In this document: positions 1 to 64,000 of the stretch, piece by piece
Numbering within the stretch: position 1 is the stretch's first letter
How the letters are laid out: every line of letters starts with the position of its first letter
Origin: Flavobacteriaceae bacterium
GTDB taxonomy: Bacteria > Bacteroidota > Bacteroidia > Flavobacteriales > Flavobacteriaceae
DNA: 64,000 nucleotides
Direction: 5' to 3'
NCBI GenBank assembly: GCA_024643385.1
Contig: JAHEMZ010000003.1
Span: 14,821-78,820, forward strand
The notes under the pieces: model-generated
The model's input: the letters and a program-made list of their open reading frames with translations, nothing else
The model's database searches: none
What the model was told of the DNA's origin: nothing
Translations under genes and position numbers: made by a program

Positions 1-117
1 ACCTTCTATTCTACAATTTTAAAAATATGATGAATGTCATTATCTGCTTATGTAATCTATGTTACATTTACATCAGTTAAGAGTTAGTTTTTCATACTTA
101 ATTTAGTTTTCATATTG

Positions 118-146
118 AGCCTTGCTAGAAATAGCAAGGCTTTTTT
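118..146 (+). terminator. Rho-independent terminator of an off-window upstream gene
   Basis: A perfect 10-bp stem (118-127 with 132-141) closes a GAAA tetraloop and runs into six T residues (141-146). The gene it ends lies left of the window or in the first ~100 bases, where no convincing reading frame was seen. Confidence 0.9.
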
Positions 147-159
147 CTGATTAATATCA

Positions 160-190
160 TTGTAATTAACAAGGATCGAAGATACCTTTG
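160..190 (+). promoter_or_regulatory. Bacteroidota-type promoter for the mla operon
   Basis: TTG at 160-162 is followed after 20 bases by TACCTTTG at 183-190. This matches the known TTG-N~20-TAnnTTTG housekeeping promoter of Bacteroidota. Transcription should begin about six bases past the box, leaving a leader of roughly 18 nt before the ATG at 215. Confidence 0.75.
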
Positions 191-214
191 ATAGGCATTA
201 ATGATCCATGATGA

Positions 215-997
215 ATGAAAAGTCCGTCGGTAATAGTACTTAGGACCAAAGCCTTTTTTACTGAAATAGGAGATATGTCCTATTTTGCAGTCCGTTTCTT
301 TAAGGAAGTGTTCAAAAGGCCCTTTGAATTCAAGGAATTACTTCGCCAATGTTATTACATGGGGAATCGATCCCTATTGCTCGTGGCGGTTACCGGTTTT
401 ATTCTCGGCCTGGTATTTACTTTACAATCTCGCCCTACGTTGATGGAATTCGGTGCACAGTCCTGGATGCCTTCCATGGTTAGCATCTCCATTGTAAGAG
501 AGATCGGACCTGTGATCATTGCCCTCATTTGTGCGGGACGAATTGGTTCGGGTATTGGCGCCGAACTGGGTTCCATGCGGGTCACCGAGCAGATCGATGC
601 GATGGAAGTCTCCGGCACCAATCCGTTCAAATACTTGGTAGTAACTCGCATCATGGCGACAACCCTGATGCTCCCTTTACTTATTATATTCGGCGATGCG
701 ATCGCCTTGGTAGGATCGGCCGTGGTCGAAAATCTGAAAGGAGAAGTGTCCTATCTCCTTTATTTTAACGAGGTATTCAATGCCCTTAAATTTACGGACG
801 TCTTTCCTGCAACCATAAAATCCTTCTTCTTTGGATTTGCCATTGGCCTGGTCGGATGTTATAAAGGATATCATTGTAAAAAAGGAACCGTAGGGGTGGG
901 TGAAGCCTCTAATGCGGCAGTGGTATATACCTCTATGCTTTTGTTTATCATAGATTTCATTGCGGTTTTTGTAACGGATATATTCTTTGAAATATGA
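215..997 (+). CDS. mlaE: MlaE-type ABC transporter permease
   Basis: Inner-membrane permease of an Mla/MCE phospholipid transport system (260 aa, usual size for the YrbE/MlaE family). The central stretch with IVREIGPVI, ICAGRIGSGIGAELG and MRVTEQIDAM is the family's signature cytoplasmic/membrane motif. Several hydrophobic helices follow (about 50-75, 145-170, 195-220 and 235-258). The ATG at 215 is chosen because the nearby ATGs at 201 and 211 run into stops within a few codons. The stop overlaps the ATPase start (ATGA), so the two are translationally coupled. With the ATPase and MCE protein it should move lipids between inner and outer membranes; the direction cannot be read from sequence. 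Confidence 0.93.
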   Translation: MKSPSVIVLRTKAFFTEIGDMSYFAVRFFKEVFKRPFEFKELLRQCYYMGNRSLLLVAVTGFILGLVFTLQSRPTLMEFGAQSWMPSMVSISIVREIGPVIIALICAGRIGSGIGAELGSMRVTEQIDAMEVSGTNPFKYLVVTRIMATTLMLPLLIIFGDAIALVGSAVVENLKGEVSYLLYFNEVFNALKFTDVFPATIKSFFFGFAIGLVGCYKGYHCKKGTVGVGEASNAAVVYTSMLLFIIDFIAVFVTDIFFEI

Positions 998-1749
998 CGG
1001 ACAACAAACAAAATAGAGAGCCCATACTGGAATTGAAAAACTTAAAAAAAAGTTTTGGTGAGAATCACGTGCTCAATGGTTTTAACCTTCGACTATATGA
1101 AGGGGAAAATCTGGTGGTGATGGGTAAATCGGGTTCCGGAAAATCTGTAATGATCAAATGCCTGGTAGGCCTGATGCAAGCGGATCAAGGTAGTATCCGC
1201 ATTAAAAGCCACGATATTACCGTACTGGGGCAAACGGAACTTGATATATTAAGAACACAGATCGGGTTTTTATTTCAAGGAAGTGCTTTATACGATTCCA
1301 TGACCGTACGTGAAAATCTCGAATTTCCGTTACGACGTCACAAAGCCAAACTGCATATTACTGAAAGCAATGAAACTCTGGTAATGGAAGCCTTGGAGAA
1401 CGTGGGTTTGACAAATGCCATCGATCTTATGCCCGCAGAACTTTCCGGCGGAATGAAAAGACGCGTGGCATTAGCAAGAGCGCTGATCCTGAAACCAAAG
1501 ATCATCTTATATGATGAACCCACGACCGGACTTGATCCAATCACTTCCAAAGAAATTATCAACTTGATGAGGACCGTGCAGCAAAAATACAATACCTCAT
1601 CCCTCATTATTACACATGATGTTGATTGCGCAAGAGTTATCGCCAATCGCATCATCCTCTTAGTGGACGGAATTAATTATAAGGAAGGCAGCTTTGAAGA
1701 TTTAATGGGGTCTGAAGACCCCAAAGTAAAAGCATTTTTTAAAACATAA
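994..1749 (+). CDS. mlaF: MlaF-type ABC transporter ATPase
   Basis: Cytoplasmic ATP-hydrolysing subunit paired with the preceding permease (251 aa, normal family length). Walker A GKSGSGKS is at residues 44-51, the Q-loop is around FLFQGSALYDSM, the ABC signature LSGGMKRR is at about 150-157, Walker B ILYDEPTTGLD at about 170-180, and the switch histidine is in IITHDVD. The FQGSALYDSMTV segment is typical of MlaF rather than of general importers. It overlaps mlaE by four bases and is followed after three bases by the MCE gene, so the three genes form one operon. Confidence 0.95.
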   Translation: MTDNKQNREPILELKNLKKSFGENHVLNGFNLRLYEGENLVVMGKSGSGKSVMIKCLVGLMQADQGSIRIKSHDITVLGQTELDILRTQIGFLFQGSALYDSMTVRENLEFPLRRHKAKLHITESNETLVMEALENVGLTNAIDLMPAELSGGMKRRVALARALILKPKIILYDEPTTGLDPITSKEIINLMRTVQQKYNTSSLIITHDVDCARVIANRIILLVDGINYKEGSFEDLMGSEDPKVKAFFKT

Positions 1750-1752
1750 GCC

Positions 1753-2754
1753 ATGCAAAAATCAGTGTCACAAAAAATAAGATTAGGTGTTTTCGTAGTG
1801 CTGGGAACCATCCTGCTGGTCGCCGCACTCTACTTTATCGGCAACCGACAAAATCTATTTGGAAACAACATAGAACTGAAATCAGAGTTTGCGAATGTAA
1901 ATGGATTACAGCTGGGTAATAATGTTCGATTTTCCGGGATCAATGCAGGAACGGTCAAAGAAATTCAGATGATTGACCAATCGAGAATCATAGTATCCAT
2001 GATCATTGACGAGCACATAGCCTTACAAATAAAAAAGAATGCATTGGCTACTATTGGATCCGACGGATTGGTAGGCAGCATGCTGGTAAATATTCTTCCG
2101 CAGGAAGGAGAAGCAGTACCTATTATCTCCGGTGATACCATAGCTTCTTATACGAAGATAGGGGCCAATGATATTATGAGCACCCTGAGTGTAACAAACG
2201 AAAATGCAGCGATCCTAACGTCCGATCTACTAAAAATTACAACCAAGATCATTCAAGGAAAAGGAACCATAGGGATGCTAATTAATGACACCACCATGGC
2301 CAATGATTTAAAGCAAAGTGTTTTTCAATTAAAAAAAGCCAGCAATGAAGCCAGTATAGGGATATCCAAGCTGAATAAAATGATCTCTTCCATGAATGTT
2401 GATGAAAGCGTTGTCGGAGTACTCTTAAACGATACCGTATCGGCCAACCAGATGAGGCGTATCATCACAGATCTGGAAAGCTCATCCAATCATATCAATG
2501 AGGTGAGTGAGCATATGCAGCTTTATATTGCCGAAATAAAAGACAGCGAAGGAACTCTGAACAAGTTTATCAGGGATGAGGCATTTGCCAAGGAAATCGA
2601 TAGCACCCTGTTCAACATCAAAGAAGCTTCCTATAGATTGAATGAGAATATGGAGGCGCTTAAACACAACATCCTTTTCAGAGGGTATTTTAATAAACTG
2701 GAGCGCGAAAAAAAGCGAAGGGAGAAAGATTCCATTAAAAACCTGAAATCATGA
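1753..2754 (+). CDS. mlaD: MlaD-family MCE-domain lipid-transfer protein
   Basis: Substrate-binding component of the Mla system, anchored by one N-terminal helix (about residues 11-27) with the rest in the periplasm. An MCE domain covers about 35-115 (segments NGLQLGNNVRFSGI and IGSDGLVGS are typical). The remaining ~200 residues look helical and coiled, as in Bacteroidota MCE proteins, and could form the tube-like extension that such proteins use. At 333 aa it is longer than E. coli MlaD, which lacks the helical tail. No MlaB or MlaC gene is adjacent, which is common in this phylum. The stop overlaps the next start (ATGA). Confidence 0.92.
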   Translation: MQKSVSQKIRLGVFVVLGTILLVAALYFIGNRQNLFGNNIELKSEFANVNGLQLGNNVRFSGINAGTVKEIQMIDQSRIIVSMIIDEHIALQIKKNALATIGSDGLVGSMLVNILPQEGEAVPIISGDTIASYTKIGANDIMSTLSVTNENAAILTSDLLKITTKIIQGKGTIGMLINDTTMANDLKQSVFQLKKASNEASIGISKLNKMISSMNVDESVVGVLLNDTVSANQMRRIITDLESSSNHINEVSEHMQLYIAEIKDSEGTLNKFIRDEAFAKEIDSTLFNIKEASYRLNENMEALKHNILFRGYFNKLEREKKRREKDSIKNLKS

Positions 2755-3251
2755 AAATAGAACATCTGGAAGAACGTGTCTCCGATTATAAAACCTCGAT
2801 CGAAGCTGTAGCAGATAAGAAAATCCTGTGGCCAACACAAATAAAAGGATTGCTACATAACACCTTAGATGCCATCGTTGCTCGCTATGAAATTGGATGG
2901 AAGGTTCAGGAGTTAAATTGGATCAACATGAATGAAGCTATCAATCTAACCTTCGATTCGTTTCCTCCTGACTTAATGAATTGCACCAATAAGGTCCCTG
3001 CCTATCAATTTATATCAGGAGGGTCACTAGTGTTTTCCGAGACTTACAGCGGAGATATTTTCGTCTTTATCCTTTTTCCTTACAAAGAAATAAAGGCGGT
3101 TGAGAACGAAATACTCGAAATTGGGACCTTTACCCCGGATAGTATCACCGAAAAATTTATTGTCGAGAAAGTAGATGAATTTCTAAAAGAAATGATTCAA
3201 TGGGAAGTGCCCAATCAAAGAGGTAAAATGGGATTTACCCAACCTCAGTAG
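2751..3251 (+). CDS. Unknown protein, fourth gene of the mla operon
   Basis: I do not recognise this 166-aa protein. It has no signal peptide and no membrane helix; it is mixed alpha/beta, with a central hydrophobic strand (GDIFVFILFPY, about residues 101-111) and a helical C-terminus. Its ATG overlaps the mlaD stop, so it is co-transcribed and translationally coupled to the lipid transporter. A cytoplasmic accessory or regulatory role, comparable in position to MlaB, is an inference from location only; no STAS-like motif was seen. It faces the CBS gene tail to tail with a 36-base gap. Confidence 0.8.
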   Translation: MKIEHLEERVSDYKTSIEAVADKKILWPTQIKGLLHNTLDAIVARYEIGWKVQELNWINMNEAINLTFDSFPPDLMNCTNKVPAYQFISGGSLVFSETYSGDIFVFILFPYKEIKAVENEILEIGTFTPDSITEKFIVEKVDEFLKEMIQWEVPNQRGKMGFTQPQ

Positions 3252-3287
3252 CGAGAGAGCCATACGGTTGCTGTAGACTCAAACTTC

Positions 3288-3716
3288 CTAATTCTGATGC
3301 AGGTAATATTTAATCACATCGGCGGTGGAAACGATCCCGACCACCTTTTGATCTTCCACAATTGGAATTGCTCTATAGCGTCCTTTAATCAGTTCCTCCG
3401 CCACTTCGTCAATGGTAACCGTTGAACTTAACGAATAGGGATAGGCAGTCATGATATCTCGCACGGTAAGTTCGTGATATATGGTATCATCATCATCTAA
3501 ACCCGCACCCATGATACGGTACATAAAATCGATCAAGCTTACCATCCCTACCAGTTTATCATTCTCAACCACCGGAATATGATGATGGAACTTGCGCTTT
3601 TCATATATGTGCTTTACGTCAATGATCTTTTGATCAGGAGAAACACAAATCACATCTTTCGTCATGATGGCATCTATGGTTTTAGCTTTCATAAGTTCCG
3701 ACAGTTTGGATAACAT
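3288..3716 (-). CDS. CBS-domain protein
   Basis: A 142-aa cytoplasmic protein made almost wholly of two CBS motifs (about 14-65 and 82-140), which together form one Bateman module. Typical pieces are AKTIDAIMTKDVICVSPDQ, HHIPVVENDKLVGMVSLIDF and YRAIPIVEDQKVVGIVSTADV. Such modules bind adenosine nucleotides and usually control a partner; no catalytic domain is fused, so the partner is unknown. It is transcribed alone, convergent with the mla operon and divergent from the coiled-coil/UbiB pair. Confidence 0.9.
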   Translation of the reverse strand: MLSKLSELMKAKTIDAIMTKDVICVSPDQKIIDVKHIYEKRKFHHHIPVVENDKLVGMVSLIDFMYRIMGAGLDDDDTIYHELTVRDIMTAYPYSLSSTVTIDEVAEELIKGRYRAIPIVEDQKVVGIVSTADVIKYYLHQN

Positions 3717-3821
3717 ATCAAAATAAGTCTAATGGGAGCAAATTTCAACTGACTTTAGTCATAGTTAAAGCCTTAGGTAAGTGATATATTTATTCTTAAA
3801 ATCATTTTAAACGGCTGCTCT

Positions 3822-4196
3822 ATGAAAACTAAATCTATAGTGGAACTTGTAACACTTTCAGCCACTTTATATCACCTCGCTAAGGATACACATGTTATCG
3901 ACCGAATAAGCGAAATATCTGAAAAAAATAAGGAAAGGTTCAATTCATTTGCTGCAGAGACGGTACTTGACGAAGATGGCAATGAAATGGAACTTTTGGA
4001 TAAGATCTACCGCAAAGCGGGTGAAGTGAAAGATGAACTGGAACTAAAAATAGAAGAACTCGTCCATGCCTTCTACAAAAAGATCAATGTGGCCCATTTG
4101 GATGAAGTCAATGGACTGAACGAGAGATTAGAAAATGCCGATAAGGCAATTGCACTGCTGGAAGCAAGATTGAACCGATTGGAACAAACAAAATAA
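3822..4196 (+). CDS. Small coiled-coil protein upstream of the UbiB kinase
   Basis: A soluble 124-aa protein, acidic and largely alpha-helical. Residues about 60-123 have heptad-like spacing ending in a leucine-rich coil (ALLEARLNRLEQ). It loosely resembles phasin-like proteins by composition, but no specific family could be assigned. It ends two bases before the ATG of the ABC1/UbiB kinase, so the two are certainly one operon, and it may be a partner or regulator of that kinase (inference from position). Confidence 0.8.
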   Translation: MKTKSIVELVTLSATLYHLAKDTHVIDRISEISEKNKERFNSFAAETVLDEDGNEMELLDKIYRKAGEVKDELELKIEELVHAFYKKINVAHLDEVNGLNERLENADKAIALLEARLNRLEQTK

Positions 4197-4197
4197 G

Positions 4198-5919
4198 ATG
4201 AGTATTCTCTCGGGAATTGGAATTAAATTAAAGTCGGTGAACCGATACAATCAGATCTTAAAAGTTTTGATCAAGTATGGTTTTGAGGATCTGGTGCAAT
4301 ACCTTGAAGAAAAAAAGAAATACTCGTTCTTGCGAAAGCTGGTTCCAAACTCTGCCCGTAAACATGCTCTTAAATACACCAAGTGGGAAAAGATGCGATT
4401 GGTTTGTGAGGAGCTCGGCCCTACCTTTGTTAAATTCGGACAAATATTGAGCAATCGGCCGGATCTTATTCCGTTAGACCTAACCTTCGAATTAGAGAAA
4501 TTACAAGACAAAGTGCCTCCCATGCCCGAAGAGATAGCCAGGAAGGTTGTGGAAGACGAATTACACGATAAAGTAGAGAATTTGTTTGCCTGGTTCGAAC
4601 CGAAGTCCTTCGCCTCCGCCTCCATGGCACAGGTGCACAAAGTGACACTTCACGACGGTAATAGGGTCGCCCTCAAGATACAAAGACCGGGGATTGAGGC
4701 GATCATTCTGGAAGATATTAAAGTGATGTATCGAGTGGCTCGCTTACTTGAAACTCGTCTACCATCCGTGCAGAGTTTTGATCCCGTAGGATTGGTAAGT
4801 AATTTTGAAGAATCCATTCTGAAAGAAATGGATTTTATCAACGAATCTGTGAATGTTCAACGTTTTTACAATAATATTCACAACGATAAATCTAAGGATC
4901 AATTTGCCGATTCTCCGAAGGTCTATCAGCAATATACCACCACCAAGATCCTAGCCCTTGAATTTATTTCAGGAATTAAAATAGATAATATCAATGAATT
5001 AAAAAGCAAAGGTTTTGACGTACAAGTGGTTGCCAGAAGACTCACAAAAAGTTTTTTTAAGCAGATCTTTGAATACGGTTTTTTTCATGCAGATCCACAC
5101 CCCGGTAACCTGCTGGTGTTGCCGGACGGCAAGATCGGTTACCTGGACTTCGGAATGATGGGAAGCATCCTTCCAAGAGATATTGAAGTCTTCGGAAGGT
5201 TATTCATGGCAATTACGCGTAAGGATATTAATAAGATCATAAAAGCACTTCAGGAATTATCGAACGAAACCGTTATTACCGACATGCGAAAGCTGGAGTA
5301 TTCTATTTCAGAGTTTGTTGAAAAGTACTACACCAAATCGGTTCATAAGAACGAGATGAGCACCCTATTACTAGAGCTAAAGGACATTATCGTTATCCAT
5401 GGTCTGAAAGTACCTGCGCACTTCTATCTATTCGCCAGATCACTTGTTACGCTTGAGGGTGTTGTGCAGAAACTTGATCCCAATCTGGAACAGTTCGAAA
5501 TTGCTCGTCCCTATCTATCAAATGCAATTAGTAAAAGCTTTGATCCCATTAAAATGGGGGAAAAAGCGATCAATTCTATTTACGAATTAAGTAGTTATAT
5601 GGAAGAATTCCCTCGAGACTTAAAAAATGCTATCCGAAAAATTAACAGCGGACAGATCAAAGTAGATCTCACTCATAAAGGGATCGATCCCATGGTCCAT
5701 ACCATCCAGAGAGTAACGAAGCAATTGGTAAGCGCATTCATTATTGTGGCTTTGATCATCGGAGCTGTATTGTTGATTGCGGCTCATGTAACACCTTTGT
5801 GGGGAGAAACGTCCGTATTTGGGGTTATATGCATCGTATTTGCCGGAATATTAGCAATGGGTATGTTGAGAGATATCAATAAAGGAGATTACGATCGCAG
5901 ACATGAGCTGAAAAAATAA
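4198..5919 (+). CDS. ABC1/UbiB-family atypical kinase
   Basis: Membrane-attached protein-kinase-like ATPase of the AarF/UbiB/ADCK family (573 aa). The family KxGQ motif appears as KFGQ at 79-82. The ATP-site Ala-rich loop is ASASMAQVH, the lysine is in ALKIQRPG, the catalytic-loop equivalent HADPHPGN is at about 297-304 and DFG at 317-319. Two C-terminal membrane helices lie at about 510-555. In ubiquinone-making bacteria UbiB helps quinone synthesis. Flavobacteria generally use menaquinone, so the role here is probably different (lipid or quinone handling), which the sequence does not settle. Confidence 0.92.
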   Translation: MSILSGIGIKLKSVNRYNQILKVLIKYGFEDLVQYLEEKKKYSFLRKLVPNSARKHALKYTKWEKMRLVCEELGPTFVKFGQILSNRPDLIPLDLTFELEKLQDKVPPMPEEIARKVVEDELHDKVENLFAWFEPKSFASASMAQVHKVTLHDGNRVALKIQRPGIEAIILEDIKVMYRVARLLETRLPSVQSFDPVGLVSNFEESILKEMDFINESVNVQRFYNNIHNDKSKDQFADSPKVYQQYTTTKILALEFISGIKIDNINELKSKGFDVQVVARRLTKSFFKQIFEYGFFHADPHPGNLLVLPDGKIGYLDFGMMGSILPRDIEVFGRLFMAITRKDINKIIKALQELSNETVITDMRKLEYSISEFVEKYYTKSVHKNEMSTLLLELKDIIVIHGLKVPAHFYLFARSLVTLEGVVQKLDPNLEQFEIARPYLSNAISKSFDPIKMGEKAINSIYELSSYMEEFPRDLKNAIRKINSGQIKVDLTHKGIDPMVHTIQRVTKQLVSAFIIVALIIGAVLLIAAHVTPLWGETSVFGVICIVFAGILAMGMLRDINKGDYDRRHELKK

Positions 5920-5927
5920 AGGAAAAT

Positions 5928-5960
5928 AAAAAAGCACAACGTTGATCCTTGTGCTTTTTT
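5928..5960. terminator. Bidirectional terminator between UbiB kinase and coiled-coil gene
   Basis: An inverted repeat (AAAAAGCACAA at 5929-5939, TTGTGCTTTTT at 5949-5959) with a nine-base loop. It is flanked by A-run and T-run, so it can stop transcription from both convergent genes. Confidence 0.85.
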
Positions 5961-5973
5961 ATTTTTTTAGGTT

Positions 5974-6573
5974 TTATGCCTCTTGGAAGGCTTTCTTTAA
6001 ATGACTAAAAGCTTCTGAAATTTCACCTTGAAAATGATCCCATCGGGTCTCATCATTTTTAGTGAATCTGGATTTCAGTTCATTGATGAACGTATCGAAT
6101 TCTTTTTTACCCTTTTCGAACGAAGTTTTGGCTTCCACTGTTCCCTCTTCAAATTTTTCTTCCAATATCTCCAACTGAACCTTAAACATCTCTATCTCGA
6201 TCAATAAGATCGCGTAGAGCTTTCTAAGTTTTTGGTTGGACTTAATCTCAACTTCTATTTGATGAAGCAAAGAAAGTAAGTTCTTTTTCTGTTCTTTAAA
6301 TACGTCTGTTGTTTCAGCCTTACCCAATGCAAGTTGTACACGAAGTTCATCTAATTTGGCATGAAACTCCTCCAACTTTTCTTTTCCGGAAGTTACTTTG
6401 AATTTAGTTTCGTGAATAAAGAGATTCAATTTCTTTTTTGACTCTTCATATCTTTCTCGTGCTTCCGCTTTACCCAACGCAGCTTTTACTTGAAATTCTT
6501 CCATTTCAACCGCTGCCTTTCTTAACGCGTCAACCACTTTATCCATTAAGTGATCATTTCCATTTTCTTTCAT
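5974..6573 (-). CDS. Repeat-containing coiled-coil protein
   Basis: A 199-aa charged, helical protein with no signal peptide, membrane segment or known domain. It contains three related units: about 26-55 and 76-105 share the core LGKAE, then a Lys-rich helix, with a 50-residue period; a weaker third copy is around 136-166 (EGTVEAKTSFEKGKKEFDTF). The pattern suggests a long antiparallel helical bundle or rod. It is transcribed alone and converges on the UbiB operon. The start at 6573 gives MKENGNDH; no better alternative was seen. Function unknown. Confidence 0.85.
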   Translation of the reverse strand: MKENGNDHLMDKVVDALRKAAVEMEEFQVKAALGKAEARERYEESKKKLNLFIHETKFKVTSGKEKLEEFHAKLDELRVQLALGKAETTDVFKEQKKNLLSLLHQIEVEIKSNQKLRKLYAILLIEIEMFKVQLEILEEKFEEGTVEAKTSFEKGKKEFDTFINELKSRFTKNDETRWDHFQGEISEAFSHLKKAFQEA

Positions 6574-6790
6574 GACATATATATTTAGAATACAGATTAA
6601 ATGTCGATAATCACAAAATAGTATGCAATGAGCAATGTCATAAATTGCAGAATGTTGTGATCAAATGAATCCCGTTTTGAATGACATTGGTCATAGCGAT
6701 TGGAGGGATAAGAACTTAAGTTTGTAGGCTACTATAAACAATTTTTTTTAGGAAGAAATTTAAAAAGTAGTCGCTCCTTTTAAACTTTAT

Positions 6791-7381
6791 TTGGTGATCA
6801 TCAATAAAGAAATATGCCATGAACTGACCGACAACGAAATTGTCATACAATCGCTTGCCGACATGGATTATTTCCTGTGCCTTTATGAACGATATGAGTC
6901 GCGACTCCTGCGCTATATCCAACACATTACAATGGTAAGCGATGAACAGGCTAAAGATATTCTTCAGGAAGCTTTCATAAAAGTATGGCAAAATCTCCAT
7001 GGCTTTAATAAGAGTATAAAATTATCCAGTTGGATCTACAGAATAGTTCATAACGAGACCATATCGTATTGGAGAAGCAAAAAATCGTATGGAAAAGATC
7101 AAAAGGTCAAGTTGAATGAAAATCTCATCACACAAGCACCCGATGAATATGAAAGTAATGATGACCTGGAGAAAAAGGAGTTGTTAACTCATGAGGTATT
7201 GAAACTTTTACCGCTACAATACAAAACGATTTTAATTCTTAAATTTATTGAAGGCATGAGCTATCAAGAGATTTCTGATGTCTTGAAAATTCCCGAAGGA
7301 ACCGTTGCAACGCGGATTAATAGAGCAAAGAAGAGCTTTGTTAAAATTGCATCGGATAAAAATATCTCCTTTTTTGAATAA
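6791..7381 (+). CDS. ECF-type RNA polymerase sigma factor
   Basis: Sigma-70 family factor of the extracytoplasmic-function class (196 aa). Region 2 covers about 28-100 (YERYESRLLRYI, DILQEAFIKVWQNL, LSSWIYRIVHNETISYWR) and region 4 about 130-185 (LPLQYKTILILKFIEGMSYQEISDVL with helix-turn-helix, then IPEGTVATRINRAKKSF). The predicted start is TTG at 6791; GTG at 6794 or an ATG at 6863 are possible but the last would trim the N-terminus. The membrane protein next door starts ten bases after the stop, the usual place for an anti-sigma factor. Its targets may be the envelope genes immediately downstream (inference). Confidence 0.92.
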   Translation: MVIINKEICHELTDNEIVIQSLADMDYFLCLYERYESRLLRYIQHITMVSDEQAKDILQEAFIKVWQNLHGFNKSIKLSSWIYRIVHNETISYWRSKKSYGKDQKVKLNENLITQAPDEYESNDDLEKKELLTHEVLKLLPLQYKTILILKFIEGMSYQEISDVLKIPEGTVATRINRAKKSFVKIASDKNISFFE

Positions 7382-7391
7382 AACTATTGTC

Positions 7392-8120
7392 ATGGAAAAA
7401 TCAAAAACAATCATCGACAGAATTAAAGAGGGAAATATCAAGCAGCGACCTAAATTGTATTTTACCGGCGTCAATCTAATCTATTGGACCCTTTATATTC
7501 TATGTATCCTGCTTGGAGCGGCTTCTTTCTCCGTGATACTATTCTCCGTTCAACAAACCGACTTTAATCTCATCTCACATATGTCTCATTCGAATTTGGA
7601 ATTTATTCTGGCGTTGCTCCCATTTTTCTGGATTTTTATTTTACTTCTCGTTCTTTTTGTAGCCATGATTATTTTTCGGAAATCAAATAAGGGATATAAA
7701 TACAATCGACTGTATTTACTTGTGTTAAGTGCCACTTCAAGTATTTTATTAGGTACTGTGTTTTTTATCGGCGGAGGGGGGCAAAGACTTGAAAAGGCAT
7801 TTGCGGAAAGATTACCCTATTATGAAAGTGTAATGGACAATAAAAAGAAAGTATGGACAAATCCCGAGGAAGGATTCCTGTCCGGAACCATTCTGGAAAT
7901 AAGCGAAGAGGGTATCCTACTGCTTGATTTCAACAACATGGAATGGGATTTAGAATACAACAATGCTTTTATATCACCCAGAGTGACTTTGAAAAAGGGA
8001 GAACAAATAAAAATGATTGGTGAAATCACTCGATCAAAGCATTTTAAAGCCGAAGAAATTCGTCCGTGGAACGGGCCGCACTCCGGAAGTGGAGGGCATA
8101 AAAAAAGAGTTGAAAAATAA
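7392..8120 (+). CDS. Three-helix membrane protein, candidate anti-sigma factor
   Basis: A 242-aa protein starting at the ATG at 7392, ten bases after the sigma factor. A short basic cytoplasmic N-terminus (about 25 aa, ending RPKLYF) precedes three membrane helices at about 30-53, 70-97 and 108-128. The C-terminal ~110 residues lie outside and read like a small beta domain (SGTILEISEEGILLLDF, VTLKKGEQIKMIGEIT, AEEIRPWNGPH), resembling an OB-type fold. I know similar proteins beside ECF sigma genes in Bacteroidota from memory, but no named domain. Its short N-terminus lacks the classic zinc-binding anti-sigma motif, so the anti-sigma role is an inference from position and topology. Confidence 0.8.
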   Translation: MEKSKTIIDRIKEGNIKQRPKLYFTGVNLIYWTLYILCILLGAASFSVILFSVQQTDFNLISHMSHSNLEFILALLPFFWIFILLLVLFVAMIIFRKSNKGYKYNRLYLLVLSATSSILLGTVFFIGGGGQRLEKAFAERLPYYESVMDNKKKVWTNPEEGFLSGTILEISEEGILLLDFNNMEWDLEYNNAFISPRVTLKKGEQIKMIGEITRSKHFKAEEIRPWNGPHSGSGGHKKRVEK

Positions 8121-8363
8121 GGCATTTTATCTTTTTGCAATAACTGCTTACTTTTTACAAGATTCTTCAAAAACCGCAATTACTTCATTTAATAGAAGGT
8201 GGTATATTTTTCATAAATCCGCTTTTTTATGGAACTTCTTTACCTCCATTTACCCTATATCATAAGATTTTCACAAAAATATATTTTGCAGTGAAAGTAA
8301 TATTGGCCCTTTGCGTAGTACAATATGACTTTAGTTCTGTAATTAATTTTAAAATCTATAAAA

Positions 8364-9047
8364 ATGAAAAAGATCCTTTTATTATCTGTGTTTCTATTCC
8401 TCGGAATAGCATCGATTTATTCACAAGACCGAGATCAAGATCAAGATCGGGATCGTGACCAAGATCGATTAATGATGGTTGATGGCGATGTACTTCAAAT
8501 TAGAGACCGCGATCAAATAAGATTAAAAGATGAACTGGTACTCTATGATGGCACGATTGTAAAGCCCAACGGCACTTACCAAGCGCAAGATCGAGATCGA
8601 GATCAACTCCGCTTAAAAGATGGAGAATGCTTGGATATGGACGGTATAAAGTATCGAAATGAATACCAATATCGATATAAAGTACAACAAGAAAATAAGG
8701 GACTTTCACAAGCGCAAATTCAGGAAAGAAATCAAAATAGATTTCATGTGATAAATATTGATGGTGAAATGTATCAGGTAAAAAATCAATACCAGCAACG
8801 ACTTCAAGAACAATATGATTTTGCCAATGGAGAATCTATTTCACCCGATGGTAATATCATGAAACAAGGTCGTCAACAATTGCGTCTTGAAAATGGTGAA
8901 TGTTTGGATATGGACGGAAATAAATTTGAGAACGCCTATAAATATCGCAAAACAGTGATTCAAAAAAATATGATTAAAAACAAAAGTAAAATACAAACGC
9001 CAAAAAAACCGGCTATCGAAAAAAAGAAAGGTAAAATAGGTATTTGA
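8364..9047 (+). CDS. Secreted DQDR-repeat protein, DUF6799-like tandem
   Basis: A 227-aa exported protein with a clear signal peptide (about 1-20, cleaved after IYS). The mature N-terminus is a run of alternating Asp, Gln and Arg (residues 21-35), with a second short run at 75-81. Two related units follow (about 36-107 and 128-199), each ending GECLDMDG, the hallmark I associate with DUF6799. The C-terminus is Lys-rich and basic. The alternating acid/base run should form a charged, extended or self-associating segment. Function unknown. It sits between the candidate anti-sigma factor and two other envelope proteins, with 243 bases upstream that hold no gene. Confidence 0.85.
   Translation: MKKILLLSVFLFLGIASIYSQDRDQDQDRDRDQDRLMMVDGDVLQIRDRDQIRLKDELVLYDGTIVKPNGTYQAQDRDRDQLRLKDGECLDMDGIKYRNEYQYRYKVQQENKGLSQAQIQERNQNRFHVINIDGEMYQVKNQYQQRLQEQYDFANGESISPDGNIMKQGRQQLRLENGECLDMDGNKFENAYKYRKTVIQKNMIKNKSKIQTPKKPAIEKKKGKIGI
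8424..8468 (+). repeat. In-frame GATC-rich hexamer repeat
   Basis: The codons for Asp-Gln and Asp-Arg pairs repeat as GATCAA, GATCGG and GATCGT-like units, giving several GATC sites within 45 bases; a shorter copy lies at 8586-8606. The codons vary, so the repeat is kept at protein level and is not a fresh slippage expansion. Confidence 0.8.
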
Positions 9048-9092
9048 CAAATCACATAAGTATCCTTTTGTATAAAATTAATCTAGATTCAA

Positions 9093-10010
9093 ATGAGATC
9101 CGCTAGAATTAAGTTCGCAATGAGTATCATCTTAGTACTACTAAGCCCGGTAATGACATCACAAAATGAAGCGCTTACAACTAAAATGGAAGGTGACAAA
9201 TCTGATTTTTCAGTTGACTTAAATTACCTCAGTGATGCGGTTTTCATGGGAAGAAAAGATTCAATTGCAGCACCTTATTTATATCCTTCTATCGAATATC
9301 ATCATAGATCAGGTTTTTATACAAAAGGATCCTTCTCTTACCTCACTAAATCAAACCAAAGCCGGATTGATCTCTTCTTGATATCGGCCGGCTTTGATTT
9401 TACAAAAAACAAACTATTTGGTGATATTTCTGTCACCGCCTATTTCTTTAATGATGCCAGTTACAATGTATTGTCTGCGGCTTCGGCAGATATCACTGCT
9501 CATCTAGTCTATGACCTGGACATCTTGAACATTGGAGCAGCCGCCAGCACTTATTTCAATAATAATAGTAGTGCAGATTTCTTTATGACTTTTGATGTAA
9601 GTCATGATTTTATCACTACCGATCATAAACTTCAGGTGTCTCCGACAGTTAGTTTAAATATGGGATCCCAAAATTTTTATGAAGCGTATTATAACAACCC
9701 AAATAGCAGCTTGATCGGAAATGGAAGTGGAAGTGGCAATGGAGGCGGCAGTGGCAGTGGCAGTGGAGATGGATCTACAAGCGGAGATCCGATCCCTATT
9801 TTAAAAATTCAAGAAAAAGAAAAATTTAGCCTTTTGGCTATCGAATTTAGTGTGCCGATATGGTATAACTACGAATCAGCTACCTTTTTGTTCTTACCCG
9901 CCTACGTAATACCAAAAAGTGAAGCTACGATTTTTATTGAAGAAACATTGGTTGAAGAGCAATTAGACACAACCTTCTATTGGATGGTTGGTATTAGCTA
10001 TAAGTTTTAG
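9093..10010 (+). CDS. Putative outer-membrane beta-barrel protein with Gly/Ser-rich loop
   Basis: A 305-aa exported protein: signal peptide at about 1-23, alternating hydrophobic strands through most of its length, and a final residue Phe in ISYKF, as in outer-membrane barrels. A low-complexity Gly/Ser/Asn stretch at about 209-231 interrupts the barrel and would form a long flexible loop. The family is not recognised. It starts 45 bases after the DQDR-repeat gene and may share its transcript. Its own flexible loop and the poly-Gly tail of the next protein are a compositional parallel. Confidence 0.8.
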   Translation: MRSARIKFAMSIILVLLSPVMTSQNEALTTKMEGDKSDFSVDLNYLSDAVFMGRKDSIAAPYLYPSIEYHHRSGFYTKGSFSYLTKSNQSRIDLFLISAGFDFTKNKLFGDISVTAYFFNDASYNVLSAASADITAHLVYDLDILNIGAAASTYFNNNSSADFFMTFDVSHDFITTDHKLQVSPTVSLNMGSQNFYEAYYNNPNSSLIGNGSGSGNGGGSGSGSGDGSTSGDPIPILKIQEKEKFSLLAIEFSVPIWYNYESATFLFLPAYVIPKSEATIFIEETLVEEQLDTTFYWMVGISYKF

Positions 10011-10075
10011 ATCCACTAATATTCAAATATTCTAATTGTATCCGATATCTGAATAATAATTTAAAACCCAACATA

Positions 10076-11233
10076 ATGAAAACTACAAAATTAATTTTAG
10101 CGAGTTTTGGGTTCATTTTATTCGCATTGCTATTTGTGCAATGTCAAAAGGAAGAATTCATTACTAACGAAGACGTGAACTTCGAGGTGAAAAAGAACAA
10201 GCCTCCCACAGAAACTGCGGGAAATAACTTGTCATTTCCGGTGATTTGGTCTGACGGACATGAATTGGTCTTAAGAGACCCGCCGGTATTCGGTCCTCAA
10301 TTAGAAGATGAATGGTGGTACGTATGGGCGGAAGACCCAATCGATCCAAATTATCCTGTTTACAGCTGTAAACCTCTTTTATCCGATCCTACCCTTTGTG
10401 ATAACGGATCAGCACCCGGAGATGGGTCAAGTACCGTGTACAAAGCCTACCTACAGAAGAGGAATAATAACATTTGGCAAGCTTATAATGAGCCAGTATC
10501 AGAACCTTTAAATGTAGACCTCATTGACTGGGGTGACAACCTGGAATCTATAGATTGGTCCATTAGGTCTCAAGTAAGAACTGAACTAGTGATGTTCGAG
10601 AACTTTGATGTCCCGGTGATACAATATGCAATGAGACACGTTACCGGATGGGGAACAACTGAAATGCATGGATTGCAAACAGATCTCAATGATGAAATCG
10701 TTTATGGTCCCGGCGATATCGCAACCGTTTATTCCCATAATTCCAGAATGACCATCCAAAAATTAAATATTGATCGTGATTCCATCGTAGAAGGTAGTCT
10801 TACCTGGATCCCCTTTGAAGGATGGACTGAAACTGATCCAAACTCGGATGATCTAATCAATCAACCTATATTTAATTTAGCTGTTTATGAAGCAGGAGAC
10901 GGGCCCGGATATTTTTCGGCTGAAGTGAATATTAAAGGAAAAATAATCTATGGATACACTTGGAATGTAAGAGAGCTAAACGAAGGAGCCGGTTATTATA
11001 GAATTACCTATAGTTTTGATGAATCCGGTGGTCCGGTAGCCCTAAATACCTATTTTGACGAATTTACCGAAATTATAGTGCCGCTGGAAGAATCTTATAG
11101 ACCAGACCCAACTGTATCCCGAGGGGGTGTAGCTAAAATAGATGTCGAGAATAACCTTACCTATATGGATATTAGAATCTTACCCAAAGGCGGCGGTAGC
11201 GGCGGTGGCGGCGGAGGCGGCGGAGGTAATTAA
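10076..11233 (+). CDS. Unknown lipoprotein with poly-Gly C-terminus
   Basis: A 385-aa lipoprotein: hydrophobic signal with lipobox LFVQC, lipid-attached Cys at 23. The mature part is acidic and Trp/Tyr-rich, probably beta-rich (segments EDEWWYVWAEDP and GYYRITYSFDE). It ends in a Gly-rich tail of about 13 residues with a single Ser and a final Asn (about 372-385). No family was recognised. The preceding gene ends 65 bases upstream and the pair sits downstream of the sigma factor. Its likely place is the outer membrane, with the tail free; whether the tail is an anchor, linker or modification site cannot be told. Confidence 0.85.
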   Translation: MKTTKLILASFGFILFALLFVQCQKEEFITNEDVNFEVKKNKPPTETAGNNLSFPVIWSDGHELVLRDPPVFGPQLEDEWWYVWAEDPIDPNYPVYSCKPLLSDPTLCDNGSAPGDGSSTVYKAYLQKRNNNIWQAYNEPVSEPLNVDLIDWGDNLESIDWSIRSQVRTELVMFENFDVPVIQYAMRHVTGWGTTEMHGLQTDLNDEIVYGPGDIATVYSHNSRMTIQKLNIDRDSIVEGSLTWIPFEGWTETDPNSDDLINQPIFNLAVYEAGDGPGYFSAEVNIKGKIIYGYTWNVRELNEGAGYYRITYSFDESGGPVALNTYFDEFTEIIVPLEESYRPDPTVSRGGVAKIDVENNLTYMDIRILPKGGGSGGGGGGGGGN

Positions 11234-11369
11234 CTCTGTTTCGATACTATTGTTAGCGTATTGAAAATAATAGGCTAAAATCGTATCAGCCAAAGCCAGA
11301 TACTTATAAATACCTTTAAGATTAAAACCATTGATTACAGAATTGCGAAAACAAGGTGTTTATGGGACG

Positions 11370-11398
11370 AAAAACCGAATCTTTCGATTCGGTTTTTT
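11370..11398. terminator. Bidirectional terminator, lipoprotein gene versus clpS
   Basis: ACCGAATC and GATTCGGT pair around a TTTC loop, flanked by an A-run and a T-run. It ends the poly-Gly lipoprotein transcript and can also serve the minus-strand clpS operon. The surrounding 11234-11467 holds no gene. Confidence 0.85.
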
Positions 11399-11467
11399 GA
11401 TATATGAAAGTGAAAAATTTATCCTATTTTAAATTTATAAACTACTGAACATCAAGTAGAATATTCG

Positions 11468-11743
11468 CTAAACGATCTCAGCACTCAATCCTGCCTCAAG
11501 CAGCTTCGAACAACGTGGTTTAAGATCATCCAAAGAACCTGACTTAACGGTGCACTTTCCTTTATAATGAACAATAATAGCACATTGCTCTGCTTGCACA
11601 GCACTATGTTCACAAGCATGAATCAACATTTCTATCACATGGTCAAAGGTGTTCACCTCATCATTGTAAAGGACGATCTGATTTTCGAAATCCTCCTGCT
11701 CGGCCAGAAGCACCTCTTCCTGTAGTTGTTCCTGATTATTCAT
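11468..11743 (-). CDS. clpS: ClpS, ATP-dependent Clp protease adaptor
   Basis: A small cytoplasmic adaptor (91 aa) that delivers N-degron proteins to ClpAP-type proteases. The core motif LYNDEVNTFDHVIEML is the family's N-degron pocket segment, and the helix after it (HACEHSAVQAEQCAIIVH) fits the ClpS fold. It is the last gene of the minus-strand operon that begins at the DUF1599 gene, four bases after prmA. This clpS-prmA-tpiA order is common in Bacteroidota. Confidence 0.95.
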   Translation of the reverse strand: MNNQEQLQEEVLLAEQEDFENQIVLYNDEVNTFDHVIEMLIHACEHSAVQAEQCAIIVHYKGKCTVKSGSLDDLKPRCSKLLEAGLSAEIV

Positions 11744-11747
11744 AGCA

Positions 11748-12584
11748 CTAATTTACAAATTTTGCTGAAATCCAATTATTTTTCTCCTTATGAGCAACGA
11801 ATTGCATTCCTAATTTATTGCAACATTCAGAAATGACGGGCAGATCTTCCTTATAAAAGCCACTGAGAAACAATGCTCCTCCTTCCTTTAAACAACCTTT
11901 ATACACAGCCATATCATTTAACAGGATATTTCGGTTGATATTCGCAATAATGACATCGTAAACCTGGGATTTAGGCAAACTCGCAGCGTCGCCTAAAGCG
12001 ACATTAATCGTGTCACAACCGTTTCTTGCCACGTTTTCCAAGGAATTCTCTACACACCAATCATCTATATCGATAGCATCTACCTCCTTCGCGCCTTTCA
12101 TTTTTGCCAAAATTGCCAACACCGCGGTTCCGCAACCCATATCCAGTACTTTTTTTCCTTCAAAATTATTTTCCAGGACAAACTGCAACATCATAAAGGT
12201 GGTTTCATGATGACCCGTTCCGAAGGACATCTTAGGTTCAATGATGATCTCATAAGGAACCTTAAAAGGAGTATGAAAAGGAGCCCGAACAGCACAACTA
12301 CTGTCGACGACTATGGGTTGAAAATTCTTCTCCCATTCCTCGTTCCAATTCACTTGAGCAATTTCTTGTTGAGTATATCGAATCTTACATTCGGAAGTCT
12401 TGAGAATTTGAATATCTTCAAATAAAGTATCCTGCCATTCTTCCTTTTGAATATAGGCTAAAACACCTTCCTCAGTTTCCACAAAACTCTCGAAACCGGC
12501 ATATCCCAATTCTGCAATCAGAATTTCTGTTCCGGGGTCTTTTGGAACCACTACAAATTCAAATTCAATATAAGTGGCGCTCAT
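11748..12584 (-). CDS. prmA: Ribosomal protein L11 methyltransferase
   Basis: S-adenosylmethionine-dependent methyltransferase that trimethylates ribosomal protein L11 (278 aa). An N-terminal substrate-recognition domain (about 1-95) is followed by the conserved FGTGHHETT loop and the SAM-binding motif VLDMGCGTAVLAI at about 144-156; the acidic cofactor residues IDIDDW and the catalytic-site segment IIANINRNIL follow. Its start codon overlaps the tpiA stop by one base, so the two are coupled. Confidence 0.95.
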   Translation of the reverse strand: MSATYIEFEFVVVPKDPGTEILIAELGYAGFESFVETEEGVLAYIQKEEWQDTLFEDIQILKTSECKIRYTQQEIAQVNWNEEWEKNFQPIVVDSSCAVRAPFHTPFKVPYEIIIEPKMSFGTGHHETTFMMLQFVLENNFEGKKVLDMGCGTAVLAILAKMKGAKEVDAIDIDDWCVENSLENVARNGCDTINVALGDAASLPKSQVYDVIIANINRNILLNDMAVYKGCLKEGGALFLSGFYKEDLPVISECCNKLGMQFVAHKEKNNWISAKFVN

Positions 12585-13345
12585 TATAAAGCTTTAATAA
12601 TCGCTATAAAATCAGCTGCTTGCAAGGCCGCACCACCGATCAAACCTCCATCCACATCCGGTTTGCCAAAAATTTCTACGGCGTTTCCCGGTTTTACGCT
12701 TCCTCCATATAAAATGGATATTCCTTCAGCCATTTCTCTAGAATAGGCTTGCGCAATGGTCGCTCTGATAAAAGCATGCATTTCCTGAGCTTGCTCTGGT
12801 GAAGCGGTCATTCCGGTGCCAATGGCCCACACCGGTTCGTAAGCGAGTATGATCTTTTCCCAATCTCCTTCATGAAGATGAAAGATCGCTTTTTTTAACT
12901 GATCTTCAACCACTTTAAAGTGATTACCGGTATTGCGCTCTTCCAACTTTTCACCGAAACAAAAGACCACTTCCATCCCGTGTGCGATGGCCGCATCTAC
13001 TTTTTCCTTAAGCAGCGCATCCGATTCATAAAAATATTCCCGACGTTCACTGTGTCCTAAAATTACAGTGGTCACCTCATTGCTCAATAACATTTGGGCA
13101 GACACTTCTCCGGTATAGGCCCCACTCGCCGCCTGATGCATATTCTGAGCTCCCACTTCTACCCGCAGATCTCTATTCGATGCTTGCTGTGCGGCAGAAA
13201 TATTTACAAAAGGAGGAAATACCATCACCCTGTTCCCTTGCAGATCGTGGTTTTGAAGTGCTGCACTAATGGCATTCACCAATTGGATCGATTGATCCCG
13301 ATCTAAATTCATTTTCCAATTTCCTGCTACAATCTTTGTTCTCAT
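12584..13345 (-). CDS. tpiA: Triose-phosphate isomerase
   Basis: Glycolytic enzyme interconverting dihydroxyacetone phosphate and glyceraldehyde 3-phosphate (253 aa, standard length). Active-site pieces are GNWKMN with the catalytic Lys, ILGHSERR with the catalytic His, AYEPVWAIGTG with the catalytic Glu and flexible loop, and the phosphate-binding ILYGGSV and GLIGGAAL. It lies in the minus-strand operon, ten bases downstream of the permease gene. Confidence 0.97.
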   Translation of the reverse strand: MRTKIVAGNWKMNLDRDQSIQLVNAISAALQNHDLQGNRVMVFPPFVNISAAQQASNRDLRVEVGAQNMHQAASGAYTGEVSAQMLLSNEVTTVILGHSERREYFYESDALLKEKVDAAIAHGMEVVFCFGEKLEERNTGNHFKVVEDQLKKAIFHLHEGDWEKIILAYEPVWAIGTGMTASPEQAQEMHAFIRATIAQAYSREMAEGISILYGGSVKPGNAVEIFGKPDVDGGLIGGAALQAADFIAIIKAL

Positions 13346-13355
13346 GACTTATAAT

Positions 13356-14432
13356 TTATTGATGACTTATTTTTGGATCTAACCAACCATAGATCAGATC
13401 TACTAAAATATTAATTAAAATAAATAAGGTGGCAATCACTAATACGGCTCCCATTATTATAGGGAGATCCAAGGTATTCAAGGCATCTACAATTTCCTTC
13501 CCCAGACCATTCCATCCAAAAATATATTCCACAAAGACAGCGCCTGCCAACATAGAAGCAAACCAACCTGAAATCGCTGTAACAACAGGATTCAAAGAAT
13601 TCTTTAAAGCGTGCTTTCTGATCACTCTGAAAAAAGATAGTCCTTTGGCTTTGGCGGTTCGTATATAATCCTGACTTAAAACTTCCAACAGCGAATTCCG
13701 CATTAATTGAGTGACAACGGCTAAAGGTCGTATCCCCAAAACAATAGCGGGTAAGATCAAATTCTTCAATTGAAGATAATAGCCTTCCCCAAAATCATCT
13801 ACTTCATATAAGCTTCCGGTCATGTTCAAATGGGTGTATTCTTGAAGTACAAATCCGAAGAGCCATGCAAAGATAATGGCACTAAAAAAAGAGGGAATAC
13901 TCATTCCTAAAGTGCTCACTAATTGAATGAATTTATCCAAAAATCGATCTTTGAATAGTACGGACACGATTCCTAAAAAAACACCCAATGTCATGGCGAT
14001 AGTGATTGCCGAAATAGCTAAAATAGCAGTGTTAGGCAAGGTTTCTGAAATTACTTCCGACACTTGTTTCCCATTCTTCTGAAAGGACTCGCGTAAATAC
14101 GGCCATTTCAAAACAATTTTACTGCTTCCCACCGAAAATAAAGGCATCGCCCGATACTTTCCATCTGTAAGGAAGGTATAATCATTTATTTGGGTGCTGT
14201 GAAACGACAAAGGAGAAAGGTCGTTGAGATACAACAGATATTGTTCCCCCAGCGGCTTATCAAAGCCGTATTTTTTCTTAACAACAGCCACTTGTTCAGC
14301 TGTTTCATTTTGTCCCAACATCATACGAGCAGGATCTCCGGGCAGAATATTAAAAAGTAAGAAAATAACGGTGACCACTCCAAATAAGGTGAGTAAAGCG
14401 TATCCTAATTTTTGAAGGGTGTAGCGAAACAA
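13356..14432 (-). CDS. DppB/OppB-type ABC transporter permease (orphan)
   Basis: A 358-aa inner-membrane permease of the dipeptide/oligopeptide class. The N-terminal helix with FNILPGDPARMMLG is the family's hallmark, and the cytoplasmic EAA loop is DYIRTAKAKGLSFFRVIRKHALKNSLNP. About six helices are present. Between helix 1 and helix 2 is a longer than usual extracytoplasmic segment of ~110 residues. No second permease, ATPase or binding protein is in the window, so it must work with distant genes. It sits inside the tpiA operon. Confidence 0.9.
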   Translation of the reverse strand: MFRYTLQKLGYALLTLFGVVTVIFLLFNILPGDPARMMLGQNETAEQVAVVKKKYGFDKPLGEQYLLYLNDLSPLSFHSTQINDYTFLTDGKYRAMPLFSVGSSKIVLKWPYLRESFQKNGKQVSEVISETLPNTAILAISAITIAMTLGVFLGIVSVLFKDRFLDKFIQLVSTLGMSIPSFFSAIIFAWLFGFVLQEYTHLNMTGSLYEVDDFGEGYYLQLKNLILPAIVLGIRPLAVVTQLMRNSLLEVLSQDYIRTAKAKGLSFFRVIRKHALKNSLNPVVTAISGWFASMLAGAVFVEYIFGWNGLGKEIVDALNTLDLPIIMGAVLVIATLFILINILVDLIYGWLDPKISHQ

Positions 14433-14433
14433 A

Positions 14434-15537
14434 TCAGTTCAGTTTAAAATCGGCTGCGTCGTTCCAATGCAACTTCTGAACGATCGTTCCCTTATTCCAT
14501 TCCATAATGCCCGGATTACTTCGAACAATGGTTTTCAAAGCAGTCATATCACAGAAATAAAAAGGAAAATTGAGATTTTGGTTTTTTGCCAGAGTTTCTG
14601 TTTCAGACGTGCTGGAGGCCGATAATCCGATTACTTTGTAGCCCTTCTTTTGTGCTGCATCCGTCACTTTTTTGATGTTTGAAAAACCCTCTATTTCCGT
14701 ATTGTCCAGGTTATAAGCAATCACTACTATCAGTTTCTCTTCAGAAAGAAATTCGGCGGTAAAGTCTTGGTCATCACGTTCTATAGTAAAATCGTGAATA
14801 GGGGGTTCGTAAGGGGCACGAAGAAAGCTTGTTTCAACGCCCAGCCTTTTCCCTCCCGCCGGTTGGGGGTCTTGTCCCGTGGTATTAGAAATAACCGTCT
14901 CCTTTCCATTGATCTCATATTTCCACTGATATTCAATAATAGGCGGCAATGCATCTTCCGGCTCTGACATCCCCTCCTCGATATTCGTTCCTATTTTATA
15001 CGCTCGAAAATCGATGATGGGTAAATGCATCAATACATGGTATCCTAACCATAAGCATAGCATAAAAGCTATCATGACCGCAATGCTGCGAACATTCGCA
15101 GTGAAAAATGGTTGTATGTGTTTCTTTCCGAAGAATAACACCAAAATTAGAACTAACAGGACAATGTCCTTATAAAATGACTCCCAAGGAGTTAGTTTTA
15201 ACGCATCGCCAAAACAACCACAATCGGTCACTTTATTAAAATAGGCGGAATAAAAGGTGAGAAAAGTGAAAAATACGATCATTCCCAACAAACTATAAAG
15301 GGTAAACCGTTTCGCATAGCCCAGTAATAACATAACTCCCAATAAAACCTCAAAAACAACTACTATTAAGGCGATCATTAAGGAATATGGCACTAGGAAT
15401 TCAAGATTCAACACATCCGGAGCGAAATAATCCTGCAGTTTGAATGAAAAACCAACGGGATCGTTCAGTTTGATCAAACCGCTGATGATAAAAAGAATTC
15501 CGACGAATATTCTGCTAAAACCTACTAAATACTTCAT
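14434..15537 (-). CDS. DoxX/MauE-like membrane protein (BT_3928 type)
   Basis: A 367-aa protein with four membrane helices at the N-terminus (about 5-25, 50-75, 80-98 and 112-130) as in DoxX/MauE redox-associated proteins, and a fifth at about 146-166. The extracytoplasmic C-terminus (about 250-367) reads like a thioredoxin-type fold, including LIVVIAYNLDNTE, but no CxxC pair is visible at the expected place. The paired Cys in TDCGCFGDALKL at about 105-109 is the family's conserved motif. It probably takes part in disulfide or electron transfer at the membrane. It is two bases from the permease gene. Confidence 0.85.
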   Translation of the reverse strand: MKYLVGFSRIFVGILFIISGLIKLNDPVGFSFKLQDYFAPDVLNLEFLVPYSLMIALIVVVFEVLLGVMLLLGYAKRFTLYSLLGMIVFFTFLTFYSAYFNKVTDCGCFGDALKLTPWESFYKDIVLLVLILVLFFGKKHIQPFFTANVRSIAVMIAFMLCLWLGYHVLMHLPIIDFRAYKIGTNIEEGMSEPEDALPPIIEYQWKYEINGKETVISNTTGQDPQPAGGKRLGVETSFLRAPYEPPIHDFTIERDDQDFTAEFLSEEKLIVVIAYNLDNTEIEGFSNIKKVTDAAQKKGYKVIGLSASSTSETETLAKNQNLNFPFYFCDMTALKTIVRSNPGIMEWNKGTIVQKLHWNDAADFKLN

Positions 15538-15546
15538 TTTATAAAT

Positions 15547-16083
15547 TTAAATTCCTAAATGAATCAGCGCAAAAACGCTATAATTGATCATATCCTGGTA
15601 ATTGGCATCAATGCCTTCACTTACCAGTGTTTTGCCTTGATTATCTTCTATTTGTTTCACCCGCAACAACTTTTGCAAGATCAAGTCTGTTAATGAACTC
15701 ACGCGCATATCACGCCATGCCTCACCATAGTCATGATTCTTGTCCATCATCAATTGTTTGGTCAAGGTAATTTTCTCGTCATATAAATCCGTGGCTTCCG
15801 CTAAAGTGAGATCGGGTTGTTCCACTACTCCCCTTTCCAACTGAATTAAAGCCATAATGGAATAATTGATAATTCCAATAAACTCACTAACTTCTCCTTC
15901 ATCCACCTTCCGTACAGCATTTTGCTGCAAGCTTCGGATGCGTTGCGCTTTGATAAATATCTGATCTGTCAACGACGGAAGTCGCAAGATGCGCCATGCA
16001 CTTCCATAGTCTTTCATTTTGTTTATAAACAACTCGCGGCACATTTCAATTACCGCATCGTATTGTTTTGAGGTATCCGGCAT
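15547..16083 (-). CDS. DUF1599 protein (two tandem copies)
   Basis: A 178-aa cytoplasmic protein made of two DUF1599 (nucleotide-modification-associated domain 1) repeats. Unit one has KMKDYGSAWRILRLPSLTDQI and IINYSIMALIQLE; unit two has KNHDYGEAWRDMRVSSLTDLI and MINYSVFALIHL. The repeated DYG.AWR and NYS.xALI motifs could make a metal- or nucleotide-binding site. It is the first gene of the minus-strand operon and diverges from folP with 56 bases between the two starts. The reaction is not known. Confidence 0.9.
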   Translation of the reverse strand: MPDTSKQYDAVIEMCRELFINKMKDYGSAWRILRLPSLTDQIFIKAQRIRSLQQNAVRKVDEGEVSEFIGIINYSIMALIQLERGVVEQPDLTLAEATDLYDEKITLTKQLMMDKNHDYGEAWRDMRVSSLTDLILQKLLRVKQIEDNQGKTLVSEGIDANYQDMINYSVFALIHLGI

Positions 16084-16139
16084 TCGTTCTTTAAGATTTT
16101 GCGTAAATTTCGCTTAAATAAATCAATTTAAAAAATAGG

Positions 16140-16964
16140 ATGACGCTCAATTGCCAAGGAAGTTTAATCGACCTCTCTATTCCCAAAGTAATGGGCATTT
16201 TAAACATCACTCCGGATTCATTTTTCGACGGAGGAACCCTACAAAATGAAAAAGCGTTGCTTATAAAGGCGGCGTACATGCTTTCTGAAGGAGCTACCTT
16301 CCTGGATATAGGGGGCTATAGTTCCCGTCCGGGTGCCACGCATATCACTGAAAAGGAAGAATTGGATAGAGTTATTCCTGCTATTGAAGCGGTTGTTAGA
16401 CAATTTCCTGAGGCCATCATATCCATAGATACCTTCCGTAGCGAGGTCGCAAAAAGAAGTTTAGAAGCCGGAGCGAGTTTGGTGAATGATATTTCTGCAG
16501 GAGATCTGGATGCCCAAATGCTCCCCTTGATCGCTGAACTTCAGGTACCCTACATAATGATGCACATGAAAGGAACTCCGGAAAATATGAAGCAATTGGC
16601 CTCGTATCGCAACGTAACCCAAGAAGTGGTATGGGCTCTTTCTAAAAAATTGTCCGAGGCGCGGTCCTTAGGTATTAATGACCTGATCGTTGATCCCGGT
16701 TTTGGGTTCGCCAAAACCCGTGAACATAATTTCGAACTATTGGATCATCTGGAACAATTTTTACATTTGGAAGTACCCTTATTGGTGGGTCTCTCCAGAA
16801 AATCTATGGTTTACAAAACATTAGACACTTCACCCGAAGAAGCGCTGAACGGAAGTACGGTGCTTCATACCATCGCTTTAAAGAAAGGAGCCCATATATT
16901 GAGGGTTCATGACGTCAAAGAAGCAATGGAGTGCGTGAAACTGATGCAGAATTTTAAAAATTAA
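16140..16964 (+). CDS. folP: Dihydropteroate synthase
   Basis: Folate synthesis enzyme joining p-aminobenzoate to the pterin diphosphate (274 aa). Signature motifs are VMGILNITPDSFFDGG (residues ~17-32), LDIGGYSSRPGA, ISIDTFRS, LVNDISAG and LIVDPGFGFAKT. The ATG at 16140 directly opens the frame. cdaA follows after 24 bases, so the two may be co-transcribed. Confidence 0.96.
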   Translation: MTLNCQGSLIDLSIPKVMGILNITPDSFFDGGTLQNEKALLIKAAYMLSEGATFLDIGGYSSRPGATHITEKEELDRVIPAIEAVVRQFPEAIISIDTFRSEVAKRSLEAGASLVNDISAGDLDAQMLPLIAELQVPYIMMHMKGTPENMKQLASYRNVTQEVVWALSKKLSEARSLGINDLIVDPGFGFAKTREHNFELLDHLEQFLHLEVPLLVGLSRKSMVYKTLDTSPEEALNGSTVLHTIALKKGAHILRVHDVKEAMECVKLMQNFKN

Positions 16965-16988
16965 GTACATTTACAAAAACCGCCGCCC

Positions 16989-17762
16989 TTGGATATTCTT
17001 GACATCCGTATCATCGACATAATAGACATTGTTCTTGTCGCATTTTTATTGTTTTACCTCTACCGCTTGGTAAAGGGCACTGTGGCGATAAATATATTTA
17101 TTGGAATTGTCATTCTCTATGGAATTTGGAAACTCACCGAACTGCTTGAGATGCAATTGTTAAGTAAGATATTAGGGGGATTCTTGGGAGTTGGGATGTT
17201 CGCTTTGATTGTAGTTTTCCAGCAAGAGATCAGAAAATTTCTATTAATGTTGGGAACGACCAACTTTTCGGCCCGAAAGAAATTATTACAACGCTTGAAT
17301 TTATTCACTGAGAATGAATCCCATACCAATGTCTCTGCCATTGTGGGTGCCTGCACCAAAATGGGGAAATCTCACACAGGTGCGATCATCGTCATTCAGC
17401 GCAATAATAGTCTGGAGTTTGTAAAAAATACGGGAGATCCCATGAATGTTGAGGTCAATCAGCCTATTTTGGAAAGTATCTTCTATAAGAACAGTCCCTT
17501 ACACGATGGTGCATTGATCATAGAAGATAATACGATCACTGCCACCCGCGTGATCCTACCCGTATCCAACGAAAAGAACATTCCTGCACGATTTGGCCTT
17601 AGGCACCGCGCGGCACTCGGGATCACAGAAAAGACCGATGCCGTATGTCTGGTGGTTTCCGAAGAAAATGGACAGATATCCTACTTAAAAGAAGGGGACT
17701 TCGTGCTTTTCGAAAGCATGGAAGAGCTTCAAAAGATGCTGGAAAAAGATCTAAGCGATTAA
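16989..17762 (+). CDS. cdaA: Diadenylate cyclase (c-di-AMP synthase)
   Basis: Membrane-bound DAC enzyme making cyclic di-AMP from two ATP (257 aa). Three N-terminal helices (about 8-80) precede the DisA_N catalytic domain. The catalytic motif LHDGAL is followed by the second motif FGLRHRAALGI. The predicted start is a TTG at 16989; the frame has no better ATG. It lies between folP and the DUF3667 gene; the usual Firmicutes partners cdaR and glmM are not adjacent. Cyclic di-AMP generally controls potassium and osmolyte balance. Confidence 0.95.
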   Translation: MDILDIRIIDIIDIVLVAFLLFYLYRLVKGTVAINIFIGIVILYGIWKLTELLEMQLLSKILGGFLGVGMFALIVVFQQEIRKFLLMLGTTNFSARKKLLQRLNLFTENESHTNVSAIVGACTKMGKSHTGAIIVIQRNNSLEFVKNTGDPMNVEVNQPILESIFYKNSPLHDGALIIEDNTITATRVILPVSNEKNIPARFGLRHRAALGITEKTDAVCLVVSEENGQISYLKEGDFVLFESMEELQKMLEKDLSD

Positions 17763-17767
17763 AAGTC

Positions 17768-18598
17768 ATGGAATGTAAGAACTGCCATTTACCACTCGAC
17801 TCGAATAACGACTATTGTGCACATTGCGGAGCAAAAGTAATTCGCAACCGACTCACACTTAAACATATTTGGACCGAATTTTCTGAAAAAGTCTTTAACA
17901 TTGAAAATACTTTTCTCATCACTTTCTTTGCTTTATTCAAAAAACCGGAAGAAGTTATCGGAGGCTATATCGACGGACTGCGAAAACGATACATCGATGT
18001 TTTTAGTTATTACGCGCTTGGAATTACCTTGGCGGGAATTCAATTATTTATAGTGCGTAAATTTTTTCCGGATACCATGAATCTAGATGTTTTCATGGCT
18101 AGCGCCTCTTCTGCTCCTCCGCCGGAAACAAACGTTGATTGGATCTATGATTATTACAGTATTTTGGCCTTGCTGAATCTACCCGTTTATGCATTACTTG
18201 GTAAACTTGTTTTTACCAGATTGAAAAAATTCAATTATACAGAACACTTGGTGATTTTCACCTATATCATAGCCCAGTACTCCATTGCCAATTTTTCTAT
18301 CCTAATCATTAGTGGAGCATTCGGTGTGAACTTCTACCTCATGGGAAATATTCTCAATGTATTCTTAGTATTGTACACGGCATATGTTTATAAACGACTT
18401 TATCTATTAACAACAAAACAAATCATTCTTCGAACACTTCTGTTCTTCGGAATTCTTTTTGGAATACTCCTTTTATTTATTTTAATACAATTAGTGGTTT
18501 ATTATTTTAACGGGAATCTGGAAAAGATCATGGAAGCGGAAAAGTTAAAACGCGGTATTTCTTATATAGCCTCTTCTTTCATGAATTGGACCTCGTAA
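17768..18598 (+). CDS. DUF3667 zinc-ribbon membrane protein
   Basis: A 276-aa protein beginning at the ATG at 17768, five bases after cdaA. A four-Cys zinc ribbon (Cys 3, 6, 17 and 20) is at the very N-terminus, followed by five or so membrane helices from about residue 85 onward, the arrangement of DUF3667. The frame is open further upstream inside cdaA, but that part is an out-of-frame shadow. Function unknown. Its 3' end overlaps the convergent ABC transporter gene by 37 bases. Confidence 0.88.
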   Translation: MECKNCHLPLDSNNDYCAHCGAKVIRNRLTLKHIWTEFSEKVFNIENTFLITFFALFKKPEEVIGGYIDGLRKRYIDVFSYYALGITLAGIQLFIVRKFFPDTMNLDVFMASASSAPPPETNVDWIYDYYSILALLNLPVYALLGKLVFTRLKKFNYTEHLVIFTYIIAQYSIANFSILIISGAFGVNFYLMGNILNVFLVLYTAYVYKRLYLLTTKQIILRTLLFFGILFGILLLFILIQLVVYYFNGNLEKIMEAEKLKRGISYIASSFMNWTS

Positions 18599-20343
18599 AG
18601 ATTTTTATAGAACCCATTCTCTTTTTTCAATAATTCCTGATGAGTTCCTTTTTCGACAATTCTCCCGGCGTCCATCACTAAAATCTGATTTGCTTTTTTG
18701 ATCGTTGCCAGTCGATGGGCAATTACAATGGAAGTACGCCCTGCTGTGATACGGTCGCTGGCGTTTTGTATCATTTCTTCGGAATAACTGTCGACCGATG
18801 AAGTGGCCTCGTCCATGACTAATATACTGGGGTCACTCACATAAGCCCTTAAAAAGGCGATCAATTGTCGCTGTCCTGAAGAGAGCATTGTACCGCGTTC
18901 CTTTACATTGTAATGATACCCATCGGGTAGCGAAGAAATAAATTCATGCACTCCAATTTCTTTAGCTGCCGCGATAACTTCTTCTTCAGTGATCGATTCA
19001 TCTCCCAAAGTGATATTATTGTAGATCGTATCCGCAAATAAGAACACATCCTGAAGGACAACGGCGATATGGCTGCGAAGGGAATGTAGAGTAAATTCTT
19101 TGATAGAAGTACCGTCAATACAGATCTCGCCTCCATTGATCTCATAAAATCTGGAAAGTAAATTGATAATCGTAGATTTCCCCGCTCCCGTGGCACCTAC
19201 TAAAGCAATTGTCTCACCGGGTGCAACAGTAAATGAAATTCCTTTAATGACATCCTCACCCTCATTGTAGCCAAAGACAACTTCTTTAAATTCAATCAAA
19301 CCTTTGGTTTCCTTTAACTCAAAACTGCCTTCATCGGCGATATGTGATTTTGTATCTAAAATTTCAAACACTCGATTTGCAGCTACCATTCCCATTTGAA
19401 GGGTATTGAACTTGTCGGCAATCATTCGCAAGGGGCGGAACAACATTTGGGATAGCTGAATAAATGCGGTAATAAGTCCTAACGTAATGTCCTCATTCGA
19501 TGCCATATCATCCGCCACAGCATTAAGGCCACCATACCAAACAATAAGTCCCAACGCAACGGACCCTGACATTTCAGCGATCGGAAAAAAGATGGAGTTG
19601 TACCATACCGTTCTGATCCAACCCTTTTTATGATCCTCATTTATTTTTTGAAAAGTCTCATACTCCTTATCCTCTCGAACAAAAATTTGAACGATTTTCA
19701 TTCCGGTTATTCGTTCCTGAACAAACGTATTGAGATTGGCTACCTGATTTCGAACGTCCTCAAATGCACTTTTCATGGCTTTTTGAAAAATACGGGTAGC
19801 GTAGATAAGCACGGGTAGAATCGAAAAAGAAATGAGCGCCAATTGCCAACTTTCATAAAGCATGTACCCTGCTATGGCTAACATCTTTAATACATCACTC
19901 GCAATCGTGAACAAACCTTCACTAAATATACTTGCAATGGTTTCAATATCATTAACCGCCCGGGTTGTTAATCTTCCTACTGCGCTCTTGTCAAAATATT
20001 TCATGCGAAAACTGATCATCAATTTGAAGAGTTTCACACGAATATCTCGAATCACCGTTTGCCCCAACCAGTTGGCATAGTATATAAATGTCAGCTGAAA
20101 GAACACTTCTAACACAAGTGCTCCCAACATCAAGACTACAAAAAACACCATCACATCCCAATCGCATAACAACATCCCTCGGTCAATAGCATTCTTTAGA
20201 AATACGGGACCTAATAATCCGGCAATGGATAAAGCAACGGCTGCAAACGCAACAAATGAAAACGTCCATTTATAAGGCTTGGTATAGCCTAACAAACGTT
20301 TGAACAATTTAAAATCAAAGGCCTTTCCTGCGGTTTCTGACAT
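18562..20343 (-). CDS. ABC exporter, fused permease and ATPase
   Basis: A 593-aa half-transporter of the MsbA/LmrA-like type. Six membrane helices occupy about 1-320 and the ATPase follows: Walker A GATGAGKST, signature LSSGQRQLIAF and Walker B ILVMDEATSSVD with the HRLATI switch His. The signature is LSSGQ rather than LSGGQ, as in many exporters of this branch. It should act as a homodimer or with a partner encoded elsewhere; lipid or drug export is possible but not shown. It is downstream of truA (16-base gap), probably in one transcript. Confidence 0.93.
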   Translation of the reverse strand: MSETAGKAFDFKLFKRLLGYTKPYKWTFSFVAFAAVALSIAGLLGPVFLKNAIDRGMLLCDWDVMVFFVVLMLGALVLEVFFQLTFIYYANWLGQTVIRDIRVKLFKLMISFRMKYFDKSAVGRLTTRAVNDIETIASIFSEGLFTIASDVLKMLAIAGYMLYESWQLALISFSILPVLIYATRIFQKAMKSAFEDVRNQVANLNTFVQERITGMKIVQIFVREDKEYETFQKINEDHKKGWIRTVWYNSIFFPIAEMSGSVALGLIVWYGGLNAVADDMASNEDITLGLITAFIQLSQMLFRPLRMIADKFNTLQMGMVAANRVFEILDTKSHIADEGSFELKETKGLIEFKEVVFGYNEGEDVIKGISFTVAPGETIALVGATGAGKSTIINLLSRFYEINGGEICIDGTSIKEFTLHSLRSHIAVVLQDVFLFADTIYNNITLGDESITEEEVIAAAKEIGVHEFISSLPDGYHYNVKERGTMLSSGQRQLIAFLRAYVSDPSILVMDEATSSVDSYSEEMIQNASDRITAGRTSIVIAHRLATIKKANQILVMDAGRIVEKGTHQELLKKENGFYKNLYEVQFMKEEAI

Positions 20344-20359
20344 CTTACTTTTCTTGTAA

Positions 20360-21103
20360 CTATAATTTAATAGAAGGCGGGTAAATCACTTTGGTAAGGT
20401 ACAATCCATGCGCCGGTGCTGATGCACCTGCTTGACTTCGATCCTTGCTTTTTAAAACTCCGTGAAAATCTGAAACATCAAGTTTTCCATAGCCAATTTC
20501 AAGCAGTGTACCCACTATCGCTCGAACCATATTCCTTAAAAAGCGATCTGCCGAAATAGTAAAAATTAGGACATCATCCCTTCGCTCCCAATGTGCTTTT
20601 TTGATAGTGCAATGATACGTTTTTACATCGGTTTTTGATCTGGAAAAACATTGAAAATCGATATATTCAAACAAAATCTTAGCTGCCTGATTCATTTTAT
20701 CGAGGTCCGGTACTAAATGAGTGTGATAGGCTAATCCCTCTAAAAAGGGATCCTTATTTAAACTTATCCGGTATTCATATTCTCTGGCTACTGCATCAAA
20801 TCGAGCATGGGCGTCCTCCTTTACCTTAAATATTTCCTTTATTGCTATATCCTTTGGTAAAAAAGAATTCAATCGGTACCGAAGATGTTCCTGATCCGGA
20901 ATTTCTTCAAAGTCAAAATGAACCATTAACTGCCTCGCATGCACCCCCGTATCTGTTCTTCCGGCCCCGACCACAGCGATTTTAGCGTTCAATAATTTTG
21001 AGAGTGCATCCTCCAATACTTCCTGCACGCTTATTTCATTAGGCTGCCTTTGCCAACCAAAATAATTTTTACCGTGATAAGCTATGTCCAAAAAATATCG
21101 CAC
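20360..21103 (-). CDS. truA: tRNA pseudouridine synthase A
   Basis: Makes pseudouridine at positions 38-40 of tRNA (247 aa from the GTG at 21103). The catalytic Asp is in GAGRTDTGVHAR, with YHGKNYFGWQRQ near the N-terminus and FLRNMVRAIVGTLL near the end. A TTG at 21124 is in frame, but it forms the last bases of a TAATTTTG promoter box (21122-21129), so transcription should start after it. GTG is therefore the better start. Confidence 0.92.
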   Translation of the reverse strand: MRYFLDIAYHGKNYFGWQRQPNEISVQEVLEDALSKLLNAKIAVVGAGRTDTGVHARQLMVHFDFEEIPDQEHLRYRLNSFLPKDIAIKEIFKVKEDAHARFDAVAREYEYRISLNKDPFLEGLAYHTHLVPDLDKMNQAAKILFEYIDFQCFSRSKTDVKTYHCTIKKAHWERRDDVLIFTISADRFLRNMVRAIVGTLLEIGYGKLDVSDFHGVLKSKDRSQAGASAPAHGLYLTKVIYPPSIKL

Positions 21104-21121
21104 AGGTTTTGTATTGAAGCC

Positions 21122-21129
21122 CAAAATTA
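21122..21129 (-). promoter_or_regulatory. -7 promoter box of truA
   Basis: TAATTTTG on the minus strand fits TAnnTTTG. The expected transcription start, near 21116, excludes the in-frame TTG at 21124 and supports the GTG start at 21103. Confidence 0.55.
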
Positions 21130-21204
21130 CGAATTCCTCATTAAGTAATATGCATCTTGAATATTTTACTGATTACTCATTACCTTCGCAATGAAAGAAT
21201 TGTT

Positions 21205-21696
21205 ATGAAAAAAATTCTCTTACTCAGTGATACCCATGGTTATATGGACGACGCACTTCTCCGACATGTAAAATGGGCAGATGAAGTTTGGCATGCAGGA
21301 GATATTGGGGATCTATCCGTAACCGATGCAATAAAGGAGTTTAAACCGCTCAAAGCAGTGTATGGCAATATTGACGATGCCAAAGCCCGAATGGAATTTC
21401 CCTTGGATCAACGATTCCTATGTGAAGAGATAAATGTATGGATGACCCATATTGGAGGCTATCCCGGACGTTACGAACCCAGGGTAAAAGCAGAGATCGC
21501 ACAAAACCCACCTGATCTTTTTATTTGCGGCCATTCCCATATCTTAAAAGTGATGAGAGATCCCAAATTAGGATTGATACATATGAACCCGGGGGCGGCG
21601 GGAATTTATGGATTTCATAAAGTGCGCACACTTCTCAGATTTGAAGTAGTGGACAAGGATTTGAAAAATCTGGAGGTAATTGAATTCAAAAGATAA
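21205..21696 (+). CDS. YfcE/MJ0936-type metallophosphoesterase
   Basis: A 163-aa metal-dependent phosphodiesterase of the small calcineurin-like class. The metal-binding motifs are in order: LLSDTHGY (D, H), HAGDIGD (D), YGNIDDA (N, D) and CGHSHI (H..H), ending with NPGAAG. The ATG at 21205 gives the normal MKKILLLSDTHG start; the upstream TTG at 21157 adds 16 residues that no such protein needs. Substrate unknown, probably a cyclic nucleotide or other phosphodiester. Confidence 0.92.
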   Translation: MKKILLLSDTHGYMDDALLRHVKWADEVWHAGDIGDLSVTDAIKEFKPLKAVYGNIDDAKARMEFPLDQRFLCEEINVWMTHIGGYPGRYEPRVKAEIAQNPPDLFICGHSHILKVMRDPKLGLIHMNPGAAGIYGFHKVRTLLRFEVVDKDLKNLEVIEFKR

Positions 21697-21727
21697 AAAA
21701 ACCCCCAAAATTGGCATATTTCGGGGG
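21695..21727 (-). terminator. Terminator of the DUF4293 gene (minus strand)
   Basis: Read on the minus strand, CCCCC (21727-21723) pairs with GGGGG (21706-21702) with short additional A/T pairing, and is followed by seven T residues. It stops the minus-strand DUF4293 transcript just inside the end of the phosphoesterase gene. On the plus strand there is no T-run after the stem. Confidence 0.7.
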
Positions 21728-21756
21728 CTTGCACTAATACGTACTAAGAAATGGTT

Positions 21757-22167
21757 TTAACGTAATCGATCTACAGATTTTACGAGATCCTCGTCCCTTT
21801 TGATGGCCTTATTGGCCAGCACTAGTAAAACGATAGAAATGATGGGAAGTAGCACCCCAATACCCTTCTCTGAAACCAAAGTCTCTCCGGGTACCGTTAG
21901 AGATCGATAAACGAAAACTCCCAGTAATACAAAGTTTAATATGATACTCACGCGATTCAACATAAATTGATGAATACGCTTCTTATATTTAAAAACTGAT
22001 AGTAAGGTCAGAAGAACCGAACCTCCTATCAATCCTAAAACCAAAGGTTCATTCTGATGAATAGTCACGGTTCCTGTCTCATCCTGAATTTCAGGAAACA
22101 CAAGATACAACAATCCTATCGCTAAGATAGATAGAATCATATATAGGGTCTGAACTCGTTGCAACAT
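21757..22167 (-). CDS. DUF4293 membrane protein
   Basis: A 136-aa protein with four membrane helices (about 7-27, 40-60, 70-88 and 105-125), starting at MLQRVQTLYMI (ATG 22165-22167). The frame is open further upstream, but those codons lie beyond a TATTTTTG promoter box at 22190-22197, so the shorter start is chosen. DUF4293 genes sit beside rho in many Bacteroidota, as here, where rho diverges. Function unknown. Confidence 0.85.
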   Translation of the reverse strand: MLQRVQTLYMILSILAIGLLYLVFPEIQDETGTVTIHQNEPLVLGLIGGSVLLTLLSVFKYKKRIHQFMLNRVSIILNFVLLGVFVYRSLTVPGETLVSEKGIGVLLPIISIVLLVLANKAIKRDEDLVKSVDRLR

Positions 22168-22189
22168 GACTAATAGGTCAATAAGGCCA

Positions 22190-22197
22190 CAAAAATA
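22190..22197 (-). promoter_or_regulatory. -7 promoter box of the DUF4293 gene
   Basis: TATTTTTG on the minus strand matches TAnnTTTG, 22 bases before the ATG. The -33 element is poor. Confidence 0.5.
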
Positions 22198-22367
22198 GCG
22201 TTTCTTTTGTAAAAAAATAAACTCAATATTCAAAATAATGTTGTAATATTGCAAGACTATTCGTAACCATCTCAATAGAGGTTACTTAGTCTCCAGACAC
22301 AATTTTCAACTATTTTATCTCTTATTGAAAAGATACTATACTCTTAATTCTCACTTAGTACGTTTAC

Positions 22368-24062
22368 ATGTTTGAAATTTCTGAACTTAAAGAAAAAAAG
22401 CTTCCTGAATTACAGGATCTAGCGAAGGATTTGGGCGTTCCCAAATACCGCACCCTTAAAAAATTAGATTTGGTCTATCAAATTTTGGATTATCAGGCGG
22501 CCAATCCAAAAGCCGTGAAAGCAATAGCCGAAGAATCCAAAGGAACACCATCTCCGGTAGCTGAATCACAAAGAACAAATCCGGAGCAAAAACCGGCACA
22601 AAGACCGGCGCAAAACCCACAGCGAGAACATCGCCAACGAGAACCTCAACGAAATGATACCCGGCAGGATAATAGGAATCTAAAAAGCCCACAAAAGCCT
22701 CAACATCAGCCTGCAAAAACAACACCGCAAGGGCAAGGTAATCAACCTAATCAGCCTAATCAGCCCCGCCCTCAAAAACAGCAAAACACTAAGAACGAAC
22801 CCGATAGAAATCGAAATAAAGACGGCAATAAACAGCACACAAGCGGACCTCAAAAGCAGCACTCCAATAAGAATGAGGATTCCCACGAATCCAAAAATAA
22901 TGGTAACCGAGATACCCGGAATCGCTATCGCGAACCGGATTTCGAATTTGATGGGATCATTGAGAGTGAAGGGGTACTTGATATTATGCAAGATGGATAT
23001 GGATTTTTAAGATCGAGTGATTACAATTACCTATCGTCACCAGATGATATTTATGTTTCTCAATCCCAGATTAGATTATTCGGACTTAAAACCGGAGATA
23101 CGGTATTAGGCGAGGTTCGTCCTCCAAAAGAAGGTGAAAAATACTTCCCGCTTATTAAAGTGAATAAGATAAATGGCTTAAGCCCCAATGTGGTAAGAGA
23201 CCGTGTCTCATTTGAGCATTTAACACCCTTATTCCCAACAGAAAAATTCAATATCGCGGAAAAACAAAGCACTGTTTCCACACGGATCATTGATATGTTT
23301 GCGCCTATTGGAAAAGGACAAAGAGGAATGATCGTGGCTCAACCTAAAACAGGTAAGACGATGTTGTTGAAAGATATAGCCAACGCAATCGCTGCAAATC
23401 ATCCTGAAGTTTATCAAATTATTTTATTGATCGATGAACGTCCTGAAGAGGTAACCGATATGCAACGCAACGTAAAAGGCGAAGTGGTGGCTTCCACTTT
23501 TGATAAAGAAGCCACAGAACACGTTCGAGTTGCAAACATCGTATTAGATAAAGCAAAACGTTTAGTAGAATGTGGACATGATGTCGTTATCCTTTTGGAC
23601 TCTATCACACGTTTGGCGAGAGCATACAATACCGTGCAGCCTGCGAGTGGTAAAATTCTTTCCGGAGGTGTGGATGCCAATGCATTACACAAACCCAAAC
23701 GTTTTTTCGGAGCTGCCCGTAACATTGAAAATGGTGGTTCACTAAGTATTATTGCCACGGCATTAACCGAAACCGGATCAAAAATGGACGAGGTAATCTT
23801 CGAAGAATTTAAAGGTACCGGTAACATGGAACTTCAATTGGATCGAAAGATCTCCAATAGAAGAATTTTCCCTTCCATCGACCTTACGTCTTCCAGTACC
23901 CGACGCGATGACTTACTTTTGGATGAAAATGTGATTCAAAGAATGTGGGTGATGAGAAAGTATTTAGCCGATATGAACCCTGTAGAAGCCATGGAATTTA
24001 TTAACGATCGTATTAAGAAAACTCGAAATAACGAAGAGTTCTTGATCTCAATGAACGGATAA
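22368..24062 (+). CDS. rho: Transcription termination factor Rho with disordered insert
   Basis: Hexameric ATP-driven RNA translocase that ends transcription (564 aa, against ~420 in E. coli). The N-terminal helix domain is at 1-56 ([19 protein letters not shown]). A low-complexity stretch at about 57-190, rich in Gln, Asn, Pro, Arg and Lys, includes NQPNQPNQP. The RNA-binding cold-shock-like domain is at about 197-275 ([19 protein letters not shown]). The motor has Walker A PKTGKT at 326-331 and Walker [11 protein letters not shown]. Inserts here are typical of Bacteroidota Rho. Confidence 0.97.
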
Positions 24063-24081
24063 AATTCGCGCTTAAATTCAT

Positions 24082-24112
24082 AAAGAGGGACCATAATGGT
24101 CCCTCTTTTTTT
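24082..24112 (+). terminator. Rho-independent terminator after rho
   Basis: AAAGAGGGACCA (24082-24093) pairs with TGGTCCCTCTTT (24097-24108) around a three-base loop, then runs into T residues to 24112. It ends the rho transcript. Confidence 0.9.
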
Positions 24113-24138
24113 ATTCTCGATTTTTATTATTTAACAAG

Positions 24139-24146
24139 TATATTTG
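24139..24146 (+). promoter_or_regulatory. -7 promoter box of the M14 peptidase gene
   Basis: TATATTTG matches TAnnTTTG and lies 15 bases before the ATG at 24162, giving a predicted leader of about ten bases. An in-frame upstream start would fall inside the box. Confidence 0.55.
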
Positions 24147-24161
24147 TTTGAAACCATTCTA

Positions 24162-25907
24162 ATGAAATCGATTTTTTACCTCTTGTGTATCCTTTCACTT
24201 ATTTCCTGCGCCGATCCTAAGCCGGAAATAAATAGGGATTTCACTACTGCCTTTGAAAAATCAGAAGGCACCCAAACTCCTACCTATCACGAGGTTATTG
24301 CATATTATAAAAACATAGCCCAGGCTTTTCCTACCATAGGGGTCTTTGAAATGGGCATGACCGATAGTGGAGAACCTTTGCATTTGGTGGTTTTTGACAA
24401 AAACGGTGTTTCCAAAAATTACCTCGAAAGTGACAACAACAAAACGATACTATTGATCAATAACGGGATCCACCCGGGCGAGAGTGATGGTATCGATGCC
24501 TCTATGATGTTCCTGCGAGATCTGGCCAATGGAAGCATTCCATCACCGGAGAATACAGCAATTGCCATCATTCCTATTTATAATATAGGTGGAGCATTGA
24601 ATCGAAACAGTACTTCAAGAACCGATCAAAATGGTCCGGAAGCTTACGGATTCAGGGGGAATGCCAGAAATTATGACCTCAACCGTGATTTTATCAAAGC
24701 GGATACCAAAAATGCAAAAGCCTTCGCCCAATTATATCATTTATTAAACCCGGAATGGTTTATCGATAACCATGTGAGCAATGGTGCCGATTATCAATAT
24801 ACCTTAACACATTTATTTACACAACACAACAAATTAGGCGGAGATATGGGAGACTATCTCCATACTGCCTTTATGCCTGAATTTGTGGATTCCTTGGCTT
24901 CGAAACAATGGGATATCACTCCTTATGTCAATGTCTTCAATCAAACTCCCGAGCAAGGATTCTCCCAATTTATGGATCATCCAAGATATTCCACAGGATA
25001 CACTACCCTATTCAATACCATTGGAATGATGGTGGAAACACATATGTTGAAGCCTTATAAGCAACGTGTAGAAGGCACCTACGAATTGATGAAAACTTTT
25101 TTAGCCTTGGCCGACAGAGATGCTAATAAAATAAGGGAGCTAAGAGCCAAATCGGTCGAAAACCTCCTCCCGGGAAATACCTATCCCATTTCCTGGACGA
25201 TTGATAGCACCCGAACAACAACCTTTGATTTTAAAGGATTCGACGGAACTATGGAAATTAGTGCCATAACCGGTGCTAATCGATTGAAATACCATCGGGA
25301 TCGACCTTTTATAAAACCACTTACGTATTACAATTACTTCAAACCGGATCAACATATAACGATTCCTTCCAAATATCTCATTCCGAAAGGCTACTGGAAT
25401 GTTATCGAGCAATTAGAAAACAATCAAATTATTTTTAATGAAATTAAACAAGACACGCTTCTAATGGTAGAGGTCTATAAGATAAAAGATTATGCCACTT
25501 TTGACGAGCCTTTCGAAGGTCATTACCCTCATTATAATACCCAAGTAACTTCAACGAGTGAAACAATGCAGGCGCATCAGGGGGATGTCATCGTAAACAC
25601 CCAACAACCGGGAATTCGATATATCCTTGAAACCTTGGAACCATCCGCACCGGATTCCTTTTTCAACTGGAACTACTTCGATACTGTTTTACAGCAAAAG
25701 GAAGGTTTTTCACCCTATGTATGGGAAGATATGGCTTTGGAATTCTTACAAGCCAATCCTGAGATAAAAAATGCCTTTGAGACAAAAAAAGCGAACGATG
25801 CAACTTTTGCAGGAAATTGGTACGAACAATTGGATTGGATTCACAAACAGTCATCCAACTATGAAAAATCACATCTGCGTTATCCTGTCGTTCGGATGAG
25901 AGATTAA
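24162..25907 (+). CDS. M14-family zinc carboxypeptidase lipoprotein
   Basis: An exported metallopeptidase (581 aa) starting at the ATG at 24162. The signal ends in the lipobox SLISC (Cys 16). Zinc ligands are His 104 and Glu 107 in IHPGESDG and His 204 in DNHVSNG; Glu 292 in MVETHMLKPY is the likely catalytic base. The C-terminal ~200 residues form an extra beta-rich domain. It should trim C-terminal residues from peptides outside the inner membrane. Its end overlaps the convergent NUDIX gene by 39 bases. Confidence 0.93.
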   Translation: MKSIFYLLCILSLISCADPKPEINRDFTTAFEKSEGTQTPTYHEVIAYYKNIAQAFPTIGVFEMGMTDSGEPLHLVVFDKNGVSKNYLESDNNKTILLINNGIHPGESDGIDASMMFLRDLANGSIPSPENTAIAIIPIYNIGGALNRNSTSRTDQNGPEAYGFRGNARNYDLNRDFIKADTKNAKAFAQLYHLLNPEWFIDNHVSNGADYQYTLTHLFTQHNKLGGDMGDYLHTAFMPEFVDSLASKQWDITPYVNVFNQTPEQGFSQFMDHPRYSTGYTTLFNTIGMMVETHMLKPYKQRVEGTYELMKTFLALADRDANKIRELRAKSVENLLPGNTYPISWTIDSTRTTTFDFKGFDGTMEISAITGANRLKYHRDRPFIKPLTYYNYFKPDQHITIPSKYLIPKGYWNVIEQLENNQIIFNEIKQDTLLMVEVYKIKDYATFDEPFEGHYPHYNTQVTSTSETMQAHQGDVIVNTQQPGIRYILETLEPSAPDSFFNWNYFDTVLQQKEGFSPYVWEDMALEFLQANPEIKNAFETKKANDATFAGNWYEQLDWIHKQSSNYEKSHLRYPVVRMRD

Positions 25908-26498
25908 ATATTCTTTGGGAAAAAGGAGTTTAATGTTTTCGTAACTTTTTGTAAGGGCTTTTTGAGATTTTTCAAAATTCTTCCATTTTACCTTTTTGAT
26001 TCCTTCATTGGATTGAGGTACTAATTCCCCATCATATTCCGTATACATTTCGTACCAAAAAGTAGCTTTGATCTTGAATTTTCCGTTCCGCTTGAAAACG
26101 TGATAAGTCTTACTGATAAATCGTTTCACTTCCAAACCTTTTACACCTGTCTCCTCCTCTACTTCCCTTATAGCAGCGGCTTCATAACTCTCGCCTTTAT
26201 CGATATGTCCTTTGGGCAAATCCCATCGATCATTTCTATAGATAAAAAGTATTTCCTTTTTTTGATTGTAAACCAACCCACCGGCAGCTTCCACGAAGGG
26301 TAATTTTTTTCGAAGGAATTGCTCCAACTTCTCCGCGTTCTTATGATAAAGATTCACATAGATCAGCTCCCCATTGTTAATTTTTTTGATCAGTTTTTTG
26401 AAACGAGCAAGGCGCAGCGGAATAGCCGTATATTGTTTCCCTATATTTTTCTCGGTAGTGAGAATAATCGGGATGTCTTTCACAAAAACTTTATACAT
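25869..26498 (-). CDS. NUDIX hydrolase
   Basis: A 209-aa cytoplasmic enzyme that hydrolyses a nucleoside diphosphate linked to another group. The Nudix box is complete: GHIDKGESYEAAAIREVEEE then TGV (G-x5-E-x7-REVxEExG). An N-terminal ~60-residue extension precedes the Nudix fold and is seen in relatives of this branch. The ATG at 26498 (MYKVFVKD) is preferred over an upstream codon at 26519 that lies inside pyrE. The start is seven bases from that of the divergent pyrE gene. Substrate unknown. Confidence 0.9.
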   Translation of the reverse strand: MYKVFVKDIPIILTTEKNIGKQYTAIPLRLARFKKLIKKINNGELIYVNLYHKNAEKLEQFLRKKLPFVEAAGGLVYNQKKEILFIYRNDRWDLPKGHIDKGESYEAAAIREVEEETGVKGLEVKRFISKTYHVFKRNGKFKIKATFWYEMYTEYDGELVPQSNEGIKKVKWKNFEKSQKALTKSYENIKLLFPKEYLISHPNDRITQM

Positions 26499-26501
26499 TT
26501 G
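26494..26501 (+). promoter_or_regulatory. -7 promoter box of pyrE overlapping the NUDIX start codon
   Basis: TACATTTG matches TAnnTTTG and lies only four bases before the pyrE ATG (26506). The same bases 26496-26498 are the NUDIX ATG on the other strand. Transcription of pyrE should start at or within a few bases of its ATG. Confidence 0.6.
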
Positions 26502-26505
26502 CAGT

Positions 26506-27144
26506 ATGGTTTTAAACAAAGATACAGCTCAAAAAACGGCCGAGTTACTATTGCAAATTAATGCAATTAAATTACAACCACAAAACCCTTTTACGTGGGC
26601 ATCGGGATGGAAATCACCTATATATTGTGATAATCGTATAACCCTCTCATATCCAACAATCAGAAATTATATTCGCGAGAATTTGGCCAAGCAAATTGAA
26701 TCGCTCTACGGTAAACCGGATGTCATTGCCGGAGTAGCCACCGGAGCCATTGGCATTGGGATGTTAGTGGCCGATTATATGAATCTGCCTTTTTGTTATG
26801 TAAGACCCGAAGCCAAATCTCACGGAAGAAAAAATCAGATAGAGGGACTACTGGAAGAGAACCAAAATGTGGTCGTTGTGGAAGATTTGATCAGTACCGG
26901 CGGCAGTAGTTTAAAAGCGGTGGAAGCCTTAAGGGATGCTAAAGCCAATGTAAAGGGAATGGTTGCCATATTTTCCTACGGATTCCCCATTTCTCAGGAG
27001 AACTTTAAAGCATCGGGAGTAACGTTACATACACTTAGCAACTATGAAAATCTACTAAAGCAGGCTGAGAAATCACATTATATCACAACAGAAGAAGCCG
27101 GTATCTTGGCAAAATGGCGTAAAAACCCATCAGAATGGGGATGA
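26506..27144 (+). CDS. pyrE: Orotate phosphoribosyltransferase
   Basis: Pyrimidine synthesis enzyme making orotidine monophosphate from orotate and PRPP (212 aa). The PRPP-binding loop is VVVVEDLISTGGSS and the N-terminal substrate region includes FTWASGWKSPIYCDNR; VRPEAKSHGRKNQIEG is the flexible catalytic loop. The frame runs open upstream, but the ATG at 26506 is fixed by the promoter box just before it. Confidence 0.95.
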   Translation: MVLNKDTAQKTAELLLQINAIKLQPQNPFTWASGWKSPIYCDNRITLSYPTIRNYIRENLAKQIESLYGKPDVIAGVATGAIGIGMLVADYMNLPFCYVRPEAKSHGRKNQIEGLLEENQNVVVVEDLISTGGSSLKAVEALRDAKANVKGMVAIFSYGFPISQENFKASGVTLHTLSNYENLLKQAEKSHYITTEEAGILAKWRKNPSEWG

Positions 27145-27181
27145 AAATGCTCTAAATAAATCTTGTTTGTAAAAAATATCC

Positions 27182-27577
27182 ATGGAAATTAAAAGTAGAA
27201 AAGTTACTGTTCAAAAAAGTGCCGGAAATTTATTTCAGTACTTAAAGGATGTAAAAAACTTTGAGCAATTGATGCCCGAAAACATTAGTAAATTTGAAGT
27301 TATTAGAGAGGATGCCTTTGTTTTTGCATTGAAAGGAATGCCGGAAATTGCACTGGAAACAAAAGAAGCTGTAGCATCATCCAAACTTGTTTTAGGTGCC
27401 ATAAGCGATAAAATTCCATTCACACTGGAAGGAACTATCAGCGATGTCTCAGAGAATTCATCAGAAATTGAATTGCTTTTTTCCGGTGATTTTAATCCTA
27501 TGATGGCCATGATGATCAAAGGCCCTATCACCAAATTTTTAGAAACCTTATCAAGTCAAATGGAGCAGCTTCAATAG
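27182..27577 (+). CDS. SRPBCC-like small protein
   Basis: A 131-aa cytoplasmic protein with a likely START/SRPBCC (helix-grip) fold: N-terminal strand, then the helix with LKDVKNFEQLMPENI, alternating strands and a long C-terminal helix. No catalytic residue can be pointed to. It is 37 bases after pyrE, possibly in the same transcript, and overlaps the convergent biotin ligase gene by seven bases. It could bind a small hydrophobic molecule; the ligand is unknown. Confidence 0.8.
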   Translation: MEIKSRKVTVQKSAGNLFQYLKDVKNFEQLMPENISKFEVIREDAFVFALKGMPEIALETKEAVASSKLVLGAISDKIPFTLEGTISDVSENSSEIELLFSGDFNPMMAMMIKGPITKFLETLSSQMEQLQ

Positions 27578-28302
27578 AGCAGTTGAAGTTCTTTCAATCG
27601 AAATCTTTGTATCCCCGTTTCTCCAACTTGTATCTCTAAAAAGCCTTCATCAGTAACTCCGCAAATAATGCCATTGAAACGTTGACCCAATGGGTCTTGG
27701 AAGGTTGATATTATCCCTTTTCTAAATAAGAAATTTTCATATTCTTGTTTAATCACTGCCATCGAAGTAGGATGTAATCGGTCTAACTGAAAGATAACAT
27801 GGTGATAGATTGCATTCATCACCTCCCCCGACGCAAAATGAACACCTGTATTTATTAATAAAGAAGAGGCTTGCGGAAAATTTGGAAAGCTTTCGTTATT
27901 TATATTGATGCCGATTCCAATGACGCTCGTTGAAATTTGACCCTTCTGAAATTGATTCTCCACTAAAATTCCACCTACCTTTTTGCCGTCTGCCAATATG
28001 TCGTTTGGCCACTTGATGGCTACTTTTGGAATTCCTATCGACTCTAACCCCTTTTTTACCCCCAAACTAACCGCCATATTTACATAGAAAGCGGGGAAGG
28101 TAACCTTAGTGTAAAATCTTTTAAAGATACTGAAAGCAAGGCTTTTACCAATTTCAAAAAACCATTGGGAACCCATCTGGCCTTTGCCTTCAGTTTGATG
28201 CTCTGTATAGACTAATGTTTGGTCGTCCACCAACGAGTTCTTCGCCAACGATTTTAAATATTCGTTCGTAGAACCAATGGCACTAATTTTGATTACTTTC
28301 AA
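27571..28302 (-). CDS. birA: Biotin-[acetyl-CoA carboxylase] ligase
   Basis: Attaches biotin to carboxylase subunits (243 aa). The adenylate-binding loop reads TEGKGQMGSQW (the equivalent of GRGRRG in E. coli) and the conserved KWPNDIL and GGILVE follow. There is no N-terminal DNA-binding domain, so it is a ligase only. The start is a TTG at 28302, supported by the normal N-terminus MKVIKISAIGSTNEYL. It diverges from rsfS. Confidence 0.93.
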   Translation of the reverse strand: MKVIKISAIGSTNEYLKSLAKNSLVDDQTLVYTEHQTEGKGQMGSQWFFEIGKSLAFSIFKRFYTKVTFPAFYVNMAVSLGVKKGLESIGIPKVAIKWPNDILADGKKVGGILVENQFQKGQISTSVIGIGININNESFPNFPQASSLLINTGVHFASGEVMNAIYHHVIFQLDRLHPTSMAVIKQEYENFLFRKGIISTFQDPLGQRFNGIICGVTDEGFLEIQVGETGIQRFRLKELQLLY

Positions 28303-28360
28303 GTGAATTAATATTCTGTTAATCTAAGATTGTAATTCGTTTAAAGAAGCAAAAAAGTAA

Positions 28361-28368
28361 TAAATTTG
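28361..28368 (+). promoter_or_regulatory. -7 promoter box of rsfS
   Basis: TAAATTTG matches TAnnTTTG, 18 bases before the ATG at 28387. A TTT at 28340-28342, 18 bases upstream, may serve as a weak -33 element. Confidence 0.6.
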
Positions 28369-28386
28369 CAGAAATAAAATTTTTTA

Positions 28387-28758
28387 ATGCAGAAAAAAGA
28401 AGTAGGAACAGATCAACTTGTTACATACATAATCAAGGGAATTGAAGAGGTAAAAGGTCAGGATATACAAATATTAGACCTTCGGGAGATAGAAAACACA
28501 GTTTGTGATTATTTTATTATCTGTAACGGTACTTCAAACACACAAGTTAACGCCATCGTTAACTCTATTCAAAAAATAGTTAGCAAAGCCATCAAGGAAA
28601 AACCCTGGCATGTGGAAGGTAGTGATAACGCCGAATGGGTATTGATGGATTATGTACACGTGGTCGTACATGTATTCCAAAAACACATTCGAGAATTTTA
28701 CGATATTGAAGGATTGTGGGGGGATGCTAAAACCGTAATCATAAAAACCTCGTATTAA
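28387..28758 (+). CDS. rsfS: Ribosome silencing factor
   Basis: A 123-aa protein that binds ribosomal protein uL14 and prevents subunit joining when nutrients are short. The conserved core is IEEVKGQDIQILDLREIENTVCDYFIIC (read across the window), then PWHVEGSDNAEWVLMDY and HVFQKHIREFYDIEGLWGDA. It starts the rsfS-ftsH-LUD-cdsA cluster; ftsH follows after 14 bases. Confidence 0.95.
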   Translation: MQKKEVGTDQLVTYIIKGIEEVKGQDIQILDLREIENTVCDYFIICNGTSNTQVNAIVNSIQKIVSKAIKEKPWHVEGSDNAEWVLMDYVHVVVHVFQKHIREFYDIEGLWGDAKTVIIKTSY

Positions 28759-28772
28759 ACTTAAAATGCCCC

Positions 28773-30758
28773 ATGGCGAACGAAAATAAAAAACCTGAGA
28801 TACGTAAACCACGATTCAATGCCTATTGGATCTATATTGCTATATTTTTACTCTTTATAGGATTGCAATTTTTTAGTGGTAGTAATTTTTCGGAACCCGC
28901 TAAAACGACACAAGTCGATTTTCAGAAATTTCTGAAGGAAGGCGATGTTGATAAAATTGAAATCGTCAATAAGAAAATTGCTAAAATATATCTTACTGAA
29001 GAGGCCAAGCAAAAAGAAGTACATTCTAATAAAACAAAGGATCGCTTACTGAAACCCGGACCCAACGATCCCTCCTATCAATTTGAATTTGGTGACCTTC
29101 AAAATTTTGAGAATGGAATCAATCAAATCAAACAAGAAAACAATCTAAACACTAAAATTGTTTGGGATACCGAGACCAATTTATGGGGAGAATTTCTCCC
29201 TTCTATTATCTTTTTCGCCGTCATCATAGGGGTTTGGATTTATATCATGCGTCGCATGTCTGCAGGGGGTGGCGGGGGCGCCGGCGGTCAGATATTTAAT
29301 ATCGGAAAATCAAGAGCCAAGCTATTTGATGAAAAAACAGATATAAAGACAACCTTTAAAGATGTTGCCGGATTAGAGGGTGCTAAAGAAGAAATCCAAG
29401 AAATCGTCGACTTCCTTCGAAGCCCGGATAAATATACCGCGCTGGGAGGAAAAATCCCAAAGGGAGCATTACTGGTGGGACCTCCGGGAACCGGTAAGAC
29501 CTTGCTCGCAAAAGCCGTGGCCGGGGAGGCTCAAGTGCCGTTCTTCTCCTTATCGGGGTCTGATTTTGTAGAGATGTTTGTAGGAGTTGGTGCGTCAAGA
29601 GTACGTGATTTATTTAAGCAGGCAAAAGAGAAATCTCCTTCCATTATTTTTATCGACGAAATAGATGCCGTTGGACGCGCGAGAGGTAAAAACAACTTTT
29701 CAGGATCCAATGATGAGCGTGAAAATACACTGAATCAATTGCTAACCGAAATGGACGGATTCGGGAGTAATACTAATGTTATTGTAGTCGCTGCCACGAA
29801 CCGGGCGGATGTGCTCGATAAGGCTTTGATGAGAGCAGGACGTTTTGATCGTCAAATTTATGTGGACCTACCGGATGTAAGAGAACGAAAAGAAATCTTT
29901 GAGGTTCATTTACGCCCGATCAAACAAGATGATACGGTCGATATGGACTTCTTAGCTAAACAAACACCCGGATTTTCAGGAGCGGATATAGCCAATGTCT
30001 GTAATGAGGCTGCACTTATTGCTGCAAGAAAAGAAAAAAAGGCAGTGGGGCGTCAAGATTTTTTAGATGCGGTGGATAGAATTGTGGGGGGGCTCGAAAA
30101 GAAAAATAAAATTATTACTCCGGACGAGAAAAAGGCAATTGCCTTTCACGAGGCAGGACACGCTACGGTAAGCTGGATGTTAGAACATGCTGCGCCATTA
30201 GTTAAGGTTTCTATTGTCCCTCGCGGACAATCATTGGGGGCGGCTTGGTATCTGCCCGAAGAACGACTTATTGTTCGCCCTGAACAAATGCTCGACGAAA
30301 TGTGTGCCACCATGGGTGGAAGAGCCGCTGAAAAAGTAATTTTCGACAAGATCTCCACAGGTGCCTTAAGTGACCTGGAAAAAGTCACCAAACAAGCCAG
30401 AGCGATGGTTACTATTTATGGACTGAACGATAAAATAGGAAATCTGACCTATTACGATTCTAGTGGTCAAACCGATTATAACTTCAGCAAACCCTATAGT
30501 GAAAAAACGGCTGAAATGATCGATCAGGAGATTTCTGCTATGATCGAAGTCCAATACCAAAGAGCAATTGAAATTCTTCAAGAAAATAAAGATAAGCTCA
30601 TTGAATTGGCTACTGAACTATTGGATAAAGAAGTTATCTTTAAAGAAAGCCTTGAACGAATCTTCGGAAAACGTCCATTTCATAAAGATGAAGCAGTACC
30701 GCTTATCACAAAAAGTCAAGATACCGAAAGCCCTGCTGCAGAAATAACAACTGACTAG
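28773..30758 (+). CDS. ftsH: ATP-dependent zinc metalloprotease FtsH
   Basis: Membrane-bound AAA+ protease that degrades damaged membrane and selected soluble proteins (661 aa). Two membrane helices (about 18-34 and 143-160) flank a periplasmic domain, followed by a Gly-rich stretch and the AAA domain: Walker A GPPGTGKT at 236-243, Walker [10 protein letters not shown], second region of homology [20 protein letters not shown]. The zinc motif HEAGH is at 459-463. Full length, all catalytic residues present. Confidence 0.97.
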
Positions 30759-30820
30759 ATCAAATAAAGTCACAGAAAGAGAATGTTTTGTTAAGAATAT
30801 CTAACTTCCGTTAGTTTTTA

Positions 30821-30828
30821 TATCTTTG
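30821..30828 (+). promoter_or_regulatory. -7 promoter box of the LUD gene
   Basis: TATCTTTG matches TAnnTTTG, 33 bases before the ATG at 30862. No good -33 TTG at the expected spacing. Confidence 0.45.
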
Positions 30829-30861
30829 ATAAAACTGCAATACTCCTCAAATTAAGTTTAC

Positions 30862-31461
30862 ATGAGTCTATTTAAAAGACTTTTAGGAAATAAATCTTCA
30901 GCTATAAATCCGAAAGATTCGGAGCACAGCAAGTATTTCCCTGAGGAAAGATTACCAATAGACGAGAAGTTTACTTATAACTTCAATAAAAATGGGGGCA
31001 AATTCTTGTACTGTGAGGACTGGGATGAACTGGAACAAGCCTTTGATAACATCTTATTGGAAAACGATTGGTACGAAAAAGATGTTCTTTGTTTGGACGA
31101 TTCGTTAAAGAAAAAATTCGATGGTTACAATCTTAACTATGTGATGAGCGAAAGGGCAACGTTTCTTTTATCAAAATGTGAATCATTAGTCTCCAACAAC
31201 GGATCCATCTTACTCAGTTCCAATCAAATAAAAGAGAAAAAGCTTCAGGAACTACCTTCCAATATTATCATTTTTGCCACGACGAGTCAGTTGGTTGAAA
31301 ATATAAGTGAAGGTCTTCGAATTATAAAAAGCCGTAGTAAAAAATTCATCCCCAGTAACATTACAACCATTCAGGATTTCGAATGTGAAAAGGAAAAAGA
31401 TTTCATGAGTTATGGTAGTAGCACAAAAAACCTATATTTGTTGCTGCTTGAAGATTTATAA
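30862..31461 (+). CDS. LUD-domain protein (LutC-like)
   Basis: A 199-aa cytoplasmic protein with a lactate-utilisation (LUD, DUF162) fold; the segment SNNGSILLSSNQIKEKKLQELPS and the following strand with IIFATTSQLVENI resemble the core. It lacks the iron-sulfur partners LutA and LutB nearby. Lone copies in this position, between ftsH and cdsA, recur in flavobacteria as far as I recall. Role unknown; a nucleotide-sugar-like or CoA-like ligand is possible for the fold. Confidence 0.8.
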   Translation: MSLFKRLLGNKSSAINPKDSEHSKYFPEERLPIDEKFTYNFNKNGGKFLYCEDWDELEQAFDNILLENDWYEKDVLCLDDSLKKKFDGYNLNYVMSERATFLLSKCESLVSNNGSILLSSNQIKEKKLQELPSNIIIFATTSQLVENISEGLRIIKSRSKKFIPSNITTIQDFECEKEKDFMSYGSSTKNLYLLLLEDL

Positions 31462-31558
31462 ACCACTCTTGAAATGCCATCTGGATATCAAAAACAATCC
31501 TTTAAAATAATCCGAAAGGCATCTCCGCAGTCTGTTAAAAAAATCATATTTTAGACAG

Positions 31559-32362
31559 ATGAAAGAACTTATTGTTCGCGGAATTTCGGGAATACTGTAC
31601 GTGACCATCATCATTTTTGCCATGTTTGCTTCCCGAGAATGGTTTCTCGCTTTGTTTTTCTTTTTAGGCATACTGACAATCAACGAATTTCAGAAGTTGG
31701 TAAAACTAAATAGCTATATTTCCTTTATTATATTTCCGCTGCTCTTATTTTTTCTCAGTTACCGTCTTATTGATTTAAACGCGATCTATTTGTACGCTAT
31801 TCTCGCTGTTTTCATTAATCTTTTTCTAATGAAAGACATTTTAGTGACAAGTAAAATTCCCATGTTTGAAAAGAAGAAATACATCACCTTGATTTGTTAT
31901 CTCATGGCCGGGTTCATATTCTTAGGATTAATACCTTACCGAAACGGACATTTTTTTCCTAAAATCATAGTGGGAGTCTTTATCTTAATATGGGTCAATG
32001 ATAGTTTTGCCTACCTTATTGGTAAGAATTTTGGAAAAAGAAAACTGATAGAACGTATTTCTCCCAAAAAAACGGTCGAAGGATTTATTGGCGGATTTAC
32101 AGGTTGCCTTCTGGCAAGTTTCATTATCTTTAAATATCTAAATTCCTTATCCCTTTGGATTTGGATTTGTTTAGCGCTCATTGTTTCCATTTTAGGGACA
32201 TTTGGAGATTTGATCCAATCAAAATTCAAACGGCAAGCGGGGGTCAAAGATAGCGGTGTTTTAATGCCCGGGCATGGAGGAATGTACGACCGACTGGATA
32301 GTGCATTATTTGTCAGCCCTTTTATTTATGCATTTTTAGAAGTAATAGACTATGTTTCATAA
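31559..32362 (+). CDS. cdsA: Phosphatidate cytidylyltransferase
   Basis: Inner-membrane enzyme making CDP-diacylglycerol from phosphatidate and CTP (267 aa). About eight helices are present; the family signature is at the C-terminus, KDSGVLMPGHGGMYDRLDS. It overlaps psd by 11 bases and so is translated together with the next step of phosphatidylethanolamine synthesis. Confidence 0.95.
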   Translation: MKELIVRGISGILYVTIIIFAMFASREWFLALFFFLGILTINEFQKLVKLNSYISFIIFPLLLFFLSYRLIDLNAIYLYAILAVFINLFLMKDILVTSKIPMFEKKKYITLICYLMAGFIFLGLIPYRNGHFFPKIIVGVFILIWVNDSFAYLIGKNFGKRKLIERISPKKTVEGFIGGFTGCLLASFIIFKYLNSLSLWIWICLALIVSILGTFGDLIQSKFKRQAGVKDSGVLMPGHGGMYDRLDSALFVSPFIYAFLEVIDYVS

Positions 32363-33011
32363 GGAAGGACACAAAATAATTGTAATCACCTTTATTTTCG
32401 TTGTGATTTGTTTCTTGGCGATCAATCGGTTCGTTTCGATGGAATGGTTGCAGTATCTTCTTTATACTATTGTATTCACATTATTTATTTTAATCCTTCA
32501 GTTCTTCAGAAACCCGAAGCGAAATAGTTTTTTGAATAGTAACGATGTGCTATCTCCCGTGGATGGCAAAGTAGTAGTGATCGAAGAAGTTTTTGAAAAG
32601 GAGTTTTTCAACGACAAACGGATCCAGATCTCGGTTTTCATGTCTCCCTTGAATGTGCATGTAACGCGATACCCTGTTGGAGGCAAAGTAGTGTTGAGTA
32701 AATACCATCCAGGGAAGTATCTGGTGGCCTGGCATCCAAAAGCCAGCGAAGAGAATGAACGAACTACCGTGGTGGTGAAGAATCAATCCTTCGGAAATGT
32801 ATTACACCGCCAAATTGCAGGAGCTTTAGCCAAACGAATAGTTAATTATGCTTCAGAAGGGAATCAGGTAGCGCAGGCCGGAGAAAGTGGATTCATAAAA
32901 TTTGGTTCGCGTGTAGATGTATTTTTACCATTGGACGCAGATATTAAAGTACATTTGAATCAAAAAGTAACAGGTGGAATTACCGTATTAGCTTCCGCTC
33001 ATGACCAGTGA
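32352..33011 (+). CDS. psd: Phosphatidylserine decarboxylase
   Basis: Makes phosphatidylethanolamine (219 aa; the short type without a long N-terminal domain). Two N-terminal helices (about 10-50) anchor it. The self-cleavage and pyruvoyl site is the GS in FIKFGSRVD; conserved segments are DGKVVVIEE and MSPLNVHVTRYPVGG. Overlaps cdsA at the start and the acyl-CoA-binding gene at the end by 11 bases each. Confidence 0.95.
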   Translation: MFHKEGHKIIVITFIFVVICFLAINRFVSMEWLQYLLYTIVFTLFILILQFFRNPKRNSFLNSNDVLSPVDGKVVVIEEVFEKEFFNDKRIQISVFMSPLNVHVTRYPVGGKVVLSKYHPGKYLVAWHPKASEENERTTVVVKNQSFGNVLHRQIAGALAKRIVNYASEGNQVAQAGESGFIKFGSRVDVFLPLDADIKVHLNQKVTGGITVLASAHDQ

Positions 33012-33267
33012 ACAATTAGAAACGGCTTTTAAGAATGCGGTAGACAGCATTAACAATCATGTGGAACCTTTTCCTGCAGATGTGTTATTAAAATTGTATG
33101 CCTATTATAAGCGAGCCACCAATGATCAAAGTTCCCCCAATAGCAGCAATCCACTGATAAATGCATTTAAAACAAACGCACTTTTTCAGGCTAGGGATCT
33201 TACAGAAGAAGATGCCAAAAGATGCTATATTGAAACTGTAAACTCCTATTTTTTGTACCGAAAATAA
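33001..33267 (+). CDS. Acyl-CoA-binding protein
   Basis: An 88-aa four-helix protein of the ACBP family, which carries long-chain acyl-CoA esters. The helix-2 segment LLKLYAYYKRATNDQ matches the family's LKLYGLYKQAT pattern with conserved Tyr and Lys. The third-helix Trp of eukaryotic ACBP (the KWDAW region) appears changed to INAFKTN. The overlap with psd places it in the phospholipid operon, where it could supply acyl-CoA (inference). Confidence 0.88.
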   Translation: MTSEQLETAFKNAVDSINNHVEPFPADVLLKLYAYYKRATNDQSSPNSSNPLINAFKTNALFQARDLTEEDAKRCYIETVNSYFLYRK

Positions 33268-33328
33268 AACCCAGCAGCTAAATTATTGCTTGTTTGTCGA
33301 AGTAATTATTTCAAAAGAATTGTAATCC

Positions 33329-34222
33329 ATGAGTCCATCATCCTCTACAGTTTCTACGCAATCGCTCATTCTAAAAAGAAGAATGAAAGACATGATGTTT
33401 ATATCGATGGGAGTAATTATGGCAAGTATTGGTCTTAAAGGATTTTTATTGCCCAATCATTTTTTGGACGGAGGAGCCATGGGGGTTGCACTATTGCTGC
33501 AAATTCAGATCGGCTGGGACCTTTCCATCTTAATTGTATTGGTGAATGTTCCATTTATTATCCTGGGAAAAAAACAAATTTCACTGTCCTTTGCCGTAAA
33601 AAGTGCTATTGCCATATTCGCCCTCGCTTTACTAGTGCATTTTATTCAAATTCCGGTGATTACAGCCGATAAACTCCTAATTGCCGTTTTCGGTGGTTTT
33701 TTCTTAGGGGCCGGAATTGGTTTATCTATTCGTGGGGGGTCTGTGATTGATGGTACCGAGGTCCTAGCGATCTGGGTAAGCCGAAGGTCCAGCCTAACAG
33801 TAGGTGATTTTATAGCACTTTTTAATATTGCTCTTTTTGGGTTTGCCGCATTAGTGGTGAGTATTGAAACTGCGATGTACTCCATGCTTACTTATCTGGC
33901 CGCTTCTAAGACCATCGATTTTATCCTTAATGGAATTGAGGAATATATTGGGATTATGGCGGTTTCCGATTATTCTGAAGAAATTCTACTCATGATCACA
34001 CAAAATTTAAGAAGAGGAGTAACCGTATTCAAATCGGATGAGGGCTTTGGAAAAAAAGGGGGTTCTCATTCCGATCGAAAGATTATCTTTTGTGTTGTAA
34101 CCCGATTGGAAGTTTCAAAAGTGATTTTAGAAATTGAAAAAATAGATCCGCTCGCTTTTGTAATTCAATACCCCATTCGTGACACCAAAGGCGGAATGAT
34201 CAAGAAACGTCCATTACATTAG
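33329..34222 (+). CDS. YitT-family membrane protein
   Basis: A 297-aa inner-membrane protein with a core of five or six helices (about 20-200, including the Gly-rich SIGLKGFLLPNHFLDGGAMG and GLSIRGGSVIDGTEVLA) and a C-terminal DUF2179 domain (about 215-290) that faces the cytoplasm. This is the complete YitT arrangement. Function in the family is unsettled. It ends 35 bases from valS, which converges on it. Confidence 0.93.
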   Translation: MSPSSSTVSTQSLILKRRMKDMMFISMGVIMASIGLKGFLLPNHFLDGGAMGVALLLQIQIGWDLSILIVLVNVPFIILGKKQISLSFAVKSAIAIFALALLVHFIQIPVITADKLLIAVFGGFFLGAGIGLSIRGGSVIDGTEVLAIWVSRRSSLTVGDFIALFNIALFGFAALVVSIETAMYSMLTYLAASKTIDFILNGIEEYIGIMAVSDYSEEILLMITQNLRRGVTVFKSDEGFGKKGGSHSDRKIIFCVVTRLEVSKVILEIEKIDPLAFVIQYPIRDTKGGMIKKRPLH

Positions 34223-34256
34223 CCGTTCAGCAACAAAAAATGATATTCCCGACAAG

Positions 34257-36887
34257 CTATTTCAGTCCTGCCAAACTCGATTTGAGTGTCTGAATTTTAG
34301 CCAGCGCATCCGCCTCTTTCTGACGTTCCATGGCAACTACTTGTTCCGGAGCGCTATTTACAAAACGTTCATTTTTTAATTTTATCTGGACGCTGCGTAA
34401 AAACCCTTCTGTATATTTTAGTTCTTGTTCCAAAGTTGCAATTTCAGCTTCCACATCAATGGCCCCACCTACCGGAATAAAATATTCATTACTCTTTACC
34501 CTGAAAGTTAACGCGCCGTCCAGTTTTTCGGTGATATAATTTATTTTGGATATATTTCCAAGTTTAGCAATAACTACATCAAAATCCACCGACGCTTTTT
34601 CAGCATTCATGACTGAAAGGGAAATCTCTTCTTTGAAAGAAATATTCTTATCCTTTCGGATCGCACGAATCCCGGAAATAACTTCTCCGGCAAAATCAAA
34701 CTCCTTAATTATTTGTTCATTGAAATCGGTCATCACGGGCCATGTTGAAATAATCAAAGCCTCTTTTGGACTTCTGGGCGTTATTTGCTGCCAGATCTCT
34801 TCAGAAATAAAAGGAACAAAAGGATGTAATAACTTCAAATTATCTTCGAGTATCGCAATAACAGCGTCATAGGTGGATTGAGCAATGGGTGACCCATAAG
34901 CGGGCTTTACCATTTCCAAGAACCAAGAACAGAAATCATCCCATATCAATTTATAGGTCGCCATCAAGGCATCACTGATACGATATTTGCCATAATGATC
35001 TTCAATTTCGGAAAGTACTTTTTGAAACTTATGCTGATACCATTCTATGGCTATTTTTGAACTTTCAGCTACCTCCACTGAGTTTGAAATTTCCCAACCA
35101 TCAATCAAACGGTAGGCATTCCATATTTTAGTCACAAATGAACTTCCTTGTTTACAGAGATCCTCATCGAACATAAGATCATTTCCCGCCGGAGAACTAA
35201 GTAGCATTCCTACCCTAACCCCATCCGCACCATATACTTCCATTAGATCTATCGGGTCCGGAGAATTACCTAACGACTTACTCATCTTTCGACGTTGCTT
35301 ATCTCGAACGATTCCTGTTAAATAGACATTTTGAAAAGGTTTCTCATTTCTGTATTCATATCCGGCGATGATCATTCGGGCCACCCAAAAGAAAAGTATC
35401 TCCGGAGCCGTCACCAAATCATTCGTTGGATAGTAGTAATTGATCTCCTTATTGTCGGGCTCTAAAATTCCATTGAATACACTAATGGGCCATAACCACG
35501 ATGAAAACCAAGTATCGAGCACATCGGGATCCTGTTTTAAATCGGACTCCAATAATGCTGCATTTCCCGATTTGCTTCTGGCCAATTCCAAGGCCTCAGA
35601 AGCATTTTCCGCTACTACAAAATCATCTTTTGCGACTCCGTAGTAATAGGCAGGAATTTGTTGACCCCACCATAGTTGACGGCTGATATTCCAATCGCGA
35701 ACATTTTCCATCCAATGTCGATAGGTGTTCACAAATTTTTCGGGCACTAAATTTATTTCCTTGTTCAGCACGGCATCTAAAGCCGGTTTCGCCAGGTCCT
35801 TCATACTAAGAAACCACTGATCACTTAATTTGGGTTCAATGACAGCTCCCGTACGTTCACTGGTTCCAACTTTATTGATATGTTGCTCAACTTTGGTCAC
35901 TACCCCCAAGGATTCCAACTCCTTAACAATTTCCTTTCGTACTGCGAATCGATCCTTTCCTTCATAATGCATCCCAAAATGATTCAAGGTAGCATCATCG
36001 TTAAAGATATCGATCACTTCCAATTGGTATTTATCCCCCAACATCTTATCATTCTCATCGTGGGCCGGCGTAACTTTTAAACATCCGGTACCAAAATCCA
36101 TGGTAACATACTCATCAACTATTATAGGCACCGATCGATTACAGATCGGAACGATCGCGCGTTTCCCTTTTAAATGCGCATAGCGTTCATCGTGAGGATT
36201 TACACAAACAGCGGTATCTCCCATGATAGTTTCAGGGCGTGTGGTAGCAATAGTGACAAATTCTGAAGAACCTTCAATGGCATATTGCAAATAATATAAA
36301 TTTCCTTGTTTCTCTTCATAGATCACCTCCTCATCGCTCAAGGTAGTTTTGGCTTGTGGATCCCAATTCACCATCCTATAACCTCGATACACATGACCTT
36401 TTCTGTAGAGATCCACAAACACCTTTATGACTGACGCAGAAAGATCATTGTCCATCGTAAATTTTGTTCGTTCCCAATCGCAGGAAGCTCCCAACTTTTT
36501 CAATTGCTCCAATATGATACCACCATGCTTGTGTGTCCATTCCCAGGCATGTTCTAAAAATTGTTCTCTCGTTAAGTCGAATTTTTGGATCCCTTGTTCT
36601 TTTAACTTTCCAACGACCTTGGCTTCCGTCGCAATGGAAGCGTGGTCGGTTCCTGGCACCCAGCAGGCATTGTATCCTTTTAGTCTCGCCCTGCGAATCA
36701 AAACATCCTGAAGGGTATTGTTCAGCATGTGTCCCATATGCAAGACTCCGGTGACATTGGGTGGAGGAATAACGATGGTATAAGGCTCTCTTTCGTCCAC
36801 TTCACTGTGGAAAAAATCATTTTCCATCCAGTAGCCATACCACTTATCTTCAACGCTTTTTGCATTATATTTTGACTCCAATGCCAT
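34257..36887 (-). CDS. valS: Valyl-tRNA synthetase
   Basis: Charges tRNA-Val (876 aa, standard for the phylum). The class I HIGH motif is HMGHML in [11 protein letters not shown] (about 46-53) and KMSKS is in [12 protein letters not shown]. The editing domain has [10 protein letters not shown] and the zinc-free catalytic core [12 protein letters not shown]. The C-terminal coiled arm is intact. A TACTTTTG promoter box at 36917-36924 lies about 30 bases upstream. Confidence 0.97.
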
Positions 36888-36916
36888 TTTTGGTCTGATT
36901 TTTGAAACGTAATGTG

Positions 36917-36924
36917 CAAAAGTA
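36917..36924 (-). promoter_or_regulatory. -7 promoter box of valS
   Basis: TACTTTTG on the minus strand matches TAnnTTTG, with T-rich sequence about 19 bases upstream and a leader of roughly 23 bases. Confidence 0.5.
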
Positions 36925-37013
36925 GGTATAAGTTAAAGATTATAAAAGTGTAAAACATATTTTGCGCGTTGAATAAAAGTTACCTACTTTAGTACCATTA
37001 AAATAACAAAACC

Positions 37014-37400
37014 ATGAAAAAATTTATTCTAGTAGCAGTTGTAGCCTTGATTAGTTTCGCCGCCCAAGCGCAAGCGAAAATCGAATTTAAATCCGAAACG
37101 ATCGATTACGGTCAAATTGCTAAAGGCAGTGATGGCGTTCGAGTTTTTGAATTTACCAATACGGGAAATGAAGAGTTGGTGATTTCGGATGTTAAGTCTA
37201 GTTGCGGTTGCACCGTTCCAGAAAAACCGAAAGATCCAATCGCTCCGGGAAAAACAGGCGAGATCAAAGTAAAGTATGACACAAAAAGAGTAGGCCCTAT
37301 CCGCAAAACGGTAACCGTATACTCTAACGCCGCAGAACCTATAAAAGCTTTAAAGATTAAAGGTGAAATTTTGGACGACAAAAGCGTTTTAGAAAATTAA
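37014..37400 (+). CDS. DUF1573 secreted protein
   Basis: A 128-aa exported protein: signal peptide (about 1-21, ending AQA) and one Ig-like beta domain of DUF1573 with the conserved FEFTNTGNEELVISDVKSSCGCT and PIAPGKTGEIKVKYDT. The CGC pair is a conserved family feature. Such proteins are abundant in Bacteroidota; function not known. A strong terminator follows. Confidence 0.93.
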   Translation: MKKFILVAVVALISFAAQAQAKIEFKSETIDYGQIAKGSDGVRVFEFTNTGNEELVISDVKSSCGCTVPEKPKDPIAPGKTGEIKVKYDTKRVGPIRKTVTVYSNAAEPIKALKIKGEILDDKSVLEN

Positions 37401-37425
37401 GAGCTCCTAGTTTTCAATCATTATT

Positions 37426-37457
37426 AAGGCCCTTCTTTCGAAGGGCCTTTTTTTTTT
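37426..37457 (+). terminator. Terminator of the DUF1573 gene
   Basis: AAGGCCCTTC pairs with GAAGGGCCTT around a TTTC loop, followed by ten T residues. The T-run touches the stop codon of the convergent aspartyl protease gene at 37456-37458. Confidence 0.92.
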
Positions 37458-38808
37458 AAATCATTTCTTTCAAAACAAATTTTCGTTTAACCAACTTTCC
37501 ATTTCGCTTTATCTCCATTTGTATTTTTCTATCTTCTTTGGATGAAAATAATTCAGTTATTTCATACAGCTTGTACTTATAGGCCGGCTTACCATTAATT
37601 GTCACCACTTCGTCACCTTTCATGATATCCGCCAGATCAGCCGGAGATCCTTTTCTCACTTCAGAAATCACATAACGAGGGGCCAGAAAAAAATTTAAAA
37701 TAGGATTTACCTTGATCTCTATGGCATCGCTGGCAGTATTTTCATTAGGGGCCAGACTAAAAGTATTTTCATTATCAACGAAACTGTTAACAGAAACAGC
37801 TCCATCATGCTCCACCACGATACCTGCCATGTTATAGTGAAAGGGATCATCATAAAAACGATTCTTTTTAAGTGTTATTTTACGGGAACGATAATCCATA
37901 ATTACGGTAAATCGTTTTAAGATCTCTGCTCCGAGACTCCCCTCTCTTTCAGAAAATAGCACAATTTCTTTAGTAGCTTCCGAATTTGGAAATGCCACCG
38001 TCACTTTATTAAAGGTAAAATTACCTATAGAAAAGTTTTCTAACTTGGCTCGCTTCCCGTAGATACCTCCACTAATTCCAAAACCCAAAAAGTCTTCAAA
38101 ATAATTGACAGAAACCTCATCAATCACCCGCGCTTCATCAAATAACCACAAAGCATCACTCGATCCTGAATCCAACAATAATGTAACATTCTCAGTAACA
38201 CCTCCGTGAGTGACCATGGGTGAAATATAAGGTTTATCATCATTGAAAAACAAATCAAAGGTTTCACATTTCTTGCATGACTTCGCCTGGTATTGCAATG
38301 GATCGTAGAAGATAATTGTTTCAGAACTGTAATCGATCTTTACCACAAAATCTTTAAAAAATTCATAACCCAAAACACCATGTATAGGAATCCCCATACG
38401 TGGCGAAAAATTGATGGATTCATCAAATATTACGTAAAGTGTACTCTTTCGGTCCACCGCATTTCCTATCTGTATATAATTTTCCGAGCTTTTTAAAGCA
38501 TCAATTGTCCCTCCGGCTCCCAAACCACGTATCTTAATTGGAGTCACATTTTTTATTTCTAAGGAATCTATTTCTGAAAGACTAAATAATAACGAATGCC
38601 TTGCTCCTGTATCCAGAATAAAACTTAGCTCCTTCCCGTTCACCATCACCGGAATGACCACCAGATTATTAAGCAATTGAAATGAAATCCGATCTCTTTT
38701 CTCATGATTGGGAAGTCGAAATCCGCCCTGAGCTGTCAAGGAAGACACGCATAATAGGAATGCCAACGTGAGAATGTTCCATGACGGTATAACTAAAAAT
38801 CTTTTCAT
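37456..38808 (-). CDS. Secreted two-lobed aspartyl protease with PDZ domain
   Basis: A 450-aa exported protein: signal peptide (about 1-26), then two retropepsin-like lobes, each with its own Asp motif (FILDTGARHS, Asp 66; LLLDSGSSDA, Asp 213), and a C-terminal PDZ domain at about 380-450 (VISEVRKGSPADLADIMKGDEVVTINGKPAY). Two lobes with two Asp motifs in one chain could form a complete aspartic active site without dimerising. A CxxC pair (Cys 178/181) sits in the linker. Substrate unknown, periplasmic or outer-membrane face. Confidence 0.9.
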   Translation of the reverse strand: MKRFLVIPSWNILTLAFLLCVSSLTAQGGFRLPNHEKRDRISFQLLNNLVVIPVMVNGKELSFILDTGARHSLLFSLSEIDSLEIKNVTPIKIRGLGAGGTIDALKSSENYIQIGNAVDRKSTLYVIFDESINFSPRMGIPIHGVLGYEFFKDFVVKIDYSSETIIFYDPLQYQAKSCKKCETFDLFFNDDKPYISPMVTHGGVTENVTLLLDSGSSDALWLFDEARVIDEVSVNYFEDFLGFGISGGIYGKRAKLENFSIGNFTFNKVTVAFPNSEATKEIVLFSEREGSLGAEILKRFTVIMDYRSRKITLKKNRFYDDPFHYNMAGIVVEHDGAVSVNSFVDNENTFSLAPNENTASDAIEIKVNPILNFFLAPRYVISEVRKGSPADLADIMKGDEVVTINGKPAYKYKLYEITELFSSKEDRKIQMEIKRNGKLVKRKFVLKEMI

Positions 38809-38902
38809 TCTTTAAAAGATATAAAAATTGCCACAAATAGAAGTTCAATTTCCCCTATTTTGATAATATTTTCAGAACTTTGCACTCTAATTTTATATAA
38901 AC

Positions 38903-40093
38903 ATGCCCAATGTATCTTTAAAAGGTCAACATATGCCGGAATCTCCTATTCGGAAACTGGTTCCTTATGCTGAAATCGCCTACAAACAAAATAAAACGGT
39001 GTACCATCTAAATATTGGTCAACCGGATATAAAATCTCCACAAATCGCCATGGATGCTGTTGCAACTCATTCCTTGGAGATTCTTGCGTATACCAGATCA
39101 GAGGGTTCGGAAGAGTACCGCAATAAAATTGCGAACTATTATAAAAGTAAAGACATAGACGTTTCCGCACGCGAAATTATCGTAACGACCGGGGGCAGTG
39201 AAGCTTTGTTATTTGCGATGGGTACTGTTTGTGATACAGGAGATGAAATTATCATTCCTGAACCATTTTATGCCAATTATAACGGATTTGCCGTAGCGTC
39301 GGGCGTGAATATAATCCCTGTAATTTCAAAGATTGAAGATAATTTTGCCCTTCCTCCTATTGCAGAATTTGAAAAACTGATCACCCCAAAGACCAAAGCT
39401 ATTCTCATTTGTAATCCCGGGAATCCCACCGGCTACTTGTATTCAAAGGAGGAAATTCAGACGTTGGCAAAAATTGTCAAAAAACATGATCTCTTCTTAA
39501 TCGCCGATGAAGTTTATCGGGAATTTACCTATGACGGTCTTAAACATTATTCCATACTTCAGGAACCGGATTTGGACGAAAACGGAATTCTTATCGATTC
39601 CGTCTCCAAAAGGTATAGCATGTGCGGCGCAAGAATTGGATGCATTGTGTCCAGAAATAAGCAAGTAATGGCCACCGCCATGAAGTATGCCCAGGCTCGT
39701 TTAAGTCCGCCAACGCTCGCCCAAATTGCAAGTGAGGCAGCTTTACAAACGCCTCAGAGTTATTTTGACAACGTAATTAAAGAGTATGAAGAGCGAAGAG
39801 ATATTTTAATCGCTCACTTAAAACAAATACCTGGATTAAAGGTAGGTGTCCCCAAAGGCGCTTTTTATTGCATCGTGGAATTGCCCGTAAAAAATAGTGA
39901 TAATTTCGCCCAGTGGTTGCTGGAGAAATTTGATGTAAATGGAGAAACTATTATGGTGGCCCCTGCGGCCGGATTCTATTCCACACCGGGCGTAGGTCTA
40001 AACCAAATAAGAATTGCTTACGTCCTGAAAAAAGAAAGTCTTATAAGAGCTGTAGAGATCTTGAAAGTCGCCTTAGAGCAATACCAAGACTAA
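38903..40093 (+). CDS. PLP-dependent aminotransferase, class I/II
   Basis: A 396-aa cytoplasmic fold-type I aminotransferase, most like aspartate aminotransferases. The N-terminal substrate motif is NIGQPDIKSP, the PLP-phosphate loop is TTGGSEA, NPGNPTG binds the carboxylate, and the Schiff-base Lys is in DSVSKRYSMCGARIG. The amino-acid substrate cannot be set from sequence. Its stop shares a base with the murB start (TAATG), so it is the first gene of a two-gene unit. Confidence 0.92.
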   Translation: MPNVSLKGQHMPESPIRKLVPYAEIAYKQNKTVYHLNIGQPDIKSPQIAMDAVATHSLEILAYTRSEGSEEYRNKIANYYKSKDIDVSAREIIVTTGGSEALLFAMGTVCDTGDEIIIPEPFYANYNGFAVASGVNIIPVISKIEDNFALPPIAEFEKLITPKTKAILICNPGNPTGYLYSKEEIQTLAKIVKKHDLFLIADEVYREFTYDGLKHYSILQEPDLDENGILIDSVSKRYSMCGARIGCIVSRNKQVMATAMKYAQARLSPPTLAQIASEAALQTPQSYFDNVIKEYEERRDILIAHLKQIPGLKVGVPKGAFYCIVELPVKNSDNFAQWLLEKFDVNGETIMVAPAAGFYSTPGVGLNQIRIAYVLKKESLIRAVEILKVALEQYQD

Positions 40094-41106
40094 TGCGTAT
40101 TGAAGAAAACAGATCGCTTAAATTGTTCAATACTTTCGGAATTGACTGTAACGCTCGTTACTTCATTTCCGTAAATTCAAAAGAAGAATTACGGAATGTC
40201 TTGGCTTCAGAAAGAAAAAATGACCTATTTGTTTTGGGCGGAGGCAGTAACATACTGTTAAGCCGGGATATAAATGCTTTGGTACTCCATGTAGATATGA
40301 AAGGAATTCAGGTTCTCTCACAAAATAATGAGGAAGTGATCGTAGAGGCCCAGGCAGGAGAAAATTGGCATGAATTTGTACACTTTTGCCTTGCCCATGA
40401 TTTTGGTGGAATAGAAAATCTTTCTCTGATTCCGGGGAATGTAGGAACGGCACCCATTCAAAATATTGGCGCTTACGGGGTAGAACTGAAAGATGTTTTT
40501 GAAAGTTGCACGGCCATAGAAATTGACACCTTGGAAGAAGTTCATTTTCGCAAGGAAGATTGCCGATTCGGGTATAGGGATTCCATTTTTAAACAGCAAG
40601 CAAAAAATAAATTTATTATCACAGCGGTACAATTTCGACTCACCTCAAAAAATCATAAGCTACATACTTCCTATGGAGACATACAGAGAGTCTTGGATGA
40701 AAAAGGTATTGTAAACCCCTCTATTAACGATGTTTCTCAGGCCGTAATCGCGATCAGGTCTTCCAAATTACCCGATCCCAAATTGCTGGGAAATAGTGGA
40801 AGTTTTTTTAAAAACCCGATTATATCCGACCTGGAATTTAAAAAATTTAGGATTCAATTTCCGGAGGCTCCCTATTATGAAGTATCACCTACAGCATTTA
40901 AGATCCCGGCCGGTTGGCTTATCGAAAAAGCCGGTTTTAAGGGAAAAAGATTTGGCGATGCGGGGGTTCATGCCAAACAAGCATTGGTATTGGTAAATTA
41001 TGGTAACGCCAGCGGAAAAGAAATTTGGGATCTGGCCCTTCGTATTCAAAAAAAAGTAAGAAACCTTTTTGGAATTACGATCGAACCGGAAGTAAACGTC
41101 TATTAG
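40093..41106 (+). CDS. murB: UDP-N-acetylenolpyruvoylglucosamine reductase
   Basis: Peptidoglycan precursor enzyme, an FAD protein (337 aa, type I). FAD-site motifs: VLGGGSNILLS, GNVGTAPIQNIGAYGVELKD, the catalytic Ser in GNSGSFFKNP and the terminal Glu segment PEVNVY. The 3' end overlaps the convergent fasciclin lipoprotein gene by four bases. Confidence 0.95.
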   Translation: MRIEENRSLKLFNTFGIDCNARYFISVNSKEELRNVLASERKNDLFVLGGGSNILLSRDINALVLHVDMKGIQVLSQNNEEVIVEAQAGENWHEFVHFCLAHDFGGIENLSLIPGNVGTAPIQNIGAYGVELKDVFESCTAIEIDTLEEVHFRKEDCRFGYRDSIFKQQAKNKFIITAVQFRLTSKNHKLHTSYGDIQRVLDEKGIVNPSINDVSQAVIAIRSSKLPDPKLLGNSGSFFKNPIISDLEFKKFRIQFPEAPYYEVSPTAFKIPAGWLIEKAGFKGKRFGDAGVHAKQALVLVNYGNASGKEIWDLALRIQKKVRNLFGITIEPEVNVY

Positions 41107-41702
41107 TTTTCATTCAGCACTTGATCTATAATATGAATTACACCATTGTTGCCTGAAAGATCTGAGCTGACAATTTTTGCTTCCTTACCCTGTTTGTCCT
41201 TTACCCACAATTCAACTCCTTTTTGAAAGACCACCAACTGTGAACCACCTAACATAGCGATATTCGTAGTACTTTTTTCACCTAAGAGGGTGGAAGATAA
41301 ATTTCCGGCTGCCATATGATTCTCAAGCGTCTGTATCAATTGTGCCAGATTCGCTTGATTAAATAATTCTTTTCTTTTTGTTTCAGACAAATTTTCAAAG
41401 GCCTCATTTGAAGGAGCAAAAACAGTATAAGGGCCATCTTCCTTGGCAAGTCTATCGGTCAATCCTCCGGTAACCAGCGCACTTGAAAAAGTACTTAGTT
41501 CCCCGGTGACCATAATCTTACTCATGACACTTTTAATTACTTTTTTGTCAGCTTCAGTCAACTCCTTTTTTACTCCCTTTTCTATGACTGGCACACCTTC
41601 TTCCACGGAGGTAACTTCCGAATTGGCTGTTGAGTCATTCTTACAAGAAAAGAAGGAGAAGGTCAATAATAGGACGGTAAGATAAATAGAGATCGATTTC
41701 AT
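41103..41702 (-). CDS. Fasciclin-domain lipoprotein
   Basis: A 199-aa lipoprotein (lipobox FFSC, Cys 20) with one fasciclin (FAS1) domain at about 65-199. Its two conserved segments are YTVFAPSNEAFENL and NGVIHIIDQVL. FAS1 domains mediate adhesion or protein binding at the cell surface. A TAATTTTG promoter box lies at 41727-41734. Confidence 0.93.
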   Translation of the reverse strand: MKSISIYLTVLLLTFSFFSCKNDSTANSEVTSVEEGVPVIEKGVKKELTEADKKVIKSVMSKIMVTGELSTFSSALVTGGLTDRLAKEDGPYTVFAPSNEAFENLSETKRKELFNQANLAQLIQTLENHMAAGNLSSTLLGEKSTTNIAMLGGSQLVVFQKGVELWVKDKQGKEAKIVSSDLSGNNGVIHIIDQVLNEN

Positions 41703-41726
41703 GCTAGATTTTCGTTAAATGCTGAC

Positions 41727-41734
41727 CAAAATTA
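41727..41734 (-). promoter_or_regulatory. -7 promoter box of the fasciclin gene
   Basis: TAATTTTG on the minus strand matches TAnnTTTG, 24 bases before the ATG at 41702. Confidence 0.5.
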
Positions 41735-41767
41735 ATTAAATTCTTACCAATTCTATGAGAAAGGTTG

Positions 41768-41775
41768 TAATTTTG
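41768..41775 (+). promoter_or_regulatory. -7 promoter box of the small Cys-rich membrane protein gene
   Basis: TAATTTTG matches TAnnTTTG, 17 bases before the ATG at 41793. It is back-to-back with the box for the fasciclin gene at 41727-41734. Confidence 0.5.
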
Positions 41776-41792
41776 TACCACAATTTACAATT

Positions 41793-41996
41793 ATGGGCCT
41801 ATTGATCATTACATTCATTCTTTTGCTTTTGGCGTTCGCCGGAATAGGTATAAAACTATGGGCAAAAAAAGACGGGAAATTTGCTGGAACATGTGCCAGT
41901 CAGAGTCCTTTTTTGAATAAAGAGGGGGAAGCTTGCGGTTATTGCGGGAAAACGCCCGATCAGTTCAGCAATTGTAACGAAAATCCAAAACCCTAA
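41793..41996 (+). CDS. Small membrane protein with a CxxC motif
   Basis: A 67-aa protein: one N-terminal helix (about 3-22) and an exposed tail with four Cys (34, 48, 51 and 61), including CGYC (a CxxC pair). The Cys spacing could bind a metal or an iron-sulfur centre, or form disulfides. It recurs in flavobacteria as a small secreted or membrane protein, to my memory. A glycosyltransferase gene follows after 15 bases. Confidence 0.82.
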   Translation: MGLLIITFILLLLAFAGIGIKLWAKKDGKFAGTCASQSPFLNKEGEACGYCGKTPDQFSNCNENPKP

Positions 41997-42011
41997 TCCA
42001 GCGCGTAGCCT

Positions 42012-43106
42012 ATGCTGCTACTTATACTGTTCAGTGCGGTCGTATTACTAAACGTAATATTTTACCTTCGCTTTTCTAAATTCACCCTTTCTTCTGTCCC
42101 TGCCGAGCTAGCTAAAAATGATTTCCCTGTTTCGGTGATCATTTGCGCAAAGAATGAGGCCGAAAATCTGAAGGAAAATATCCCTTTGTTCCTCGAGCAA
42201 GATTATCCTCACTTTGAAATTATTTTAATAAATGATGCTTCCAGCGATGAAACTCAAGAGGTGATCGATGCATTTGTAGAAAGTGATCCTCGCGTAAAGA
42301 AAGTTGAGATCCAAAATAATGAGGCCTTTTGGAGCAATAAGAAGTATTCGCTTACCCTAGGAATTAAAAAAGCAAAACACAGCAGGTTGCTCTTTACTGA
42401 TGCGGATTGTAAGCCGGCAAGTAACCAATGGATCCGTTTAATGACGGCGCCAATTTCAGAAGAAAAACAATTAGTTTTGGGGTATGGTGCTTACGAGAAA
42501 CGTAAAGGACTTTTAAATGGATTGATCCGTTTTGAGACGGTAATGACCGCCTTGCAATATTTTTCTCATGCCAAAGCGGGCATGCCTTATATGGGAGTAG
42601 GTAGAAACTTAGCTTACACCTCACAATTGTTCTATGATACGAGGGGTTTTATGTCGCATATGCAAATCCTTTCAGGAGATGACGATCTTTTTGTAAATGA
42701 AGCTGCCACAAAGGAAAATACAGCGATCGTTTTTCAAACGGAAGCTTTCACCTACTCCAAACCCAAAGAGAGTTGGGGCGATTGGTTAAGACAAAAACGC
42801 AGACATGTTTCAACCGCTAAATTTTATCAAACAAAACACCAATGGGTTCTTGGTCTGTACTACAGTAGTAATCTTCTGTTTTGGGTGTTGGGAATTCTTT
42901 CATTCATTCTTGTCGATTGGAAAATTCCATTAACATTGATCATTTTTAGATTCACCCTTCAATATATGTTTATAGGAAAAGGGATGAAACTCCTGCAAGA
43001 AAAAGAATTACTTCCTTGGATTCCCTTTTTTGAGGTGTTTTTGGTATCGATACAATTAACTATCTTTATTTTGAATTCTAAGTCAAAACAGACTCGTTGG
43101 AAATAA
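42012..43106 (+). CDS. Family 2 glycosyltransferase, membrane-bound
   Basis: A 364-aa inverting glycosyltransferase with a GT-A fold. An N-terminal helix (1-18), nucleotide-sugar segment VSVIICAKNEAENL, the metal-binding TDADC and a later SGDDDLFVNE with RQKRRH nearby. Three C-terminal helices lie from about 285 onward. Sugar and acceptor are unknown. It overlaps the sigma factor gene downstream. Confidence 0.9.
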   Translation: MLLLILFSAVVLLNVIFYLRFSKFTLSSVPAELAKNDFPVSVIICAKNEAENLKENIPLFLEQDYPHFEIILINDASSDETQEVIDAFVESDPRVKKVEIQNNEAFWSNKKYSLTLGIKKAKHSRLLFTDADCKPASNQWIRLMTAPISEEKQLVLGYGAYEKRKGLLNGLIRFETVMTALQYFSHAKAGMPYMGVGRNLAYTSQLFYDTRGFMSHMQILSGDDDLFVNEAATKENTAIVFQTEAFTYSKPKESWGDWLRQKRRHVSTAKFYQTKHQWVLGLYYSSNLLFWVLGILSFILVDWKIPLTLIIFRFTLQYMFIGKGMKLLQEKELLPWIPFFEVFLVSIQLTIFILNSKSKQTRWK

Positions 43107-43669
43107 CAGATTCGGATATTAAAAAGCAAATCGCTCAAGCCAAGGAAGGAAAACAAAGTGCCTTTAATTTTTTGTTAGATTATTTTTGGAATCAGGTGTA
43201 CGGCTTTCAGATAAAACGCATCAACAATGAACACGATGCCGAAGATATCACCATTGAAACTTTCGCCAAGGCCTTTGATAAAATAAGCACATTTGATGAG
43301 AACTATGCTTTTGGCACTTGGCTGGTCGCTATTTCAAAGAATATTCATATCGATAAGACCCGAAAGAAAAATGCCTCTGTTCATTTACATAGCACCGACA
43401 CCAGTGAAGAGCATGTACAAAAGATTCCCGACCAGAGTCCTTCTCAGGAAGATCTGCTGATCACGGAACAAAACTTAGTCGAATTGCTTCGCTATATCAA
43501 ACAATTGAAACCTCATTATCAAGAGATCATCAATTTGCGGTATTTTCAGGAAATGAGCTATAATGAGATCTCCGATCAATTGGAAGAACCCTTGAGCAAT
43601 GTAAAGGTGCGACTGTTACGAGCCAAGAAGTTATTAGCAGAGGTCATTACTCAAAACAGGAAACATTGA
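43097..43669 (+). CDS. ECF-like sigma-70 family factor
   Basis: A 190-aa sigma factor: region 2 at about 20-95 (NFLLDYFWNQVYGFQIKR, DAEDITIETFAKAFDKI, YAFGTWLVAISKNIHIDKTRK) and region 4 at about 125-185 (LKPHYQEIINLRYFQEMSYNEISDQL). TTG start at 43097, inside the end of the glycosyltransferase gene. No anti-sigma factor is adjacent; the next gene is a transporter and overlaps it by four bases (TTGA). Confidence 0.88.
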   Translation: MEITDSDIKKQIAQAKEGKQSAFNFLLDYFWNQVYGFQIKRINNEHDAEDITIETFAKAFDKISTFDENYAFGTWLVAISKNIHIDKTRKKNASVHLHSTDTSEEHVQKIPDQSPSQEDLLITEQNLVELLRYIKQLKPHYQEIINLRYFQEMSYNEISDQLEEPLSNVKVRLLRAKKLLAEVITQNRKH

Positions 43670-44880
43670 CGAGCTTCCTTAAAAAATTCGGCCCGGGATT
43701 TCTTTTTGCCGGTGCAGCCATTGGGGTTTCTCATTTAGTTCAATCCACCCGTGCGGGAGCCGACTTCGGATTTGGTTTGATTTGGGCCTTGCTTTTGATC
43801 AACCTTATTAAATATCCTTTTTTTCAATTTGGCCCGAGGTACGCTTCCGGTACAGGAGAAAATCTTTTACAAGGGTATGCCAAATTAGGGAAATGGGTGC
43901 TGGTAGCTTACTTCCTCCTTTCCTTTGCCACCATGTTTACCATTCAAACGGCAGTCACCATCGTCACGGCAGGAATAGCCTCATCGTTATTCGGAAATGG
44001 AACTTTAGTGTTGTGGACCACCATCATCACCTCCGTCTGTTTTTTCATTCTTTTATTGGGGCGATACCAGCTATTGGATTCTTTAATGAAATACATTGTA
44101 ATAGTGCTTACCCTTAGTACACTGGTCGCAGTGATCTTAGCCACACAGAATTATGACCATCTGATTTCATTAGCGCAAACGATCCCTCAAGATGTGACGG
44201 GAATTGCCTTTCTCATCGCCTTTATGGGATGGATGCCGGCTCCGTTGGATATTACGATTTGGCAGTCGATCTGGACCGTAGAAAAACAGAAGTTGAATCC
44301 TTCGATGACCACCAAGCAATACTTTTTTGACTTTAATGTAGGTTATTTGGCGACCGTTGTACTTGGGATAGGTTTTATTTCCTTGGGAGCGTTGGTCATG
44401 TTTAATTCCGGGGAAAGTTTTTCAGGAAACGGCACTCAATTTGCGAATCAACTGATTGCTATGTACACCTTAAGTTTAGGCGATTGGGCTAAAATTATTA
44501 TAGGAATAGCAGCCCTTACCACCATGTTCAGCACCACATTAACGACGCTGGATGCCTCTCCTCGAGTGATGCAGATCTCTTCGGAACTGATCTTTCAAAG
44601 ATCCTTTCCCAAGGGCTATTTATTTTGGTTATTGATATTGATCCTTGGTACCCTTTCCATTTTTTTCTTTTTTGTTTCTGAAATGGGCCTCCTGATCCAA
44701 GTGGCAACCGTTTTGTCTTTTTTAACCGCCCCCTTCTACGCGATGCTAAGTTATTGGCTCCTCACCAGTAAGCATACGCCGGAAGCGATTCGCCCTTCAA
44801 GGGTACTGCGTATCTACAGCCTGATCGGTATCTTTTTGCTTATTGCTTTTAGTGTTTGGTATCTCACATCGCTCCTATAG
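43666..44880 (+). CDS. Nramp-fold transporter lacking the canonical metal motifs
   Basis: A 404-aa inner-membrane protein of 11 or so helices with the overall Nramp arrangement. The canonical helix-1 motif DPGN is replaced by GVSH (residues 20-23) in GAAIGVSHLVQST, and the helix-6 MPH motif reads GWMPAPLDI. These are the residues that hold manganese or iron in true Nramps. Substrate is therefore open: it may carry another cation or a different solute. TTG start at 43666. Confidence 0.85.
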   Translation: MTSFLKKFGPGFLFAGAAIGVSHLVQSTRAGADFGFGLIWALLLINLIKYPFFQFGPRYASGTGENLLQGYAKLGKWVLVAYFLLSFATMFTIQTAVTIVTAGIASSLFGNGTLVLWTTIITSVCFFILLLGRYQLLDSLMKYIVIVLTLSTLVAVILATQNYDHLISLAQTIPQDVTGIAFLIAFMGWMPAPLDITIWQSIWTVEKQKLNPSMTTKQYFFDFNVGYLATVVLGIGFISLGALVMFNSGESFSGNGTQFANQLIAMYTLSLGDWAKIIIGIAALTTMFSTTLTTLDASPRVMQISSELIFQRSFPKGYLFWLLILILGTLSIFFFFVSEMGLLIQVATVLSFLTAPFYAMLSYWLLTSKHTPEAIRPSRVLRIYSLIGIFLLIAFSVWYLTSLL

Positions 44881-44929
44881 ACCCAATAAATTGCCACATT
44901 CAAAGTAGAAAGGAATATTTTTAATATCG

Positions 44930-44937
44930 TATCTTTG
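44930..44937 (+). promoter_or_regulatory. -7 promoter box of lipA
   Basis: TATCTTTG matches TAnnTTTG, nine bases before the ATG at 44947. An in-frame TTG lies inside the box at 44935, so the ATG is the true start and the leader is only about four bases. Confidence 0.6.
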
Positions 44938-44946
44938 ACCCCGGCT

Positions 44947-45840
44947 ATGGAAACACAACTTACAGACCTTACAAAACCCACCTCCACGGAAGGAAGGATG
45001 GCTCCTAAACCCAAGTGGTTACGGGTAAAGTTACCGACCGGCAAGAAATATACCGAATTGCGCGGACTGGTTGAAAAATACAATCTACATACCATTTGCA
45101 CCTCCGGAAGTTGCCCTAATATGGGGGAATGCTGGACAGAAGGAACCGCCACTTTTATGATCCTGGGGAATACCTGCACCCGCTCCTGCGGATTTTGCGG
45201 GGTGAAGACAGGACGCCCCGAAACGGTCGATTGGGACGAACCTGAAAAGGTAGCTCGTTCCATTAAGATCATGCAAATAAAGCATGCGGTGATCACTTCC
45301 GTGGACCGGGATGATCTAAAGGACATGGGGTCCATCATTTGGGCGGAAACCATTAAAGCTATCCGAAGAATGAACCCTGAAACCACCTTAGAGACTTTGA
45401 TTCCCGACTTTCAGGGAGTTACAAAAAATATTGATCGGATTATTGAAGTACAGCCGGAAGTGGTATCCCACAACATGGAGACTGTAAAACGTCTTACCCG
45501 GGAAGTTCGAATTCAGGCAAAATATGAACGCAGTTTGGAAGTGCTTCGCTATTTGAAGGACCAAGGAATAAACCGAACCAAAAGCGGGATCATGCTGGGC
45601 TTGGGTGAAACGGAGTCGGAAGTATTACAAACTATGGAGGATCTTCGAACCGTTGGATTAGACATTGTGACCATCGGTCAGTACCTGCAACCTTCCAAAC
45701 GACACCTTTCCGTAAAAGAATTCATCACCCCCGAACAGTTTAAAAAGTACGAAGAGATCGGATTGAAAATGGGCTTCCGCCACGTAGAAAGTGGAGCTTT
45801 GGTTCGTTCTTCCTATAAAGCTCAAAAGCATATCACGTAA
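44947..45840 (+). CDS. lipA: Lipoyl synthase
   Basis: Radical-SAM enzyme inserting two sulfurs into octanoyl groups to make lipoate (297 aa). The auxiliary cluster Cys are 51, 56 and 62 ([12 protein letters not shown]); the SAM cluster is CTRSCGFC (Cys 77, 81 and 84). The C-terminal RSS motif is in VRSSYKA. The ATG at 44947 fits the promoter box. gap starts at the base after its stop. Confidence 0.97.
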
Positions 45841-46839
45841 ATGAGTGCTCCCATAAAAGTTGGCATCAATGGCTTCGGAAGGATCGGCCGAACACTTTTT
45901 CGTTTATTGCAGGATCATCCCAAAATTGAAGTGGTTCACATCAACGATATCGCAGAGGGAGCGACCCTGGCGCATCTATTAAAATACGATAGTATCCATG
46001 GAAAACTAAAAGCGGATGTTTCGTTTGCTGATGGAAATTTCATTGTGAACGGAAAAAAAATTCGCTATTCTTCAGAAAAAAACTTAGAAAACCTCCATTG
46101 GGAAGGAGTAACCATGGTGGTCGAAGCAACAGGAAAATTTAGAAAAAAAGAAGAACTCCAACATCATATCACCGCAGGATGCGAAAAGGTGATCCTTTCA
46201 GTACCGCCGTTGGAAGATGACATCAAAACCATTGTATTAGGAGTCAATGATTCTATACTGGAGCCCGGTGACCGTATTGTTTCGAATGCATCTTGCACCA
46301 CAAATAACGCGGCTCCGATGCTAAAAATAATCCATGAATTGTGTGGTATAGAACAGGCTTACATTACCACCGTACATTCTTATACTACTGATCAAAGTCT
46401 GCACGATCAGCCCCATCGAGATCTACGTCGCGCCAGAGCGGCAGGACAATCCATTGTTCCCACCACCACTGGAGCAGCCAAAGCACTCACCAAAATATTT
46501 CCCGAATTAGCCCATGCCATTGGCGGTTGTGGAATAAGAGTTCCGGTGCCTAACGGATCCCTTACCGATATAACTTTTAATGTTCTTAAGAAAACCTCCA
46601 TCGAAGAAATAAATAAGGCCTTCTTTTTTGCTTCCCAAAACCAGCTGAAGGGCATTTTGGAATATACCGAAGATCCCATCGTTTCCATCGATATTGTAGG
46701 AAATACCCACTCCTGTATCTTTGATGCCGGTATGACTTCCGTGATAGGAAAAATGGTAAAAATTATTGGCTGGTACGACAATGAAACGGGATATTCGTCG
46801 AGAATTGTAGATTTAATCTTACAATTATCGAGGAAATAA
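45841..46839 (+). CDS. gap: Glyceraldehyde-3-phosphate dehydrogenase
   Basis: Glycolytic or gluconeogenic enzyme (332 aa). NAD site VGINGFGRIGRT with Asp in HINDIAEGA; catalytic Cys 152 in SNASCTTNNAAP; the remaining active-site His in TTVHSYTTDQ. It begins at the base after the lipA stop, so the two may be coupled. The pairing of lipA with gap is unusual but no insertion is seen. Confidence 0.96.
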   Translation: MSAPIKVGINGFGRIGRTLFRLLQDHPKIEVVHINDIAEGATLAHLLKYDSIHGKLKADVSFADGNFIVNGKKIRYSSEKNLENLHWEGVTMVVEATGKFRKKEELQHHITAGCEKVILSVPPLEDDIKTIVLGVNDSILEPGDRIVSNASCTTNNAAPMLKIIHELCGIEQAYITTVHSYTTDQSLHDQPHRDLRRARAAGQSIVPTTTGAAKALTKIFPELAHAIGGCGIRVPVPNGSLTDITFNVLKKTSIEEINKAFFFASQNQLKGILEYTEDPIVSIDIVGNTHSCIFDAGMTSVIGKMVKIIGWYDNETGYSSRIVDLILQLSRK

Positions 46840-46870
46840 CTATATTTATCGGCGAAGTACGTAAAAATTA

Positions 46871-49120
46871 ATGGGTTACACTTCTTTAAAACATAGGATA
46901 ACGCTCCCGCTCTTGTTATTCATTTTCATGAGTATTTGTGCTTTTTCTCAAAGCACACAGGACTCTTTGAACCTAATCAAAAAGTACCACTTCGAGGGAA
47001 GAGAAATGGTAAAAACCCAGCATTATGAAGAAGCGATGGTGAATCTTGCCAGGGCCTTCAAACTTGCTAATTCTCCCAGTTTTATCGAGGAAAGATTAAA
47101 AATTCATTTCAGCATTGCTCAATTAAATTACAATCTTCAGAATTATGAAAAAGCTGCCAAGGAAGTTCGCAGCATCTTAAATCAAACTAAAGACACGGAT
47201 AAGTTTCTGGAAATTGCTGAAGCAAATACCCTTTTGGGGTTGATTTACGCTCAAATCGGAAAGCTGGAAGAAGCTGAGATTACCCTGCGAAAGGCCGATA
47301 ACTGGTTTACATCTCAAAATGACGAAAAAAATAGAGCCAATGTATTACTCGGATTTGGAATCTTAGAGTTAAAACGATCCAATTATAAAGTAGCCATCAA
47401 CTATTTCAATGCCGCCATCCCTACATTTAAAACTTCCCAAGCCTTATATCAGGAGGGCTTCGCACAATTAAATAAGACGGAAGCACTCATTAAGGTAAAT
47501 CCGAATGAAATTGAGAACAGCATCGCTAAGGCCAAAGAGAGTTTAAGGATCGTAAAGCAAATAGCCAATGCCAATCATTTCATCAAGCTTCAGATTGAAT
47601 CTTATCGACTGTCTTCCTATATCGCCTTGCGGGATAACGATTATTCGTTAGCCGAAGAAAGTATGGCGACCTATGAGCGGAAAAATGATTCAATTTATCA
47701 AGTCTTTTTAAAGGCTATTTCTGCAAGTATCAATACAGAGAGTGATGTAGTAAACCTTAACGAGATCATTGACAAGCAGCAAAGTGATCTGGACAAACAA
47801 CAAAAATCGATCAATTTCGGTAAAATGACTACCGGGCTGAGTATTGCCCTGATCGTAATTTTATCATTGCTTACCCTTTCCTTGTATAAAAACAATAACC
47901 TGAGAGCGAAGGCGAATGAACTGCTTCAGGACAAAAATAACGAATTACAATTGGCGAAAGAGAAGGCAGAGAAAGCTTCTTTGGCGAAGGCTCAATTCCT
48001 TTCGACCATCACGCACGAATTGAGAACGCCTTTATATGCCGTTACAGGTTTGACTCATCTTTTGCTGGAAGAAGACCCTAAACCCGACCAAAAGGAACAT
48101 TTAAATTCCCTTAAATTTTCAGGTGAATATCTATTATCTCTTATCAATAATATCCTTGATCTGAATAAATTGGAAGCCAATAAAGTGGAAGTAGAGAAAA
48201 CCTCTTTCCATTTGAAAAAGCGCATCAATGATGTATTGATTGCTCTTAAAAAATCGGCAGACGACCGGAAAAACAATATTCATTTAGAATTTGATCAGAC
48301 CATTCCTGAAAAACTCGTAGGGGATCCGTTGAAACTTTCTCAGGTCTTGATCAATCTAATAGGCAATTCACTTAAATTCACACAAAACGGGGATGTATAT
48401 ATTCGTGTAAGTAATTTGAAAGAATCGAATAACAAGGTGCTATTACATTTTGAAATTGAAGATAACGGAGTGGGAATTTCCAAAAAGAAGCAAAAAAGTA
48501 TTTTTGAATCTTTCTCTCAAGCCTCGTTACAGATCAATCGAAAGTTTGGTGGAACCGGACTCGGCCTCGCCATTGTGAAGAATTTATTGGAACTTATGGG
48601 CAGTAGGATACAGCTGGAGAGTCAGTTGGGTAAAGGTTCTAAATTTTGGTTCGACATCAATTTTAATGTTTCAGAAGAAGTCTCCGAAAACAAGAATCCT
48701 CAAAATATAGCTATCCCGGTAGATTATGCTGCCTTGGAGGATCGCACGGTTTTGGTGGTTGAGGATAATAAGATCAACCAGATGATCACTAAAAAGATCC
48801 TGGAAAAGAACAAAATGGTGTGTACGGTCGCAGATAATGGTATGGATGCCATTAAGTTGGTGCAGGACAATAATTTTGATGTGGTATTAATGGATATTCA
48901 CATGCCCGGAATCAGCGGGATCGAAGCTACGCAGGAAATTAGAAAATTTGACAAGCAACTTCCTATTATTGCACTTACGGCTGTGACCATAGATGAGAAC
49001 CTGGATGATTTCTATCGTGCCGGTTTTAATGAAATTATTCCTAAGCCATTTAAAACGGAAGAGTTTTTTGAAAAAATTTACCGCACCTTGGAAAATCGGA
49101 AAATGACTATCGACAGTTAA
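46871..49120 (+). CDS. Hybrid histidine kinase with TPR sensor
   Basis: A 749-aa membrane sensor: signal sequence at the start, TPR-like helices (about 28-300), one helix (about 318-338), coiled coil, HisKA with phospho-acceptor His 382 (THELRTP), HATPase (GLGLAIVKN) and a receiver domain with phospho-acceptor Asp 675 (LMDIHMPG). No output domain follows, so it signals to another regulator not in this window. It overlaps the convergent lpxK gene by four bases. Confidence 0.93.
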   Translation: MGYTSLKHRITLPLLLFIFMSICAFSQSTQDSLNLIKKYHFEGREMVKTQHYEEAMVNLARAFKLANSPSFIEERLKIHFSIAQLNYNLQNYEKAAKEVRSILNQTKDTDKFLEIAEANTLLGLIYAQIGKLEEAEITLRKADNWFTSQNDEKNRANVLLGFGILELKRSNYKVAINYFNAAIPTFKTSQALYQEGFAQLNKTEALIKVNPNEIENSIAKAKESLRIVKQIANANHFIKLQIESYRLSSYIALRDNDYSLAEESMATYERKNDSIYQVFLKAISASINTESDVVNLNEIIDKQQSDLDKQQKSINFGKMTTGLSIALIVILSLLTLSLYKNNNLRAKANELLQDKNNELQLAKEKAEKASLAKAQFLSTITHELRTPLYAVTGLTHLLLEEDPKPDQKEHLNSLKFSGEYLLSLINNILDLNKLEANKVEVEKTSFHLKKRINDVLIALKKSADDRKNNIHLEFDQTIPEKLVGDPLKLSQVLINLIGNSLKFTQNGDVYIRVSNLKESNNKVLLHFEIEDNGVGISKKKQKSIFESFSQASLQINRKFGGTGLGLAIVKNLLELMGSRIQLESQLGKGSKFWFDINFNVSEEVSENKNPQNIAIPVDYAALEDRTVLVVEDNKINQMITKKILEKNKMVCTVADNGMDAIKLVQDNNFDVVLMDIHMPGISGIEATQEIRKFDKQLPIIALTAVTIDENLDDFYRAGFNEIIPKPFKTEEFFEKIYRTLENRKMTIDS

Positions 49121-50127
49121 TACTTTCTGAAATATTCCAACATCCTCATTACTTCCTTCTTAAAAGCAGCTTCTCTTTCGTATAAAAATTCTGTTTGTAT
49201 GGGTAGGTAATACAAGGCATGTTTTCCTAGTCGATCCGCTAATCGCTGAAAATCTTTTTCCGTGGTTATGATCAATTCCTCTTTTTGAAGTTGCGTTATT
49301 TCAGAATTACTGAAATGATGATGATCTGCAAATTTCAAATGATCAAATTGGAATTGCTGATGCTTTAGATACGTCACCAAGGGATCCGGATTTGCTATTC
49401 CGGTGACCAGAGTAAAATGCTTATCCTTCAAATAGTTCAAAGGGAGCGTTTCTGACACACCATGTAAGGTTTCTTGATAGCCTATCTTTGAGAAATAAAT
49501 ACTTTGGTATTCCTTCAGCTGCATCTTAAATTGGATCTCTTGTAATTTGGCATAGGCCACTCGATCGGGACATTTGGTCACAACGATGATATCTGCCCGT
49601 TGATACCCTTTACGCGATTCTCTGAGATTACCCGCAGGTAAGAGACAATCGTTCATAAATAAGTCGTCAAAAGGAGTGAGTAAAATACTTATTGCAGGTC
49701 GCACTTTTCGATGTTGAAAGGCATCATCCAATACAATTAATTCCGCTTTAGATCGAAGTGCCTCAATTCCTTTACGTCTATCGGCACAGACCGCAACGAT
49801 TACCTCGGGAAATTTACGTTTGATCTGTAAAGGTTCGTCCCCTACCTCTTTTGCAGTTGCATTCGTTCGAACTTCCAAGAATCCGGAAGTTTTTCGTTTA
49901 TAGCCCCTGCTGAGTACTGCCATCTGATAATCCTCTTTCAGAAAAGAGACCAAAAATTCCACCATGGGAGATTTACCGGTCCCGCCAACAGAGAGGTTCC
50001 CTACCGATACGATTGGAATTTCATATTCCGAACTTTCCTTCCAACCTTGGTCATAGGCAAAATTCCGCGCAGCGGTTATCCCATCATATAAAATGGAAAA
50101 AGGATAAAGGAATTTGCGATAGTTCAT
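49117..50127 (-). CDS. lpxK: Tetraacyldisaccharide 4'-kinase
   Basis: Lipid A pathway kinase (336 aa), confirming a lipopolysaccharide-making Gram-negative. Walker A is VGGTGKSP within VGNLSVGGTGKSPMVEF; the acidic region is DDAFQHRKV. An N-terminal amphipathic helix associates with the membrane. Diverges from the Nif3-like gene with 44 bases between starts. Confidence 0.95.
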   Translation of the reverse strand: MNYRKFLYPFSILYDGITAARNFAYDQGWKESSEYEIPIVSVGNLSVGGTGKSPMVEFLVSFLKEDYQMAVLSRGYKRKTSGFLEVRTNATAKEVGDEPLQIKRKFPEVIVAVCADRRKGIEALRSKAELIVLDDAFQHRKVRPAISILLTPFDDLFMNDCLLPAGNLRESRKGYQRADIIVVTKCPDRVAYAKLQEIQFKMQLKEYQSIYFSKIGYQETLHGVSETLPLNYLKDKHFTLVTGIANPDPLVTYLKHQQFQFDHLKFADHHHFSNSEITQLQKEELIITTEKDFQRLADRLGKHALYYLPIQTEFLYEREAAFKKEVMRMLEYFRKY

Positions 50128-50171
50128 TACACGAAAGTATACTTTTTTATCTTTACCCTAAAATTTAGACA

Positions 50172-51287
50172 ATGACAGTTAAAGAGGTAATGGATTGGAT
50201 GGAGGAATGGGCTCCCCTCGCCTATGCGGAAGAATTTGACAACACAGGCTTATTGGTAGGTGATAAAAGGTCCGAAGTTACCGGAATTCTGGTAACGTTG
50301 GATACCCTAGAATCTGTGGTAGATGAAGCTATTAAAGAGAAATGCAATCTAATAGTTAGCTTTCATCCGATCTTATTTAAAGGCTTAAAGAAACTAACGG
50401 GATCTACCTATGTGGAAAGAGTTGTACAAAAGGCGATTCGCCATGATATAGCCATTTATGCCGTACATACGGCTTTAGATAATGCATGGAACGGGGTAAA
50501 TGCTGTGATATGCAACAAATTACAACTTACGGAGCGCCGCATTCTCATTCCGCAAGAGGGTACGATCAAAAAACTAGTCACTTATGTCCCGCATAAAGCA
50601 GCCGATCTGCTTCGGAATAAAATATTTGAGGTAGGGGCGGGAAATATTGGAAATTATGACCATTGCAGTTTTAATATAGAAGGTATCGGTACTTTTCGAG
50701 GGAACGAGGATTCCAATCCTATCATTGGTCAAAAAGGGGAAACACGTCAGGAAGCTGAAATTCAAATAGGAATTACCTTTGCCAAACATCTGGAAGCAAA
50801 AGTTTTAAAGGCATTATTTGAGAGTCATCCGTATGAAGAGGTAGCCTTTGAAATTACCACGCTCGAGAACTCCAATCAACATATTGGAATGGGTATGATA
50901 GGTACTCTTTCCGAAGCACTGTCCGAAAAAGATTTTTTGCAGCAATTAAAGGAAACATTCAGCACCGGGGTGATACGCCATTCTCAATTCACGGGGAAAA
51001 AAATTAAAAAAGTTGCGGTATTAGGAGGAAGTGGTAGTTTTGCACTTGGCGCCGCAAAGGCCTTAGGGGCCGATGCTTTTGTTACTTCCGACGTGAAATA
51101 CCATGACTTTTTTGCAACAGAAGATCAAATTCTTTTAACTGATATTGGGCATTATGAAAGTGAACAATACACAAAAGAGTTAATAGTTGCATACCTTAGC
51201 AAAAAAATTAGTAATTTTGCACCCGCCTTGTCAGCAGGCAAGGTTGTTTTATCTAAATTAAACACCAATCCTATAAGCTATTATTAA
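50172..51287 (+). CDS. Nif3-like dinuclear metal-centre protein
   Basis: A 371-aa hexameric-ring protein of the NIF3/DUF34 family, longer than the ~250 aa core because of an inserted domain at about 125-235. Metal-ligand segments SFHPILFKG, HTALDNAWNGVN and DIGHYESEQ are intact. It is three bases from the next gene (coupled). The molecular role of the family is still debated; metal or cofactor handling is likely. Confidence 0.93.
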   Translation: MTVKEVMDWMEEWAPLAYAEEFDNTGLLVGDKRSEVTGILVTLDTLESVVDEAIKEKCNLIVSFHPILFKGLKKLTGSTYVERVVQKAIRHDIAIYAVHTALDNAWNGVNAVICNKLQLTERRILIPQEGTIKKLVTYVPHKAADLLRNKIFEVGAGNIGNYDHCSFNIEGIGTFRGNEDSNPIIGQKGETRQEAEIQIGITFAKHLEAKVLKALFESHPYEEVAFEITTLENSNQHIGMGMIGTLSEALSEKDFLQQLKETFSTGVIRHSQFTGKKIKKVAVLGGSGSFALGAAKALGADAFVTSDVKYHDFFATEDQILLTDIGHYESEQYTKELIVAYLSKKISNFAPALSAGKVVLSKLNTNPISYY

Positions 51288-51290
51288 TTT

Positions 51291-52073
51291 ATGGCAAAGA
51301 AAACCGAAACCACTGTAGAAGAGAAGTTAAGAGCGTTGTTCGATTTACAATTAATCGACTCCCGCGTGGATGAAATTCGTAATGTTCGTGGAGAGCTTCC
51401 GTTAGAAGTACTCGATTTGGAAGATGAAGTAGCCGGGATGAACACCCGTATGGAGAAACTAAATGCCGACTTAGAGAGCATCGAAGAAAGCATTAAGGAA
51501 AAGAAAAATCTTATCGAAGAGGCGAAGGCACTTATCAAGAAATACACTACTCAGCAAGATAAAGTTAGAAATAACAGGGAATACAATAGCTTGAGTAAAG
51601 AACTTGAATTCCAGGAACTTGAAATCCAATTGGCTGAAAAGCACATCAAGGAACACAAAGCTCAAATAGAGCAAAAGAAAGTAGTCATCGATGAAACAAA
51701 AGAGCGTTTGGCCGAGCGGGAAAATCATTTGAAACACAAGCAAGGTGAATTGGATGAGATTTTAGCGGAAACTGAAAAGGAAGAACAAGCACTTTTAAAG
51801 GAATCAGAAAAATACGAGCAGAATATTGAAGAGCGATTGGTAAATGCTTACAAGCGTATTCGTGAAAATGTAAAGAATGGTTTAGCCGTAGTGCCTGTAG
51901 AAAGAGGTGCTTCTGGAGGGTCTTTCTTTACGATCCCACCACAAGTGCAAATGGAGATAGCGGGTCGCAAGAAGATCATCACCGATGAACACAGTGGAAG
52001 GATCTTAGTGGATCCTGCATTGGCGGATGAAGAAAGAGAAAAAATGGATCAGCTATTTGCTAAATTGAAGTAA
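51291..52073 (+). CDS. Coiled-coil protein with cysteine-less zinc-ribbon relic
   Basis: A 260-aa protein: N-terminal coiled coil (about 45-180) and a C-terminal segment resembling the C4-type zinc ribbon of DUF164-family proteins. The usual CxxC pairs are replaced (GASGGSF at 206-212 and DEHSGRIL at 232-239) and the whole protein has no Cys. It follows nif3 directly, a known pairing. It cannot bind zinc through Cys, so any role must be structural. Confidence 0.9.
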   Translation: MAKKTETTVEEKLRALFDLQLIDSRVDEIRNVRGELPLEVLDLEDEVAGMNTRMEKLNADLESIEESIKEKKNLIEEAKALIKKYTTQQDKVRNNREYNSLSKELEFQELEIQLAEKHIKEHKAQIEQKKVVIDETKERLAERENHLKHKQGELDEILAETEKEEQALLKESEKYEQNIEERLVNAYKRIRENVKNGLAVVPVERGASGGSFFTIPPQVQMEIAGRKKIITDEHSGRILVDPALADEEREKMDQLFAKLK

Positions 52074-52093
52074 TTCTTTTAACATACTATAAC

Positions 52094-52124
52094 AAAGCCT
52101 TCACAAATTGTGAGGGCTTTTTTT
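52094..52124 (+). terminator. Terminator of the nif3 operon
   Basis: AAAGCC-T-TCAC pairs with GTGA-G-GGCTTT (one G.T wobble) around AAATT, followed by T residues to 52124. Confidence 0.88.
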
Positions 52125-52180
52125 ATTACTTTTCTGAAAGGATTCTTACCTGAACCGACTGATGCTTTAAAAATAGACCC

Positions 52181-52861
52181 ATGAACAAATATTTATTTTT
52201 CGCGCTATCCTTTGTAATGTTGAATTTGCCGGCTTCTTGTCAGTCGAATGAAAAAAACAAGGAAGCGGCCGCGAAAGCACAGAAAGAACTCAAACCTGTG
52301 CAAGTAAAGAGTGCGGATGGCTATGAACGCGCCTATTTTGCCAGCGGTTGTTTTTGGTGTGTGGAAGCGGTATACGAAAGTGTGAAAGGAGTCAAAGAAT
52401 CTATTTCGGGTTATAGTGGAGGTCATACCGACAATCCTACTTATGAGGCCAGTAACACAGGACTTACCGGGCATGCAGAATCGGTGGAGATTATCTACGA
52501 TCCTAAGATCATCACCTTTAAAGATCTGGTGGATGTTTATTTCGGCTCGCAAAATATCACACAAGTGAATGGCCAAGGGCCTGATAACGGAAGTCAGTAT
52601 CGCAGCATTATCTTTTACCAGAATAAAGAGCAAAAAGTCATCATTGACGCCAAAATCAACGAACTGGAAAAGGAACTTGGCAAAGGTAAAGTTGCCGCAC
52701 AAGTACTCCCCTTTCAAAAATTTTGGAAGGCGGAGGAATACCATCAGGATTTTGAGAAATTAAACCCTACACATCCCTATATTCAGAATATTTCCATACC
52801 GAGACTATATCGGTTTAAAGCCAAATTTCCAGATTTACTGAAGCAAACAGCGCACGAATAA
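52181..52861 (+). CDS. msrA: Peptide methionine sulfoxide reductase A, lipoprotein
   Basis: Repairs oxidised methionine (226 aa). A signal with lipobox PASC (Cys 20) makes it an envelope protein. The catalytic GCFWC holds Cys 57 and Cys 60; SGYSGGHTDNPTYE and GHAESVEIIYDP are conserved. No MsrB domain is fused or adjacent. Confidence 0.94.
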   Translation: MNKYLFFALSFVMLNLPASCQSNEKNKEAAAKAQKELKPVQVKSADGYERAYFASGCFWCVEAVYESVKGVKESISGYSGGHTDNPTYEASNTGLTGHAESVEIIYDPKIITFKDLVDVYFGSQNITQVNGQGPDNGSQYRSIIFYQNKEQKVIIDAKINELEKELGKGKVAAQVLPFQKFWKAEEYHQDFEKLNPTHPYIQNISIPRLYRFKAKFPDLLKQTAHE

Positions 52862-53067
52862 CATCTCCCGGTCGAAACCTCTATACTATTTATTTAACCC
52901 GGAGGTATTGCTAACAGCTCTTCAAGCATGGGATAACATGTGAAGTTCAAACAGTCTGTAAATCATTCTTTATAAATTATAAGTCGTTAAATGTTATACC
53001 TAGATAAACCACAAAAAAATTACCTTTTTTCAGTAACTTTCCACCTTTAAAAGGGAATGCCATTGCC

Positions 53068-54381
53068 ATGAACAAAAAAGTACTTAGCCAACTCTTACTT
53101 ATCAGTCTAATTATCTTCGGTTGCAAGGCTGACGATGAAGGACCCGTGTATGAAGGAGACCTGGTAATTTCAACTTTGGAAGATTATAACAATTTTAATT
53201 ATGAGTACGTATTTGGCACTCTTACAATTGAAAATCTAAACAGTCCGGACCTTTCCAAAATGCAAATGCTGACGGACGTAGGCGGTTTAATTATTCGGAA
53301 TTGCGCCATGACTTCCCTAAGCGGTCTCGATAATCTAAAATTTATCAACAGAGATCTTATATTAGAAAACAACGAGAATTTAGAATCCCTGTGCTGTTTA
53401 AATAAGGTGGAAAGAGTAGAGTCCTTACAAATAATCAACCATCCAAACTTGATGAGTATTTCCGGGCTTTCCGGGATTAAAACGGTAAACGACACTTTAA
53501 GAATTAGGTTCGCCCCGCTGTTAAGCTCGCTGAATGGACTTGAAAACCTGAGCCGCGTGAATGCCCCTTTTAACTTAAATGAAGTGGGTATCACAAGCCT
53601 TAATGGTTTACAAAGCTTGAGTGAAGTTGAATCGCTTTACATGTACCGGCTTGATAATTTGATCACTGCGGAAGAATGGAGCCTATTTACGAAGATCGGA
53701 AGAGAATTAAGAATCGAAGCTTGTACGCAGCTTACCACCCTTAAAATGCCAAACCTTTTTTCGGTTCAAACGATTTTCATCGGAAATAATCCATCCCTTA
53801 TGGAAGTAGATCTTGGTCAAGTGGAGAATGATTTGGAATTTGTTACTATAGCAGGCTCCGGTCAATTACAAACAATTCGGGGCTTAGAAAATGTGGAGCG
53901 CATTAGACTTTTTTCCTTGTCAGAACTTTTTTCATTACAAGATTTACTAGGGTTCTCTGGTCTTACTGAAGTTACAGGGGATCTAAAACTTACTAATTTG
54001 CACACCCTATCTTCTTTTGCCGGATTCAATAATTTAACAAGCGTTGCCACAGAATTCAGTGGAAATCCGATCATCGGTTCCGAGTTTCAAATTTCAAATC
54101 TTGATGGGATTGAAAGTTTAATAGGCTTGGACAATTTACAAACCGTTGGTCAAATTCGGATTCAAAACAATAATTCGCTCGCCAATCTGAACGGAACCAA
54201 CCTACAAACTTCCTTTCCTTTTGGGTGTAGAATGTTTATAGAAAACAATACCAATTTGACCAACTATTGCGGTTTTACCAATTTTCTTAACAGCGTAAAT
54301 GTAAATTCAGCCTTAATTGTAGATAATGCCTATAACCCCAACATCCCGCAAATACGTTCTGAAACCGATTGTAGTTTATAG
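53068..54381 (+). CDS. Lipoprotein with receptor-L-type repeat domain
   Basis: A 437-aa lipoprotein (lipobox IIFGC, Cys 19). The rest is a series of about 25-residue beta/loop repeats resembling the leucine-rich, receptor-L type (LTDVGGLIIRN, MTSLSGLDNL, SISGLSGIKTV, LSSLNGLENL). Such solenoids bind protein or glycan at the cell surface. No C-terminal sorting domain. It ends 24 bases from the convergent GNAT gene. Function unknown. Confidence 0.88.
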   Translation: MNKKVLSQLLLISLIIFGCKADDEGPVYEGDLVISTLEDYNNFNYEYVFGTLTIENLNSPDLSKMQMLTDVGGLIIRNCAMTSLSGLDNLKFINRDLILENNENLESLCCLNKVERVESLQIINHPNLMSISGLSGIKTVNDTLRIRFAPLLSSLNGLENLSRVNAPFNLNEVGITSLNGLQSLSEVESLYMYRLDNLITAEEWSLFTKIGRELRIEACTQLTTLKMPNLFSVQTIFIGNNPSLMEVDLGQVENDLEFVTIAGSGQLQTIRGLENVERIRLFSLSELFSLQDLLGFSGLTEVTGDLKLTNLHTLSSFAGFNNLTSVATEFSGNPIIGSEFQISNLDGIESLIGLDNLQTVGQIRIQNNNSLANLNGTNLQTSFPFGCRMFIENNTNLTNYCGFTNFLNSVNVNSALIVDNAYNPNIPQIRSETDCSL

Positions 54382-54404
54382 AATTACTAACGGCTCCAAA
54401 CTAC

Positions 54405-54695
54405 TTACACACGATACCCTTTCGCAAGTATAGATTTCCATTCCGGATGCCTGGTTAAAAAAGCAGCGACAAAGGGACATAAAGGCGCCAAAGTAGCTCC
54501 TTCTTCCTTGATGAGCGTTAATACGGCCTGCACCAATGCCTTCCCCACTCCTTTTCCTTTTAATGCTTTTGGAACTTCGGTATGGGTAAGATAAATAATT
54601 CCTTGCGCTCTTATGTATTCTACAAAAGCCACATGGCCTTCTACGGTAGCTACGAATCGTTTTTCATCTATAACCTCAACGACGGATAATTCCAT
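54405..54695 (-). CDS. Small GNAT-like acetyltransferase (YjdJ type)
   Basis: A 96-aa protein with the acetyl-CoA-binding motif KGKGVGKALVQAVL at about 45-58. It is the minimal GNAT form also known as YjdJ. Substrate unknown. Five bases separate it from the ferredoxin-CDGSH gene upstream, so they form one unit. Confidence 0.88.
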   Translation of the reverse strand: MELSVVEVIDEKRFVATVEGHVAFVEYIRAQGIIYLTHTEVPKALKGKGVGKALVQAVLTLIKEEGATLAPLCPFVAAFLTRHPEWKSILAKGYRV

Positions 54696-54699
54696 TCAC

Positions 54700-55116
54700 T
54701 TACTTTTTATGGGTGCCGTCGCAAAAAGGAAATTTCTCCGATTTTCCACAACGACAAAAGGAAGCTCTGCGCTCCTTAATTTCAACCGTTCCATCAGGAT
54801 GAGTAACCTCCAATGCGCTTAACACGATCACAGGTCCGTTATCGATAAGATTCACTTTTATCAATTCCTGATCTTCAACCACCGGAACGATCGATGCTTC
54901 AACAGTCGACCTTGTATAAGACAGCGCTCCACTTGGACATTTATCCACAGCACCCATAACCGCTTCTACGGTAGTATCATTCATCTGGATCCATGGCCTT
55001 TCTTTTGGTTTAAAAACACCGGGCAGCGCTTTTATACAATTTGCAGAGTGAATGCACGTTTCAGGCTTCCAAATTACCGTTAGGTCTTTAAGGGTATATT
55101 CTATTTTCTTTTCCAT
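54700..55116 (-). CDS. Ferredoxin-like and CDGSH fusion protein
   Basis: A 138-aa redox protein. The N-terminal half (about 1-67) is a divergent ferredoxin (DUF1271/Fer4-type) with Cys 21, 27 and 60. The C-terminal half is a CDGSH iron-sulfur domain with Cys 121, 123, 132 and His 136 (CRCGKSEKFPFCDGTH), which binds a 2Fe-2S cluster. No partner protein is nearby except the GNAT gene. Confidence 0.92.
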   Translation of the reverse strand: MEKKIEYTLKDLTVIWKPETCIHSANCIKALPGVFKPKERPWIQMNDTTVEAVMGAVDKCPSGALSYTRSTVEASIVPVVEDQELIKVNLIDNGPVIVLSALEVTHPDGTVEIKERRASFCRCGKSEKFPFCDGTHKK

Positions 55117-55182
55117 GCATTAAAAATAGTAAAATTATGAGAGGATTAATACTTTCCGTACTTTTACTGAAAAGATATTTTC

Positions 55183-55857
55183 ATGCGAATCACCTTCCTC
55201 TGTATGTTTTTCTGTGTCTGCTTTTTTAGCTGTAAAGACCACTCGAATGACGAAAAATCCTCTATGAATGCCCCACAAATTTCCACCGCTGAAGCAATTG
55301 CCAACGCCTATGGTTATCATCATTGGAAAAATATCGAAACATTCACCTTCACATTTAATATTGATCGAGGGGAAAATCATTTCGAGAGAAGCTTTACATG
55401 GCAACCCAAATTGGATGAGGTTCATTACATAAGTGCTACTGATACTTTTTCCTATAACCGAAAAGATCAATTGGATAGTTTACAAATGGCAGCCGATCGT
55501 CGTTTTATCAATGATAAATATTGGCTCCTCGCCCCTTTCCAACTTATGTGGGATCAAAACCTCACTTTTTCTGAACGCAAAGAGGTCAAGGCTCCGATCT
55601 CTAAAGTTCCTATGAATGTCCTTACCGCCGTTTATCCTGATGAAGGAGGCTATACTCCCGGCGATGCCTATGATCTATATTATACCGATGACTACTTAAT
55701 TCGCGAGTGGGTCTTCCGTGAGGCGAATCAATCCGAACCTTCCGTCATTACCACCTGGGAAGATATTCTGGAGCTGAACGACATGAAATTTGCACAAAGT
55801 CATAAAGACAGTACAGGTGGTTTTCACCTCTATTTCTCCAACCTATCCATAAAATAA
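55183..55857 (+). CDS. Unknown lipoprotein upstream of kynU
   Basis: A 224-aa lipoprotein (lipobox CFFSC, Cys 17). The mature part is rich in Trp and Tyr with EIANAYGYHHWKN-like and HFERSFTWQPK segments; I associate it with a large flavobacterial family of unknown function (possibly DUF6503, from memory). It ends directly before kynU, so may be co-transcribed, though it has no evident tie to kynurenine. Confidence 0.85.
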   Translation: MRITFLCMFFCVCFFSCKDHSNDEKSSMNAPQISTAEAIANAYGYHHWKNIETFTFTFNIDRGENHFERSFTWQPKLDEVHYISATDTFSYNRKDQLDSLQMAADRRFINDKYWLLAPFQLMWDQNLTFSERKEVKAPISKVPMNVLTAVYPDEGGYTPGDAYDLYYTDDYLIREWVFREANQSEPSVITTWEDILELNDMKFAQSHKDSTGGFHLYFSNLSIK

Positions 55858-57123
55858 ATGATGTATCAGAATTCGCTGGAATATGCTCGAAAATGTGACC
55901 TGCAAGACCCGTTGCGATCTTTTAGGGATGAATTTTATTTTCCGAAGGATTCCCAAGGAAACCGGCTTATTTATTTATGCGGGAACTCTTTGGGGCTTCA
56001 ACCCAAGAATACGGCAGCCTATATTCAGGAAGAATTGAATGATTGGGCGACTTTAGGCGTCGAAGGACATACAGACGCCAAACATCCGTGGATGCCTTAT
56101 CATGAATTTCTCACCGATAGTATGGCCAAGATCGTGGGCGCTAAACCGAGTGAGGTCGTGATCATGAATGGCCTGACGGCCAATCTTCATTTTATGATGG
56201 TCTCATTTTACCAACCCACCCCTGAACGACACAAAATTATTATTGAAAGTGATGCTTTTCCCAGCGACCGATATGCTGTGGAAAGTCAGATAAAGTTTCA
56301 TGGATACAACCCCAAGGAATCCCTTCTGCTTTGGTCTCCCAGAAAAGGGGAAGAACTATGCCGATTAGAAGATTTGGAAGCGTTATTGAAGGAACAAGGC
56401 GATCAGGTGGCACTCATCATGATCGGAAATACGAATTATTATACCGGGCAATCTTTTCCTTTGAAGGCGATTACTCACTTGGGGCATACACACGGCTGCA
56501 TGGTTGGATTCGATCTCGCACATGGTGTTGGAAATATCTTACCCGAATTGCATGATACAGGAGCCGACTTTGCCGTATGGTGTACCTATAAATACCTGAA
56601 CAGCGGCCCCGGAAGTCTTGGTGGTTGCTTTGTACATGAACGCCACGCACACAATTCGGATCTGAACCGATTTGCAGGTTGGTGGGGACACAATAAAACT
56701 ACGCGCTTTAATATGCGTCATGAGTTTGATGTGATACCGGGTGCTGAAGGATGGCAACAAAGTAATCCTCCTATCCTGTCTATGGCTGCGATCCGTGCTT
56801 CCCTTGATCTATTTGATAAAGCAGGTATGGGAAGTCTGCGAAAAAAATCTATAGCACTTACCGGATATTTAGCATTTCTATTGGACGAAATGAAAGACGA
56901 CCGTATCACTGTCATTACGCCTCGGGATCCGGAGGAACGGGGTTGCCAACTCTCCATTCAGGTAAAAAGTGCCGATCGCACTTTGCATGACCAACTTACC
57001 AAATGCGGCGTGATCAGCGATTGGCGGGAACCGGATGTGATACGAGTAGCTCCTGCCCCACTGTACAATAGTTTCGAGGATGTTTATACATTCGTAAATC
57101 GGTTAAAATCTGTTTTAAAATGA
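55858..57123 (+). CDS. kynU: Kynureninase
   Basis: PLP enzyme that cleaves kynurenine to anthranilate plus alanine, or 3-hydroxykynurenine to 3-hydroxyanthranilate (421 aa). Key residues: NSLGLQPK, the PLP Asp region VGFDLAHGVGN and the Schiff-base Lys 245 in CTYKYLNSGPGS. First enzyme of the cluster; its stop overlaps kmo (ATGA). Confidence 0.95.
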   Translation: MMYQNSLEYARKCDLQDPLRSFRDEFYFPKDSQGNRLIYLCGNSLGLQPKNTAAYIQEELNDWATLGVEGHTDAKHPWMPYHEFLTDSMAKIVGAKPSEVVIMNGLTANLHFMMVSFYQPTPERHKIIIESDAFPSDRYAVESQIKFHGYNPKESLLLWSPRKGEELCRLEDLEALLKEQGDQVALIMIGNTNYYTGQSFPLKAITHLGHTHGCMVGFDLAHGVGNILPELHDTGADFAVWCTYKYLNSGPGSLGGCFVHERHAHNSDLNRFAGWWGHNKTTRFNMRHEFDVIPGAEGWQQSNPPILSMAAIRASLDLFDKAGMGSLRKKSIALTGYLAFLLDEMKDDRITVITPRDPEERGCQLSIQVKSADRTLHDQLTKCGVISDWREPDVIRVAPAPLYNSFEDVYTFVNRLKSVLK

Positions 57124-58511
57124 AGGACAACATACTTATCATAGGCGCGGGACTTTGTGGCAGCTTATTGGCCCTGCGAATGGCACAACGCGGCTATCGC
57201 ATTACGCTGGTTGAAAAAAGACCCGATCTAAGATCGGTAACTCAAGATGCGGGACGATCGATCAACTTAGCCTTGAGTGATCGCGGATTAAGAGGACTTC
57301 GATTGGCAGGCGTGGAAGAAGCAGCTAAAAAACTATGTATTCCAATGAATGGCCGCATGATTCATGACAAGGAAGGAAATACCTTTTTAAGTCCGTATAG
57401 TGGCCGAAAAGGAGAATATATCAATTCCATCTCTCGTCCGGGATTGAATATGTTATTATTAGATGCCCTTGAAAAGATGCCGGAAGTGACTATACATTTT
57501 AATATGGCTTGTGAAAAGGTAGATCTGGAAAATGCCACGGCTACGTTTACCCATACAGAAACTGGTAAACAACAAACCCTTCAGGGCGACTTGCTGATCG
57601 GGACAGATGGTGCAGGTTCAGTAGTGCGAAAAAGTATGTTCGAACATCGAAAATTCTTATTCAGTTTTTCACAACAATGGCTGACCCATGGATATAAAGA
57701 ACTTGAAATTCCGCCGGCAGAAGAAGGCGGTTACCGAACCTATAAAAATGCCCTTCATATTTGGCCTCGTGGAGAAGATATGTTGATCGCTCTCCCGAAT
57801 CTGGACGGTAGTTTTACCGTAACCCTTTTCCTTCCTTACGAAAACAGCGATTACTGTTTCAATAACCTGAATTCAAAGGAAAGAGTGTTGGAATATTTTC
57901 AGAAGGAATTCCCGGATGCTTTGGCATTGATGCCGCAGTTGGCAGAAGAATATTTCCAAAACCCAACCGGGGCCCTGGGAACTATCAAATGTTCCCCATG
58001 GAGCTGCTATGGGAAGTCATTGTTGATGGGAGATGCCGCTCATGCCATTGTTCCTTTTTACGGACAAGGGATGAACGCCTCTTTTGAAGATGTGGTGGTT
58101 TTTGATGAAATTTTAAACGACCATGAAGGAGATTGGGGTCAAGTTTTTCTGCATTATGAAAAAGCCCGTAAAAAAGATGCTGATGCCATAGCCGACTTAG
58201 CTTTAGACAATTTTCATGAAATGAAGGAGCATACTGCCAGTGCGTTATTTCAACAGAAAAGAAAATTAGAAATTGCTTTTGAAACGCAACTCTCTGATCG
58301 TTATTACAGTAAATATTCTTTAGTTACCTTTAACGAAAACATTCCCTATTCGGAAGCAATGAAAAGAGGAAGGGCTCAGGATAAAGCGATCCTCAACCTT
58401 CTGGACGATGGTTTATTAAAGGACGAACTGAGTTTAGAAGAAAAATTGGCGCTGGTCGAAAAAGAAACCAATGCGATATTGCACGACGATGCAGTGGTAA
58501 AAAATCTATAA
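57120..58511 (+). CDS. kmo: Kynurenine 3-monooxygenase
   Basis: FAD monooxygenase that makes 3-hydroxykynurenine (463 aa). The FAD-binding motif is [17 protein letters not shown] at the N-terminus; the second motif [19 protein letters not shown] is the DG-containing FAD-phosphate segment. The C-terminal helix region is present, as in membrane-associated family members. One base separates it from the RidA gene. Confidence 0.95.
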
Positions 58512-58512
58512 T

Positions 58513-58935
58513 ATGAGCAATACAAGTAAATTAGTAGAAGGGAAGGCCACACCACGTGGGGCCTATCCCCATATAAAAAGAGTGGGTGATTTTATTTTTG
58601 TCAGCGGTACCAGTTCACGTCTCCCCGACAATACGTTTGCAGGAGTGCATCAAGTAGATGCTATGGGCACCATGCGACTCGACATCAGAGAACAAACAAA
58701 AGCGGTTATAGAGAACATCAAAGACTATTTGGCCACGGAAGGTGCAACCTTGGCAGATGTGGTCGATGTGACTTCTTTTTTAGTAAACATGAACGACTTT
58801 GCCGGGTATAATGAAGTATATGCGCAGTATTTCAATAAAGAGACGGGACCGGCAAGGACTACCGTAGCAGTGCACCAGTTACCGCATCCCAACCTTGTAG
58901 TTGAGATCAAAGCGATGGCCTACAAACCTGTGTAA
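58513..58935 (+). CDS. RidA-family protein, likely 2-aminomuconate deaminase
   Basis: A 140-aa Rid/YER057c-type protein. The catalytic Arg is in GPARTTVAV (Arg 115) and the Glu is in NLVVEIKAM (Glu 131). By position it should deaminate 2-aminomuconate in the kynurenine pathway, as known for the related deaminase; general RidA imine hydrolase activity is the alternative. Confidence 0.85.
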
Positions 58936-58936
58936 G

Positions 58937-60382
58937 ATGCATTCGATCCTGAACTATATCGACGGAAAATATGTGGCCCCAATAAATGGGCAGTGGTTGG
59001 ACAATTACCAGCCGGCCAAAGGAGAGGTCTATGGTCAAATTGCAAACAGTGATGCGGAAGATATTCAAAAGGCCTATGAGGCCGCAAAAAGAGCATTTCC
59101 AGGCTGGAGCGAAACTTCATTGGATGAGAAAAGTAGGATCCTATTAAAAATAGCCGATCTCATCGATCAAAATCTGGATCGATTGGCTGCCGCTGAATGT
59201 ATCGACAATGGAAAACCATTGAGTCTGGCTAAGGCGGTGGATATTCCTAGGGCATCTGCCAACTTTCGCTTTTTTGGACATGCCATTACTCAGTTTTCGA
59301 GTGAAGCACATGAAAGCATCGGATTAGATACCATGAACTTTACGCTTAGGCAACCCATTGGCGTAGTGGGATGTATTTCGCCGTGGAATCTTCCTTTGTA
59401 CCTTTTTACCTGGAAAGTGGCACCGGCCATAGCGGCAGGCAATACAGTGGTGGCTAAACCGAGTGAGATCACACCTATGACCGCTTACCTTCTGGGGGAA
59501 CTATTGACCGAAGCGGGATTACCCAAAGGGGTATTAAATATCGTACAGGGTGCAGGTCCTTCGGCAGGGCAAGCTATTGTTGAACATCCCGGCATTAAAG
59601 CCATTTCATTTACGGGTGGTACCAAGACCGGGGAACATTTGGCAAGAACGGCAGCCCCCATGTTTAAAAAGCTTTCCTTAGAATTAGGAGGTAAGAATCC
59701 AAACATCATATTTGCCGATTGCGAGTACGACAAAATGCTGGAAGTAACTGTGCGCTCTTCCTTCGCCAATCAAGGTCAGATCTGTCTTTGTGGAAGCAGG
59801 ATCTTTGTGGAACGCTCTATTTATGAAAAGTTTAAAACCGACTTTATCCATAAAGTAAAGAACTTGAAAGTAGGTAATCCTTTGGATGAGGTACAACTGG
59901 GAGCCGTGGTCTCTGAAGCGCATAGAAATAAAATTGAAAGTTATATTATGTTAGCCCGGGAAGAAGGCGGAACTATATTATGCGGGGGTCACCGTGTTGT
60001 GGTAGAAGGAAGTGAGAATGGGTACTATTTGGCACCGACCGTGATCGAGGTCTATGATGCACAATGTCGCGTGAACCAGGAAGAAATTTTTGGACCCGTG
60101 GTAACCCTTATGCCTTTTGAAACTGAAGAGCAAGCACTATCAATGGCTAATGGCGTGCCTTATGGGTTATCGGCTACCCTATGGACCTCCAATCTGGATC
60201 GAACCTTGCGTATGAGTAAAAAGATTGAAGCAGGGATCGTTTGGGTGAACACCTGGCTCAATCGGGATCTACGAACGCCTTTTGGCGGCGTGAAAGCCAG
60301 TGGTGTGGGGCGCGAAGGAGGCTTTGAGGCACTTCGCTTCTTTACCGAAGCAAAAAATGTTTGTATCAAATACGAATCGTGA
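58937..60382 (+). CDS. Aldehyde dehydrogenase, likely 2-aminomuconate semialdehyde dehydrogenase
   Basis: NAD-dependent ALDH (481 aa) from the ATG at 58937. Cofactor motif ISPWNLPLY; catalytic Cys 283 in NQGQICLCGS with Glu in LELGGKNPN; the C-terminal EIFGPV is typical. The operon context fits oxidation of 2-aminomuconate semialdehyde to 2-aminomuconate; other aldehydes are possible. Confidence 0.93.
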   Translation: MHSILNYIDGKYVAPINGQWLDNYQPAKGEVYGQIANSDAEDIQKAYEAAKRAFPGWSETSLDEKSRILLKIADLIDQNLDRLAAAECIDNGKPLSLAKAVDIPRASANFRFFGHAITQFSSEAHESIGLDTMNFTLRQPIGVVGCISPWNLPLYLFTWKVAPAIAAGNTVVAKPSEITPMTAYLLGELLTEAGLPKGVLNIVQGAGPSAGQAIVEHPGIKAISFTGGTKTGEHLARTAAPMFKKLSLELGGKNPNIIFADCEYDKMLEVTVRSSFANQGQICLCGSRIFVERSIYEKFKTDFIHKVKNLKVGNPLDEVQLGAVVSEAHRNKIESYIMLAREEGGTILCGGHRVVVEGSENGYYLAPTVIEVYDAQCRVNQEEIFGPVVTLMPFETEEQALSMANGVPYGLSATLWTSNLDRTLRMSKKIEAGIVWVNTWLNRDLRTPFGGVKASGVGREGGFEALRFFTEAKNVCIKYES

Positions 60383-60383
60383 A

Positions 60384-61169
60384 ATGAATTTAGATCTAAG
60401 TAATAAAAATGCATTGGTTTGCGGCAGTACCGCAGGAATTGGAAAAGCATCGGCCATGGAATTGGCCTTATTGGGTGCTAACTTGACTTTACTGGCCAGG
60501 GACAAAGAGAAATTGCAAGAAACGTTATCTCTTCTACCCAATAATGGAAAACAGGTGCATGATTATCTGGCAGTGGATTTCAATAATCCCAAAAAATTGA
60601 AGGAGATGATCATTGAGGCCACCTTTCATAAAAACTATCATATTTTAGTGAACAATACGGGAGGACCAAAGGGCGGACCTATTTTCGCTGCGGAAGTAGA
60701 TGAGTTTATGAAAGCATTTTCGCAACATGTGGTATGTAATCAAATTTTAGTGCAAAATGTGGTACCCGGAATGAAAGAAGCCGGTTATGGCAGGATCATT
60801 AATATTATTTCCACTTCGGTGAAACAGCCGATCGATGGTTTGGGAGTAAGTAATACCATTCGAGGGGCCGTGGCTAATTGGAGCAAAACACTGGCCAATG
60901 AACTTGGTGCCTTCGGAATTACCGTGAACAATGTACTTCCCGGGTTTACTGCGACCGACCGACTGGATGATATTGTTGCAAACACCGCTAAAAAAATGAA
61001 CAAATCAGAAAAGGAGGCCGCGGAATTCATGAAAGGATTAGTTCCTGCCCGACGATTTGCCCAACCGGAAGAGATCGCTTTCACAGTTGCCTTTTTAGCC
61101 GGGCCATCGGCGAGTTATATCAATGGAATAAACGTACCCGTTGATGGTGGAAGAACAAAATCTTTGTAA
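60384..61169 (+). CDS. SDR-family oxidoreductase with altered catalytic pair
   Basis: A 261-aa Rossmann enzyme from the ATG at 60384. Cofactor motif CGSTAGIGKAS (residues 13-23). The usual active-site YxxxK is replaced by SxxxR (Ser 156 and Arg 160 in GVSNTIRGAV), while the preceding Ser region ISTSVKQ is kept. Some SDRs lacking Tyr and Lys have lost reductase activity. It sits between ALDH and the RNA-like element; its substrate is unknown. Confidence 0.88.
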   Translation: MNLDLSNKNALVCGSTAGIGKASAMELALLGANLTLLARDKEKLQETLSLLPNNGKQVHDYLAVDFNNPKKLKEMIIEATFHKNYHILVNNTGGPKGGPIFAAEVDEFMKAFSQHVVCNQILVQNVVPGMKEAGYGRIINIISTSVKQPIDGLGVSNTIRGAVANWSKTLANELGAFGITVNNVLPGFTATDRLDDIVANTAKKMNKSEKEAAEFMKGLVPARRFAQPEEIAFTVAFLAGPSASYINGINVPVDGGRTKSL

Positions 61170-61177
61170 TTTTGACA

Positions 61178-61284
61178 GGCCCGCGTGAGGGATTGAACCA
61201 GGCTACCCTGCTTGCTTTCGGCAAGTATGTAGCGGTGAAAGCCCGACCCCGACCCCGATAGCTATCGGGAGAGTGGGGCACGCC
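61178..61284 (+). ncRNA. Structured RNA-like element, flavo-1-like
   Basis: About 107 bases with extensive complementarity: GCGTG (61183-61187) with CACGC (61279-61283); CTAC (61203-61206) with GTAG (61229-61232); CTTGC (61211-61215) with GCAAG (61221-61225); and a 16-base perfect palindrome CCCGATAGCTATCGGG (61254-61269). The GGGATTGAA and GAAAGCCCGACCCC stretches resemble, from memory, the flavobacterial flavo-1 RNA motif. It is GC-rich against AT-rich neighbours. Strand assumed from the sense of the surrounding genes. Confidence 0.5.
61245..61256 (+). repeat. Tandem GACCCC repeat inside the RNA-like element
   Basis: Two copies of GACCCC in a row precede the 16-base palindrome. Short and probably part of the folded structure. 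Confidence 0.6.
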
Positions 61285-61298
61285 AAACAAACACTACT

Positions 61299-62381
61299 AT
61301 GAGACGTAAACTTCGCATTAACGGACATTCCCACCTACTTCCCTACCCGGAAGAGATTCCACCTTTCATGAAAGACAAAGGGATCTTTTGGGTAGATAAG
61401 GATCGTAAGTTCATGCTCCAAAAAGATTGGAGTCGACCCGTTACCGATTCCAGCTTTTTCTTAGATGAAAAATTGGCCTGGATGGAGCGTTTCAAAATTG
61501 ATCATGCGGTGGTCCTGAACCTTTCCCAATTATATGGAAATGGGCTTCGTCTGGAAGAAATGAAACAGGCGTTGCGGTTTCAAAACGACTTCAATGCACG
61601 TATTCAGCATGATCACCCCGGGAAGTTTACCTGTGGCTTTGTGGTGCATCCGGGGTTTGCACGCGGTGCTCTTTGGGAAATGGAACGTTGTGTGGAAGAA
61701 TTAGGTTTGCGGCTCTTGTGTTTACCAACGCATTATATGGATACCATTGGCACGTGGCGTTGTATTTTTGACGAGGAAAATGAGCCCATTTTTGAATTGG
61801 CGTCCAAATACAATTTGGCGGTCGAAATTCATCCGTATGACGGAGAAAAATTCATCAAATTGGAAAATACGGCGTGGCGTTTTCACCTGATCTGGATGTT
61901 GGCGCAATGCGCAGATGCCTATCACTTCTTAACATTAAATGGATATGCTGATAAGTTTCCTAACATGAGAACCTGTTTTGCTCATGGTGGACAATTGGCA
62001 CAGATTAATTTAGGACGAAGAATTCAAGGATTTGATGGTCGTCCCGATTTGTTTGAAGGCAAAACCCACCCCAGAAAAAGTGTAGGGCACAGAAACATAT
62101 TTTTTGACACTTTGGTCCACGATACCGGATCATTGGAACTACTTATCAAAAATCAGAGCAGCAAGCAGGTTATTATGGGCTTGGACGATCCTTATCCTTT
62201 GGGAGAAATGGAAAGTATTCCTCAATCTTCTTATCCCGGTAAAATTTTGGATCTGGCGCGTGAACGTGGAATAGTCACTCAGAATGATTGCGATGCTATT
62301 TGGGAAGATAATGTACTTCAGTGGTTGTTTGGGGAAGATCAAGCCGGCAAAGAAGCCTTGGTAAAAAAAATTCTGGGTTAA
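61299..62381 (+). CDS. ACMSD-like amidohydrolase (aminocarboxymuconate-semialdehyde decarboxylase)
   Basis: A 360-aa zinc-dependent decarboxylase of the amidohydrolase fold. Metal ligands: HxH (His 10 and 12 in NGHSHLLP), His in AVEIHPYDG, His in CFAHGGQ and Asp in GLDDPYPLGE. It would decarboxylate 2-amino-3-carboxymuconate semialdehyde to 2-aminomuconate semialdehyde, feeding the ALDH upstream. Its last base is the A of the methyltransferase start (TAATG). Confidence 0.92.
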   Translation: MRRKLRINGHSHLLPYPEEIPPFMKDKGIFWVDKDRKFMLQKDWSRPVTDSSFFLDEKLAWMERFKIDHAVVLNLSQLYGNGLRLEEMKQALRFQNDFNARIQHDHPGKFTCGFVVHPGFARGALWEMERCVEELGLRLLCLPTHYMDTIGTWRCIFDEENEPIFELASKYNLAVEIHPYDGEKFIKLENTAWRFHLIWMLAQCADAYHFLTLNGYADKFPNMRTCFAHGGQLAQINLGRRIQGFDGRPDLFEGKTHPRKSVGHRNIFFDTLVHDTGSLELLIKNQSSKQVIMGLDDPYPLGEMESIPQSSYPGKILDLARERGIVTQNDCDAIWEDNVLQWLFGEDQAGKEALVKKILG

Positions 62382-63022
62382 TGGACCTTATTCCCAAAGA
62401 AATTGAAGAATATGTGGTTGCCCATTCACAACCGGAGCCGCCATTATTACAACAACTTAGTAAAGAGACCTGGCAGAAAGTACTTGCCCCTCGTATGTTG
62501 AGTGGACACTTTCAGGGTCGTTTACTCAGTATGATCTCCAAACTCATACATCCCAAAAACATACTGGAAATTGGAACTTATACCGGATATTCTGCATTGT
62601 GCTTGATGGAGGGTATTCAGCCGGATGGTAGGTTACATACGATAGACATCAATGAGGAACTATATTCCCTTCAACGAAAATATTTTAATAAGTCGGGGCA
62701 GGGTCAACGAATGATTCAACATTTAGGCAATGCGCTGACTATTATTCCTACACTTTCTGAGGATTTCGATCTGGTATTTATAGATGCTGATAAAAATAAT
62801 TATCCCAAGTATCTGAATCTTCTATTGTCTCGATTAAAAAGCGGAGCTGTTATTATTAGTGATAATGTCTTATGGAGCGGGAAGGTAATTGAGCCCTTAA
62901 AAGCAGACGATGAAGACACTAAGGCGCTTCTGCACTATAATAAGGTTATCAACGAAGATTCCAGGCTGGAATCTGTAATATTACCTATACGTGACGGATT
63001 GACCATTTCTCGCATTATTTAA
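62381..63022 (+). CDS. SAM-dependent O-methyltransferase
   Basis: A 213-aa catechol-type O-methyltransferase from the ATG at 62381. SAM motif LEIGTYTGYSALCL and the metal-binding DADKNNYPKYLN; a second acidic segment IISDNVLWSGKV is conserved. Substrate unknown; a hydroxylated aromatic linked to kynurenine metabolism is possible, by location only. The 3' end overlaps the convergent PAP2 gene by eight bases. Confidence 0.92.
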   Translation: MDLIPKEIEEYVVAHSQPEPPLLQQLSKETWQKVLAPRMLSGHFQGRLLSMISKLIHPKNILEIGTYTGYSALCLMEGIQPDGRLHTIDINEELYSLQRKYFNKSGQGQRMIQHLGNALTIIPTLSEDFDLVFIDADKNNYPKYLNLLLSRLKSGAVIISDNVLWSGKVIEPLKADDEDTKALLHYNKVINEDSRLESVILPIRDGLTISRII

Positions 63023-63590
63023 TTGTTTTAAAATATTCTCTCTCAAGAAACATCTTATTCATTAGGAAGTACATACTATAGGCTATGACGGCCCCAATAA
63101 CCCAACCCGCGATAATATCGCTGGGAAAATGTACCCCAACATAGATCCTACTCATAGAAAACAAGAAGGGCCAGATATAGATCAAATAGATCCAACGGGT
63201 CGATTTTCGAAGGCAAATCACTATAAATGTGGCGATCGCCATACTCACTGAAGCATGCCCGGAAAAGAAACTAAAGTCTACAGGAAATTGCAATACTCTA
63301 ATCGCGTCTGAAAGTTCCGGCGTATGGCTTGGTCGCAGTCGTTCCACAGTGAGTTTGGTCAGAAATTTAATCCCGAAGGTAATGGCTAAAGTAAGAAGGG
63401 TAAAAACGGATACTAAAAGGGCTTTTTTTCTAGGGTAATACTTGAAGATGAGTATGCCAAAAAGAATAAAGAGAAAAATCCAACTTTCGATGCGGGTAAC
63501 TACGATCCAAAAAGCATCATAATTTTCGGATCCCAACTGATTCAAAAAAATAAATAATTCCTTATCCCACGCTTTGAGGGTTTCAATCAT
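63015..63590 (-). CDS. PAP2-type phosphatase, membrane-bound
   Basis: A 191-aa protein with about five helices and the three PAP2 motifs: KLTVERLRPSH, FSGHASVSMA and SRIYVGVHFPSDIIAG. Acts on lipid phosphates such as undecaprenyl diphosphate or phosphatidic acid. Starts at the base after the TatA-like stop, so the two are one transcript. Confidence 0.93.
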   Translation of the reverse strand: MIETLKAWDKELFIFLNQLGSENYDAFWIVVTRIESWIFLFILFGILIFKYYPRKKALLVSVFTLLTLAITFGIKFLTKLTVERLRPSHTPELSDAIRVLQFPVDFSFFSGHASVSMAIATFIVICLRKSTRWIYLIYIWPFLFSMSRIYVGVHFPSDIIAGWVIGAVIAYSMYFLMNKMFLEREYFKTIK

Positions 63591-63863
63591 CTAAAAGTTT
63601 CTTTTGACCGGACCGGTGATATCGTCTATATCCTCTTTTACCTTATCAATTTCTTTGGTCACTTCTTTAAAATCGATCCCTTGATTTTCGGCACTTTTGG
63701 TGATCTCCTTTTTGATGTCGTCGGTGGCATTTTTAATTTGGCGCATACCTTTCCCTAATCCGCGAGCAATTTCAGGCACTTTATCGGCGCCAAAAACCAT
63801 AAGCACAATGAACAGGATAAATCCTATTTCTGCACCACTGATAAATAGAGGAAGGTTATACAT
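63591..63863 (-). CDS. tatA: TatA/TatB-like twin-arginine translocase subunit
   Basis: A 90-aa protein with one N-terminal membrane helix (about 11-25), an amphipathic helix (ADKVPEIARGLGKGMRQIKN) and an acidic tail with heptad-like spacing. This is the TatA/TatB layout; TatB is possible from the length. A TATATTTG promoter box ends four bases before its ATG. TatC is not in the window. Confidence 0.9.
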   Translation of the reverse strand: MYNLPLFISGAEIGFILFIVLMVFGADKVPEIARGLGKGMRQIKNATDDIKKEITKSAENQGIDFKEVTKEIDKVKEDIDDITGPVKRNF

Positions 63864-63867
63864 ACTG

Positions 63868-63875
63868 CAAATATA
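63868..63875 (-). promoter_or_regulatory. -7 promoter box of the tatA-like gene
   Basis: TATATTTG on the minus strand matches TAnnTTTG; only four bases (CAGT) separate it from the ATG, the same as for pyrE. Transcription should start close to the start codon. Confidence 0.6.
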
Positions 63876-63888
63876 CCAAAGTTGAGGT

Positions 63889-64000
63889 TCATTTATAAAA
63901 AAGCCTCACAAAACTTATGATGGCCTTTTTTCTGCAGGAATTACCCTTATTTTCTTTGCACTTTTCTTTGATCGAATCACATTCATTCTTTTTTTCTTGT
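63889..64000 (-). other. Unresolved minus-strand open frame at the window edge
   Basis: Two frames are open to the edge on the minus strand: one ends at a TGA at 63889-63891 and contains three Cys in a Lys-rich stretch, the other ends at a TAA at 63915-63917. The second stops within the terminator-like hairpin, which would suit a gene ending here. Neither could be identified, and either may be no gene. Confidence 0.25.
63898..63932. terminator. Possible bidirectional terminator near the right edge
   Basis: AAAAAAGCC-TCA and TGA-T-GGCCTTTTTT pair with one bulge around a short loop and have runs on both sides. It could end an off-window gene coming from the right on the minus strand, or a short transcript from the left. 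Confidence 0.5.

Follow-up and report, generated by a model that had tools for sequence, protein, structure and literature searches.

In Porphyromonas gingivalis, the PorXY two-component system acts through the ECF sigma factor SigP on envelope and secretion genes (PMC4800418), a precedent within Bacteroidota that makes the circuit proposed here a variant and not a new kind of system. The comparison, from a two-component system to an ECF sigma factor and on to envelope genes, concerns only how the two circuits would work: PorX makes direct contact with SigP, which acts on T9SS genes, whereas in the circuit proposed for the window (the 64,000-nucleotide stretch of Flavobacteriaceae DNA that was analyzed) the link is transcriptional, via a CRP-type site, the sigma factor has a partner protein with three transmembrane helices (3-TM), and the targets are other genes. 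A second likeness is to the FixL-FixJ-FixK oxygen cascade and to FNR regulons, with which the window's genome shares a candidate heme-PAS kinase, a CRP-fold regulator, and palindromes before cbb3 oxidase genes. The differences from FixL-FixJ-FixK are that the receiver and CRP domains are fused, that the promoters are of the TAnnTTTG type, and that an ECF layer stands before the envelope genes. At the promoter level, the closest described elements are the SM6 promoters of Flavobacterium psychrophilum, which are ECF-type with a CGT -10 box (PMC9723704); the comparison with the promoter described below extends to this box, and SM6 differs in having T9SS genes among its targets.

Gene content and gene order

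The block consists of five genes, all of them on the + strand and at the positions first called for them. The ECF sigma factor gene (6794 to 7381 from a GTG start, or from a TTG at 6791) is followed, after a gap of 10 bases, by an open reading frame that begins with ATG at 7392 and ends at 8120; its product has exactly three hydrophobic helices, as had been claimed, and is proposed to be an anti-sigma factor or sensor with an exported C-terminal domain. A gap of 243 bases separates it from the gene for an exported DUF6799 protein with Asp/Gln/Arg repeats (8364 to 9047), which adjoins the gene for a predicted outer-membrane β-barrel with a Gly/Ser/Asn loop (9093 to 10010); the last gene (10076 to 11233) encodes a lipoprotein of an unnamed family with a poly-Gly tail. 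Intergenic DNA makes up 573 bases of the block. The terminator hairpin that closes it at 11370 to 11398 on the + strand can be read from the sequence, as AAAAACCGAATC-TTTC-GATTCGGTTTTTT; it is absent from the output of the terminator scan because the T run forms part of the stem. The low complexity of the three exported proteins, to which the initial annotation had drawn attention, is kept in their relatives too and is therefore not a matter of chance.

The DUF6799 protein combines a signal peptide with an DRDQDQDRDRDQDR stretch, is 58% identical to its relatives, and matches PF20606 with 77.1 bits (gathering cut-off, 26.8). The product of the next gene is exported and contains an GNGSGSGNGGGSGSGSG loop. 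AlphaFold predicts it, with moderate model confidence, to be a β-barrel, and Foldseek matches the model to the OmpG and FapF folds; against the TorF family putative porin model (TIGR02001) it scores 21.4 bits, below the cut-off of 47.15. The lipoprotein yields a confident model (pLDDT 85), for which searches of the solved structures by sequence or by fold, including the PDB, gave no meaningful match. Its mature start, C-Q-K-E-E-F, fits the LES-type consensus for surface export, C-X-K-(D/E)2-X after the lipobox cysteine (PMC5080379), and the protein is predicted to be exported to the cell surface. The relative of this lipoprotein in Yeosuana is a tandem copy with what seems, by eye, to be a T9SS sorting domain. 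Among the papers searched, none dealt with DUF6799 and none with DUF2202, the cargo of related loci described below, in connection with sigma factors.

Gene order in other genomes separates the block into two parts. A search of 400 genomes of the family turned up the barrel protein in 18, and in all 16 strong-match loci (L062 to L077) the DUF6799 gene lies directly upstream of the barrel gene. The lipoprotein family was found at 45 loci from several phyla; it occurs within 10 kb of the DUF6799 and barrel genes in 11 of them, and several Lutibacter genomes have all three side by side, the lipoprotein gene first, then DUF6799, then the barrel gene. In Yeosuana (L019) and at one further locus (L025), other parts of the window's island are preserved as well, namely the MlaE-type operon, the gene for a 199-aa neighbor (5974 to 6573 in the window), and the ABC1 kinase, but no sigma gene is present there. 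Judged by gene order, the DUF6799, barrel, and lipoprotein genes form a module that is conserved in Flavobacteriaceae and includes no sigma gene. The other strong-match loci likewise have no such sigma gene near any of the three, and a single conserved unit of five genes was accordingly rejected. The gene-order check across Bacteroidota, which the initial annotation had suggested as a test of its single sensor-response unit, thus returned two independent modules, found together only in the window's genome among the 390 to 400 family genomes sampled.

The sigma factor and its three-helix partner

The Pfam domains Sigma70_r2 (residues 30 to 97; E value, 8.6e-16) and Sigma70_r4_2 (residues 133 to 180; 5.7e-15) are the only sigma regions in the 195-residue product of the first gene, and this combination of regions 2 and 4 in about 200 residues bears out its assignment to the ECF group. 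Its 3-TM partner has helices at residues 35 to 53, 72 to 90, and 109 to 127, preceded by only about 25 cytoplasmic residues and followed by a tail of ~115 residues. The protein matches no Pfam or NCBIfam family and has no recognized cytoplasmic anti-sigma domain; like membrane anti-sigma factors, it spans the membrane and is encoded directly beside its sigma gene. We propose that it acts as an anti-sigma factor, which would be a member of no described anti-sigma class.

A single-sequence search of 150 relatives gave no match to the 3-TM protein, whereas a wider search of the phylum did find homologues. The 3-TM protein aligns over its full length with 11 homologues from green sulfur bacteria, an assignment based on the presence of the FMO protein in 8 of 8 genomes tested and in 0 of 14 control genomes. 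In 27 of 29 green sulfur loci, the sigma homologue is directly upstream of the 3-TM homologue. The pair is also encoded in two flavobacterial genomes of genus g250, G435 and G274 (E values, 7e-63 and 2.5e-67), where it is much closer in sequence than the green sulfur pair and where the genes downstream encode DUF2202 proteins. By homology and gene order, the two genes are a conserved pair with other exported genes downstream in other lineages. The 3-TM family may occur in Patescibacteria as well. Weak 3-TM matches in genomes G179 and G527 do not belong to a sigma/3-TM pair of this kind, and the nearest single-sequence matches to the sigma factor (L007 to L009) are ordinary ECF genes without a 3-TM neighbor.

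It is rather unlikely, in our estimate, that the 3-TM protein instead serves as a membrane recruiter, or is co-transcribed and does something else; either role would leave the rest of the cascade intact. The short cytoplasmic part and the lack of a recognized anti-sigma domain would fit such a role, but in two groups far apart from each other the gene is tightly linked to that of the sigma factor, which argues against it, as does the conservation of the N-terminal cytoplasmic tail (I..EIEKR..IPRWHF in relatives) and of the cytoplasmic loop, which is what would be expected if these parts contact the sigma factor. An anti-sigma role is the reading carried forward here.

Two types of promoters

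Alignment of the DNA upstream of the DUF6799 genes of relatives gave a CRP/FNR-type promoter pattern, the palindrome TGAN6TCAT with its center 29 nt before TAnnTT. The palindrome is present at exactly this spacing in 21 of 25 distinct DUF6799 loci; the -7 box of flavobacteria reads TAnnTTTG (PMC9723704). In 27 Bacteroidota loci (483 kb) there were 53 sites with this pattern, against 3 with a reversed control; some of them precede the lipoprotein gene and others, in Salegentibacter and Christiangramia, a CRP/FNR gene next to it. The window's genome has 42 sites (reversed control, 12), which precede, among others, genes for cbb3 oxidase (COX1 and FixO), a pyruvate:ferredoxin oxidoreductase-like protein, and universal stress proteins, as well as the MlaE-type operon. 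In relatives, a CRP/FNR-type activator would drive the same envelope genes directly.

In the window, an exact match to the pattern of the relatives' DUF6799 promoters precedes the sigma gene on the + strand, at 6682 to 6724. The palindrome TGACATTGGTCA occupies 6682 to 6693 and the -7 box TAAGTTTG 6717 to 6724, with 29 nt from the center of the former to the latter. The exact pattern would be expected 0.0024 times in the intergenic region of the sigma gene and 0.33 times in 64 kb, where 4 were found, all of them inside the first 6.8 kb. With a position weight matrix (PWM) score of 15.9, the site is one of four in the window above 15; as a palindrome at a fixed distance from a promoter it conforms to a CRP/FNR regulon, binding of the regulator being predicted. 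Both the pattern and the PWM also mark two more such promoters on the + strand, at 28 to 190, before the MlaE-MlaF-MlaD type operon (215 to 2754), and another at 3750 to 3792 (+ strand), 72 nt before a gene for a 124-aa protein. The latter gene stands ahead of the ABC1-kinase gene (4198 to 5919). This promoter layer on the sigma gene had no place in the initial annotation.

No CRP/FNR-type site is present before the DUF6799 gene of the window, the best register, starting at 8292, scoring -6.5 bits versus 21 to 35 in relatives; in this register GACTTTAG at 8327 to 8334 (+ strand) may be what is left of the ancestral -7 box, TAnnTTTR. The comparison supports a change of place, by which the CRP/FNR-type promoter stands at the sigma gene and is lost before DUF6799.

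At 8292 to 8320 on the + strand, between the 3-TM and DUF6799 genes, a motif scan found a putative ECF-type promoter, TGAAAG-N16-CGTA-nnA. The motif TGAAAG-N16-CGTA was read by eye from the noncoding DNA of G435 and G274 and scanned for afterwards. In these two genomes it precedes the sigma gene and the DUF2202 genes, loci which hold 5 of its 17 genome-wide matches. The DUF2202 loci of genus g250 thus resemble the window in the sigma/3-TM pair, the promoter motif, and the exported products, and differ from it in their DUF2202 cargo and in having an ECF-type promoter on the sigma gene itself. The green sulfur loci offered an independent test. In 10 of 28, the motif, again with a 16-nt spacer, lies on the coding strand no more than 420 nt past the 3-TM gene and ahead of a gene for a small exported, mostly Ala/Lys-rich protein; the reversed control gave none. 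In the other 18 it is missing from the DNA that follows the 3-TM gene, and no clear motif came out of footprinting of the regions before the green sulfur sigma gene and its DUF2127-like neighbor. With its CGT-type -10 element, the motif is conserved beside the pair in three lineages, and its recognition by the sigma factor is predicted.

The shared motif differing from TAnnTTTG that the initial annotation had called for was found, both at 8292 and beside the pair in other genomes, and a regulatory link between the sigma factor and the envelope genes is retained on that ground; an ancestral unit of five genes is not, given the gene order. The alternative is that the two modules are chance neighbors, the pair regulating other genes and the DUF6799-to-lipoprotein genes being served by an unrelated or weak housekeeping promoter. 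The modules indeed occur together in no other sampled genome, and the ECF motif shows no statistical excess in the window's own genome (7 matches; control, 14). However, the match at 8292, with the exact 16-nt spacer, is the only intergenic one of the 7 and the sole exact match in the window, about 0.001 being expected in the 573 intergenic bases of the block at the genome rate, and DUF6799 has lost its ancestral CRP/FNR-type promoter in this genome. We regard chance neighborhood as improbable. A sigma-70 promoter scan gave no more than chance.

It seems improbable that the five genes form one CRP/FNR-driven transcript starting from 6682, with the sigma factor dispensable for the envelope genes. 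All genes share one strand, a CRP/FNR-type promoter stands ahead of the first of them, and no + strand terminator was called between 8120 and 8364, yet the 243-base gap between the 3-TM and DUF6799 genes contains a separate ECF-type promoter. The -35 element of the latter starts at 8292, the base at which the best-scoring register for the lost CRP/FNR-type promoter also begins, which suggests that the ECF-type promoter was built over the older one, at a score too low for proof. Taken together, the comparisons support two modules, two promoter types, and an exchange of promoters between them.

Candidate regulator and proposed circuit

One CRP-family gene, located elsewhere in the window's genome, encodes a receiver-cNMP-HTH_Crp fusion and lies beside a PAS histidine kinase gene and a universal stress gene that carries one of the sites; one other CRP-family gene also scores over the Pfam cut-off, so the fusion is only a candidate for the box-binding protein. 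Among solved structures, the PAS domain of the kinase best matches DosP and FixL, with a histidine aligned to their heme-ligand position. The kinase may sense oxygen and its receiver-CRP partner may bind the palindromic sites; a link of the CRP/FNR-type regulator to low oxygen is probable.

We consider it likely, on balance, that a portable sigma/3-TM pair was inserted into a CRP/FNR-regulated envelope island and took over the DUF6799, barrel, and lipoprotein genes, so that the CRP/FNR signal would pass to these genes through a sigma factor gated by the 3-TM protein. In the circuit that we infer, a CRP/FNR-family activator, for which the receiver-CRP fusion is the best candidate, would bind at 6682 to 6693 and turn on transcription of the sigma and 3-TM genes, probably upon a fall in oxygen. 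The 3-TM protein would keep the sigma factor at the inner membrane for as long as its own outer domain received no envelope cue, and the released sigma factor would then transcribe the DUF6799, barrel, and lipoprotein genes from the TGAAAG-N16-CGTA promoter at 8292, presumably as a single transcript. The role of the envelope proteins may be surface remodeling in low oxygen. We put forward more tentatively, as a possibility that we would not yet favor, that the promoter exchange, by which the sigma gene acquired the CRP/FNR-type promoter and the envelope genes that of the sigma factor, created a two-key circuit, in which low oxygen and an envelope cue are both needed, that the 3-TM protein stands for an undescribed class of anti-sigma factors, and that the lipoprotein fold may be undescribed.

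The locus would represent a testable case of regulatory rewiring, in which one genome has gained an ECF layer between the envelope genes and their conserved CRP/FNR-type regulator, while more than 20 relatives show the ancestral promoter state. In addition, it provides a predicted promoter code for an uncharacterized sigma/3-TM pair common to green sulfur bacteria and flavobacteria, and it places three poorly described families of envelope proteins in a probable low-oxygen regulon.

Gene sets around the lipoprotein and barrel relatives

The lipoprotein encoded at 10076-11233 matched no Pfam model, and no PDB fold was found for it. It belongs to an unnamed family, with members at loci L017 to L061 of the compared genomes, that spans Bacteroidota, Gemmatimonadota, Desulfobacterota-like bins, Competibacteraceae, Chloroflexota, and other bins. 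Outside Bacteroidota, a gene for a NarL-type response regulator is often located close to the lipoprotein gene. In Fodinibius (L052) and Rhodohalobacter (L055), the lipoprotein relative has two neighbors, an exported protein rich in Gln and a second protein that is outer-membrane-like and has a Gly-rich loop. This trio is analogous to the envelope trio of the window and unrelated to it in sequence. At L012/L078 (G002:C67), the gene order is sigma factor, small membrane protein, Glu/Arg/Lys-rich exported protein, and barrel, the last being a distant relative of the window barrel protein.

Small exported proteins in green sulfur bacteria

In green sulfur bacteria (L084, L090, L092, L093, L095, and others), small Ala/Lys-rich exported proteins of about 80 to 110 aa are encoded downstream of the 3-TM gene, and their genes are preceded by the proposed ECF-type promoter motif, TGAAAG-N16-CGTA.

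CRP/FNR-type palindromes and their candidate reader

Upstream of the DUF6799 gene, a Lutibacter metagenome-assembled genome (L035) carries four CRP/FNR-type palindromes, and L030, L037, and L040 carry two each, all with a 22-bp period, which is two helical turns. In the window, the divergent intergenic region between the minus-strand gene at 5974-6573 and the sigma gene contains a second palindrome (6629-6640), which lies 67 nt from the start of the minus-strand gene, has an imperfect -7 box, and may serve that gene. The candidate oxygen regulator that might read such sites (L145; G000:C115:5845-8225), found elsewhere in the same genome, consists of a PAS histidine kinase with a heme-type histidine and an adjoining receiver-cNMP-HTH_Crp fusion regulator; both are encoded in a universal stress gene cluster with the same CRP/FNR-type promoter sites.
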